In this document: positions 1-41,145 of the stretch, one piece after another | Position numbering within the stretch: position 1 is the stretch's first letter | Layout: the number at the start of each line of letters is the position of its first letter | Origin: a virus | DNA: 41,145 nucleotides | IMG/VR virus record: IMGVR_UViG_3300028196_000027 | Coordinates: 1-41,145 of that record | Reading direction: 5' to 3' (one strand) | Position numbers and translations under genes: made by a program | Notes under the pieces: generated by a model | The model's input: only the letters and a program-made list of their open reading frames with translations | Database searches by the model: none | Told to the model about the DNA's origin: nothing

Positions 1-1173
1 ACCTGTACCTGCTGCGATGTAGATAACATCACCTGGCTCAAGACCGTGTGCAGTACCAATTACTTTACTGGAATTGAATGTTACTTCGTCACCGGTTGCA
101 ACCTGAATGTTATTTGTAAGGGCATTACTTAGATAAACAACACCATTCTTTTCATCAATACCAGTGACAGTTGTCTCAGCAGGAAGTGCATTAGTTTCAC
201 CACCAGCATTGGTGTGAGTAACACCCATACCAAGTGTGATATCTTCGGTGATGCTCTTATAGAAAGTAGTTACACCAGAAGCAGCACCAGAAAGTGCTTT
301 GTTTAGATAAATGTTAACACCGTTTACACCAACAACTCTGGTATCGTTAGCAAGACCTGTACCATCTACTCTTTGATTTGCAACAATGCCAGTTGCATCA
401 GAAACAACAAGTTCAAAGTTACCTGCCGTACCAACACCTGTTGGTTCCCACTTGAACTGATTTAGAGTGATAAACTCTTGTGCAATAACACCAGTTGTTA
501 GTGATTTAGTAACACCAGTATTTGCTAAAGCAGTTGCTGCTGAATCAACACCATGAAGTGTTAGTGGTAAGTTATTTGCTCTTACAAGGTAATAACCATA
601 CTGCTGATTTGCTGGACCAGTGAATGTAAATGTCTGCTCTGGATATGAAGCAGTTGTTGTTCCCACACCAAAGTCAAGTGATTGGTTGGAGAAGTTACCA
701 GAGTTAGGAACAGATAGAACAAGTACATTACCGTCAATGGCACAAACGGTAGCATTTGAACCAACATTACCACCACTTACGTAATGTCCTACTGCAATGT
801 TGAGTGTTGATGAAACAGTAATGGTATATTCTCCAGCAATACCGTCACCAGTGGTATTTACAATTGGTGACGTGATTGTTCTCACATTCCAACGTGTGCC
901 GTCAAGTAGAATTCCATACTGACTAGTATATTGCTGATCCCATCTATTATCAATTACTGATGGATAACCATTGTTTGGTGCGGTTCCGTAACCAATCGTT
1001 CCAGACTCATTATATGGTTCAAAGTACGCTGCCTGGGTTGGAACATCTCCCTCAGAAGGTGTAGTATTACTAGTATATAACTTAAGAATCAAGTTTCTAG
1101 GGATATCTTGATTAGTGTTTACGAGATACCTTAGAGTCTGAAGTTCACCACTATCTGGGACTAAAAGTGCCAT
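1..1173 (-). CDS. virion structural protein, C-terminus cut by window edge
   Basis: The frame starts with ATG at 1173 and stays open for 391 codons to base 1 without a stop, so the gene continues off the left edge. The start is preceded by GGAG and AGG, and a late-promoter-like site lies about 50 bases upstream. The N-terminus (MALLVPDSGELQTLRYLVNT) is of a type I associate with T4-like cyanophage structural proteins: a short conserved head followed by Gly/Thr/Val-rich beta sequence, here with phrases such as VTGIDEKNGVVYLSNALTNN. There is no signal peptide or membrane segment. Position at the end of the baseplate and fibre block suggests a baseplate-attached or fibre protein. That role is inferred from context and composition; I recognise no named domain. 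Confidence 0.8.
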   Translation of the reverse strand, partial: MALLVPDSGELQTLRYLVNTNQDIPRNLILKLYTSNTTPSEGDVPTQAAYFEPYNESGTIGYGTAPNNGYPSVIDNRWDQQYTSQYGILLDGTRWNVRTITSPIVNTTGDGIAGEYTITVSSTLNIAVGHYVSGGNVGSNATVCAIDGNVLVLSVPNSGNFSNQSLDFGVGTTTASYPEQTFTFTGPANQQYGYYLVRANNLPLTLHGVDSAATALANTGVTKSLTTGVIAQEFITLNQFKWEPTGVGTAGNFELVVSDATGIVANQRVDGTGLANDTRVVGVNGVNIYLNKALSGAASGVTTFYKSITEDITLGMGVTHTNAGGETNALPAETTVTGIDEKNGVVYLSNALTNNIQVATGDEVTFNSSKVIGTAHGLEPGDVIYIAAGTG

Positions 1174-1219
1174 TTACCTGTCTCCGTGCTTTTATGAAAC
1201 AAAATTTTTTTCCTATTGT

Positions 1220-1227
1220 TATTTATA
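1220..1227 (-). promoter_or_regulatory. late-promoter-like TATAAATA
   Basis: On the minus strand this reads TATAAATA, the T4 late promoter consensus recognised by the sigma gp55 system. It lies in the 66-base gap between the 226-aa gene and the left-edge gene, 46 bases before that gene's ATG at 1173. Just upstream, a perfect 6-bp AT-rich inverted repeat (1229-1244, TCTAAA/TTTAGA) overlaps the stop of the 226-aa gene. It is too weak to call a terminator. Confidence 0.6.
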
Positions 1228-1239
1228 ATCTAAAAATAT

Positions 1240-1920
1240 TTAGACTTTCATCTTTAGGACTACTGTGCATCTGCTTATTCCAGAGCAACTAAGTACACTA
1301 AATTTTAATACATCTGATGTGTTAATTACAGGTGTCCAAGTTGTTAGTTCAATGTCTTTATTTTTATTCTCATTTATCAACTTTGGAAATTCTGAACCTA
1401 CTATTGAAGTAAAATTTGACGGGAAATCATCATACGTTGTTTTCTCAATATCAATGGCAATACTTCCGGTTTGATCTGATAATATCGACCAAGTTTCAAT
1501 TTTTCCACCAATATCTAATGGTAAATATCCTTTGTCACCGGGAGTGATATTAATACTACCATTATCAATCATAAAAACAATATTTCTTGTAGCATCAGCT
1601 GCAGTAGCAAGTGCAACTGCAGAATATGATTGTCCTGCAGTTGGAGGTGATAAAAATGTAATTATATTGCCAGATATTTGATAATCAACTACTGGTGTTA
1701 AAAGAACACCATTTAGGGATACTACTAATTGCTGCTCATTAACTGGGAAGTATTCTTCACCATTTGCGTATAATGTAAAGTTAGTTACATTTCCATCAAA
1801 TTGAGCAGAAATATCATCAAGAATTATATTACTATATTGTATCTGCTTAAATGGGACTTCATAGTTTAAGTCAACAGTAAACCTATCTTGTGAAGTTAGT
1901 CTTACATCATAATTTGTCAT
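1240..1920 (-). CDS. phage structural protein, 226 aa, two-part beta-rich
   Basis: The N-terminal part (about residues 1-105) has the pattern FDG..TNFTLYANGE..P and QLVVSLNGVLLTP..DYQISGNIITFLSPPTAGQ, a short beta module that recurs in marine phage fibre and baseplate proteins. The C-terminal part (about 120-226) runs GDKGYLPLDIGGKIETWSIL, IDIEKTTYDDFP, then TTWTPVINTSDVLKFSVLS. This looks like the beta-sandwich seen in several phage tail proteins. The ATG overlaps the preceding gene's stop (ATGA) and has a strong AGGAG seven bases upstream, so the start is well supported. I infer a small tail or baseplate accessory protein; the exact role is unknown. Confidence 0.8.
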   Translation of the reverse strand: MTNYDVRLTSQDRFTVDLNYEVPFKQIQYSNIILDDISAQFDGNVTNFTLYANGEEYFPVNEQQLVVSLNGVLLTPVVDYQISGNIITFLSPPTAGQSYSAVALATAADATRNIVFMIDNGSINITPGDKGYLPLDIGGKIETWSILSDQTGSIAIDIEKTTYDDFPSNFTSIVGSEFPKLINENKNKDIELTTWTPVINTSDVLKFSVLSCSGISRCTVVLKMKV

Positions 1921-2252
1921 ATACTAACTCCTGGTGTTACTAACACACTACCCTGAACAACTCTTGTCGAAAAATCATTTGGAGATGTTATCACCACATC
2001 ATATAAGTACCTACCACCTTCAATTAAAGATGTGTTTGTTTTTGCCATAGACACTTTTACTTGACCACCAATTCTATTTGGAAAAGTTAAAGAAAATGGA
2101 TACGAAGTTGACGAGTATGTACTTTTCTTGATTAAACCTTTTCCTGTATATCCAGTCAAATTCAATTTAGACCCATTGTCATTATATATGGTAAATGTAC
2201 TTTGGAAATCTGTTCCCTGTTCAAGAACTAAATTGATTATTTTAGCTGACAT
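1917..2252 (-). CDS. small beta-rich structural protein, 111 aa
   Basis: This short protein begins MSAKIINLVLEQGTDFQSTF and continues with NDNGSKLNLTGYTGKGLIKK and GGRYLYDVVITS. The order (strand, acidic turn, 'l-LTG-y', strand) resembles the small immunoglobulin-like modules at the N-termini of phage baseplate upper proteins (BppU-like). This is pattern resemblance only. It overlaps the 226-aa gene by four bases, which implies coupled translation. No good ribosome binding site precedes its own ATG. A GATAAATA sequence 28 bases upstream (2280-2287), inside the end of the previous gene, could be a weak late promoter. Confidence 0.75.
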   Translation of the reverse strand: MSAKIINLVLEQGTDFQSTFTIYNDNGSKLNLTGYTGKGLIKKSTYSSTSYPFSLTFPNRIGGQVKVSMAKTNTSLIEGGRYLYDVVITSPNDFSTRVVQGSVLVTPGVSI

Positions 2253-2274
2253 CAGAAAAATAGATTAATAACCT

Positions 2275-2478
2275 TTATATATTTATCGTTTCAATTAGAG
2301 TCTTCAATGCACTTTTAATTTCCTCAATATCATTTTTCATTTTACTCAACTCTTGTTCTTCTATGGATTTTTTATTTTTTATTTTTATATACTCATTATA
2401 TTGTGCATCATTGCAGTTTAGAACTGCATTGGTTTTTTCATCTCTATAAAAACCCACATTGTCTTTTATTGGAATCAT
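2275..2478 (-). CDS. small coiled-coil protein, 67 aa
   Basis: The N-terminal 30 residues (MIPIKDNVGFYRDEKTNAVL) form a short polar head. Residues about 33-67 are a charged heptad-like helix (KSIEEQELSKMKNDIEEIKS) typical of a short coiled coil. The ATG overlaps the stop of the 2525-aa DUF4815 gene (ATGA), so it is probably translated by coupling. Small coiled-coil proteins at this position are common in T4-like marine phages. A role as assembly factor or small virion component is a guess. Confidence 0.75.
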   Translation of the reverse strand: MIPIKDNVGFYRDEKTNAVLNCNDAQYNEYIKIKNKKSIEEQELSKMKNDIEEIKSALKTLIETINI

Positions 2479-5400
2479 AACGTTGCAATTACTCTTAAAT
2501 CTCTAATATTTGGAACAAATGATTGATTTGTTCCTGCCATGATAATTTTAATTTGGAATCCATTAAACAATGGTAAGTTTTCTGCAGTGTATTCATAACT
2601 TCTAAAATCATTTAATGAAGTTGAAGCAGGAGCAAATGTATCTGGTTGTCCATCATTATCTTTAGGGTCAATTACATTACCATTTTCATCAAGATTCTTA
2701 TATCCTGGGAATAATTCATACAATTGCTGATCATCTGGTGTATCAGGTCTTAGTATTCTATACATAACGATTAATTCATTTGAAGAATCCCTATACGCAT
2801 CAAAGTAAACTTTTAAACTATCAGAACCCCTTTCTAATCTAATAACTTTTGATATGTATATTGCAGATGATGGATCATCATATAAACTATTAACCCTAGA
2901 ATCTGTTTTATAGTTAGATACTGGACTATCAATTCTATTCATGGTTGTTATCATATCAATTCTATCAAGATCTACAACTGGTGACAACTTACTATCACTA
3001 GTAGATAGATTTAATTCTAATGTGAATGATTTATTTCCAAGATAATCATCTAAGTATTCAAGTTCATTTACGCTTGATGCAATTACACTTGGTGTTGATA
3101 GATAATTATTTGAGTTCAATGAAATTGATTGAAACTCTTTACTTACATAAGTATTTTCAGTTCCATTAATACTTTGACCAGAGAATGTTCTTGCTTTTGC
3201 CGAAATAGATGTTTTTTCTGGAATCATAGTTTGTATATTTGGTTTGATTGAATCAAACTGAATATTCTGTGTTGCTTTTGGTCCAGATATTGTGTTTGAA
3301 CCAGAAGCAGAATCATCTAAATCATAAGTTCCACCAGATTTAGTATCCTTGAAGAACAATTTAGGACTAATAAATTTCCTATCTGTTCCATTGGATTCAG
3401 TATCAAGTTTAATGTGGTAACTATCTAAAGTGATAGGATACTTATTAATGTCAACATCTGCAAATGGATGTGTTCTATTAATTCTTCTCAAAGAAACACC
3501 ATTAAATTCATATTTAAATACCGGTGATCCAACATTATGGTAAGGAATAACCATAGGGAGAAGAAAATCCTCTTGCCCATCAATAATTCCTCTTGTTATT
3601 CCAAGTAATGTATTTGTGCTGAGTTCATATGAAGTATATCTAATAACTTCACCATTGATTTTAACATATCCAGGATTTGTTACTGAAACTTCTAAGTTTT
3701 CAAAACTGGTGAATATGCCAACAGAATTTACTTGAATACTATTTGTCGATGCCTGATTATAGTCAGCAATGAGTTTTTCTGGTGCTATATCAGGTTCAAT
3801 TCCAGTAAGTGTTACTTTATTCTGCTGTGAATACATTCCATGATTATTGTGATTTACTTTAAAATACAATCCATCATCAATTGTTTCAGAGTAATTGACG
3901 TAACCATCTGAAATGGTTGATATTCCTCCACCAGAATTTATATAAGATATTTCATTTGAAACACCAGATGTATTTACTTCATCTTGAACTTTATCGATAA
4001 TTAGTGAGTTGAATGCTGAAATAACCCCAACACTATTCGGAATAGATAGGACCAAGTTTTTACCAAAACCACCTGTTTCTGAAGGTGAGACAGTTAAAGT
4101 ATCACCTTTAGCATATCCTGTTCCCCCAATAGAAACAGTAGCAGCAATAGCAATATTATTCTCAATAGTTAGATTAATCTTTGCTCCAGAACCTCTTCCG
4201 GATAATGTTAAGAGTGGGGCATCAGAGTACGTTGCATTTGAAGTATATGCTGCACCAGCATTTGTGATACTCAAGACACTTCCAATGCCAATAGAACCAA
4301 CAACACTTTCAAGTTTTCCAGAGAAATTGTCATAACCTGTTTGTCTTATTGTAATTCCTGGTACTAGATTTGTAATATCAGAACTACTTAAACTCAATGC
4401 AAGTCCAACTAAAACTTTTTTAGCAGATGATACTATTGGATTGGGTCTCAACGATGCTACTTGTCTATTTCCAATTCCAAGTTTTGGATTATATAGTCTA
4501 AAAGAACCACTACTTGAATTAAAATCTGCTCTGTATAGAGTAAACTTTAAGTCTTCCAATTGTGACTGTTCCCATGTAGCACCATTCTGTGATTTGAATA
4601 ACGAACCTAATGTTGGTTGTTGTGAAACAAGAATTTTTTCCGAATCTGCATTGTTCACTGTTGAAATATCAACTTCAGTCATTCTAGAAATCCAAACATT
4701 ATATTCTTCTGAATCTGATATTAAAACTAATGCATAGTCTTGTATTCCGCCTAAGAATATTGGAGATTGGAATGTAAATGTTGTTACAGCAGAAGCATCT
4801 TCAGAAGTATTGATAGCACTTGGAGATAATGTAACTTCACTAAATGGTAGTACTTCTTGTGTAGGTACACCTAAAGAACTTGTTCTTATTTGTAACGTTA
4901 CGGGGATATCTGAGGTATCTTTTGATTGGAAAAATACATCACACTTAGTGATAAAAATTCCACTTTTATCAGTAACTTGGAATGTTTGTGCTAGTGGATC
5001 TCTCCATCTTGTTGGTGGTGGTGGATCGGCAGGAACTCTAACAATTTCAGTTACAATAATGGTACTTTCAACAATTTCTGTGCGAACAGTATTGGTGTTA
5101 ACTAGAGTATTAGTACGGTCTACACTAAAGTCATTTGTTAATGATCTATTTTGTGGTGTAGCCGCAACTCTTTCAATATCAGCTTCTCTGATACTTAATG
5201 TCAATGATTCTACATTATCAATTGTTCCACTTGATGTGAAATTAGTTTCAGCAGAACTTTCTGAAACTCCTGGTTGTAATGAATTCGTTGAACTTGTTGA
5301 TAATGTAAGTGTTTTTGTTCCTGTTTCAAATGTTGGGTTTGATAATATAGTTGGGTCTGGGAAGAATAATGATGCAATTAATGTTCCAGATTTATCAGTG

Positions 5401-8400
5401 ATAAGTCTTATATCTGATACTTCTGCAATTGCATTACTTGTTTCTCCAATCAATTGCATACCAACAGAAATGCACCCAAAGAAATTTGAATCTGCTTGAT
5501 TTTCCAAACTTGCAGTATCAACATTCAAAATTGTAGTTGTTGATGAATACGATGAAGAAAGTTGATTTCCTGAATTATATGGATTTTGTTCATAAACTTC
5601 TTCTGGAAAATTATATGGACCATACTTATGATTTTGTTTTGCTAGTCTGAATACAATTCCTTTATTATTCAAAATAGAAACAGGCATTTGTCCAATAATA
5701 GTCTCACCCTCAGCAAATGTGCCACTGACCATGTTTACTTCAAGTAGTTTTGGAACTACAAAATCATTCATGGCAATGTTATCAAAGAATGGATAGAATC
5801 TTGTAGAAGGTTTTAATCTACGAGAAATCATCTCAACGTTTCTGGAACGCATAAATCCAACAATTGACCTCGAAACAATTCTATCTCCAATAGAAACATT
5901 ATTGAATCTTTCACTAACTTGCCATTGAATTCCTGTTCTGGATTGATTTGTTGTTTGTGTGAAAGTGTCTGTTATAAATTGTGTTGTTGTAGTTGTCGAT
6001 GTGTCAACATTATTACCAGAAGATGAATTTACCTCTGTACTAGTTCCTGTTAATTCAGAATTTAGATTTGTAACTCCAGTCCAGTTAGTTTCCCAAGAAT
6101 TCCAATTTATAGGAGATAATCCAGTATTTGTATCTGCACCCAATTGTGCCATAGCAGTTTTATATGTTCCATCAACATCTTCGGTTCTAGTTGTTAATCT
6201 TGTTTCAATCCAAGTATCAGTAGACGGGTTTAATTCAATTGAACCAATCCATACTGGTATATTAAATGGATTTACATTTACTGCTCTGGTTGCAAATTGA
6301 TTTTTAGTGTATACCTCATCATTGTAATTTAGCATGACCACATCACCAACTCTCTTGAGATTGTTGGTTCCCAAATCTGTTGCGTGTCTTAGATCAATAT
6401 TTGGGTTTGATGATTGTCCAATACCAATAATGGCTTCTGAACCAAGAATTAATCCAGTAGAAGTAGTATAATGCGTTGGTCTTACTACACCAATTGCAGT
6501 ATCTGTACTTGCTTTATAAGATGGATTTGAAATATCACCACCAAAACCACTTTTAAAATTATCAACAAAGAAACCACATTTGAATTTATCTAAACCAGTT
6601 CTTGGATTTCTTATAAGTAAATTTTTGGTGTCAGTTTCTAATAAAGACAGTGAACTGTAATATTCCACATTGGAAAGTCTATCCTCTAATCTAGAGATAT
6701 CTTTCATTCTATATCTCTTATGTGAAGAAAGAGATGTTTTTATTGTTTTTGTGTCATAAACATATGGTGGATAATAAATTGTTGCTATCTCTAATGAAGA
6801 ATCAATAACATTAGGTGACTTTGGTGTTAATGATGGAACACCCTTATTTAAAACAAAAGCACCATCTTTTGTTAAGAACAACTTATCAATTCTAGCAAGA
6901 TAGTAATTGTAAGATACATTTAAATTCTTATCTTTTGCAAATACATAATTAGATGAATTTGCCGATAGTGAGAATAATCTTGAGTCATATTCAAATGGTG
7001 ATTTTGATGCAGAAGATGTATCAAATAATGAAACTCTTGGTCTAAAATCAATGATATCTGTATTTCTTACTCCATCGATTACGGGGATATTTTTACTATA
7101 TCTATCACTATCATAAGAGTCAACTGATACAAAGTCACCATCATCGGATGAGTTAATTGAATATTGATTATATACAATTTTAATTTTTTTAGTTGGGGAA
7201 GAAATTTCAGACTTTCTAATTATTCTTGAGTAATCATAATATTCAGATCTCTGACCATTATCAAAAATAAAGCTATTTTTAATATTCTTATCACCAAGAA
7301 CTACAGAAAATACTTCTCCACTAATATTAGTCTCATCAGAAATAATAGTCTCATTTAGTGAGAATCTATTTTCATTAATATACACAACATCAATTGTGTT
7401 TATACTATCACTACCGACAAAGTTTGCAACAGCCCCACTAGTTTGACCCACAAGTCTTTCACCCTTTAATAGATTATTAACACTAGAGTTGAGTGATGTT
7501 AATGTTACCTTTGGTAAATTGGGATCTGAACTAGTAGATGATTCATAAATTCCCAAAATTCTCTCAACATCAGGAACATTAAGAGAAATTACTTTGTCTT
7601 GTACTCTTAATCCATAATATTCATTATAGATTAATCCATCATCAAGAGTTGTATTTCCAATACCAGAAGCAGGTGACGATGAACCATTAACGACTAGTGC
7701 ATTGCATCTGTTATATAATTTTCTTTTTACTGTAGTATTAACTTTTCTATATGAAACTGTAAGTATTGCTGAACCATTACCAGACAAGTTACTTAAACTT
7801 ACAGTTCTTCCTGATAGTTGTATTTTCTGATTAGATAATGATTCGATTGATCCATTAGATATAAAAGTTAAGTTATAATCTTCTTCATCAAATGGTTCTA
7901 AAGTTAAACTAGTATCAGTTTCTAATGTTGCACTATATGCATTTGCAGAAACTGTAATTGGATATGACTTTTTAATTACTGATTGAGCATTGCTTAAATC
8001 AACAGAAGAAATATTCTTATGCTTTAATTTTGTGTATAAAAATGCGTTTGATGTATTTAATATTTCTAATGTTACCTTTTTAAAGTCATTAGTTACTATA
8101 GTTGCCACTGGAAGTGTGCCATCATTGATGCCAGAGATATTTCCAACTTGTGCAATCTTTACTATATCTGCCGTTTTATCAATTTCTATAACTTTATTTA
8201 AAGTTGGTACACTATTCCCCTGTTTTGTATATGAGACAATATCACCAACATTAAGTCCTTCATAGAATGAACTTGATGAAGTTGTGACTGTACTCTCACC
8301 AGCAGATTCACCAGTTATAGTAAACTGTGCTGAAATATCTGCTAAATTAATTTTATTAGAAAGAACTGGATCTGCAGTAAAGCTTCCAAGGCTACTTCCA

Positions 8401-10052
8401 GAATTATCAGTTCTTAATTGGTGAACATCACTAAGACTATAGTCTCTTACTTCACTGATAACTCTTCCATCATCAACCCCATCAATTATTATTGCTTCTT
8501 CTTTTTTAAAATTACCAGATACTTGATATAAAGTAAGTACATTACCATCTACAACATCTGATACCAAATAACCACTAGCTGAACTATTTTTTCCTTCAAT
8601 GAAAGTTGAAGATGTTTTTGATAAACTGGTATTAAGTGTTATTGTTGTATATGTTTGAATATCATAGAGTGAACACTCATATTGAGTTGTCGTATCAGTA
8701 TACTCTGCATTTTTTAATTTTAGATTGTATACTCTAGCAACACCAATTTTACTACCAGATGCAGAACCTGGAGTTAATGTTCTACTATCATACAATTCTA
8801 CTGTTGATGTATTGTCAAATCCGACAGGGATGGAACCGTAAACATTATTGATAATTATCTGTCTGCCAACACTAAAAGGAACAGAATCGTTTTCTGCTTT
8901 TTCAGTATCTCTTGGTTTTTGGAAATCTATAATTGAACTGCTTATGGTTTCAACTGCATAACCTTTTATATAAGCTTTTCCTGGTGAAATTTGTAAACAC
9001 CCCAAATTATCATTGGGAATATTTCCTTGCTTTGTTTCCTGATTTTTAAGATATATTCCATTATTTCCAACTCTATTGTTTAATGACTCTTTAATAGAGA
9101 TATTATATGGTTTTATATAATAATCTCCAGATTCTTCATAAGTCCTTCTTGCTAACTCATCTCTAATTAAATTATAATTAGAATCTTTAACGAATTTCTG
9201 TAATACACCATTTTCTACTCTTAAAAGTTCAACAAAATTTTCATCATTAAAATTATCAATATCTTTTTTTATTAATGTAACACCCACCTGTAGTCTATCT
9301 GCTCCAGGTGCAGAAAAATTAGAAAATCCCTGGGCATTATCATATAAATCATTATAATTGTTTGAAGCAACTGATAATTCTTCATTAATTAGTAAACCAA
9401 CTCTATAACTTGGTGAGTTAGAGTATTGATCTAAAATAACAGTTTCTGAATTGACAGTTACAAAAAATCCTCTAATAAAGTATACACCATCCCCAATTTT
9501 TACTGCAGAACCAACTGATGTTGAACCAGAAATGATGGTTGTTGCAAAAGTTGTATCTTCTCTTAATGATGATAATCCATAAGAAACATTTTCTTCAATA
9601 AATAAATTCTCACCATCAACAAAACTACTTGTTGAAAAATTTGTGTTACTAGAACCTTGATATTTGATGTATAATGTGTAGTTTCCTCTCTCTGATGTTA
9701 AATTGGTAATATAATTTTCTATCTTTGCGGTAACACCACTCACCTCTCCTCTGATATTTTTTCCAACTATTTCATTAATGTATAATGAAACTGGTATACC
9801 TAAATGAGTTTCATCAATTTCAATACAAGTATAGTTTGAATCATACGATAATTGGCCAGGTATAACTACAGAACCCTCTTTAAAGAAGTGTTGTCCAAAT
9901 TTTTCAATTTGATTTTGTAAAATAGATTGTAATGTAGTTAACTCCCTTGCCTGTATTGGAGTAGCAGGCTTGAACAAGACCCGCTGATAATTTTTATCAG
10001 GATCAAAGTCGTCAAAATATGGAGAAATATTTAAATTAGTATTTTGTGGCAT
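2475..10052 (-). CDS. giant DUF4815-type virion structural protein, 2525 aa
   Basis: The N-terminus contains NISPYFDDFDPDKNYQRVLF, then TPIQARELTTLQSILQNQIE and FGQHFFKEGSVVIPGQ. This is the signature of the DUF4815 family of marine T4-like phages. A second conserved module (about residues 1680-1850) runs RWRDPLAQTFQV, GIFITKCDVFFQSKD, YALVLISDSEEYNVWISRM and GSLFKSQNGATWEQSQLEDL. Two glycine-tyrosine strands (TNAGAAYTS, SIGGTGYAKGD) follow at about 1910-1960. The C-terminus ends GFQIKIIMAGTNQSFVPNIRDLRVIATL-like sequence. No enzyme motif, signal or membrane segment is seen. The start lies seven bases past the gp8 stop, with GGAG inside the end of gp8. I infer a large baseplate or fibre component. 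Confidence 0.9.
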   Translation of the reverse strand: MPQNTNLNISPYFDDFDPDKNYQRVLFKPATPIQARELTTLQSILQNQIEKFGQHFFKEGSVVIPGQLSYDSNYTCIEIDETHLGIPVSLYINEIVGKNIRGEVSGVTAKIENYITNLTSERGNYTLYIKYQGSSNTNFSTSSFVDGENLFIEENVSYGLSSLREDTTFATTIISGSTSVGSAVKIGDGVYFIRGFFVTVNSETVILDQYSNSPSYRVGLLINEELSVASNNYNDLYDNAQGFSNFSAPGADRLQVGVTLIKKDIDNFNDENFVELLRVENGVLQKFVKDSNYNLIRDELARRTYEESGDYYIKPYNISIKESLNNRVGNNGIYLKNQETKQGNIPNDNLGCLQISPGKAYIKGYAVETISSSIIDFQKPRDTEKAENDSVPFSVGRQIIINNVYGSIPVGFDNTSTVELYDSRTLTPGSASGSKIGVARVYNLKLKNAEYTDTTTQYECSLYDIQTYTTITLNTSLSKTSSTFIEGKNSSASGYLVSDVVDGNVLTLYQVSGNFKKEEAIIIDGVDDGRVISEVRDYSLSDVHQLRTDNSGSSLGSFTADPVLSNKINLADISAQFTITGESAGESTVTTSSSSFYEGLNVGDIVSYTKQGNSVPTLNKVIEIDKTADIVKIAQVGNISGINDGTLPVATIVTNDFKKVTLEILNTSNAFLYTKLKHKNISSVDLSNAQSVIKKSYPITVSANAYSATLETDTSLTLEPFDEEDYNLTFISNGSIESLSNQKIQLSGRTVSLSNLSGNGSAILTVSYRKVNTTVKRKLYNRCNALVVNGSSSPASGIGNTTLDDGLIYNEYYGLRVQDKVISLNVPDVERILGIYESSTSSDPNLPKVTLTSLNSSVNNLLKGERLVGQTSGAVANFVGSDSINTIDVVYINENRFSLNETIISDETNISGEVFSVVLGDKNIKNSFIFDNGQRSEYYDYSRIIRKSEISSPTKKIKIVYNQYSINSSDDGDFVSVDSYDSDRYSKNIPVIDGVRNTDIIDFRPRVSLFDTSSASKSPFEYDSRLFSLSANSSNYVFAKDKNLNVSYNYYLARIDKLFLTKDGAFVLNKGVPSLTPKSPNVIDSSLEIATIYYPPYVYDTKTIKTSLSSHKRYRMKDISRLEDRLSNVEYYSSLSLLETDTKNLLIRNPRTGLDKFKCGFFVDNFKSGFGGDISNPSYKASTDTAIGVVRPTHYTTSTGLILGSEAIIGIGQSSNPNIDLRHATDLGTNNLKRVGDVVMLNYNDEVYTKNQFATRAVNVNPFNIPVWIGSIELNPSTDTWIETRLTTRTEDVDGTYKTAMAQLGADTNTGLSPINWNSWETNWTGVTNLNSELTGTSTEVNSSSGNNVDTSTTTTTQFITDTFTQTTNQSRTGIQWQVSERFNNVSIGDRIVSRSIVGFMRSRNVEMISRRLKPSTRFYPFFDNIAMNDFVVPKLLEVNMVSGTFAEGETIIGQMPVSILNNKGIVFRLAKQNHKYGPYNFPEEVYEQNPYNSGNQLSSSYSSTTTILNVDTASLENQADSNFFGCISVGMQLIGETSNAIAEVSDIRLITDKSGTLIASLFFPDPTILSNPTFETGTKTLTLSTSSTNSLQPGVSESSAETNFTSSGTIDNVESLTLSIREADIERVAATPQNRSLTNDFSVDRTNTLVNTNTVRTEIVESTIIVTEIVRVPADPPPPTRWRDPLAQTFQVTDKSGIFITKCDVFFQSKDTSDIPVTLQIRTSSLGVPTQEVLPFSEVTLSPSAINTSEDASAVTTFTFQSPIFLGGIQDYALVLISDSEEYNVWISRMTEVDISTVNNADSEKILVSQQPTLGSLFKSQNGATWEQSQLEDLKFTLYRADFNSSSGSFRLYNPKLGIGNRQVASLRPNPIVSSAKKVLVGLALSLSSSDITNLVPGITIRQTGYDNFSGKLESVVGSIGIGSVLSITNAGAAYTSNATYSDAPLLTLSGRGSGAKINLTIENNIAIAATVSIGGTGYAKGDTLTVSPSETGGFGKNLVLSIPNSVGVISAFNSLIIDKVQDEVNTSGVSNEISYINSGGGISTISDGYVNYSETIDDGLYFKVNHNNHGMYSQQNKVTLTGIEPDIAPEKLIADYNQASTNSIQVNSVGIFTSFENLEVSVTNPGYVKINGEVIRYTSYELSTNTLLGITRGIIDGQEDFLLPMVIPYHNVGSPVFKYEFNGVSLRRINRTHPFADVDINKYPITLDSYHIKLDTESNGTDRKFISPKLFFKDTKSGGTYDLDDSASGSNTISGPKATQNIQFDSIKPNIQTMIPEKTSISAKARTFSGQSINGTENTYVSKEFQSISLNSNNYLSTPSVIASSVNELEYLDDYLGNKSFTLELNLSTSDSKLSPVVDLDRIDMITTMNRIDSPVSNYKTDSRVNSLYDDPSSAIYISKVIRLERGSDSLKVYFDAYRDSSNELIVMYRILRPDTPDDQQLYELFPGYKNLDENGNVIDPKDNDGQPDTFAPASTSLNDFRSYEYTAENLPLFNGFQIKIIMAGTNQSFVPNIRDLRVIATL

Positions 10053-10058
10053 TTTTTT

Positions 10059-11627
10059 TTAAAACTCCAATATGATTTTGATATCTTCTTTTTGATTAGC
10101 TGATCTTGGGATTGGTTGCCTGTTATCAACGTAGATTATATCACCTGACTTTTTGTTAAATTCTGCAGATGAAATCCCAGAGACAAAAGTACTACCTAAC
10201 TGATATGTCCTATTATTTATTACTGTACTTACACCAGTAAAATTAGTATCAATTGATAATGATGCATTAGACCTATCACAATTAATTATTAAATTTCCAC
10301 CAGCAATAGGAGAAGAATTAAATTTGTTAAGACTATAATTTACACCCGCAGTTGCTAATCCAACTGGTTGATAGTATTTTAGAACTCCAGTAATAGAATC
10401 CCAAGATGCTACAAATCCAACAGCAGTAGTTCCTGAACCAATAGTTTGTGTGATTTTAGAATCTACTGGATATGTTTCATTATTTGCTGTAGTTATACCA
10501 GAAAGTTTAATGGAGTCTAAAGCACTCACCTCATTTAAACTTAACTTTTCAACTTCACTTCCAAATACAGTAGGGTTTTTAATTATACCAACTCTTGCAA
10601 AGTCGTTTCCTAAAATGACATCAGGGTTTGATTCATCTGTTGCATATCTTGAATATACTAGTACTCTATACGCACCAAGTTCTTTGTAAATATCAAATCC
10701 ATGACCACCCTTTGGTGGGATTATGACATTAAATTCTGATATTGTTCCATTATTTGTTAAGTCTAACGGTATTCCAGGAGCACCTGGTTCAAATCTAATA
10801 ATTCCACTTGTATAACCAGAACCACCATCTGTTACAAATATTTCAGAAACTTTACCAAAAGAGTCTACAGTAATTGTTGCTTTACCCCCACTCCCATCAC
10901 CTAATATTGGAATATTTGTGAATGATTTTGAAATTGGTTGATACCCAATTCCTCTACTCGTAATTGTAATTATTTCAATTTTACCATCAATTCCATTATT
11001 TTTTGTTGATATTGTTTCACCAATATTACCCCAATTTTCTGGAACAGGTATAAACTCAATAGAGTCAAATTTTACAATTTCAGATGGTTTAATTGTAAAC
11101 AAATATTTCCAAATATAACCATCTCCACTAGTTCCTGCTGGTCTTGGTTCTAAATCAATGAATTCTGGTTGGTCAAATGAAGGTCTGCCAGATGGATTTT
11201 CTGGATCACTTCCATTCTGAAGACATGCATAAACTCTAAAATCTTCATTTATAACATAAAAGTTTGATTCGTAAAGACTGGGTTGATTTGTTATTGGGGT
11301 TTTATTATAGATTGTATAATCGTGACGATACATTTCATAAGTTGTTCCTGAAGTCCAATCAATTTTTCGTATCATCCTTCGGACATCTTGGCTAGTCACC
11401 TTTTTCATAGACAGTATAGTCTCTTTAATTCTATTTTGCTCCTCTATTCCATCAGTAGGAGAATATCCTAGACCCCAAGATTCAGTACCACCAGCCTGTG
11501 GGTTGAGACTATTTGGTTGACCAATAAAAGTATAATATGTATTAGATGTATTACCAACAGAAACGAAACTTTGTATAAACGTTTCGGCGTTCATTACTCT
11601 AAAATTTTCAGTGATAATAGCAGGCAT
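10059..11627 (-). CDS. 8: baseplate wedge protein gp8, 522 aa
   Basis: The first 200 residues match the gp8 wedge protein pattern: ENFRVMNAETFIQSF, TYYTFIGQPNSLNP, VTSQDVRRMIRKIDW, FYVINEDFRVYACLQNG and SGDGYIWKYLFTI followed by IEFIPVPENW. T4 gp8 is 334 aa. The extra length here includes a Gly-Tyr beta insertion (about residues 225-290: SRGIGYQPISKS, TDGGSGYTSGI) shared with the giant neighbours. gp8 forms dimers in the baseplate wedge with gp6, gp7, gp10, gp11, gp25 and gp53. An AATAAATA late-promoter-like site lies upstream, but no strong ribosome binding site. The family call is secure; the role of the insertion is not known. Confidence 0.93.
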   Translation of the reverse strand: MPAIITENFRVMNAETFIQSFVSVGNTSNTYYTFIGQPNSLNPQAGGTESWGLGYSPTDGIEEQNRIKETILSMKKVTSQDVRRMIRKIDWTSGTTYEMYRHDYTIYNKTPITNQPSLYESNFYVINEDFRVYACLQNGSDPENPSGRPSFDQPEFIDLEPRPAGTSGDGYIWKYLFTIKPSEIVKFDSIEFIPVPENWGNIGETISTKNNGIDGKIEIITITSRGIGYQPISKSFTNIPILGDGSGGKATITVDSFGKVSEIFVTDGGSGYTSGIIRFEPGAPGIPLDLTNNGTISEFNVIIPPKGGHGFDIYKELGAYRVLVYSRYATDESNPDVILGNDFARVGIIKNPTVFGSEVEKLSLNEVSALDSIKLSGITTANNETYPVDSKITQTIGSGTTAVGFVASWDSITGVLKYYQPVGLATAGVNYSLNKFNSSPIAGGNLIINCDRSNASLSIDTNFTGVSTVINNRTYQLGSTFVSGISSAEFNKKSGDIIYVDNRQPIPRSANQKEDIKIILEF

Positions 11628-11648
11628 TTTTATACAACACTTTTTCTT

Positions 11649-11656
11649 TATTTATT
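11649..11656 (-). promoter_or_regulatory. late-promoter-like AATAAATA before gp8
   Basis: AATAAATA on the minus strand sits in the 30-base gap between the stop of the 3011-aa gene and the gp8 start, 22 bases from the ATG. It fits the NATAAATA late motif of T4-like marine phages. The tight fit in one of the few gaps of the structural block supports it. Confidence 0.5.
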
Positions 11657-11657
11657 G

Positions 11658-14600
11658 CTATTTTATAGTACGAGTTCTATAGACTTGTGGTGCAGTAGAA
11701 AGACCAACCATTCCGTCATCATTATTTACGATAAAGTCCTTTGGATCAAAGGTTCTTCTATTTTGATAATCAAATATCTTACCCCAAGAATATCTTCCAA
11801 AAATACCATTAGTATTTGCAGTAGTGTCAACAAACGCAGTTATTGGTTGTCCACTATACTCTGAACCATAAGCAAACATACATCTTACAGTGACAATTCC
11901 GATACCACTTTCTGGTTGCGTAATTCTTTCTGCTCGATATACACCATTAATGGTTCCACCTGATTGTGCTGTACCTACTTTAGACTCGGGATAGTTGTTT
12001 AATCCACCACTGTAAGTAGTAATTCCAGTAAGTGCTTGACCAACAACGGTATTACTTTCAGTAATTACAAAGTAATCACCAACTTGAATTTCACTGAAAT
12101 TAACCCCATATGTATTAAGAGATGAATAACCAATACCTAAAGAACTATTATCATAACGTTCTGATTCTAAATCAAAGTTAATGAATGAATTTCCAACTGA
12201 AACGTTTCTAATTAATCCAAAATCACCAACTACTTTTATTGATCTAACTGTCTCAAAATGAATCGTATCTGATTCAACTATCACTGGAGGTGAAGGTATT
12301 AAATCATATCCGAATCCTGGATTTGTAATAGTTACGGAAGCAACTGAACCATCAGTTACAGTAGCAATACCAGTTGCCCTATTATATACAGGTTCAGAAT
12401 ATATACTGGTTCCAGCTAAACCAACAGCAACAAATCTACCATTATTAGAAAGTACAGGTACATTTGGGTTTCTTAATTCTGCTGGAGGGGGTTCTGGTAT
12501 AAATCTCAAATCCGTCAATTGCGCTGTAGTGTTAGTATCTCTGTAAATCCATTCTTCTAGATTGAGTGAATAATATAGTTGACCCGAATCACTTAAAGCA
12601 AAGTACATCCCATACTCATATCTTATTTTAGTGAAGTTGAATATTAAACTAGGAACAATTCTTACCCAATCAGAGGTTCCAGTACTAGACCTTAATATTG
12701 TTCCTTGATTACCTACGGCAATAAAGTCTCTTTCATTCCATATTATATGATTTAAGTTTCTTGTTGATGGTATACCATATACCTGTGTCCAAATATTGCC
12801 ATTATCACTATAGATGATGGATGAATTTTCACCAACTGCAATTATTAATGTTGAGTTTGCTGCAACACTATTTAAATTACCCAATGAAGGTGGTGTTTTT
12901 TCAAAGAATCTTGTTGAAGAAATTCCAGAAGAAGTAAATACCCCACGATTATCACCAATTGCAATCCACATATCTTTTGATGTGCTGTAAATAACCTCAT
13001 TTAAATCACCAGTATATGAACTGGGGGTTATGGTTGGTGTTGGTGAAGTAACACTAAATGTTTCTTTTAACCTAGTCATTTCTGTCCAGGTCATTGACGT
13101 ACCACCAATTCCACTTCCTCTAACTATTGTTGCAGTATTGCCAACTGCAATAAAATTGTCTGTAGGTGCAAAAGCAATTGAATTAAAATCTATAACCTCA
13201 GTACTACCATACCCAATTGTGGATTCTTGCCATTCTGTTCCATTTGTTGAGATTCCTAAAATATTACTAGAACCAACTGCAACAATAGGAGTAGAAAGTA
13301 AAACTGCATTAAAATTAAAATTATCACTAACACCCCCTAAACCATTCCAAATGTAAATTGGATCTTTCCTTTTAATTAAAGAAGATGAAATTACTAAAAC
13401 TGGATTAACTATTGTATCATAACCAGAACCAACATCTGTAATTGATAATGCCTCTACTGAAGATGCTGTATTTACAGTTGACTCAACAAGTGCTGGTCGA
13501 ATTGGAGTATCTTTTACTATGTTTATATTTCTCAAACTCTCTTGTAATTTATCAACGTCAGTAAATAATGGGAATGCATTATTTACATAAAGTTCAACAT
13601 CATCCTTTTCAACGGATTTGATTAACCTAGTAATTGGTGCAACCCTGGAACGTAAACTTGGTCTTGCTTTAGAGTACAAGACACCATTAATAATTCTATC
13701 TTGTGTTTGTTTTTTCCATCTTAATGGTCTTTCTGAAGTTGGGTCTGTATTAATGCCGAGACTATCATATGTGAATGTGTCTAGAGTATCGGTAGAAATA
13801 ATCTTTTTAACAACTCTTTCAAATTGTTCTCTATCTTCTGGATCAAGTCTATTTTCACCAATCTGTATAATATCACCTTCTTTAATTGTTTCTGGTGGAT
13901 CTACTTGAATTACATCTAAATCAGAACCCCTAAAGAATAGAATAGTGCATTTTGAATTTCTCAAAGGTGCTTCCTTAAATACAATTCTGGAACCATTCCA
14001 TATGTATGAATAATATGGTTGCTGAAGCACGTCATTAATGAAAACAAATAAATTGTTTTCCATTTTCATGTCTGATTCTCTTTTAGTTTTTAGACTTAAA
14101 ACTTTAGTTTCATTCCCTTCAGTAACTGTTAATGTAAATTTCTTCTTTCTTCCATTAAATAATCTTGAAACATCGTCAAACTGAATAAACTGTCCTGGAT
14201 AAAAACCACTAAATTTATCAGATATTGCGTCATCTACAGTAACTACAAATTCAGTAAACGGTGTATTTGTAACTGTTCCACCAAAATCATAATCATGTGC
14301 AATAGTGGAAATTCCTGTGTTTATAACAATTTTGCTATCTTCAGTTCCATCTAATGCAGTAAATACATCAAAAGTATCACCTACAGTATTATAACTTGCA
14401 CCTGGATATGGGAAAAGGGTCGATGTAATTCCAATAGTTGCTGTTCCATTGTAACTATAGACAGAAATTGAATCATCAGAAGACCTGACAAATGTATGTG
14501 GTGCTTGGATATCCTGTCTTACTGAATATGGAATACCAGCAATAAAAGTATGATTTGACTGTGGTTCATGCTTGATTGCATTTGTAGTAGATCTTATAAA

Positions 14601-17600
14601 ATTGTGTGGAGAACCAGATTCTGAATATACACTTAATGAATCATTACTTGTCCTAACAAAAGTATGTGTTGACTGTGGTAAATGCTTAACTGAATTTGCT
14701 GCTGCACTGACAAAAGTATGTGCTGCTTGTGGTTCATGCTTAATAGCACCAGATTCAGCAACTCGGAATATATGTTCGGATGTATCAGAAGATGTACCTA
14801 CATTAATAGTGAATGTTCCATCTTGATGTTCCAATTTTCCTGTTGATGATGCAGCAATAAAAGTATGTGTACCAGTATATGAAGATGGACCAACATTAAT
14901 TTGGAATGTATTTGAAGTTACATTAGATATTCTCAACCAACGACCTGATGGATAATCATATCCAGAACGAGGATATGATTTTAGTTCTACATTACCATCC
15001 AAATCACATGTATAGGTTAATGCATTATCTGAAATCTTAACAAAATCACCATTACTAAATCCATGCGAAACTACTTCTAAAGTAACTACTCCAGATGCCG
15101 CATCATAAGGTGCATCAGTTGTGGTATGTGTAGTTAATCCCACACTAGTAATCTCTATCGATTTTCCTGCATATGGATCAGTACCAGGACGTGGATAGGT
15201 ATGTTCCGTAGCATGACCATCTAAAGCACAAGTAAATGTGAATGAATCATCCTCTAGAACAACATTTCTTCCAACACCTAATCCATGTTGACCTACAGTA
15301 ACAGTCATGTCACCAGTTACTGGACTGTAATCTACAGCAGTTGGGGTTAAGTAAATATTAGTTCCAGCTACACCAGCATTGATAGTAATCGATGTGGAAG
15401 AAGTTCCTGTAATTGGAATGGACCTACTTGCAAATGGATCAATACCAGGACGTGGATATGTTTTTTGTGCCTGATTAGCATCCATATCACAAGTAAATGT
15501 TAATGAGTTATCTGAAATAACTACACCTTCACCTATACTTAAATTGTGGTTACCAATTATTAAAATTAAATCACCAGATGCTGTATCATAAACAGCATCT
15601 GTTGGTGTAAACTCAACATCAGTACCAGATGCACCAACATTTACAGTAATAGTATTTGTAGTAGTAGTGGTAATTCCGAGAATATTTTCATATGCTGGTT
15701 GTCCAATTTCAGGTAAAGCATGTTCTGTTTTATTACCATCCATATCACATGTGAATACGAACGACTCGGGTGCAAAACTAATGGTATTACTTGTAGTTAA
15801 ACTATGACCATTTAATGTGATAACAAAATCACCAGTTGCTGGATTATAAGTGGCATCTGAAGGTGTAAATCTTGCAATTGGACCATTCCCAGAGTCACCA
15901 ACATTTATTGTAAATGTACCATCTTGTTTCTTAATTCCATCTGCAGTTGCACTTATAAATGTATGATTCCCAGTATAACTTGAATTTCCTACTGTAATAT
16001 CAAAGGTATCATTAGTTACATTGAATATTGGTATCCATCTTCCACTTGGATAATCATAATTTGGTCTTGGATAGTATTTCCACTGAGAATTTCCATCCAA
16101 ATCACAAGAATATCTCAAGGAATTATCTTCTATTAATACATAATCACCACTATTAAATCCATGTCCAACAACTTCTAGAGTAACAACTCCAGATGCTGCA
16201 TTGTATGGAGCATCAGTTGCGGTATGTGTAGTTACACCAACAGATGTTATTGCAATAGAACGTCCTGCATATGGGTCACTTCCTGGTCGTGGATATGTAT
16301 GTTCTGTTGCATATCCATCTAAAGCACAGGTAAATGTGAATGAATTATTTCCTAGAACAACATTTCTCCCAACACCCAACCCATGTTGACCTACAGTAAC
16401 TGTTAGGTCTCCAGTAGCTGGATTATAGTTTGCATCCGTTGGTGTGAAATATTTGTTTGGTCCAGAAGCACCAACATTTAAAGTAATTGTAGTTGGTGTG
16501 AAATCTTTAACTGGTATTGATCTGCTTGCAAATGGATCAATACCAGGACGTGGATATGACTTAACTGACTGATTATTATCCATATCACATGTAAATGATA
16601 ATGAATTTGGTCTCAGTACAATACCCTCACCTTTTGTAAATGGATGTTTTCCAATTTCTAATACTGCATCACCAGAAATTGGATTATATGTTGCATTATA
16701 TGGTGTAAAATATCTTGATGGATTTCTTGCTATTGAGTTGGTTGATGCACCAATAAATGTGTGATTTGCTTGTGGTCTATGTTCAATTGCATCAGATGCA
16801 GCACTAACAAAAATATGTTCACTAGTATCAGTTCCACCAGTACCTACATTAATAGTGAATGTTCCATCTTGATGGACAAGACCATATGGATCGGCACTTA
16901 TGAAAGTATGATTACCAGTATAAGTTGATACACCAACATTAATTTCAAAAGTATCATCTGTTCTATTGCTTATAATCATCCATCTTCCACTTGGATAATC
17001 ATAATTTGGTCTTGGATATGCTTTAATTGAACTATTTCCATCAAGATCACATGTAAATTGTAATGAATTATCATATACTTTTACATAATCACTATTGTTA
17101 AATCCATGCTTGGGTATATTAAATGAAATAACACCTAGAGTTGGATTATATGTTGCATTAGTTACTGTATGTTTTGTTAAACCAACATTTGTAATTGGAA
17201 TTGACTTTCCTGCAAATGGATCAATACCAGGACGTGGATAATTGTGTTGTGTTCCATGTCCATCCAACGCACATGTGAATGTGAATGAATTATCTACTAA
17301 AACGACATTCCGACCAACACTTAAACCATGTTGACCTACAGTAACAGTCATGTCACCAGTTACTGGATTGTAGTTTGCATCCGTTGGGGTTAAGTAAAGA
17401 TTATCTCCTGCCGAACCAACATTTATGGTTACAGTTGTTCCTGCAATACCAGTTACTTCAATTCCCCTATTCGCAAATGGATCAATACCAGGACGTGGAT
17501 ATGTTTTTTGTGCCTGATTAGCATCCATATCACAAGTGAATGTTAATGCATTATCTTGTATAAAAATGGTATCACCCATCGAAACATTGTGATTTCCTAA

Positions 17601-20600
17601 TGTGAGAGTGATATCTCCCGTGCTTGTATTATATACTGCATTCGATGGAGTATAAAAATCTCCTGCACCAGCAGCACCAACATATGCGGTGAATGTATCT
17701 GTTGTTACTCCAGTTACTTGAAGTAATCTACCTATTGCAAAATGATCACTTTCTGGTAGATAGTGCTCAGTAGCATTATTATCCATCGAACAAGTAAATG
17801 CAAATCCACCTTCTAATAGTTGAATTCTATTATCAGTAGTAACCGTATGTCCAATAGAAGTAACAGTAAATTCACCACTTAATGGATCATAATAAGCATC
17901 TGTTGGTGTTATATTTTGAATTAAACTTCCCGATTCATAAAAATGTGCTATGGTGGAAATACCAGCATTAAAGACAATAGTTGTGCCAGATGTTCCTGTA
18001 ATGGATCTGAATACATTGTATGTTCCCCCGAGAGTATTTGGACTACTCTGTGGGTATGCATCACCAAAAGTGTTTATACCTGCGGGATATGGGAAAATAG
18101 TAGATGTGATACCAGAATAGTCAGAAATACACGTTAATCTAATATCTTCAAGTTGTATATAATCTCCTTCTGGAAGGCCATGTGGTATTTCAGTTGTTAT
18201 TGTGCATATTCCAGCAGTTTCCTCATATTTAAAACTATTAATAGTAAATGTTGTAAATCCTGACCAGGATTCGCAAGTCATTGCAACTCCTGATAATCTT
18301 AGATAATCGTCTGGGATTAATCCATGTGGAGAATCCGTAATTACTGTAGTAATTCCTGTAGTATTTTCATATAAAAGATTAATAACATTTACAGTAGATG
18401 AATCGGTACTTGTTAATAATTCAGATGTTGGAAGTCGGAGTCTATCACCTATTTTGTAATATATTCCAGGATCTTCCATTTCAAATCCAATAATATCTCC
18501 TCGATTTCCAACTACAACCGATGCTTTAGCACCAGTTCCTTCACCTGGGGGTGAATTAACGTACTCAAGAGGAATATCACTGTATCCCGTAGGAATACTA
18601 ATTTCTAATTTTGGTGGTAATGTTGTGGCATAACCAGTTCCTGGTTCAATAATATCAATTGAAGTAATAACTCCACCTACTCCTATATTAGCAACTAACG
18701 ATGCCCCACTACCTACTTGTGATTCAACTTCAACTTGTGGTGCTGATCTATATCCACTACCAGATTGTTGTATATCTACACTCAATATCGTTCCACCTGC
18801 TCCAACTACTACGGTTCCACCTGCACCAATAAGTCTCTGATATCCTAACCCGGAATTGAAAACTGTTCTTGAAATCTTACCAGCACCTGGTGTTCCAGTT
18901 AAAAATTTAATTCTATTTCCCTTTTCTAATTGCAATCTATCGTTATCAACATCAAAGTCTGTTCCAGAAATCTGAGGAATATTGTTAATAAGAACTAATG
19001 GATTTAAGTTTGCATCAATACCACCAATCAAAACTGCTGAAGTATCGGTGAAGATACCAACTAATGGTTTGGTATTACTTGTTAAGAAAAACTCTGTTGA
19101 TGAAGCACCTACAAACTTTGTACTAATATCATCAAATATAACATTTTGATCATTAGGACTACTACCATAATCAACTTGTCTTGAGAATATTCTCCCATTA
19201 AAAGATGAATTTATTTCTAGACCTTCTGGTCCAATTGGACCAAATGGTGCAGATTTAAAATTAATCTCATCTCTAACAATATTAAAGTCCCCTCTAAGGA
19301 CTGTAACTGCTGCTCCAACAGTATGGTAACCAACTTCGGAACCCATTGTACCCCTAACTACTTCAACAGTGTTAGGACCATTTAATTCAACATCTTTAAC
19401 ATCAAAGTATTCGGAGTCAACTTGAATTGTATCTAAAGATGTTATTGAAGTAATTCCACTTAAATATAATGTTGTTGTATTAATATTAATTGGTTGAGTT
19501 AAAGTTCTGATTAAATCTCTTTTGAATAATCCACTTTGAATAATATTATCAACTAAAACAATTGAACTTGCATTAGGATTTTCATAAGTGAATGAATGCG
19601 TACCTATGCCAAAATTTCGTAATGTTATAAATGGTGATCCTGTTGATAATCCAGTAACTCTGAATCCATTATCATCAGTTTTTTGAATGTAAGAAACTGA
19701 AGGTATTGAATCTGCACCTAAGACTTCTGGAGCTAATTTTAAATCATCACCTGGAGTAATGCCCCCAATATAAGTTCCAGATATTCCAATAATACTTGTT
19801 AATGCATAACCAGCACCACCATTAGTGACTTCAATTTCATCAATATCACCCAAACTATCTCTTGTGAGAGTTAAAATTACACCAGAACCAGTTCCTAATA
19901 CTGTTTCTCCAGGAACTCCAACATAATTATTATTTGCTTCAGCACCGACTCTAGTATTGGTTGTATTTGAAACTGTAAATGATATGTCATTTGCTGGAGT
20001 ATTACCCCCAAAATATGTTCCAGAGATTGAAACTTGGTCTCCAATTGAGTATTTTAACCCCCCACTTCTCAACACTAATGAAGTTGATATTGCATCACCA
20101 GTAAATGAGTCATACACGATGAATGCATTAAATTTTGCATCAGTACCAAGACCAGTTGTGAAATATGATGGGAATGGGTCAAAAAATCCCCAAAATCTGT
20201 TTTGATTACCAGAATAATTTGGTGTTATTGGAGCAGTTAATCCAGAATATCCAGATTGTTCAATAGTACGATTATATCCATTCTCAAAGATAGCACTTCC
20301 TTTTCCTGAAGAAACATACATTACAACATGTGACTCGGTTGAAGCAACTGAGACATATGGATTATTATTTGAATCAAATTTAGTTACTCTTAATGAACTT
20401 TCAACATATTCAGTTGTAACTATTCCAACTTTTGTATCTGATGTACCTTCAGCTGGAAAATAACCTTTTCCAGGTTTTAGTACTGCTATTTGAGTAATTG
20501 CACCGTTAGCAATGATTGGATAGAATTCACCATATTCTAGTGGTGTTTTAGTACCCAAAACTTCAATTTTTGGTGGGTCAGTGCTTGCATAACCAGTACC

Positions 20601-20693
20601 ACCATCTAGTATGGTAAAAGATGATACCCGATATTCAGCATCAAAATTTGGTGTAAATACTGCACCTGAACCTGGAATTACTCTAGTTGTCAT
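11658..20693 (-). CDS. giant repeat and beta-propeller virion protein, 3011 aa
   Basis: The start is ATG at 20693, thirteen bases after the previous stop. Domain order by eye: residues about 1-750 are beta-rich with recurrent G-x-G-Y strands (DGGTGYASTDPP, QQSGSGYRSAPQVEV). Residues about 950-1905 hold eleven modules of about 75-90 aa, each with one F/Y-T/S-C-x-x-D motif and usually a YPRP motif. Residues about 1940-2080 contain short H-T-F-V repeats. Residues about 2450-2770 contain seven or eight copies of A-V/I-G-x-x-G-x-I-x-x-S-x-x-G-x-x-W, a BNR-like beta-propeller. The tail includes FGRYSWGKIFDYQNR. No catalytic motif is visible. It lies between LamG and gp8 genes, so I infer a long baseplate-attached host-contact protein. 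The ORF is intact. Confidence 0.9.
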   Translation of the reverse strand: MTTRVIPGSGAVFTPNFDAEYRVSSFTILDGGTGYASTDPPKIEVLGTKTPLEYGEFYPIIANGAITQIAVLKPGKGYFPAEGTSDTKVGIVTTEYVESSLRVTKFDSNNNPYVSVASTESHVVMYVSSGKGSAIFENGYNRTIEQSGYSGLTAPITPNYSGNQNRFWGFFDPFPSYFTTGLGTDAKFNAFIVYDSFTGDAISTSLVLRSGGLKYSIGDQVSISGTYFGGNTPANDISFTVSNTTNTRVGAEANNNYVGVPGETVLGTGSGVILTLTRDSLGDIDEIEVTNGGAGYALTSIIGISGTYIGGITPGDDLKLAPEVLGADSIPSVSYIQKTDDNGFRVTGLSTGSPFITLRNFGIGTHSFTYENPNASSIVLVDNIIQSGLFKRDLIRTLTQPININTTTLYLSGITSITSLDTIQVDSEYFDVKDVELNGPNTVEVVRGTMGSEVGYHTVGAAVTVLRGDFNIVRDEINFKSAPFGPIGPEGLEINSSFNGRIFSRQVDYGSSPNDQNVIFDDISTKFVGASSTEFFLTSNTKPLVGIFTDTSAVLIGGIDANLNPLVLINNIPQISGTDFDVDNDRLQLEKGNRIKFLTGTPGAGKISRTVFNSGLGYQRLIGAGGTVVVGAGGTILSVDIQQSGSGYRSAPQVEVESQVGSGASLVANIGVGGVITSIDIIEPGTGYATTLPPKLEISIPTGYSDIPLEYVNSPPGEGTGAKASVVVGNRGDIIGFEMEDPGIYYKIGDRLRLPTSELLTSTDSSTVNVINLLYENTTGITTVITDSPHGLIPDDYLRLSGVAMTCESWSGFTTFTINSFKYEETAGICTITTEIPHGLPEGDYIQLEDIRLTCISDYSGITSTIFPYPAGINTFGDAYPQSSPNTLGGTYNVFRSITGTSGTTIVFNAGISTIAHFYESGSLIQNITPTDAYYDPLSGEFTVTSIGHTVTTDNRIQLLEGGFAFTCSMDNNATEHYLPESDHFAIGRLLQVTGVTTDTFTAYVGAAGAGDFYTPSNAVYNTSTGDITLTLGNHNVSMGDTIFIQDNALTFTCDMDANQAQKTYPRPGIDPFANRGIEVTGIAGTTVTINVGSAGDNLYLTPTDANYNPVTGDMTVTVGQHGLSVGRNVVLVDNSFTFTCALDGHGTQHNYPRPGIDPFAGKSIPITNVGLTKHTVTNATYNPTLGVISFNIPKHGFNNSDYVKVYDNSLQFTCDLDGNSSIKAYPRPNYDYPSGRWMIISNRTDDTFEINVGVSTYTGNHTFISADPYGLVHQDGTFTINVGTGGTDTSEHIFVSAASDAIEHRPQANHTFIGASTNSIARNPSRYFTPYNATYNPISGDAVLEIGKHPFTKGEGIVLRPNSLSFTCDMDNNQSVKSYPRPGIDPFASRSIPVKDFTPTTITLNVGASGPNKYFTPTDANYNPATGDLTVTVGQHGLGVGRNVVLGNNSFTFTCALDGYATEHTYPRPGSDPYAGRSIAITSVGVTTHTATDAPYNAASGVVTLEVVGHGFNSGDYVLIEDNSLRYSCDLDGNSQWKYYPRPNYDYPSGRWIPIFNVTNDTFDITVGNSSYTGNHTFISATADGIKKQDGTFTINVGDSGNGPIARFTPSDATYNPATGDFVITLNGHSLTTSNTISFAPESFVFTCDMDGNKTEHALPEIGQPAYENILGITTTTTNTITVNVGASGTDVEFTPTDAVYDTASGDLILIIGNHNLSIGEGVVISDNSLTFTCDMDANQAQKTYPRPGIDPFASRSIPITGTSSTSITINAGVAGTNIYLTPTAVDYSPVTGDMTVTVGQHGLGVGRNVVLEDDSFTFTCALDGHATEHTYPRPGTDPYAGKSIEITSVGLTTHTTTDAPYDAASGVVTLEVVSHGFSNGDFVKISDNALTYTCDLDGNVELKSYPRSGYDYPSGRWLRISNVTSNTFQINVGPSSYTGTHTFIAASSTGKLEHQDGTFTINVGTSSDTSEHIFRVAESGAIKHEPQAAHTFVSAAANSVKHLPQSTHTFVRTSNDSLSVYSESGSPHNFIRSTTNAIKHEPQSNHTFIAGIPYSVRQDIQAPHTFVRSSDDSISVYSYNGTATIGITSTLFPYPGASYNTVGDTFDVFTALDGTEDSKIVINTGISTIAHDYDFGGTVTNTPFTEFVVTVDDAISDKFSGFYPGQFIQFDDVSRLFNGRKKKFTLTVTEGNETKVLSLKTKRESDMKMENNLFVFINDVLQQPYYSYIWNGSRIVFKEAPLRNSKCTILFFRGSDLDVIQVDPPETIKEGDIIQIGENRLDPEDREQFERVVKKIISTDTLDTFTYDSLGINTDPTSERPLRWKKQTQDRIINGVLYSKARPSLRSRVAPITRLIKSVEKDDVELYVNNAFPLFTDVDKLQESLRNINIVKDTPIRPALVESTVNTASSVEALSITDVGSGYDTIVNPVLVISSSLIKRKDPIYIWNGLGGVSDNFNFNAVLLSTPIVAVGSSNILGISTNGTEWQESTIGYGSTEVIDFNSIAFAPTDNFIAVGNTATIVRGSGIGGTSMTWTEMTRLKETFSVTSPTPTITPSSYTGDLNEVIYSTSKDMWIAIGDNRGVFTSSGISSTRFFEKTPPSLGNLNSVAANSTLIIAVGENSSIIYSDNGNIWTQVYGIPSTRNLNHIIWNERDFIAVGNQGTILRSSTGTSDWVRIVPSLIFNFTKIRYEYGMYFALSDSGQLYYSLNLEEWIYRDTNTTAQLTDLRFIPEPPPAELRNPNVPVLSNNGRFVAVGLAGTSIYSEPVYNRATGIATVTDGSVASVTITNPGFGYDLIPSPPVIVESDTIHFETVRSIKVVGDFGLIRNVSVGNSFINFDLESERYDNSSLGIGYSSLNTYGVNFSEIQVGDYFVITESNTVVGQALTGITTYSGGLNNYPESKVGTAQSGGTINGVYRAERITQPESGIGIVTVRCMFAYGSEYSGQPITAFVDTTANTNGIFGRYSWGKIFDYQNRRTFDPKDFIVNNDDGMVGLSTAPQVYRTRTIK
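14470..14860 (-). repeat. coding short H-T-F-V repeats
   Basis: Within the 3011-aa gene, a unit of about 18-24 residues recurs about six times. It has an HTFV/HTFI/HNFI core, then a small-residue stretch and either IKHEPQ or SLSVYS (AAHTFVSAAANSVKHLPQ, STHTFVRTSNDSLSVYS, SNHTFIAG, APHTFVRSSDDSISVYS). Single related units occur near 16745-16840. The regular alternation suggests a beta-solenoid or fibrous shaft. Confidence 0.75.
15430..15494 (-). repeat. 65-bp exact repeat, copy 1
   Basis: This 65-base stretch in the third A module of the 3011-aa gene is identical to 17473-17537 in the first A module. It encodes part of YPRPGIDPFA and the flanking CDMDANQAQKT segment. The second A module (around 16585) is clearly diverged, so the identity points to recent conversion or duplication. 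Confidence 0.85.
17473..17537 (-). repeat. 65-bp exact repeat, copy 2
   Basis: Partner of 15430-15494, about 2.0 kb away in the same orientation and frame. Recombination between the two copies would remove 2043 bases (681 codons, in frame), leaving a shorter but intact protein. Confidence 0.85.
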
Positions 20694-20706
20694 TTTTTAT
20701 TACTTA

Positions 20707-22272
20707 TTACTTGTTATAAACACCACGAGGGAATAATAAACCCGTTAAGGGCCTTCTTCCTGTCAGGTATCCTGGAACTGCTTCTGTGACACCGAATTCT
20801 GTTGCCACACCAATACTTGCCACACCTTCTGTCTCTATAGAGTCTCTTATGTATACTCTATTCGCATTAGAGAAGACTTCATAATCACTAAAACATCTAT
20901 CACTGTACGCACGTATGTATGCAACTTTTCCATATAGATGTTCATCATTATCTATAGAGTCTCCAATTGTAGTTGTTAGACCTTCAGTTGTATGTAGTGT
21001 CCTATCTCTATTTGCAACCTGTACACCATTCACATACAGTTTTAACGTAATGGTATCATAAGTAACAGCAATGTGATTCCATGAATTTGCCACTAATTCA
21101 GTATCATATGATAGTGTTTGTAAACTAGATATTGATGCTGTAGTTTGGTAAGCAAACTGCACCCTTTTCCCACTATTTCTTATCCTCAGTCTATAGTTCA
21201 TTGGGCTTGTTCCATCACTAGGATCTTGTGCAAGAATCATACCAAAACTATCACTAGGTGAATCACCAGACCAATAAAGCAAGGTTTCGATAGTGAATTT
21301 ACCATCAGTTAAATTTAACCTTTTGTTTGGGTAATATGGAATAGTTCTAGAGTTTTCATATATTTCCTGAGATGATAATCCTCTTCCAGTGTAAATCCGT
21401 ACAAGAGGAATAGCTCCCTCAAATGATTGACCACTAGATGCAGAATATCTTCCAATTTCTAGATGGTCACGTCTCATTAAGACATTTGAAGAATAAGATG
21501 TTGTCTCTAAAGAGTGTTTTACACTATCAATATATAATTCTACTATAGAACCCCTCCTAGTAAACACAATGTGATGCCATTGATTTAAATTAAGGGCAAT
21601 TGGATGTGCTAATGAAAATTCAGCATTATTCATCTGGACAACAACTTGTCTTGCACTATTGACGAAAATTATAAAATTATTTCTATTTCCATCATCTACT
21701 TCAGACCAACATGAAATTAATGCAGATGGATAAGTTGCATCTGGAGTTCCTGTCATATAAACAATAGTTTCAAATGCAAAATCACCAAGTAAATCAAAGT
21801 CAGGATCTATTGGAATTCTTGCATATCCATTATCGGTAAAAATCATTTGGGAATTTGCGAAAGCATAATTCCCAATCAGTGTCGCATTATTTTCACGTCC
21901 ACTTATATCTGTCCAAGTATTACCACCACCATAAGAAGAAGAATTAGTAGAATCTAAATGCAAAACTAACCCTTCTTCAACAATTGAAGTTGTTGAAGTT
22001 TCAATTCCACTTGACGTATTTCCATTAAAAACTAATGTTGATATAAAATCAACCTCTTCACGAACAACATTATTAAAGTTGAAATCTGTTTTTGATTCTC
22101 CTTGGTCAGGGATAAAAGTTACTGCAGCACCAATTACTCCATAGTTTGCATCAATATTTAATACCGCATTATCTAAAGTTGCACCATCAAAACTTACTTG
22201 ATCATCTGATAGTTTAGTAGTTAAACCAAAGGGAACTGCACCATTTAAAGCCGCAAAACTAAAATCTGGCAT
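20707..22272 (-). CDS. LamG/concanavalin-like double-domain structural protein, 521 aa
   Basis: Two laminin-G/concanavalin A-like lectin folds are visible. The first (about residues 100-300) has GLVLHLDSTNSSSYGGGNTW, WTDISGRENNATL, FETIVYM, NQWHHIVFTRRGSIVELYID and IPLVRIYTGRGLSSQEIYEN. The second (about 310-480) has FTIETLLYWSG, NSWNHIAVTYDTITLKLYVNG and GKVAYIRAYSDRCFSDYEV. The paired 'W-H-h-V/A' and 'L-Y-V/I-N/D-G' motifs are the family hallmark. These domains often bind carbohydrate, so receptor or capsular-sugar binding is plausible. ATG overlaps the previous stop by one base (TAATG), and AAGGAG lies seven bases upstream: the best ribosome binding site in the block. The function is inferred. 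Confidence 0.88.
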   Translation of the reverse strand: MPDFSFAALNGAVPFGLTTKLSDDQVSFDGATLDNAVLNIDANYGVIGAAVTFIPDQGESKTDFNFNNVVREEVDFISTLVFNGNTSSGIETSTTSIVEEGLVLHLDSTNSSSYGGGNTWTDISGRENNATLIGNYAFANSQMIFTDNGYARIPIDPDFDLLGDFAFETIVYMTGTPDATYPSALISCWSEVDDGNRNNFIIFVNSARQVVVQMNNAEFSLAHPIALNLNQWHHIVFTRRGSIVELYIDSVKHSLETTSYSSNVLMRRDHLEIGRYSASSGQSFEGAIPLVRIYTGRGLSSQEIYENSRTIPYYPNKRLNLTDGKFTIETLLYWSGDSPSDSFGMILAQDPSDGTSPMNYRLRIRNSGKRVQFAYQTTASISSLQTLSYDTELVANSWNHIAVTYDTITLKLYVNGVQVANRDRTLHTTEGLTTTIGDSIDNDEHLYGKVAYIRAYSDRCFSDYEVFSNANRVYIRDSIETEGVASIGVATEFGVTEAVPGYLTGRRPLTGLLFPRGVYNK

Positions 22273-24224
22273 TATACACTCCTTCCACAGAATAGAATTC
22301 CTTTTGTACTACCACTCTGATTATAAGAACCCTGGATAACTGTATATTGCTCAGAACCACCAATCGTAATAGTATCCCCTTGTTGAATATTTACACCAGG
22401 AACATTATAATAAAAATCAATTAAAACAAAGTCATCTGGTATATAGTAAGGAACAGGCATAAATTTTGCAGATAATGGTATTCCTTTAATTACTGCATTA
22501 AAATCCAAGTCACTAGATAATCTACCTATATTATCATATGTGCTTGAATTGCTTTGATAAGTTTTTGCTCTTGAATCTCTCGATGAATCTCTATAATATG
22601 CTCTGACACTAATGTCAGTAGCAGCAACTCTATATGTATCCAAAGTATTTGACCGATAATATGTATCATCAAAGCAACTATATGTCTGAGAACCTGGTGC
22701 ACTACCACCCGTCAGCACATAAGCATAACCAAACTCAGCACTTTTTTTTGCTGGATAGCTTTTATATTGGCTTGACCATTCTTTTGCAGTTCCCACCAGG
22801 AAATTTCTAAATGTAAGTACAGGTTCATTATCATCAGTTGTTGGGAAAATTTCAGTATATCCACTTAAAAATACGTTATCTAAATCCCATACTGAAGTTT
22901 CATAATTATGAAGGAAGAATGTTGCTTTTGTTCTATCTCTTAGTTTTGATGCGGCAGCAGTAGGTATGTTGAACGATAATACAGCAAAATTGGGGTCAAT
23001 GGATGAACGGAAGAGATTTAAATCTAATTGTCTACCTGTAACTCCGCCAATGTTTAATTTATCAGATCCATTATCTGGATGAATTTCCGCCATTCTATCC
23101 ATATAAACTGGAGAGGAATGCTGATCTCTAATATTAGCATATGAAATATCAGCATTAGGATTTCCACCTAATCTTTTCCCATAACCATGTCCAGTTCCAT
23201 ATCTGTAAGAATTACTATCAGAAGATCTAAACTTATCAGGGAAAAATGAAGAACCACTCCAAAGACTTAGATATGTATTAGTGTCATTAAATCCAAATAT
23301 ACGGTAAGTTGAACCATAAGTTTTAGAAGCATTTATTGTTTGCTTCAATACACCCCATGGTTCGGAAGTATCTGTAACATCTTTTGAATAAAATCCCGAA
23401 CTACCACCATAACTATTAATTGTAATACCAGAAGGTGCTGGGTCAACTACAATTGTCGGATTGAATGAACCATAACTACTCCAATCATCATTAACAGTAT
23501 ATTCTCCTCTTTGACCTGGTAATGGAGTCCATCTTGTTATGTCACCACTACTACTGGTATTTCTTTGGTTAATAACATTAAAAACTAAACCTTCAAAATA
23601 CGGTTCTACTACCGCATAATAAGTTCTGAAATTTTCATCAAAATGTGCTCCAGACTGAATAATACCGAGACCTCTCCCTGACCTATTTTCAAATGTTAAA
23701 GTATCACCTTCTCTAATTGTAATAGTTGCATTACTACCCGTAACAAAACCATTTCTATCTGTACCTTCTGTGTCATAATTTCCAGTAACAGTTATACCAT
23801 AACCTAAACCACCACTAATTTCACCAGCAATTACAACCGTTACTTCAATATCTGTAGCACCATTAGCAGAACCACCAATATCTTCTGCTGATAACGTTAC
23901 CGTGTCACCTGGAGCATAATTTGTTCCTGGTCTATTTAAAGTTACATATCCAACATCTTCTTCTCTTCCAACACGAAAAGATGCCCCACTTCCTATACCA
24001 GATGTTGAAATTGGTCTAACATCCTCATAATAATAGATATTGCTATCACCAGATAACGTACCACCACCACTAAATGATGTAATGCCACAAATAAGACCAC
24101 TTTCGGCATCACCATGCCAATCTAACCAAATAAAAGCATCTTCTAATTGATTAATAACATCCACTCCCGACCAAGATCCTAAGTCTTGAGCATTTATCGT
24201 AACTCTGTGTGTAGAAATTGCCAT
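22272..24224 (-). CDS. virion structural protein, 650 aa
   Basis: I recognise no named family with confidence. The protein begins MAISTHRVTINAQDLGSWSG and has a glycine-tyrosine strand pair (TLNRPGTNYAPGDTVTLS) like those of its giant neighbours. Next comes ATITIREGDTLTFENRSGRG, faintly reminiscent of cupredoxin-like beta-sandwich segments. The central and C-terminal parts are unusually rich in Tyr and Ser (YSCFDDTYYRSNTLDTYRV) and end NIQQGDTITIGGSEQYTVIQG. No coiled coil or membrane segment is seen. The ATG is eight bases after the stop of the fibre-like gene, with GAGG overlapping that gene's end. Context implies a fibre or baseplate accessory protein. Confidence 0.8.
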   Translation of the reverse strand: MAISTHRVTINAQDLGSWSGVDVINQLEDAFIWLDWHGDAESGLICGITSFSGGGTLSGDSNIYYYEDVRPISTSGIGSGASFRVGREEDVGYVTLNRPGTNYAPGDTVTLSAEDIGGSANGATDIEVTVVIAGEISGGLGYGITVTGNYDTEGTDRNGFVTGSNATITIREGDTLTFENRSGRGLGIIQSGAHFDENFRTYYAVVEPYFEGLVFNVINQRNTSSSGDITRWTPLPGQRGEYTVNDDWSSYGSFNPTIVVDPAPSGITINSYGGSSGFYSKDVTDTSEPWGVLKQTINASKTYGSTYRIFGFNDTNTYLSLWSGSSFFPDKFRSSDSNSYRYGTGHGYGKRLGGNPNADISYANIRDQHSSPVYMDRMAEIHPDNGSDKLNIGGVTGRQLDLNLFRSSIDPNFAVLSFNIPTAAASKLRDRTKATFFLHNYETSVWDLDNVFLSGYTEIFPTTDDNEPVLTFRNFLVGTAKEWSSQYKSYPAKKSAEFGYAYVLTGGSAPGSQTYSCFDDTYYRSNTLDTYRVAATDISVRAYYRDSSRDSRAKTYQSNSSTYDNIGRLSSDLDFNAVIKGIPLSAKFMPVPYYIPDDFVLIDFYYNVPGVNIQQGDTITIGGSEQYTVIQGSYNQSGSTKGILFCGRSV

Positions 24225-24231
24225 TTGTTAA

Positions 24232-27081
24232 TTAAACCTCTAGTGGGAGAATAGTTAAGTTTGCCGTAATATTTTGAGTTGAACCAGAAAGATTCTTAAT
24301 TGATGCATATATTGTTGTATTTGCTGGATCCATCAGATTACCACCCATTGTGAATGGGGAAATTATTTGTTCTGTAGAAATTCCAGTAGTTACAACTTCA
24401 GCAATCACCCCACTGCCAGGTGTTGGGTCATTCCCAAGACCTCTATTAATATCATTGTCTCTTGATGTGCTATCAGTATATAGTCGTATCCAACCTGTGG
24501 TAGATAGACCAACATGCATTAATGCATAAGATTTATATCCTGTTATATCTATATTACCAATACTCTCATCTGCAATAGAAGTAGTTGAACCAGATACAAC
24601 TACTCTTGAACCACCAGAACCACCTGATGCAGTGACTGTGGCAATACCACCACTAAGTTCAACTGATAATCCTGTTCCCAAATCAATTGTGGTAGCAGAA
24701 CCTACAGGGAATCCGTTACTTTCAAGTGCGATACCAGTACCTGATGCCACAATCCCAGTCAATAGAGAACCATCAATTGCTGGTAGAGTACCAGTTAGTT
24801 GTGATGATGGTAGATTAGTTAAGTTTGCACCTGAACCACTGAAAGTATTTGCAGTAACTCCGCCAGTTGCAGTAATAGAACCAGTAATGTCAACGCCAGA
24901 ACTAGAAGTTTCAAATTTCTTGGAGTTGTCGTAATAAAGTTCTACTGAACCATTTACTACTCCTTTAAGGTATGGTTCATTATTAGTATTATTTCTTAAA
25001 TATAATTCGTCAGAATATAAACTTAAAGAAGATGTCTGTTGTCTAATGTAACCATTGACACCATCACTCTTGATTTCTAAATCATTGCCAGCACCAAAAT
25101 ACAAACTATTACTATCACCAAGATATACATTACCTTGGAATGTAGAAATACCTTGGAATGTAGAAACACCAGAAACATTTAATTGAGTTGCAGTTGCAAC
25201 TCCAAGTGTTGATATGCCACTTACATTTAAATTGGAAATATTTAAATCAGAAATGGATACTGTAGCAACACCTGCACTAAGTTCAATATCTAAGTTATCC
25301 GCAAAATTAAGTGTTGCTCCAACACCAATACTAGACCCATTATTTTCCAATTCAATACCAGAACCAACAGCAGTAACCCCTGTTAAATTACTACCATCAA
25401 TAATTGGAAGAATGCCAGTTAATTGCTCTGCATTTAGTTGACCATAAAAACTAGTAGCAGATACAACACCTAAAACACTTAATTCTGTTCTTGCTATTGT
25501 GGTGTTTATACCAGTTTTTCCATTAGAGTCTACAAAATAACGAACATTTCCTTCTCCATCAGATAGTACGATATTATTATCTGAGGTTCTGATGTCTAAA
25601 TCTGAATTTTGACCATCAAAACCACCCAAAATAACATTATAATCACCAGTCATCATTTCACGACCACATCTATCTCCAATGGTGATATTATACTGACCAG
25701 ATGAAACTGACTGTCCAGATAAATCACCAATTGCAATATTATGACCACCACCACTACTTAATGATGAGAGTGCTCTATCACCGAGACCAATATTTCTTGA
25801 ACCACCAGACCCAATATAATCTGCTCCAATTTTTATATTGCTTGATGCTGGAACTTCAATCCTTCCTGAGGAAAGTGTAATATCACTAGTAAATCCTACT
25901 GCACCATCAAATGAGGACTCACCAATGACTGTTAATTTATTTGATGCAGTTGTAGTTCCAATTCCAATATTTCCTAAAGTATTAATACCAGTAGCATTTC
26001 CATTCCAAACTGAGTCGGAGTTTACATCAACTGTTACCTGACCACCATCTATAGTAAGATTTACATTAGCACCACCAACCAGTGTAGTTACAATTCCAGT
26101 TAAATCTCCACCATTACCATAATATGTTGTTGCAGTAACGAATCCTGCAGAGGTAATATCTCCTGCAGAATATAATGCATTTGTTGTAGTAAGACCAACT
26201 ACGTTTAAAGTTCCATCAACTTGACCACCAATAGTAGTTGTTGTGAATTTTCTATCACCATCAAAAAATAATTCAGAACCACCACCAGCATTTGCAGTAA
26301 ATACGTTCCTAGCACCATCACTCATCCTTATAGATGAGTTTGTGTCAATTCTTAAGTCAACTGAGTCATAATAGATTGCGGCACCAGATGTACCAAAGTT
26401 TACTTTTGCCCCATTTTCTATTTGTATTGCCTCATTACCAGCATTAACTCCAGTGACATTGATCCTACCACCCTTTACATGCAACTGACTCGATGTATCG
26501 GGTATAGTTGTGCCAATACCAACTCTGGAAGCAGTGGTAATTCCTGAGAGAGTATCCAACCACTGTGAGGCAACACCGAATCCACCTCCTCCTCCACCGC
26601 CACCACCAGCAATACTAACGGTTGCGATTCCACCAGTTCTTTCAATGGTTACATTAGAACCAGCAACCAGTGAAGTAACTATACCACTAGCATAAGATGC
26701 ATCTCCAACAAATCTTGATGCTGTTATAACACCAACAATAATATCTGGAGAATTAATTAAAGTATCTGCATAAGTAGCATTAGTTGCTAACCCAGCAACA
26801 GTTGAATAATTTGAAACACTGGAAAAACCTGCAATTGTAGTAAAACTAGTGAATCCAGCAGTAGTTGCAAAGGTTGCAATACCAGCATTAGTTGCATAAT
26901 CAGAAAGAGTTGAAACTCCAGCAACAGATGCAAAAGCAATAGAGTTTGTTATCGCATTTCCATCACCTAGGGCAGTATATATTTCATTAAAGTTACTATT
27001 AACTTTAATAGCACCATCTCTAAGGCTATCACCCCCTCCATCATTGGGTAAACTTCCTATGCCTATTGCTTGCTTCGCCAT
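24232..27081 (-). CDS. fibre-like protein with YadA-like head repeats, 949 aa
   Basis: The N-terminus (MAKQAIGIGSLPNDGGGDSL, then KVNSNFNEIYTALGDGN) is a conserved attachment head found on marine T4-like phage fibres. Repeated G-N/S-G-x-x-L-T-G/N-I/L motifs (YGNGGDLTGI, GSNLTGV, GSGANLTNLP) alternate with VGIGTT..S-L-x-V strands, as in trimeric fibres. Residues about 420-500 resemble the YadA/Hia head (ALSSLSSGGGHNIAIGD, SGQYNITIGDRCG, GDYNVILGG). A run of nine Gly (about residues 160-168) is a likely hinge. The C-terminus (ITGYKSYALMHVGLSTTGWI onwards) is a compact terminal domain. I infer a trimeric tail or baseplate fibre. A late-promoter-like site lies just upstream; no ribosome binding site is obvious. 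Confidence 0.88.
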   Translation of the reverse strand: MAKQAIGIGSLPNDGGGDSLRDGAIKVNSNFNEIYTALGDGNAITNSIAFASVAGVSTLSDYATNAGIATFATTAGFTSFTTIAGFSSVSNYSTVAGLATNATYADTLINSPDIIVGVITASRFVGDASYASGIVTSLVAGSNVTIERTGGIATVSIAGGGGGGGGGFGVASQWLDTLSGITTASRVGIGTTIPDTSSQLHVKGGRINVTGVNAGNEAIQIENGAKVNFGTSGAAIYYDSVDLRIDTNSSIRMSDGARNVFTANAGGGSELFFDGDRKFTTTTIGGQVDGTLNVVGLTTTNALYSAGDITSAGFVTATTYYGNGGDLTGIVTTLVGGANVNLTIDGGQVTVDVNSDSVWNGNATGINTLGNIGIGTTTASNKLTVIGESSFDGAVGFTSDITLSSGRIEVPASSNIKIGADYIGSGGSRNIGLGDRALSSLSSGGGHNIAIGDLSGQSVSSGQYNITIGDRCGREMMTGDYNVILGGFDGQNSDLDIRTSDNNIVLSDGEGNVRYFVDSNGKTGINTTIARTELSVLGVVSATSFYGQLNAEQLTGILPIIDGSNLTGVTAVGSGIELENNGSSIGVGATLNFADNLDIELSAGVATVSISDLNISNLNVSGISTLGVATATQLNVSGVSTFQGISTFQGNVYLGDSNSLYFGAGNDLEIKSDGVNGYIRQQTSSLSLYSDELYLRNNTNNEPYLKGVVNGSVELYYDNSKKFETSSSGVDITGSITATGGVTANTFSGSGANLTNLPSSQLTGTLPAIDGSLLTGIVASGTGIALESNGFPVGSATTIDLGTGLSVELSGGIATVTASGGSGGSRVVVSGSTTSIADESIGNIDITGYKSYALMHVGLSTTGWIRLYTDSTSRDNDINRGLGNDPTPGSGVIAEVVTTGISTEQIISPFTMGGNLMDPANTTIYASIKNLSGSTQNITANLTILPLEV

Positions 27082-27102
27082 TATGCACTACACATTTACT
27101 TT

Positions 27103-27110
27103 TATTTATG
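27103..27110 (-). promoter_or_regulatory. late-promoter-like CATAAATA before fibre-like gene
   Basis: CATAAATA on the minus strand lies in the 31-base gap after the 2626-aa gene, 22 bases before the ATG at 27081. This is the same spacing to the start as the site before gp8, which supports a real late promoter. Confidence 0.5.
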
Positions 27111-27112
27111 GT

Positions 27113-30100
27113 TTAAGTTTGATCGAAACTTAACTGGTCCGTGTCAAATGTGAATATTGGACTGTCAAATTTCAGAGAAACACTTGGTGGTTGATAATTT
27201 ATATCCACTATAGTAACTGCTGATCCTAATGGGTCGATATCAATTTCTTGAACATCATAATATATTCTTTGTCCTGTTTGGAAATTATGATTGGTTAAAT
27301 CAAACTTATTATTTTCTATGGAAACTATATTAAAATCAGAAGAGTTAAACTCTCTATAGAATAAAGGAGTTCCTCTATTTTTTAACTTAAATGTACTTAT
27401 TCCAACTATTATACCACCAATATTACTGGAGATTCCAGTAAATTGGTCACTAATATCATCAATAGATACAACTTTATTAGTTAAACTTAAGATGAATGGT
27501 GTTAAATCAACACCCTCTGGGAAAAATATTCTTTCTACACTTCCATCTTCTAAAGAATCTTCCTCACTGACCATACTAAAGTTGTACTTATTATACATCG
27601 ATTCTCTAGAATCGATGCTAACATTCACATTCAATGAAGAATCACCCACATCAATTTTCATAGAATTTGATGCTTTTTCAATGATATCTAAATCCGAAAA
27701 TTCCTTATATCCAGATGGGTGGACGAGTGACCTTACTGATTCACTCCATGTGTCATATGGGAGTTCCGATTTCAATGCATATGCAAACTTTTGATAGTAA
27801 TTATTATCAGCAATTCTTTGTTGGAAATCGTTGAGGTATCCAGCATTATCTCTAAAGTCATTTACTTTTTTACTAGTAACATTTAGAGTTGACTTTAAAT
27901 TGAATTGATTAACATTTGCAATAGTTCCATTTAATCTGGATCTTGTTCCTAAAAGTTTATTACCAATAGACAATTCACCCTTTGAATTTATTAACCTTAG
28001 CTGATTAATATCATTATCCCATCCATTATCAGTAACAACAGCAGAAAATACTACTTTATTATTAGAATCAAATCCAACTACATCTTCACCAGAACTATAT
28101 GACAAATCATCAGAGATAATCATTTCAAATTCTGCCATGTCTTTTTTATTAATGACATAACCAAAATTAATATCTGTATTGTATTCACCCATATTGAGTC
28201 CAATACCATTCATACTATAAGTGACAGTAAAATTATCAGTGCTTATCCCTGTTACAGTAAAGAATCTGAAATTAAAATTAGATGAATTGTAATCAAGAAA
28301 TCCTCTAGTCCGAGAAACATCTGTAATCCTACAGTTTTCAATAAAGATGGCATCTCCAACTTCAAATGGGAAATTAATCTCCGAGTCACCAAAAGCATTA
28401 GTTATGAGTGGATAAATTTGACTATCAGCATTGACTAATTCTAAAGTTACACTATTTTGAATTGGATCATAGACAATATCATCAATATCAAATCCATTAG
28501 AGTTTCTTGTTGGTATTACTTTTAATGGTCCAGATAAATTATTAACATTTTGCTCGATAATAACTTTAGTGACGGAACCACCTTGTATATTTGCTTCAAG
28601 TTCTAAATCATCATTACCAATAACTTTTATTGTCGGGGGGATATTATAGTTGTTCCCACCAGTAACGATACCAATAGAACCAACCGTAAATATATCTTTT
28701 ATTTGGCATACGGTAGGAACACTCAATATTGGTTTTAGTGTGGGATCCGTTGGATAATCAAATCCATCTTTTACTCTCTGTAAAGTATCAATTTTACCTA
28801 CACTAGAAGAAACTGTCTTTAATATTGCACCATTTCCATTATCTGTATTAAGTGAATTTACTTTAGGTACTTTTTTATACCCTCTACCTGGAAAATCTAT
28901 TCTAACTTTTGATACAGGACCACTAGCATTCCTTGAATTTGTATCATAAAATACTGTGTTTATTCCACTAGATACATTATAATTGAAACTTTCTGGTTTA
29001 TCATTTAAATTAAATCTAAACGAGGTATTTCCTATGGATATAATAGGATATTCGTTAGTTAGAACACTTTTATTAATTACAATTTGATTGTTTCCGTTAA
29101 CCTCATTATCTAACGATATTTGATATTTTTCTTGAATACTTGGTGATAGAGGTATTAAATTATAGTATAGAGTATTTCCGATATAATCTTCAGTGGTTAT
29201 AATAGTTAATGTTGCATCTTCTGAACCAGCTTCAATACTACTTCTTTTATACCGATATGTCTCCAATTCAATAAGTAACTTGCTATCTTTATAGATCATT
29301 AAATCCATACCAGATAGTGATGTATCAGATAAATCAAATCTTATCTTATTTCCCTTAGTTACTTTTAATGGAGGATTTACTAATGCAAAACCTTGAATTC
29401 CTGTACCCTGAGATAGAATATTGGTACTAATTCCATCACTAGAATCATTTAAAGTAGAAGACAGTTTAATATAGTCCCTTTTTTCTTTTATAATGTAATA
29501 AGTACTACCGTCTTCTAATCCATTAATTAGACTATTTGGTGTTGGGGGGTCATTAATTATATCTTTATAATAAACTAACTTATCTCCTGTATTGAATGTA
29601 TTATCTGGTAAATAAAATTCAGACGTTGTTGCTGAAACTGCAACATTAACATCAAACTCGACAATTTCTGTTGTTACTTTTCTTAAATTAGTATCATATC
29701 TTAAACTAAACTCATCTACTATATCTGGTATTAAACTAAATTTGACTTTATCACCATCTAATAATTCATGTGGTTCACTAGTAGTTACTTTTAAATTATA
29801 GTTTTCTACTACTCCAGATATATTATCATATATTGTGGTTAATGAGTGAGCTGCACCAGTCACTGAAACATCATTCCATATGTATAGGGATTCCAACTCT
29901 GTTCCTATACCAGAAATATTTGTTGTTAATCCAATAAAGTCTTTACCGAGATTAATTATGGATACTATTCCTTCTAGCAATGGAGACAGAGTACTTTGGT
30001 CTGGTCCGGTTGAAACATTTATACTGGTTCCACCAAATCCAACATTATAGTCTACTTTTTGTCCTGTTTTAAAATTATGATCCTTTACATAGATTGCTCT

Positions 30101-33100
30101 TGCTGGTATATTTAAATTTTGATTATTGTATAATGTATAATTATTTTTCTCTGTTCCGAATCCTATCAGTGATTTTGAATTAAAGTAAGTTACTTTATTT
30201 TCTGGAATAGTTATATTAATATCATTTTGATTGAAATAAAATCTTGTTGGTAATATTTCTATTTCAGTACCGACAGCATGTTGTGATGTATTTGATAATC
30301 TATTTGCTGTAATTTGAGATGCTTCTGGAATTACTTCAATAATTTTAAGTATCTCATTTTCTATTTTGATAAAATCATCAACTAATAATGATACTGTATC
30401 TTTAACATAGATAGTTACAGTTAGTCCAGTAAGTCCAATTTCAGGTATAGCACTAGCAATACCAACAGAATTTTGCGGTACAATAATCTTTTTAATTCCA
30501 GGTAAATATTGATATCGTGTATCTGAAATATCCGATATTAAAATAGTATCACCAGTAACTAAGTTATGTGGTGTTTGAGCAATACCAACAACTGTAGATG
30601 CTCTAGTTGCAAATTTTACATCAGAAAATATATCTATTGTAGTTTCAATTTCTGTTAATTCTCTACCTAAAATTCTTGATACTGCTGCTGATGCACCAGT
30701 TCCTCCCGTATTTTTATTATCAAAAACAACATCATCATTGACTTTATATCCTTCTCCAGGTGAGAAAATATCGATATTATCAATACCAGATGATAAAGTT
30801 GTAATCACCGTAAATTCTTGTTTATATTTCTTATCAACACTGGATATCAGAGGATATCTAGAAAAGGTAGAATTTATAAAGTATGGACTAATATTTCTTA
30901 TTAACTTCAATTCATCCAACATCTCATTGTGAGTAAATGTAGGAATGGAATTTTCCTCAATAAGAAAATCCTTAAACTCCTCAGCAACAATATATGGATA
31001 AACTGGGGATGAAAGTGTTCTACTGTTTATTGTTGCAAAGTATGCATAAACACCATCAGGATACTCTGGAGTAGTACAGAATCTTCCATTATATTCATCT
31101 AAATCACCAATAGCCCTATCATAATAGAAATCTTTAATGAAAAATCCTTCTGGAAAATCTGGTCTTAATCTTTTATCAGGTTCAATCTTTGGTGCATAAC
31201 TAGAATCTATTTTTCTAATTTGATTTCCTATTTTTCCATACGGACCATAAATTGGGTTTCCATCATATGCCCATCCGACAATTGGTGAGTGTTCATTTGT
31301 TATCTCTTCTCTAAGTGATATTTCATCAATGTGATCACCAAGTGATTTTCTTATAATTTTTGGTATATTGAAATTAATCAGTCGTAGACCCAATTCTGTA
31401 TTGGTACTTGGTGCAATAATACCTTCATCTGGTGTATTTAATATATTTTTATTTCTAACTACTTGATTTACTTTCCACTCATTTACATTAGCAATAAACT
31501 TTGCATCTTTACCTCTTCTTTCTATTAATATTTCTGTATTATTTTGACTATATCCAATTCCACCATTGGCAATAATAATATTTACAATCCTACCATTCTC
31601 AACAATAGGACGTAAATCAGCAAAACTTCCATCACCAGATACTATAATATCAATACCATAATCATAACCTCTTCCAAATGATAAAAACTGAACATCCACA
31701 ATAGAACCAGATACGACAATGGGTCTTATTAATGCAGTAGATTCTATATCTTTAATCTGTATATCAGGTCTTCTATGGAAGTTTAATATATCAGATACAC
31801 CATACCCAACACCAGCATCTTCCAAGAAGACACTCTCAATTGAACCAGTAACAACTGGTTCAAATACAGGAGCAATTACAGTTAATCCTATACCAGAAAG
31901 GGATTCTACTTCTACTCTTATTGGTGGATATTTTAGTTCATGTAAACCAGATCCAATCGAAGATAATCCAACATAAACACGATTATTATAATTTTCAAAC
32001 TTAAGAGTTTCTGAGGCACTAGAATATCCTGTTGTATTAACTCCAGATATAGTACTAGATAATTTGAATATATCTTCATCTATTACTGTTACAACATACT
32101 GAGTTTCTGTGGATAATCCACCAACATTTACTCCAGTTGTTGAATATAGAATTAAATCTCTATCTTTAAATCCATGTTTTTTTGCAAAAATATAATCATC
32201 AAATGTATTGAATCCATTAGTTTTTCCATCAAATGCTAGAACTGATGGAATTTTAATTGATCTATTGGAATACCCACTACCCTGATTTTTTACATAAATC
32301 TTAGTAATAGTATTTCTTACTTTTAATGTAGTGAAAGTATGTGTACCAGAACTTATTCCTTGTAAATTTATTTGATTTTCTTGCTTTAATGCATCAATTT
32401 CACTCTCATATAGTTTAATAGTAAAATCATCTATTATCCCTGGGAAATACGTGGAATTTGCTTTTAATGGCAAACATTCTGGGTTGGAATTGGGGGTGTA
32501 TAAAATTTCTTCACCTGGGTCAAAGTTATGCTTTGTTTGAAAAGTGATAGTATCATCAACTGAATTAAATCCTATTCCATCCCCCCTAAAAGTAGCAGAT
32601 ATTGCACGTTTTACTAAGTTTGGTTCTACTGCTGCACCAGTACCATTACCACCAACAATTGTAATTTTTGGTTTTGTTTGATATCCCAATCCCGGAGATG
32701 ATATAATAACGTCATCCAATTGGCCTTCAATATTTACATATGCTGTTGCACCAATACCAGCAGTATCAAATATCATCAATTCTGGTGGATTTATGATATC
32801 ATATCCACTACCAGAATTTGTTATCTCAATAGAATTTAATTGTCCATAATAAATGTTTTCATCAAATAAAGTAGGAGAGTAGAGTTCTACACCATTAACC
32901 ATCATACCAATAGTTTTATTATTAGTACTCCTTGTTGCAATCTCTTTTAAACTATCACTACTCTTATTTAAATTGAATTTTTTTAGAATTTTTTGATTTA
33001 ATATTTCTTTATTTTCAAAATCAAGTTTTACAAATTTATCAGAAGTTATATTTACATCTGTTGATACATATTTTTTTGAAAATAAATCACTCTTACTTAA

Positions 33101-34993
33101 AGAAAGTCTTACTTTAGTACTATCGAGATTACTACCTACACAAGTTATGTGATAAACTCCTGAAGAAATACCAGAGTTTGAATTACCAGAATAAAATATT
33201 TTTTCACCAGTATAAAATTTATGTACTCTATTTGTATCTAAAATATCTGTGCTTCCTCCACTAACAACACTTGCGGATACAAATACTTCGGGAACTTCTG
33301 AATGAATTTGGTATTGTGGTATTCCGGAAGCAGCAACATAATAATATTCATTTTCAGTATCAATATAAGTATTTTGAATACATACAGGAATATTTTTTAT
33401 AGATTTAATTCTATCATTTTCACTTGTTCCTAAATTTATTTCTTTTTTTACTAGTTTTTTCGATAAAATATTTTGATTTGAAAAAACTTCAACTTTATCA
33501 TCTTCTAATATTTTATTTACATACCCATATAAAACAATATCATCTGGATCATCTGGATTACTAAAATTAAGACTTTGGTCTAGGTAAAAATTAATACTTT
33601 CATAGAAAGTAATATTGTAAATATTACCACTGACATCTGCAGAAAGATTAATCTCTTTAATATCATGTTCTGATGGAATATTATAAACCCAAGTATTGAA
33701 TTCTGGTTTATCTCCCAACTCTGCTCCAAATGATGATAGTGAGATAGTATCATTTACTAATAAATTTGAACTTTCTGCATAGTCTACTTCACCAATAACA
33801 CTAACAATTCTAAATCTAATTTCATTATTGTCATCATCATAAGAATATGCAAAATTAGATTCTAAAATTTCATCTCCATATTCAACATCTACAGTTAATC
33901 CAGTAACATTTAAAAATTGAGTATTCGTTTTCCCACTATAAGATAATTCTATAAAAGTATTACTAGTATTTTTACCTTTTAAAAGAACTGTACCTTGTTT
34001 TGGAAAACCAATAGTTGAATCAACAAATAATGAATCACCATTAGATAATTCGTCTTTTGATATATTTGTTTTATTTGTACTTAGAAAAGAAAATGTTAAT
34101 GAAGTACTATCCAAATATACTTCGTAAAAATCTTTTCCATTAACTGGTCTATATTCAATAGAATATACTGAAGCACTTGCCTCAGTAGAATCACTTACAT
34201 TTTGAAATAATGTCTTACCTTCAATTGAAAATGGATCTCCACCACTAACTTTCTCAAGTAAGATATTATTAGTTATGAAATAATTATCATCAGATGGCCT
34301 CAAGATAAATTCTTGAGGTCGAATCATGGAAACTTTTTTATTATATAATACATTAAACAAAAGTTGATATGAAACTTCTGTTCCTTTTGATGTATAAAAA
34401 TCTACTGCTCTTGATAGTATATTTTTAATTTTTATTTCTGGCACAAATTGCCTATTTTCAAATCCAGGAAGGAACTGTGCCTTAAACTTTGTAAATAAAA
34501 ATTGATAAAAAACTAAGTTTAGATTCTGTACTTCTGTATCAAGTTCATTGCCTTCAGATACAGTTTTAGTGAAAGTTAATATGGGATTTGAAACATCAGT
34601 AACTCCACTAAATCCTCTGGAACAATCGACAAATGAATTTGATGTCTTTGACCGATATGTAATTATCTCGTTACCAATTCTTAATAAACCATACCTCTCA
34701 GGAAATCCTATTGTATGAGATACATTTATAGTTGTAGAAAATGCACTTAAGTTAGAAGTTAACTTAGATGGAACGAATGCAGTAAAAAATAATTCATTGT
34801 TATAAGTTTCAATATTTTTTAAATCAGTTAAATTATCCGCAAGATTCATTGATCCAGTTGGATATTCTTGAGATAAGTAATATTGATTTAAAAATTCACT
34901 GAATAAAGGTGAATCCTCATTCAAAAATGATGGGATTTGAGCATCTATTATATTTTGAATTGAAACCTTAGTCTTATTAATTTCTAATGACAT
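27113..34993 (-). CDS. giant YHYH-domain baseplate protein, 2626 aa
   Basis: The gene starts one base after the gp6 stop, the place of T4 gene 7, so it may be the functional counterpart of the gp7 wedge protein (T4 gp7 is 1032 aa). That equivalence rests on synteny only. The N-terminus (INKTKVSIQNIIDAQIPSFL, then DSPLFSEFLNQYY) is a conserved assembly region. Many G-x-G-Y strands follow (TNSGSGYDIINPPEL, SSPGLGYQTKPKITI, EDAGVGYGVSD). Around residues 1235-1335 lies a YHYH-type domain: VGWAYDGNPIYGPYG, then GDLDEYNGRFCTTPEYPDG, VYAYFATI and PVYPYIV. The tail ends in polar beta sequence. There is no signal peptide or membrane helix. The ORF is intact across 7.9 kb. Confidence 0.88.
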   Translation of the reverse strand: MSLEINKTKVSIQNIIDAQIPSFLNEDSPLFSEFLNQYYLSQEYPTGSMNLADNLTDLKNIETYNNELFFTAFVPSKLTSNLSAFSTTINVSHTIGFPERYGLLRIGNEIITYRSKTSNSFVDCSRGFSGVTDVSNPILTFTKTVSEGNELDTEVQNLNLVFYQFLFTKFKAQFLPGFENRQFVPEIKIKNILSRAVDFYTSKGTEVSYQLLFNVLYNKKVSMIRPQEFILRPSDDNYFITNNILLEKVSGGDPFSIEGKTLFQNVSDSTEASASVYSIEYRPVNGKDFYEVYLDSTSLTFSFLSTNKTNISKDELSNGDSLFVDSTIGFPKQGTVLLKGKNTSNTFIELSYSGKTNTQFLNVTGLTVDVEYGDEILESNFAYSYDDDNNEIRFRIVSVIGEVDYAESSNLLVNDTISLSSFGAELGDKPEFNTWVYNIPSEHDIKEINLSADVSGNIYNITFYESINFYLDQSLNFSNPDDPDDIVLYGYVNKILEDDKVEVFSNQNILSKKLVKKEINLGTSENDRIKSIKNIPVCIQNTYIDTENEYYYVAASGIPQYQIHSEVPEVFVSASVVSGGSTDILDTNRVHKFYTGEKIFYSGNSNSGISSGVYHITCVGSNLDSTKVRLSLSKSDLFSKKYVSTDVNITSDKFVKLDFENKEILNQKILKKFNLNKSSDSLKEIATRSTNNKTIGMMVNGVELYSPTLFDENIYYGQLNSIEITNSGSGYDIINPPELMIFDTAGIGATAYVNIEGQLDDVIISSPGLGYQTKPKITIVGGNGTGAAVEPNLVKRAISATFRGDGIGFNSVDDTITFQTKHNFDPGEEILYTPNSNPECLPLKANSTYFPGIIDDFTIKLYESEIDALKQENQINLQGISSGTHTFTTLKVRNTITKIYVKNQGSGYSNRSIKIPSVLAFDGKTNGFNTFDDYIFAKKHGFKDRDLILYSTTGVNVGGLSTETQYVVTVIDEDIFKLSSTISGVNTTGYSSASETLKFENYNNRVYVGLSSIGSGLHELKYPPIRVEVESLSGIGLTVIAPVFEPVVTGSIESVFLEDAGVGYGVSDILNFHRRPDIQIKDIESTALIRPIVVSGSIVDVQFLSFGRGYDYGIDIIVSGDGSFADLRPIVENGRIVNIIIANGGIGYSQNNTEILIERRGKDAKFIANVNEWKVNQVVRNKNILNTPDEGIIAPSTNTELGLRLINFNIPKIIRKSLGDHIDEISLREEITNEHSPIVGWAYDGNPIYGPYGKIGNQIRKIDSSYAPKIEPDKRLRPDFPEGFFIKDFYYDRAIGDLDEYNGRFCTTPEYPDGVYAYFATINSRTLSSPVYPYIVAEEFKDFLIEENSIPTFTHNEMLDELKLIRNISPYFINSTFSRYPLISSVDKKYKQEFTVITTLSSGIDNIDIFSPGEGYKVNDDVVFDNKNTGGTGASAAVSRILGRELTEIETTIDIFSDVKFATRASTVVGIAQTPHNLVTGDTILISDISDTRYQYLPGIKKIIVPQNSVGIASAIPEIGLTGLTVTIYVKDTVSLLVDDFIKIENEILKIIEVIPEASQITANRLSNTSQHAVGTEIEILPTRFYFNQNDINITIPENKVTYFNSKSLIGFGTEKNNYTLYNNQNLNIPARAIYVKDHNFKTGQKVDYNVGFGGTSINVSTGPDQSTLSPLLEGIVSIINLGKDFIGLTTNISGIGTELESLYIWNDVSVTGAAHSLTTIYDNISGVVENYNLKVTTSEPHELLDGDKVKFSLIPDIVDEFSLRYDTNLRKVTTEIVEFDVNVAVSATTSEFYLPDNTFNTGDKLVYYKDIINDPPTPNSLINGLEDGSTYYIIKEKRDYIKLSSTLNDSSDGISTNILSQGTGIQGFALVNPPLKVTKGNKIRFDLSDTSLSGMDLMIYKDSKLLIELETYRYKRSSIEAGSEDATLTIITTEDYIGNTLYYNLIPLSPSIQEKYQISLDNEVNGNNQIVINKSVLTNEYPIISIGNTSFRFNLNDKPESFNYNVSSGINTVFYDTNSRNASGPVSKVRIDFPGRGYKKVPKVNSLNTDNGNGAILKTVSSSVGKIDTLQRVKDGFDYPTDPTLKPILSVPTVCQIKDIFTVGSIGIVTGGNNYNIPPTIKVIGNDDLELEANIQGGSVTKVIIEQNVNNLSGPLKVIPTRNSNGFDIDDIVYDPIQNSVTLELVNADSQIYPLITNAFGDSEINFPFEVGDAIFIENCRITDVSRTRGFLDYNSSNFNFRFFTVTGISTDNFTVTYSMNGIGLNMGEYNTDINFGYVINKKDMAEFEMIISDDLSYSSGEDVVGFDSNNKVVFSAVVTDNGWDNDINQLRLINSKGELSIGNKLLGTRSRLNGTIANVNQFNLKSTLNVTSKKVNDFRDNAGYLNDFQQRIADNNYYQKFAYALKSELPYDTWSESVRSLVHPSGYKEFSDLDIIEKASNSMKIDVGDSSLNVNVSIDSRESMYNKYNFSMVSEEDSLEDGSVERIFFPEGVDLTPFILSLTNKVVSIDDISDQFTGISSNIGGIIVGISTFKLKNRGTPLFYREFNSSDFNIVSIENNKFDLTNHNFQTGQRIYYDVQEIDIDPLGSAVTIVDINYQPPSVSLKFDSPIFTFDTDQLSFDQT

Positions 34994-34994
34994 G

Positions 34995-36881
34995 TTATCT
35001 TGTATAAGTTCCGTTTGAGTAACTTGATGTTATAATATATTCTGTAGCTGACGTATTTTCTCCAGAAGTAATCTTATCTTCAATCATATTAACTATAAGA
35101 TTTTCTGAACTTAATTCTAAGTATATATCCTTCAATGCAATTACATCGTTTGACTCTGGAATTGCCTGAACTTCTATTCCATTAGGACTATTAGTTCCAA
35201 CTATATTTACTGTGTCTAATAATACTTCTCCTTTTTTATAATAAACAGTTCCTGCACTATTATTAACAATAAATGGAATATTATTTTTTAAACTAAAGAA
35301 AAATATTGTTCCATAGTCATTATTAACTGGAACATCAGACATATAAACTGTACCATCAACATTAGATATATTAAATCCTGTTGATTTAATATTATATCCT
35401 CTATTATCAATTACATTATTTTTCTTTATATGGAATCTATTACCAAAACACAACTCATAAGTTGCAAAAATATTTAACAGTGGTTGAAAATCTCTCCTCA
35501 TAATAACTTTCGTAATGTTTGATGTAATTGCTGGACTAATGCTATCAATCAATGCATTAACTTTACTATACTTAAATCTTCCTCCAAAATTATTTAATTC
35601 AAAAGAAGAACCGTAAGATTGTAGAGATTCTATGACCTGTTTTTGTAACTCTGATACTTCACCAATAGAACCTTTGTCATAGTAAACACTAGTATTCAAT
35701 TCTATGTAAAGATACTTTAAATCGATTATTTCTGGTTTGATACCAGCAATTGCATATTGCTTTAATTCTTTTTTAATTTGTTCTTTTGTTATTTTTGATA
35801 TAAACCTACCTTGTCTGGGTTTGACTGATATGAATACTTTACCATACTCTGGGGGATCTACTTCATCACCACCATAAGCACTAACTGATTCTACATTAGG
35901 AAAAATATATGGTATTAGTCCTTTGTAATCATTAGCAGTTACTGCTCTATATTGAGATGAATATACTCTAGGTGCGAGATATTTTACACTATCGATTTTT
36001 TCAATATCATCACCATTTTCAGATGCTGCTAATGTTGTAATTGGTGATATACCTGTAGTTATTTTATTTTGATTATTATCTTCTAAAATTCCGGTGAAAC
36101 TGAATTTAGCACAACCATTTCCAATTTTTCCATTAGTTACAATATAACTTGCAAAAACTGAACTTCCAGACTGTGGTCTCTTACCAAAAACATTATCACC
36201 AAAGATTATTTCATATGTTTCATCTTCTACTTCTTGAAATAAGAATATCTTAGAATTAGAATCAATATTTAATATATTTGAATATGCCTTATATTCTTCA
36301 GTTGTAGTCTCACTAACAAATACACGAATGCTTGTAGTATCAATACGTGGATTTGGTAGAACAAATCTTTGATTTTGTAAAGAATTGTTGATTGAGAATG
36401 ACTTTGTTAAAAATACACCCTCTGATATTAAAATGTCATTAAAAAATGCAAATCCTAAAGCATCAACAGATACTGTAATATCTTCTGGGATAGAAAAAAT
36501 ATAACTACCTGCTGAAATATCCCCTAATGCTACGACTCCTGCCTTTAATGTTACTGTTTTTACATCTAAAAATCCTTCAGTATTAACACTAAAACTAATT
36601 TTTGCTTTTGATGACCTTGCTGATCTAGGAACATATCCAATATTTCTGGCAAGTGATACTATATTTTCTCTAATAGTAGCACTATCTAGAAAAGATTCAT
36701 TTACCGTCATATTTGTGTTATATGACGTAATATAAGAATTATATGCTAGTAAATCAATTAACGTTGAAAAGTTTGAACCTTCAAAGTCAAAATCAGTAAA
36801 ATTACTGTTTTCTCTTAAGTAATCTTTTAGTTGGATTTTTAGATTATCAAAATCTAAATTTGTAAACTGATTAAACGACAT
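34995..36881 (-). CDS. 6: baseplate wedge protein gp6, 628 aa
   Basis: This is a textbook T4-like gp6: MSFNQFTNLDFDNLKIQLKD, then DFEGSNFSTLIDLLAYNSYI and ESFLDSATIRENIVSLARNI followed by GYVPRSARS. The central part has the Baseplate_J-like core (EIIFGDNVFGKRPQSGS, YRAVTANDYKGLIPYIFPNV, YGKVFISVKP), and the C-terminal third has LNNFGGRFKYSKVNALIDS. Length is close to T4 gp6 (660 aa). gp6 dimers form the ring that ties wedges together around the hub. It sits six bases after the gp25 stop, the order seen in T4-like marine phages. Confidence 0.96.
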   Translation of the reverse strand: MSFNQFTNLDFDNLKIQLKDYLRENSNFTDFDFEGSNFSTLIDLLAYNSYITSYNTNMTVNESFLDSATIRENIVSLARNIGYVPRSARSSKAKISFSVNTEGFLDVKTVTLKAGVVALGDISAGSYIFSIPEDITVSVDALGFAFFNDILISEGVFLTKSFSINNSLQNQRFVLPNPRIDTTSIRVFVSETTTEEYKAYSNILNIDSNSKIFLFQEVEDETYEIIFGDNVFGKRPQSGSSVFASYIVTNGKIGNGCAKFSFTGILEDNNQNKITTGISPITTLAASENGDDIEKIDSVKYLAPRVYSSQYRAVTANDYKGLIPYIFPNVESVSAYGGDEVDPPEYGKVFISVKPRQGRFISKITKEQIKKELKQYAIAGIKPEIIDLKYLYIELNTSVYYDKGSIGEVSELQKQVIESLQSYGSSFELNNFGGRFKYSKVNALIDSISPAITSNITKVIMRRDFQPLLNIFATYELCFGNRFHIKKNNVIDNRGYNIKSTGFNISNVDGTVYMSDVPVNNDYGTIFFFSLKNNIPFIVNNSAGTVYYKKGEVLLDTVNIVGTNSPNGIEVQAIPESNDVIALKDIYLELSSENLIVNMIEDKITSGENTSATEYIITSSYSNGTYTR

Positions 36882-36887
36882 TATTCT

Positions 36888-37283
36888 TTAAGTTGGTGAT
36901 AAGATGAAATTTACTTTTTGTGGTAAAATACCTAGACCAATAATGTCATAGACAACTTGAACATTCAATTCATTACCGTCTTCTGTAATATCAACATCAA
37001 TTCTATCAATTTTAATTCTTGGTTCATAGTTATCAAGGGCAGATCTGATATCATCCCTTACCGTAAATACTACATCTTGAGTAGCATTCTCAAATATATA
37101 ATCATTTATCCTGGTTCCAAGATTAGCATCAAAAAATCTTTCACCTAATGAAGTTCTTATGATATTAGATACGGATTTTTTAATTGCATCTTCATTCTTA
37201 AGAATTAAAATATCATTAGTTACGGGATGTTTAGTAAAAGATAAACTAATATCTTTAAATGACCTTGAAACCTCTATTGACAT
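36888..37283 (-). CDS. 25: baseplate wedge protein gp25, 131 aa
   Basis: Length equals the T4 gp25 class (132 aa) and the GPW/gp25 fold signature is present: LSFTKHPVTNDILILKNEDA, IKKSVSNIIRTSLGERFFD, LGTRINDYIFE, and the closing strand NVQVVYDIIG. gp25 starts wedge core assembly with gp6 and gp53 and resembles the sheath-initiator subunits of other contractile systems. No clear ribosome binding site precedes ATG at 37283. A degenerate ATTAAATA (37299-37306) might be a weak late promoter. The gene opens the structural block here. Confidence 0.95.
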   Translation of the reverse strand: MSIEVSRSFKDISLSFTKHPVTNDILILKNEDAIKKSVSNIIRTSLGERFFDANLGTRINDYIFENATQDVVFTVRDDIRSALDNYEPRIKIDRIDVDITEDGNELNVQVVYDIIGLGILPQKVNFILSPT

Positions 37284-37322
37284 TAAAGATTTACACTCTA
37301 TTTAATATATCTATAAGAGTTT

Positions 37323-37472
37323 TTAAATTGTTTTATTTTTTTTCTGTTCATTAAGTGTTTCTTCTGTACCATTCCTCTTTTTTGGCTTGGTCCAATAGTC
37401 TGTTATTAACGATGTAGTTCCCCACATCTTGTACATGTACTCAGTATCTCTGTCAACATGATACTTTGCCAT
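37323..37472 (-). CDS. small hypothetical protein, 49 aa
   Basis: ATG at 37472 opens 49 codons ending in TAA at 37323. The protein begins MAKYHVDRDTEYMYKMWGTT and has a Lys/Asn/Glu-rich tail (NEQKKNKTI). It is preceded by a strong AGGAG five bases from the ATG, and the frame fills the gap between gp25 and the 211-aa gene, which supports coding. No domain is recognised. The aromatic-rich middle (Tyr, Trp) and charged tail suggest a small folded head with a disordered C-terminus. Confidence 0.65.
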   Translation of the reverse strand: MAKYHVDRDTEYMYKMWGTTSLITDYWTKPKKRNGTEETLNEQKKNKTI

Positions 37473-37477
37473 TTTTG

Positions 37478-37498
37478 CTCCTGTTTTGTGAAAAACAG
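37478..37498 (-). promoter_or_regulatory. hairpin overlapping ribosome binding site of 49-aa gene
   Basis: On the minus strand, CTGTTTT and AAAACAG (37481-37498, loop TCAC) form a perfect 7-bp stem. Its 3' arm runs into the AGGAG (37478-37482) that serves the 49-aa gene, so pairing would mask the first bases of the ribosome binding site. It could dampen translation or act as an operator; this is inference from sequence only. Confidence 0.4.
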
Positions 37499-37530
37499 AA
37501 CTTTTTGAGGGGTTCTATCCCTTTTTCTAT

Positions 37531-38166
37531 TTACTCTTTTTCTAAATTCTTAATCTCATACATGTAATGATCAGAAGTTTCCAGTTTTTTCTTATTTTCA
37601 ACTGAATAAACAGTCAAATCAATCTCATAACCAGGATTTTTCTCAATTCTATTGAATACCCAAGCATTATCGTACCAAATAATACGATTGTTGGGGTATG
37701 CATAGTAATTCCCAGTCTCAACTTTGAACAAATGGGCACATTTATGCTCTGGAGTCTCCGAAAAATTTAAATCTGGCACTCCCTTGTTCTCCCAAGACCA
37801 ATCTAGGGTGAACATATATGTTCCAAGTACCTTTTTTCCGTCTGGACGTATCAATTGTGCATCTAAATTAGCTAGTCTATGCCTTCTCTGAACGTCTATG
37901 TAAGGTGAAAAGCAGTCCCAGTACATTATGTCCTCTAAAGGCTCTATGGGTGCGTCTTCTTTCCAGCAAAAGGCATGTAAAGGTCGTCTAGTCCAGTTCA
38001 CACCGTTCTCTAGAAATGCTTCAAAGAGAGGAACTCTCTTCTCAATACTAGCAACAGAGTGAATGTCACACTTTGTAACCTCCCCATGTCCTTTTTTATG
38101 GTTATAAAGGAACTCATTACGAATATAACAAGACCAATCAGGTAAACTATGGTTTAGGTAAGCCAA
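37531..38166 (-). CDS. conserved hypothetical protein, 211 aa, TTG start
   Basis: The frame begins at TTG (38166), chosen because AGGAG stands seven bases upstream and no in-frame ATG occurs until about residue 80. It overlaps the SET-domain gene by 13 bases. The protein is rich in Trp, Tyr and His (MAYLNHSLPDWSCYIRNEFL, FTLDWSW, KCAHLFKVETGNYYAYPNNR, IIWYDNAWVF). I recognise no catalytic motif or named family; proteins of this kind occur in T4-like cyanophage genomes as hypotheticals. Scattered Cys and His (HALFCWK-like, EHKCAH) could bind metal, but no regular zinc motif is visible. Partnership with the SET protein is suggested by overlap only. Confidence 0.8.
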   Translation of the reverse strand: MAYLNHSLPDWSCYIRNEFLYNHKKGHGEVTKCDIHSVASIEKRVPLFEAFLENGVNWTRRPLHAFCWKEDAPIEPLEDIMYWDCFSPYIDVQRRHRLANLDAQLIRPDGKKVLGTYMFTLDWSWENKGVPDLNFSETPEHKCAHLFKVETGNYYAYPNNRIIWYDNAWVFNRIEKNPGYEIDLTVYSVENKKKLETSDHYMYEIKNLEKE

Positions 38167-38525
38167 CCTCTTTCTCCTGGGAAGTAATAATCTGTTAATT
38201 CTTCACCTTTTTTGATATCACGAACAGAATATAACTCACCAGTGTCCTTATTGTATGCAACGTTTGGTGAATTTGAGTGATTTATGTAATATTGTTGTCC
38301 AATACGGTCTAAATCACAGTCAATCCAAAACCCATGCTCATCACCATACACTAGGTTTTCTATATTGTTCCTGATTTCGGGTGAAACTTCACACCAAAAT
38401 ACATGTTTCTTCTCTTTTGGTTTAAAAATACAGGTATCTTGAGGAATATCAACTAAAGAAAAAACACCTACTCCACCACAAACGGAACTAGGTGCCAAAT
38501 AAGTTAACAATTGAAGGTTATACAC
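38154..38525 (-). CDS. SET-domain protein lysine methyltransferase-like, 123 aa
   Basis: SET hallmarks appear in order: GGVGVFSLVDIP (residues 17-28, the GxG strand), YYINHSNSPNV (79-89, equivalent of the NHxxxPN motif that binds S-adenosylmethionine and forms the pseudoknot), and SVRDIKKGEELTDYYF (100-115, with the catalytic-site Tyr region G-E-E-L-T-x-Y). At 123 aa it is a minimal SET domain without pre- or post-SET cysteine clusters. It starts at GTG directly after the TGA of the basic 47-aa gene, with GAGG four bases before. The expected activity is S-adenosylmethionine-dependent lysine methylation of a protein; the target is unknown. SET-like proteins are known in cyanophages. Confidence 0.88.
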   Translation of the reverse strand: MYNLQLLTYLAPSSVCGGVGVFSLVDIPQDTCIFKPKEKKHVFWCEVSPEIRNNIENLVYGDEHGFWIDCDLDRIGQQYYINHSNSPNVAYNKDTGELYSVRDIKKGEELTDYYFPGERGWLT

Positions 38526-38669
38526 TCAACCTCGTCCTTGACCACGATATGCTTTCCGTGCCTTATTACGACTCGTTGCAGCATACTTAGTGTTCTTACC
38601 ACTTCCTTGACGAGTATTCTTTGGTAGTGATTCAATTTTGTTATCACCCATCAGACGACGATTTGCCAT
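38526..38669 (-). CDS. small basic protein, 47 aa
   Basis: ATG at 38669 follows AAGGAG nine bases upstream, and TGA at 38526 is immediately followed by the GTG start of the SET gene. The protein begins MANRRLMGDNKIESLPKNTR and continues with TKYAATSRNKARKAYRGQG. It is very rich in Lys, Arg, Gly, Ser and Asn, has no hydrophobic core and is probably disordered. I recall similar short proteins (MGDNKIESLPK core) in T4-like marine cyanophages. It could bind nucleic acid or be a substrate or partner of the adjacent SET protein; both ideas are inference. Confidence 0.82.
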   Translation of the reverse strand: MANRRLMGDNKIESLPKNTRQGSGKNTKYAATSRNKARKAYRGQGRG

Positions 38670-38719
38670 GATTAATTAATCTCCTTTTTAACGGTTTTTT
38701 CGGGTTTTTTTTTCTTATT

Positions 38720-38757
38720 AAAAGACCCTCAGAAGAACTCATATCTCTCCTAAGGGT
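38720..38757 (-). terminator. intrinsic terminator after glycosyltransferase-like gene
   Basis: On the minus strand a 12-bp stem (ACCCTTAGGAGA with TCTTCTGAGGGT, two G-U pairs) closes a 9-base loop and is followed by CTTTT. It lies about 50 bases past the stop of the 251-aa gene and just before the leader of the 47-aa gene, so it should separate the two units. Confidence 0.75.
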
Positions 38758-38777
38758 ATTATATCAAAAGATTGGTT

Positions 38778-38798
38778 GAAACGTCAAGTAGACGTTTC
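38778..38798 (-). other. perfect 8-bp stem-loop next to stop codon
   Basis: GAAACGTC and GACGTTTC pair perfectly around a 5-base loop, starting ten bases past the stop of the 251-aa gene. No clean T-run follows on the minus strand (AACCAATCTTTT), so it is more likely a 3'-end stabiliser or an upstream helper of the terminator at 38720-38757. Confidence 0.5.
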
Positions 38799-38808
38799 TA
38801 AAAGAACA

Positions 38809-39564
38809 TTAGATGACTCTAGTCTTCTCATGTCCAACACGAATCTTTGGATCGCACCAAATCTCAAATCCTGCTTCTTTTGCATCGAGACAGAATGAGA
38901 CATCTTCCCCGCACATATCTTGCACTTCACCAGAATCAAACACCTGCATCTTCGGAGCAAACCAGGGATACTCAAGATTCTCAAATACTCCCTTCTTAAT
39001 TAATACCCATCCGAAACCTGTGTAGTCAACTGTGAATGGTTTGCGACGTTTTGCCATGCTCTCAAGTGTCTCATGATTCATAACTCCACCATTGTTCTTG
39101 AAGTCATCCTCTTCTAACCAATGAGCAACTGATGATGTCTTTCCATCTTCTGTACAATACCATCCAGATGCAATGTCCTGGTCCATATCAACTAGACGAT
39201 AAAACTTCTCAGTATCAAATACAATATCACTATCAATCCATAACTGATAGTCATACTTCAATTTACCATCCCATGGTACTTGCTTTGGTCCACGCAATAC
39301 ATTTGCACCTAAACACTTACAACGTGCAAAGTTCACCATTGAACTATAATCTTGTGAAATCTGAATGCTTGCACCGTTCTGAACTAAGTCAAAACATAAC
39401 TGCACAAAACTCTTCAGAAATTGATATGATACTCCTCTTCCAGGAAGACAAAATACTACCGACTTCCCACGAATCTTTTCCTTTGCCCTCTCCATATTAA
39501 ATGCATCAGCATTCTCTGGATTTATTACCGGGGCTTTTGCTTTTACTGTGAATCCTTTAGCCAT
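38809..39564 (-). CDS. glycosyltransferase-like protein (GT-A fold), 251 aa
   Basis: After a short polar leader, residues 33-45 (GKSVVFCLPGRGVSY) form the first beta strand and nucleotide loop. Residues 106-115 (YQLWIDSDIV) contain a D-x-D motif (Asp111, Asp113), as in metal-dependent GT-A enzymes. Residues 182-195 (TGFGWVLIKKGVF) and 218-247 (MCGEDVSFCLDAKEAGFEIW, then VGHEK) match the acceptor-side 'E-D' and terminal His of GT2-like folds. Similar proteins occur in cyanophages. It probably moves a sugar onto phage DNA, protein or a host surface polymer; donor and acceptor are unknown. It has its own promoter and terminator, unlike its neighbours, so it may be expressed independently. Confidence 0.8.
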   Translation of the reverse strand: MAKGFTVKAKAPVINPENADAFNMERAKEKIRGKSVVFCLPGRGVSYQFLKSFVQLCFDLVQNGASIQISQDYSSMVNFARCKCLGANVLRGPKQVPWDGKLKYDYQLWIDSDIVFDTEKFYRLVDMDQDIASGWYCTEDGKTSSVAHWLEEDDFKNNGGVMNHETLESMAKRRKPFTVDYTGFGWVLIKKGVFENLEYPWFAPKMQVFDSGEVQDMCGEDVSFCLDAKEAGFEIWCDPKIRVGHEKTRVI

Positions 39565-39587
39565 AAAAAATTAATTCCGACATTTAC

Positions 39588-39616
39588 ATTATACCACTAC
39601 ATGTCAATCATTGCAA
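39588..39616 (-). promoter_or_regulatory. sigma70-type promoter of glycosyltransferase-like gene
   Basis: Minus strand: TTGCAA (39611-39616), exactly 17 bases, then a perfect TATAAT (39588-39593). Transcription would start near 39581 and give a leader of about 16 bases before the ATG at 39564. This is host-type (early) promoter architecture. Confidence 0.7.
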
Positions 39617-39622
39617 TGGTGG

Positions 39623-39775
39623 TTACTCCCTATTTAGAACTACTTTGATTCCCTTAATGTCCTTTCCAGTCAGTGTTACAATACCCTTTACTTGTGATAA
39701 TGTTTTCTCTAATTCATCTACTCTTACTTCCTTTACTATCGTCTTTCCTTGATATTCAATACTATAAGTATTCAT
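39623..39775 (-). CDS. small hypothetical protein, 50 aa
   Basis: ATG at 39775 overlaps the stop of the preceding 47-aa frame (ATGA), which supports a translated pair. The protein begins MNTYSIEYQGKTIVKEVRVD and continues ELEKTLSQVKGIVTLTGKDI. It alternates hydrophobic and charged residues consistent with a small alpha/beta fold. No family is recognised. It ends just before the glycosyltransferase promoter. Confidence 0.65.
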   Translation of the reverse strand: MNTYSIEYQGKTIVKEVRVDELEKTLSQVKGIVTLTGKDIKGIKVVLNRE

Positions 39776-39915
39776 TCAGTGTCTTCTACTTTAAACAATA
39801 AATCTTCAAGATCCTCTCGTAATAACTCATTCAGTTTTACTATCTTATCATTCTCTAATCTATATTGAAGAGTCTCAATTAATAATTCCCTCTCCTCTCT
39901 TGTAAATTCTAACAT
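39772..39915 (-). CDS. small acidic helical protein, 47 aa
   Basis: ATG at 39915 opens 47 codons ending in TGA at 39772. The sequence (MLEFTREERELLIETLQYRL, then ENDKIVKLNELLREDLEDLL) is rich in Leu and Glu with heptad-like spacing, as in a short coiled-coil or helical hairpin. No strong ribosome binding site precedes it; a promoter-like pair lies only 13 bases upstream. The function is unknown. The four-base overlap with the next frame supports both. Confidence 0.6.
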   Translation of the reverse strand: MLEFTREERELLIETLQYRLENDKIVKLNELLREDLEDLLFKVEDTE

Positions 39916-39927
39916 TGCATTCTTTTG

Positions 39928-39956
39928 ATGATACTTACTTAGTCTCTATATATCAA
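39928..39956 (-). promoter_or_regulatory. candidate sigma70 promoter of two small genes
   Basis: Minus strand: TTGATA (39951-39956), 17 bases, TATCAT (39928-39933), each one base off consensus. The predicted start near 39921 leaves a leader of only about six bases before ATG 39915, so transcripts would be nearly leaderless. This weakens the call. Confidence 0.4.
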
Positions 39957-40035
39957 CCCTATAGGTGATTTTTTATTGGTGGAAAATTTTTTATTCTAAA
40001 TTGTTTTCTTATATCGAATTATATATCACTCGCAG

Positions 40036-40078
40036 ACGCATACTTTTGTAGGTTAGGGACTTATGCGTTTTTCTTTTC
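40036..40078 (+). terminator. possible rightward intrinsic terminator
   Basis: ACGCATA (40036-40042) and TATGCGT (40062-40068) pair perfectly across a 19-base loop, followed on the plus strand by TTTTCTTTTC. The T-run is on the plus strand although all nearby genes are on the minus strand. It would stop a rightward transcript that is otherwise unaccounted for. The stem is short for the loop. Confidence 0.35.
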
Positions 40079-40193
40079 GGACCCCCCATCGGTTTATAAT
40101 ACTTTACATCATTAATCGCAATATACTGTGTTTATAACACATAGCACTGTTTAATTATAATGCACGAACAATAACGAATACTTATTATACTGT

Positions 40194-40230
40194 ACTGTTT
40201 AATTATAATTAGAAACCCTATAGGAGGTAT
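40194..40230 (+). repeat. 37-base composite repeat, copy 1
   Basis: The motif ACTGTTTAATTATAAT is followed by AAACCCTATAGGAGGTAT. The second part can fold (ACCC with GGGT-like ends). The unit aligns without gaps to 40369-40405 at 29 of 37 positions. AGGAGG precedes an ATG at 40231 that opens 13 codons. Confidence 0.65.
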
Positions 40231-40306
40231 ATGATAACGAAGGTCTGTATATTTCTTCTCAAACAACACTGAGTAATTAGAATTAAGAATGTATTACCCA
40301 GGTATC

Positions 40307-40335
40307 ATGATATCATAACACGAAGGTATTGTCAA
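40307..40335 (-). promoter_or_regulatory. strong sigma70-type promoter, leftward
   Basis: Minus strand: perfect TTGACA (40330-40335), 17 bases, TATCAT (40307-40312) with an upstream TGA that makes an extended -10. This is the best host-type promoter in the window. A start near 40300 would give a leader of about 385 bases before the 47-aa gene at 39915. Confidence 0.65.
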
Positions 40336-40368
40336 CACTTAGGACTGCTTATAACGAACTCAAACAAC

Positions 40369-40405
40369 ACTGCTTAATTGTAATATAAAACCCTACTGGG
40401 GGTAT
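40369..40405 (+). repeat. 37-base composite repeat, copy 2
   Basis: Partner of 40194-40230: ACTGCTTAATTGTAAT followed by AAACCCTACTGGGGGTAT. An ATG begins within its last bases (40404) and opens nine codons. The shared parts are the 16-base motif and the ACCCTA..GG.GGTAT hairpin; the linker between them differs. Confidence 0.65.
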
Positions 40406-40499
40406 GGAATATCTCACAACACTGTGTAATTAGAATACACGAACACTGTGTATTACTTCCCTCCCTCAGAACCACCCTAGTAGTCTACAGCATAAACAA

Positions 40500-40694
40500 T
40501 GAGACTACTGTGTCTCGTGGACACTTCTCAAAGTGGACGAGTCTTATAAGTCTCATAATTCTTGTGAGATTCTGACCATTTTCTCTGATTCTCTCTGAGT
40601 CTCATGAGAACTGTGATTCTTATAAGTCTCACGGAAATCTACGAAAATCTCTGAGTCTTACTCAGGACGAATAAGACTCAGAAATCTCAGATTT
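40500..40694. repeat. inverted-repeat cluster built from GAGTCT/AGACTC words
   Basis: In under 200 bases there are a perfect 10-bp inverted repeat (CTGAGTCTTA 40651-40660 and TAAGACTCAG 40672-40681), an adjacent AAATCT/AGATTT dyad (40682-40694), the palindrome TCTCATGAGA, TCTCA/TGAGA around 40552-40568, and GAGAC/GTCTC at 40501-40516. CTTATAAGTCTCA occurs twice. No coding frame explains the pattern. Confidence 0.7.
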
Positions 40695-40741
40695 TATTTG
40701 TCAACGAATTATATGCCAGTTCTCTGAGTGTCTTTTATCCC

Positions 40742-40770
40742 TTGACTTTTTTTCGTTTTTATGATACACT
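40742..40770 (+). promoter_or_regulatory. candidate rightward sigma70 promoter
   Basis: Plus strand: TTGACT (40742-40747), 17 bases, TACACT (40765-40770) with TGA before it (extended -10). It points right, against all genes, toward the end of the minus-strand frame at 40966, so the product would be non-coding or antisense. Confidence 0.45.
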
Positions 40771-40871
40771 GCACGCCAAGACAACAATAAGATCACACAT
40801 TTATAAGAACAATAAACACGAATAACCTCTCATATAACGATTAATTATCATCAAAACAAAACACGCAACTA

Positions 40872-40879
40872 TATTTATT
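40872..40879 (-). promoter_or_regulatory. late-promoter-like AATAAATA
   Basis: AATAAATA on the minus strand inside the gene-free region. The nearest downstream gene start is almost 1 kb away (39915), so a late transcript from here would be mostly untranslated. The AT-rich context makes chance occurrence quite possible. Confidence 0.3.
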
Positions 40880-40905
40880 TTAACATTTAATTAAAAGTGA
40901 AAATA

Positions 40906-40913
40906 TATTTATT
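40906..40913 (-). promoter_or_regulatory. second late-promoter-like AATAAATA
   Basis: Same motif 34 bases upstream of the previous one, just past the stop of the right-edge gene. The doublet, and the AACTTGAA direct repeats next to it (near 40913 and 40935), make it slightly more interesting than a lone match. Confidence 0.3.
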
Positions 40914-40965
40914 CAAGTTCCTTGGGGGTATATTTCAAGTTACTTCGTAGTATCTTTGGAGTGTA

Positions 40966-41145
40966 TTAGTATGAGGGAACTTCTAATTGAGGGTCAGTAT
41001 TATGTAATCGAGTAGAATGAATAGAAGCAGATATTTCTGATTTAATTGAATCATGAATTACATCTATAATACTATCATAGTAATGTAGATTATGAATAAC
41101 TCTCTCTGCTAGTTCTTGTGTATAAGGAGTACCATCTGCAAAGTT
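40966..41145 (-). CDS. C-terminal fragment of unknown protein, 59 aa visible
   Basis: The frame is open from the right edge and ends with TAA at 40966, giving 59 residues (NFADGTPYTQELAERVIHNL at the left, ending TDPQLEVPSY). The composition (balanced acidic, His and hydrophobic residues with helical periodicity) looks like real protein rather than chance translation. No family can be named from the fragment; its start lies outside the window. Confidence 0.6.
   Translation of the reverse strand, partial: NFADGTPYTQELAERVIHNLHYYDSIIDVIHDSIKSEISASIHSTRLHNTDPQLEVPSY

What the first reader, a model, noticed from the sequence alone, without database searches (positions are those of the whole stretch)
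38154..38669. SET methyltransferase abutting a tiny Lys/Arg-rich tail-like protein
Seen: the basic 47-aa frame ends TGA and the SET gene begins GTG on the next base, so the two are almost certainly co-translated. The small protein is disordered-looking, with many Lys in SRNKARK-like settings, loosely like a histone tail. Known: SET enzymes methylate lysines of such tails. Inference: the basic protein may be the SET substrate or cofactor, giving a phage-encoded methylated DNA- or RNA-binding peptide.
Basis: partly seen in the sequence, partly recalled or inferred. Interest (0 to 1): 0.75.

Follow-up and report, generated by a model that had tools for sequence, protein, structure and literature searches.

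The report
Phage methyltransferase in a cargo slot
A marine phage carries a small, probably active lysine-methylating enzyme whose gene starts where the gene for a tiny basic protein stops; the pairing is real and conserved, but the tiny protein mostly occurs without the enzyme, and the enzyme travels with the gene after it, so the tiny protein is not shown to be its target.

Summary
In detail: a 47-aa basic ORF (38526-38669, -) ends TGA and a SET-domain ORF (38154-38525, -) starts GTG on the next base. The SET gene looks functional: Pfam SET far above cut-off, all motifs kept, best solved fold the viral vSET. The coupling is conserved: 110 of 112 distinct SET loci have the basic gene upstream, mostly abutting or overlapping. 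The substrate inference is not supported. The basic protein (PHROG 516) is in 435 GenBank cyanophage records; this SET is in 7. SET-less phages keep the same invariant lysines (K17, K39), and the H3-like 'ARK' context is rarer when SET is present. The slot after the basic gene also takes ferredoxin, an ATE/GNAT-like gene, unrelated ORFs and a second, smaller SET family. On trees, SET matches the downstream gene while the basic protein follows the baseplate backbone. Best reading: an accessory minimal methyltransferase, expressed by stop-start coupling from the conserved basic cistron and inherited as a cassette with a downstream protein modelled as two SH3-like (Tudor-like, not significant) barrels. 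Its target is open: the downstream protein, a host protein or, less likely, the basic protein.

The parts
38526..38669 (-). 47-aa basic small protein (SML), PHROG 516, ATG start, TGA stop
   Evidence: invariant PK..RQG and K.YRGQG motifs in relatives
38154..38525 (-). 123-aa minimal SET-domain methyltransferase, GTG start directly after the SML stop; GVGVF, NHSNSPN and EELTDYY motifs
   Evidence: fold match to vSET 3kma
38535..38539 (-). AAGGA (with GAGGT at 38529-38533) inside the SML 3' end: Shine-Dalgarno-like site 9 nt (4 nt) before the SET GTG, encoded by the conserved RGQG codons
   Evidence: sequence; AAGGA in 50/110 coupled against 31/147 uncoupled SML ends, Fisher p 4e-5
38681..38685 (-). 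AGGAG Shine-Dalgarno site 11 nt upstream of the SML ATG
   Evidence: sequence
37531..38166 (-). 211-aa downstream protein (P3704 type A, PHROG 3704), start overlapping the SET 3' end; modelled as two SH3-like/Tudor-like barrels plus a low-confidence tail
   Evidence: directly after SET in 125 of 128 loci with enough sequence
37323..37472 (-). 49-aa ORF, PHROG 1414, unknown function
36888..37283 (-). gp25 baseplate wedge / sheath-initiator protein
   Evidence: PF04965 E 4.6e-15
34995..36881 (-). gp6-like baseplate wedge protein
   Evidence: position and phmmer match to annotated gp6 homologues
38809..39564 (-). PHROG 1574 protein, distantly glycosyltransferase-like, upstream neighbour in most relatives

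Best explanation
The SET gene encodes a minimal, probably active SAM-dependent protein-lysine methyltransferase of the vSET size class. It is accessory cargo in a conserved marine T4-like phage operon (PHROG 1574 or PAAR gene, basic 47-aa protein, [slot], PHROG 3704, gp25, gp6). Ribosomes that finish the basic cistron restart on the next gene, helped by a Shine-Dalgarno-like AAGGA in the codons for the invariant RGQG tail, so a gene placed there is expressed without its own signals. Adjacency to the basic protein therefore follows from the slot and is not by itself evidence of an enzyme-substrate pair. SET is inherited with the downstream PHROG 3704 protein as a two-gene cassette; its target is more likely that protein or a host protein than the basic peptide alone. 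Shown computationally: domain, motifs, coupling, optional presence, cargo variety, co-inheritance. Inferred: activity, re-initiation, target.
For: SET domain and intact motifs; best PDB fold match vSET 3kma, E 5.5e-6. Coupled junctions in many loci. Basic protein in 435 GenBank records against 7 for SET; no SET in the S-PM2, ACG-2014d and S-SKS1 records. SET presence changes at least 15 times (21 on the best tree) on the gp25+gp6 tree. Slot occupants of 314 distinct loci: SET1 80, P3704 13, SET2 9, a 200-aa family 8, ferredoxin 4, other families, 170 nothing coupled (ferredoxin and ATE_C by Pfam). AAGGA enriched when a gene is coupled. SET and P3704 distances: partial r 0.69 with gp25, gp6, PHROG 1574 and SML controlled; SET and SML 0.06. 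P3704 type changes once on the SET tree and 14 times on the gp25+gp6 tree; the SML K28/L28 haplotype changes 10 times on the SET tree and 6 on the gp tree, 16.6 when shuffled.
Against: Two distinct SET families both concentrate between SML and gp25, more than a neutral cargo slot easily explains, which keeps SML or baseplate proteins alive as targets. SET1 is by far the commonest coupled occupant in this sample, but the sample was fetched with SET queries. Within P3704 type A the SET-P3704 partial correlation disappears (0.045) and within type B it is 0.355, so the co-inheritance signal is mainly the deep A/B split and could reflect tight physical linkage. No expression, activity or target data exist.
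Confidence: 0.58

Rival explanations
1. The basic 47-aa protein is the SET substrate: the phage makes a methylated nucleic-acid-binding or virion peptide.
For: Coupled adjacency in nearly all SET1 loci. A second SET family also follows the peptide: 73 of 85 loci, 13 with a 4-nt overlap. SET-bearing phages that lost the gene at this position carry a divergent relative after P3704; P-SSM7 and several SET2 podovirus-like contigs also encode a relative. Precedent: a C. pneumoniae SET protein interacts with histone H1-like Hc1 and Hc2 (PMC3089700), although the C. trachomatis enzyme did not methylate Hc1 (PMC2904774).
Against: The peptide mostly occurs without SET. Mean Lys 8.19 against 8.12; K17 and K39 are 100% with or without SET; the ARK motif is 20% with SET and 34% without. 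SET-SML distance partial correlation about 0. Pelagibacter phage Kolga has SET2 and no detectable peptide relative. In the joined model the peptide is unstructured and of very low confidence, pLDDT 35-43.
Confidence: 0.2
2. The downstream PHROG 3704 protein is the SET substrate or obligate partner, possibly a methyl-lysine-binding (Tudor-like) protein, in or near the baseplate.
For: P3704 follows SET in 125 of 128 loci; the remaining three hits are the other SET family. Background in SET-less loci is 69 of 138. P3704 type changes once on the SET tree. The model is two small beta barrels; Foldseek's leading PDB hits are Spindlin, SETDB1, 53BP1 and PHF1 Tudor domains.
Against: P3704 is common without SET and was never seen beside SET2. 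Foldseek E-values are 0.038 or worse, model pLDDT is 68, and SH3-like barrels are generic (KOW and SH3 proteins are also hit). No lysine is found only in SET-bearing P3704 of both types.
Confidence: 0.19
3. The SET open frame is decayed or serves mainly as a translational relay between the basic gene and P3704, without enzyme function.
For: It lies between two genes that are coupled directly in some SET-less phages (P3704 starting at -4 or -1 of the SML stop).
Against: Catalytic and SAM motifs are invariant in 48 diverse members at 49-93% identity to the window protein, with open frames; a relay would not keep them.
Confidence: 0.03

Closest known systems
[quoted passage not shown]
   Same: Virus-encoded stand-alone SET domain of similar small size; best Foldseek match of the modelled SET (E 5.5e-6). 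PBCV-1 infection raises H3K27 methylation in its algal host (PMC3089700).
   Different: 17% identity in the structural alignment; the host here is presumably a cyanobacterium without histones; locus is a T4-like baseplate operon; target unknown.
Chlamydial SET protein NUE/CT737 and its C. pneumoniae homologue
   Same: Prokaryotic SET protein with a basic histone-like candidate partner (Hc1/Hc2).
   Different: Type III secreted and acts on host histones; reports on Hc1 disagree (PMC2904774); no operonic coupling to a 47-aa protein is described there.
PHROG 516 small basic protein of cyanophages (T4-like GC 394)
   Same: The window's 47-aa protein is a member (E 2.5e-22); the syntenic S-PM2 gene is annotated T4-LIKE GC: 394.
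   Different: Most members lack a SET neighbour.
Mini-SET family found here (SET2: P-SSM7, P-RSM6, marine virus AG-345-P14, Pelagibacter phage Kolga)
   Same: SET domain above the Pfam cut-off; usually between SML and gp25; profile match to the window family, hhalign probability 96%.
   Different: About 98 aa, no P3704; also found beside nrdB, sugar-nucleotide genes and in podovirus- and siphovirus-type genomes.

Membership tests
SET-domain protein methyltransferase (PF00856) | Profile score above the curated cut-off | tested here: met
   44 bits against 22.4, E 3.2e-11
SET-domain protein methyltransferase (PF00856) | SAM-site G-x-G and N-H-S-x-x-P-N motifs and catalytic Tyr in the EEL..YY motif | tested here: met
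   G18, G20, N82, H83, N88, E109, L110, Y114 invariant in 48 members; S84, P87 nearly invariant
SET-domain protein methyltransferase (PF00856) | SET fold | tested here: met
   AF2 domain blocks mostly pLDDT 72-93; 99 PDB matches at E <= 0.001, the 50 listed almost all SET/PR domains, vSET first
SET-domain protein methyltransferase (PF00856) | Lysine methyltransferase activity | not testable with these tools
   Needs an in vitro assay
vSET-type minimal viral SET | Stand-alone domain of about 120 aa without flanking domains | tested here: met
   123 aa
vSET-type minimal viral SET | Methylates a histone H3K27-type (ARKS) substrate | not testable with these tools
   Presumed cyanobacterial host has no histones (background knowledge)
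Histone-tail-like SET substrate (claim for the 47-aa protein) | Lysines or ARK context kept specifically where SET is present | tested here: not met
   K17 and K39 100% in both; ARK 20% with SET, 34% without
PHROG 516 small basic protein | Profile match and position between PHROG 1574/PAAR and gp25 | tested here: met
Tudor-type methyl-lysine reader (claim for P3704) | Significant fold match to Tudor domains | tested here: inconclusive
   Leading hits are Tudor domains but E >= 0.038, model pLDDT 68
Tudor-type methyl-lysine reader (claim for P3704) | Aromatic cage | not tested

The most novel reading that the evidence does not exclude
Marine phages carry a compact methyl-lysine system in their baseplate operon: a writer (SET), a reader-like protein with two Tudor-like barrels (PHROG 3704) and a conserved basic tail-like peptide (PHROG 516), used to mark a virion or host protein during infection of cells that have no histones.
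Probability: 0.1. Interest if true: 0.87.

Novelty: new variant of a known kind. Interest (0 to 1): 0.5.

Why it matters
It shows that minimal SET lysine methyltransferases, best known from eukaryotic chromatin and one algal virus, form at least two families in marine phages (hundreds of viral contigs), mostly in a fixed genomic slot. That makes protein lysine methylation in phage infection testable with cultured phages. It also identifies a near-universal basic phage peptide whose gene's 3' end may act as a docking point for cargo genes, and warns that conserved, translationally coupled adjacency does not by itself identify an enzyme's substrate.

Tried and rejected
1) 'SET goes only with P3704 type A': suggested by the first sample (78 of 84 typed loci) and by paired tests, dropped after wider sampling (71 type A, 60 type B); the surviving result is that type and SET clade match. 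2) 'Two SET loci lack the basic gene': L033/L036 carry a divergent relative after P3704. 3) SET homologue in bacterial or archaeal genomes as source or substrate clue: no relative found. 4) Joined model of peptide and SET (TGA read as W) to look for docking: peptide unstructured, no information. 5) Solved structures for the peptide or P3704: none significant by sequence. 6) Virion proteomics: the published table of S-CREM2 virions lists gp25- and gp6-type wedge proteins but no ORF between ORF116 and ORF120 (PMC10665884); small Lys/Arg-rich proteins are easily missed and the S-CREM2 relative lies elsewhere in its genome, so not used. 7) 'PurM' and 'ferredoxin' labels on P3704: no such Pfam domain; a real ferredoxin lies in this slot in other phages, so the PHROG label may come from there (inference).

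Full report
WHAT IS THERE. The window is a 41,145-base virus record of T4-like cyanophage type. On the minus strand the order is: PHROG 1574 protein (39564-38809), a 47-aa basic protein (38669-38526; here SML), a 123-aa SET-domain protein (38525-38154), a 211-aa protein (38166-37531; PHROG 3704, here P3704), a 49-aa ORF, gp25 and gp6. The SML stop TGA is followed directly by the SET GTG, and the P3704 frame overlaps the SET end.

IS THE SET GENE REAL. PF00856 matches at 44 bits against a 22.4-bit cut-off. In 48 diverse relatives the GVGVF, NHSxxPN and EEL...Y positions are invariant or nearly so. The AlphaFold domain has vSET of PBCV-1 as its best solved match, E 5.5e-6, followed by Set7 and MLL-type SET domains. 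GenBank relatives are few: seven records, one annotated as SET-domain lysine methyltransferase. IMG/VR holds many: 146 and 207 confirmed stretches with two queries. No relative was found in 84,980 bacterial and archaeal genomes by the pattern-based scan. A full-text search for 'cyanophage' with 'SET domain' found no paper in the library held.

IS THE PAIR CONSERVED. Of 112 distinct SET loci with at least 300 nt upstream, 110 have SML before SET; the commonest distance is under 10 nt. Junctions are ATGA, TTGA or GTGA overlaps, TAATG or TAGTG overlaps, or direct abutment. The two exceptions, L033 and L036, lost SML there but encode a divergent relative just after P3704, ending KKAYRGQGRK and KKRYRGQGRR. 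So SET without any SML-type protein was not seen in a full interval of this family.

BUT SML DOES NOT NEED SET. SML is in 435 GenBank phage records; this SET is in 7 (isolates are redundant, so read the ratio loosely). The S-PM2, ACG-2014d and S-SKS1 records, and long contigs, have SML and no SET domain. On a gp25+gp6 tree of 121 loci SET presence changes at least 15 times on supported branches, 21 on the best tree. Relatives of SML also occur in phage contigs binned with Flavobacteria and, more distantly, in podovirus Syn5 (gp19), siphovirus S-CBS2 and S-CREM2. Its function is unknown.

LYSINES. If SET used SML, lysines should be kept or gained where SET is present. They are not: 100 SET+ and 134 SET- distinct sequences have 8.19 and 8.12 lysines on average, K17 and K39 are 100% in both, K28 is 75% and 69%, and the ARK motif is 20% and 34%. 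The SET- set was ranked by similarity to two queries, so it is not a random sample.

A CARGO SLOT. What follows SML varies. In 314 distinct loci the ORF starting within -8 to +12 nt of the SML stop is SET1 in 80, P3704 itself in 13, the second SET family in 9, a 200-aa family in 8, ferredoxin in 4, other families in the rest, and nothing coupled in 170 (Pfam names: Fer2, and ATE_C just above its cut-off). A few ORFs in the 'other' class are SET genes missed by the classifier (L204, L208, L305). The codons for the invariant RGQG tail can spell AAGGA, a ribosome-binding core, a few bases before the next start; AAGGA is in 50 of 110 coupled and 31 of 147 uncoupled SML ends, and TGA stops are likewise enriched (related sequences, so p-values are optimistic). 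This explains adjacency without any enzyme-substrate link.

WHAT SET TRAVELS WITH. P3704 follows SET in 125 of 128 loci with enough sequence, against 69 of 138 SET-less loci; the other three hits turned out to be the second SET family. Pairwise distances of SET correlate with those of P3704 (partial r 0.69 with gp25, gp6, PHROG 1574 and SML controlled) and not with SML (0.06). Most of this is the split of P3704 into types A and B; within types it is 0.045 and 0.355. The clearest form: P3704 type changes once on the SET tree but 14 times on the gp25+gp6 tree of the same phages, whereas the SML K28/L28 haplotype changes 6 times on the gp25+gp6 tree and 10 times on the SET tree, 16.6 when shuffled. 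Both junctions are physically tight, yet only SET-P3704 is inherited as a unit.

P3704. Its 68-pLDDT model has two small beta barrels. The leading Foldseek hits in PDB are tandem Tudor proteins (Spindlin, SETDB1, 53BP1) and PHF1, all with E of 0.038 or worse, mixed with KOW and SH3 proteins. A methyl-lysine reader beside a SET writer is attractive but unproven; P3704 without SET is common. The 'PurM' label in records is not supported by Pfam.

A SECOND SET FAMILY. Three loci whose SET hit lacked P3704 led to a distinct 94-99-aa SET family (Pfam 36.7-47.8 bits), with 101 confirmed IMG/VR stretches and members in P-SSM7, P-RSM6, a marine virus and Pelagibacter phage Kolga. In 73 of 85 loci SML is upstream, 13 with a 4-nt overlap, and gp25 usually follows closely; P3704 was never found there. 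Elsewhere it sits beside nrdB, sugar-nucleotide genes, or in podovirus-type contigs with a high-light-inducible-type gene (identity by eye); Kolga has no detectable SML relative. This cuts both ways: two SET families near SML strengthen the link, while SET2 in genomes and places without SML suggests that it can work without it.

VERDICT. Observation confirmed, interpretation partly supported. Most likely an accessory, active minimal SET methyltransferase in a cargo slot, expressed by coupling to a conserved basic cistron and co-inherited with the downstream protein; target unknown. The SML-substrate reading stays possible at about 0.2 and is cheap to test.

Noticed in passing
L307:434-730, L310:4151-4432, L317:2967-3263; L331-L408: A second, smaller phage SET family (about 98 aa), mostly between the basic gene and gp25, also in P-SSM7, P-RSM6 and Pelagibacter phage Kolga.
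   Followed up: partly
window 37531-38166 (-): Protein labelled PurM in GenBank relatives and ferredoxin in PHROGs models as two SH3-like barrels with weak Tudor-like matches; both labels look mis-transferred.
   Followed up: partly
L140, L164, L165 after the basic gene; L283: Other genes coupled to the basic gene in the same slot: a 2Fe-2S ferredoxin and an ATE_C/GNAT-like protein.
   Followed up: partly
L361, L401, L402, L405, L406, L408: ORFs of 192-228 aa coupled to the basic gene look, by eye only, like heme oxygenases.
   Followed up: no
L033:3798-3956, L036:4458-4616, L400:398-550, L417:1384-1527: Divergent basic peptides ending K-x-YRGQG, also in Syn5 gp19, S-CBS2 and S-CREM2: the 47-aa family reaches beyond T4-like phages.
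   Followed up: partly
L427:3944-4093 (Nonlabens xiamenensis contig), L429, L430: The basic peptide lies between a PAAR-type gene and gp25 in T4-like phage sequence binned with or assembled in Flavobacteria.
   Followed up: partly
L030:1871-2038: A further small, very basic ORF (MSKSGKYGKTKRSNTG...KAGRKYKFH) is inserted between the basic gene and SET.
   Followed up: no
L090, L092, L096, L104 between the basic gene and P3704: Loci with P3704 type A but no SET have a hairpin followed by a T-run (terminator-like, by eye) in place of the SET gene.
   Followed up: no
L091, L117, L127, L129, L146, L156, L256: An uncharacterised family of about 200 aa coupled to the basic gene in SET-less phages; no Pfam match.
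   Followed up: partly

Follow-up and report, generated by a model that had tools for sequence, protein, structure and literature searches.

The window, as the whole stretch of DNA analysed here is called, was a virus contig of 41,145 bases with its real genes on the minus strand, and the named records closest to it by DNA were myoviruses of Synechococcus and Prochlorococcus. Baseplate wedge genes of gp6-like (34995-36881) and gp25-like (36888-37283) type were located on the minus strand, and a glycosyltransferase-like gene was found at 38809-39564. Near the baseplate block, a 123-aa SET-domain protein (Pfam PF00856, E 3e-11) was encoded on the minus strand at 38154-38525, a protein-lysine methyltransferase-like gene, and a SET-domain gene was annotated in the same neighbourhood in Sf-CH1b. 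Right of the baseplate/glycosyltransferase block lay a gap of 1,050 bases flanked by minus-strand ORFs ending at 39915 and 40966, the ORF beyond the gap running off the contig end. According to the ORF list, the longest ORF within the gap was 45 aa, and no Pfam match at E ≤ 0.1 was obtained for the seven small gap ORFs searched, so that a coding gene inside the gap was ruled out. A tRNA was ruled out as well, none being found in the window, and so was a known RNA family, with no Rfam match in the window at the gathering score. The remaining gaps between real genes, read from the ORF lists, were 0-66 bases long, with two larger exceptions of about 247 bases (37284-37530) and 139 bases (38670-38808). 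This agreed with the preliminary description of the DNA, which had reported more than 1 kb free of genes where other gaps were mostly under 70 bases. In the close relative L100 the gap was largely unchanged (96% mean column identity over an aligned 1.4 kb). BLASTN of the gap gave short weak matches only, some to cyanophage intergenic stretches and others to unrelated phages, and in the cyanophage places compared two elements, A and B, were present in the same order. The features of this gene-free stretch, referred to below as the hub, are displayed in Table 1.

Table 1. Coordinates of the hub and of the features within it (window positions)
Feature	Position	Strand	Basis
Whole gene-free hub	39916..40965	.	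ORF lists, Pfam
Element A, core TTGTAGGTTAGGG at 40046-40058	39955..40085	.	profile; one strong match per record
Five CACTGNNTAATTANAAT copies (40145, 40193, 40267, 40368, 40420)	40145..40436	+	mismatch scan against shuffles
Three ATAACGAA words (40171, 40234, 40351)	40171..40358	+	word enriched and strand-biased upstream of B
Leftward sigma-70-type promoter TTGACA-17-TATCAT, TG preceding second hexamer	40307..40335	-	promoter scan
CTGAG / GACTC repeats and inverted repeats reaching the B promoter	40539..40740	.	repeat scan
Element B promoter TTGACT-17-TACACT	40742..40770	+	opposite to flanking window genes; conserved in relatives
B conserved core GCACGCCAAGACAACAA and CATTTA-type block (presumed transcript start)	40771..40815	+	alignment
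Conserved AT-rich block TATATTTATTTTAACATTTAATTAA, candidate unwinding element	40870..40894	+	motif scan, AT content

Element A consisted of an A/T-tract block, the core TTGTAGGTTAGGG (with the variants TTATAGATTAGGG and TTATAGCTTAGGG) and then a T run. The profile of A, built from 33 sequences, gave one strong match (E ≤ 3e-6) in each of the 18 records first tested, all others being weak (E ≥ 0.003), and it also matched 15 of 15 further cyanophage genomes. Element A was present in all 24 whole cyanomyovirus genomes examined (W01-W21 and W23-W25, of which 23 were titled complete genome and S-SKS1 "genomic sequence"); six of the 24 had contributed sequences to the profile, and P-HM1 and P-HM2, both of one species, matched only weakly (E about 1e-4). 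No match to the A or the B profile was found in T4. A leftward open frame started within 150 bases of the A core in 91 of 119 cases, compared with 268 of 590 random positions, and on the other side of the core such a start was seen in 19 of 119. Counted simply as a leftward frame having A upstream of it, the numbers were 117 of 119 for A and 464 of 590 for random positions. In the left block of A a TATA[AT]A[AT] box was counted on the minus strand in 55 of 119 cases and on the plus strand in 26 of 119. We take element A to be a putative leader or promoter region of leftward genes. A plus-strand terminator was rejected as an identity for A: the ACGCATA/TATGCGT stem before the T run in the window was, by eye, not kept in relatives. 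A conserved RNA fold was rejected for A and B alike, RNAalifold finding no base pairs in either.

Element B was composed of a TTGAC -35 hexamer, a -10 hexamer, the core GCNCGCTAAGACNACAA, a CATTTA-type block, a variable spacer and an AT-rich block (40742-40894 in the window). Its profile was built from 26 sequences and at E ≤ 1 matched 14 of 16 records, one match each, several of these records having supplied profile sequences; an additional, promoter-only match was seen in the L100 contig. Among the 24 whole genomes, 15 had a same-strand copy of B to the right of A, in some cases by a weak match (E up to 0.016), while two had their sole match elsewhere on the other strand and seven had none. 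In four of these nine profile-missed genomes (P-TIM40, S-SM1, S-SSM5 and Syn33), B cores could be recognised by eye. In all 59 loci with both elements, some of them near-duplicates, A preceded B on the same strand at a distance of 430-5,767 bases. The gap of the window corresponds in essence to the interval between A and B. In most relatives this interval holds possible small genes, and it was free of ORFs of at least 60 aa in only 5 of 44 loci.

The spacing of the B promoter fell in two classes, as seen for example in S-PM2, S-SM1 and L094 versus the window, with TTGACA either 17 bases ahead of a TAAGAC-type core or about 31 bases ahead of the core with TATGATA between them. The core was kept in both, and the start of B transcription is uncertain and may differ because of these two classes. 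The AT-rich block of the window was among three places in 41 kb that reached 91% AT over 45 bases, and in many loci the block was found some 100-230 bases past the point where the B profile begins. The AT-rich motif TAYRTTTTTTTAAYCATTTWTTTAA, with at most 5 mismatches, followed B in 18 of 33 loci, compared with 3 among 330 random intervals and none among 330 shuffles, a comparison that is partly circular because the motif was derived from some of the tested loci. The conservation of the block was also visible directly in the loci themselves. In L023, L033, L065, L004 and L098, the stretch separating the B core from the AT-rich block held tandem duplications that differed in length, so the spacer length seems free to change.

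Right of B, the summed ORF length was mainly on the minus strand in all 33 scorable loci, 18 of the 51 loci being too short for scoring. The longest ORF ran against the B transcript in 28 of these 33 loci and on the plus strand in five, including L089, and the transcript from B may be coding in some loci. The longest ORF was a plus-strand one in L089 (174 aa) and a minus-strand one in L096 (200 aa), both 2OG-oxygenase-like by eye, with the direction of B kept. In S-PM2 (L106) an annotated tRNA-Leu at 19252-19333 overlapped B and the AT-rich block, and many further tRNAs were annotated in the same 30 kb stretch, yet ARAGORN found none there. The idea that B is a tRNA remnant was rejected on this basis; the promoter, core, AT-rich block and boxes were all present at the annotated tRNA-Leu. 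A host source of the B core was also rejected, since the listed matches to its 16-base pattern in bacteria and archaea spanned many phyla in a chance-like manner.

Two repeat systems and promoter-like sites facing both ways had been described in the hub beforehand. With up to 2 mismatches, CACTGNNTAATTANAAT had seven matches in the window, five of them inside the gap, compared with 1.3 expected over 41 kb, and none of 100 shuffles reached seven. For CTCTGAGTCT, all five matches with up to 1 mismatch were within the gap (1.9 expected), and this second system, only slightly above chance, is weak taken alone because 2 of 100 shuffles reached the same number. Signals existed on both strands, but the number of promoter-like sites in the gap (7 versus 5.6 in shuffles) was at the level of chance, and that of terminator-like sites (2 versus 0.2) was above it. 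Two individual promoters stood out, the leftward one agreeing with the consensus at 11 of 12 positions and the rightward promoter of B at 9 of 12; the promoter half of the B profile matched the leftward promoter weakly (E 0.44). The conserved part of the hub did not consist of the two repeat systems, exact CACTGNNTAATTANAAT copies being found upstream of B in only 2 of 51 non-redundant loci (three copies in the window and one in L003). Over the 900 bases preceding B (44 kb across loci), the word ATAACGAA was counted 38 times on the plus strand and twice on the minus strand, compared with 17 plus and 12 minus in 423 kb of other sequence; two or more copies were present in only 8 of 51 loci, and the window hub had three. 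Conservation in the hub attaches to elements A and B, joined in many loci by DnaA boxes and ATAACGAA. The CACTGNNTAATTANAAT copies of the window overlapped the range of distances from B that holds DnaA boxes in L010, L012 and L003, and the CACTGNNTAATTANAAT and ATAACGAA repeats may be binding sites of another protein.

DnaA boxes are a feature of bacterial oriCs. The cyanobacterial box is given as TTTTCCACA (PMC4674748), and a strict form, TTWTCCACA, was counted at the 51 non-redundant B loci, which had been chosen regardless of boxes. In the 600 bases upstream of B there were 50 strict boxes in 29.8 kb (1.68 per kb) and in the 350 bases downstream 27 in 17.1 kb (1.58 per kb), compared with 12 in 420 kb elsewhere (0.029 per kb), an enrichment around B of about 57-fold. 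The highest numbers per locus were eight (L012) and seven (L010 and L003); two or more boxes were found in 17 of 51 loci, and 31 of 51 had none within -600 to +350 of B. Counting downstream of B alone, boxes were present in 6 of 37 loci. The 24 whole genomes contained 130 boxes; the stretch within 1.5 kb of A held 29 of these, compared with 2.0 expected, and this clustering was matched by none of 20,000 random anchors. All 18 pairs of boxes at most 60 bases apart were located between A and just past B (0.25 expected by random placement).

The hub box pairs belonged to 12 of the 24 genomes (Syn9, S-PM2, S-WAM1, S-SKS1, S-SM1, S-SM2, S-ShM2, S-SSM5, P-SSM7, Syn19, Syn33 and Syn1); in S-PM2, S-SKS1 and Syn1 the A-B distance was 3-6 kb and the boxes lay at B. 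The S-SCSM1 hub had one box only, and 11 genomes had no box in the hub (P-TIM40, Sf-FS3, S-SSM7, P-SSM2, P-SSM4, S-RSM4, P-HM1, P-HM2, Bellamy, Sf-CH1b and P-RSM4). An exact search for TTWTCCACA in the window hub also gave none. T4 had five scattered boxes and no pair. A scan of IMG/VR for three tandem TTTTCCACA copies yielded at least 118 loci, and the reversed control yielded 0. Among the listed triplet loci, some of which overlap one another, 76 of 118 carried A and/or B (in loci of up to 15 kb), 52 of them both, and 42 of 118 carried neither. An AT-rich element stood beside the boxes after B in S-PM2, Syn9, S-WAM1 and IMG/VR loci, and where boxes lay upstream of B the AT-rich block was still located after B. 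In Syn1 (GU071105, 58713-58745) three boxes followed B directly at exact 12-base spacing, and in P-SSM7 (GU071103, 46602-46631) element A itself contained a second box pair, in addition to the one at B. The annotated gp86 and gp87 of Syn9 (DQ149023, 52477-52797) overlapped B or its boxes and are perhaps not real genes. The titles and abstracts of open-licence papers yielded no report of DnaA boxes in cyanophages or T4-like phages.

In the named phages compared, the hub kept its place where the small-gene region meets the baseplate side. The cumulative GC skew proposed with the preliminary description turned out mixed, and GC and AT skew in eight genomes showed no consistent switch at the site. 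A detrended GC maximum lay within 12 kb of A in four of the eight (Syn9, P-TIM40, S-WAM1 and S-SCSM1) and a detrended GC minimum within 1 kb of A in Sf-FS3, and nothing near A was seen in S-PM2, S-SSM7 and S-SKS1. Skew was uninformative here and was dominated by the single gene direction.

The earlier proposal of a replication origin or a regulatory hub bordering the small-gene cluster fitted these results, with a conserved position and host-type DnaA boxes clustered there. If the site were regulatory only, divergent promoters would mark the border between leftward genes and a rightward antisense RNA over the small-gene cluster, and DnaA would act as a transcription factor. The leftward frames starting close to A, the strong leftward promoter and the longest ORFs opposing the B transcript are consistent with such a role, and an antisense RNA is known in the cyanomyovirus S-PM2 (PMC2984593). 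However, the conserved AT-rich block next to B and the close box pairs at one place in 12 genomes would be left unexplained, and we consider a purely regulatory hub unlikely.

A packaging (pac) site, with A, B or both recognised by the terminase, would account for one strong copy per record in a conserved direction. In S-PM2, sequencing reads were 2-3 fold deeper immediately downstream of the ORFanage, which the authors ascribed to terminal redundancy (PMC4503421), and A and B of this phage (at 25.1 and 19.3 kb) lie downstream of the deleted 5.8-15.3 kb. Since such a site would not be expected to carry a promoter, an AT-rich block and DnaA boxes, this explanation appears highly improbable. The hub could also be the debris of a decayed small-gene stretch with leftover promoters and leaders, given the possible small genes in the A-B interval of most relatives and the small-gene content that varies between S-PM2, Syn9 and others. 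But order, core sequences and the AT-rich motif were conserved across divergent loci, and L100 keeps the hub largely unchanged, so that decay is hardly credible.

In our judgement, the hub is probably the replication origin of T4-like cyanophages. Its layout was a rightward sigma-70-type promoter, a conserved core and, in many loci, an AT-rich block, at one strong place per record, and in many relatives two to eight host-type DnaA boxes were found beside this layout. The best reading of these sequences is a single origin with a T4-type promoter and unwinding element, to which many members would add host oriC-type DnaA boxes. More specifically, one conserved hybrid origin may unite a T4-style promoter-primed unwinding element with host oriC machinery, some lineages having lost the boxes or replaced them with other repeats, as in the window; this version is held tentatively, with the doubts slightly ahead. 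In the members free of boxes, the window included, the origin reading rests on the homology of A, B and the AT-rich block, and the genome counts are not independent events because the genomes are related.

Read from sequence, position, conservation and clustering, the predicted steps at the origin are transcription, R-loop formation, DnaA binding and initiation. Early in infection, host RNA polymerase would transcribe rightward from B into the AT-rich block, and the B RNA would stay paired to its template as an R-loop and prime the leading strand in the manner of T4 oriF. At hubs with boxes, these would be bound by host DnaA, which would help to open the AT-rich block and load the replisome, and element A with the leftward promoter would drive the leftward genes. 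The window, which has the promoter and the AT-rich part without boxes, would therefore use either the R-loop route or a different protein that binds the CACTGNNTAATTANAAT repeats. As half of the whole genomes have no box pairs, the use of DnaA, if real, is not universal. The hub would give an exact, testable place for the origin, with element A as its marker in all 24 whole genomes examined, and it raises the possibility that the host initiator DnaA is recruited by a T4-type replisome. If true, infection would be linked to host replication control, and a natural handle would be available for replicating test plasmids.

Origins of the T4 oriF/oriG type form a persistent R-loop, and about 100 bp suffices for autonomous replication. 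According to a review on T4 replication, both oriF and oriG depend on a promoter together with an A+T-rich unwinding element, and the oriF transcript forms an R-loop there and is very likely the leading-strand primer (PMC3016281). The hub is similar in that a promoter closely precedes a candidate A+T-rich unwinding element and its transcript is the presumed primer. It differs in that its promoter has a sigma-70-type -35 TTGAC whereas T4 has a MotA site, and a MotA-dependent middle-mode promoter does not fit the hub, the TTG of the -35 TTGAC being nearly invariant (alignment A1) and cyanomyoviruses being described as without motA in a 2010 review (PMC2984593). Further, DnaA boxes are present in the hub of many members, whereas "DnaA" is absent from the main text of the T4 replication review (PMC3016281), and the hub is one conserved site per genome whose A and B are unmatched in T4. 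With the cyanobacterial oriC (PMC4674748) the hub shares, in part of its members, a cluster of TTTTCCACA beside an AT-rich stretch; it differs in being viral, with a dedicated promoter and core, and in having box pairs in 12 of 24 genomes only. Searches in the titles and abstracts of open-licence papers for replication origins of cyanophages or Kyanoviridae, and for theta replication of Syn9, gave nothing relevant beyond PMC2984593. In that review, a single theta origin is reported as predicted for Syn9 (Weigele 2007, as cited in PMC2984593), and whether other cyanomyoviruses have a theta origin is stated to be not known as of 2010. The hub resembles this prediction as a single origin in a T4-like cyanophage, and with A, B and boxes of Syn9 located at 52.5-53.6 kb, the origin predicted earlier (Weigele 2007) is perhaps situated here.
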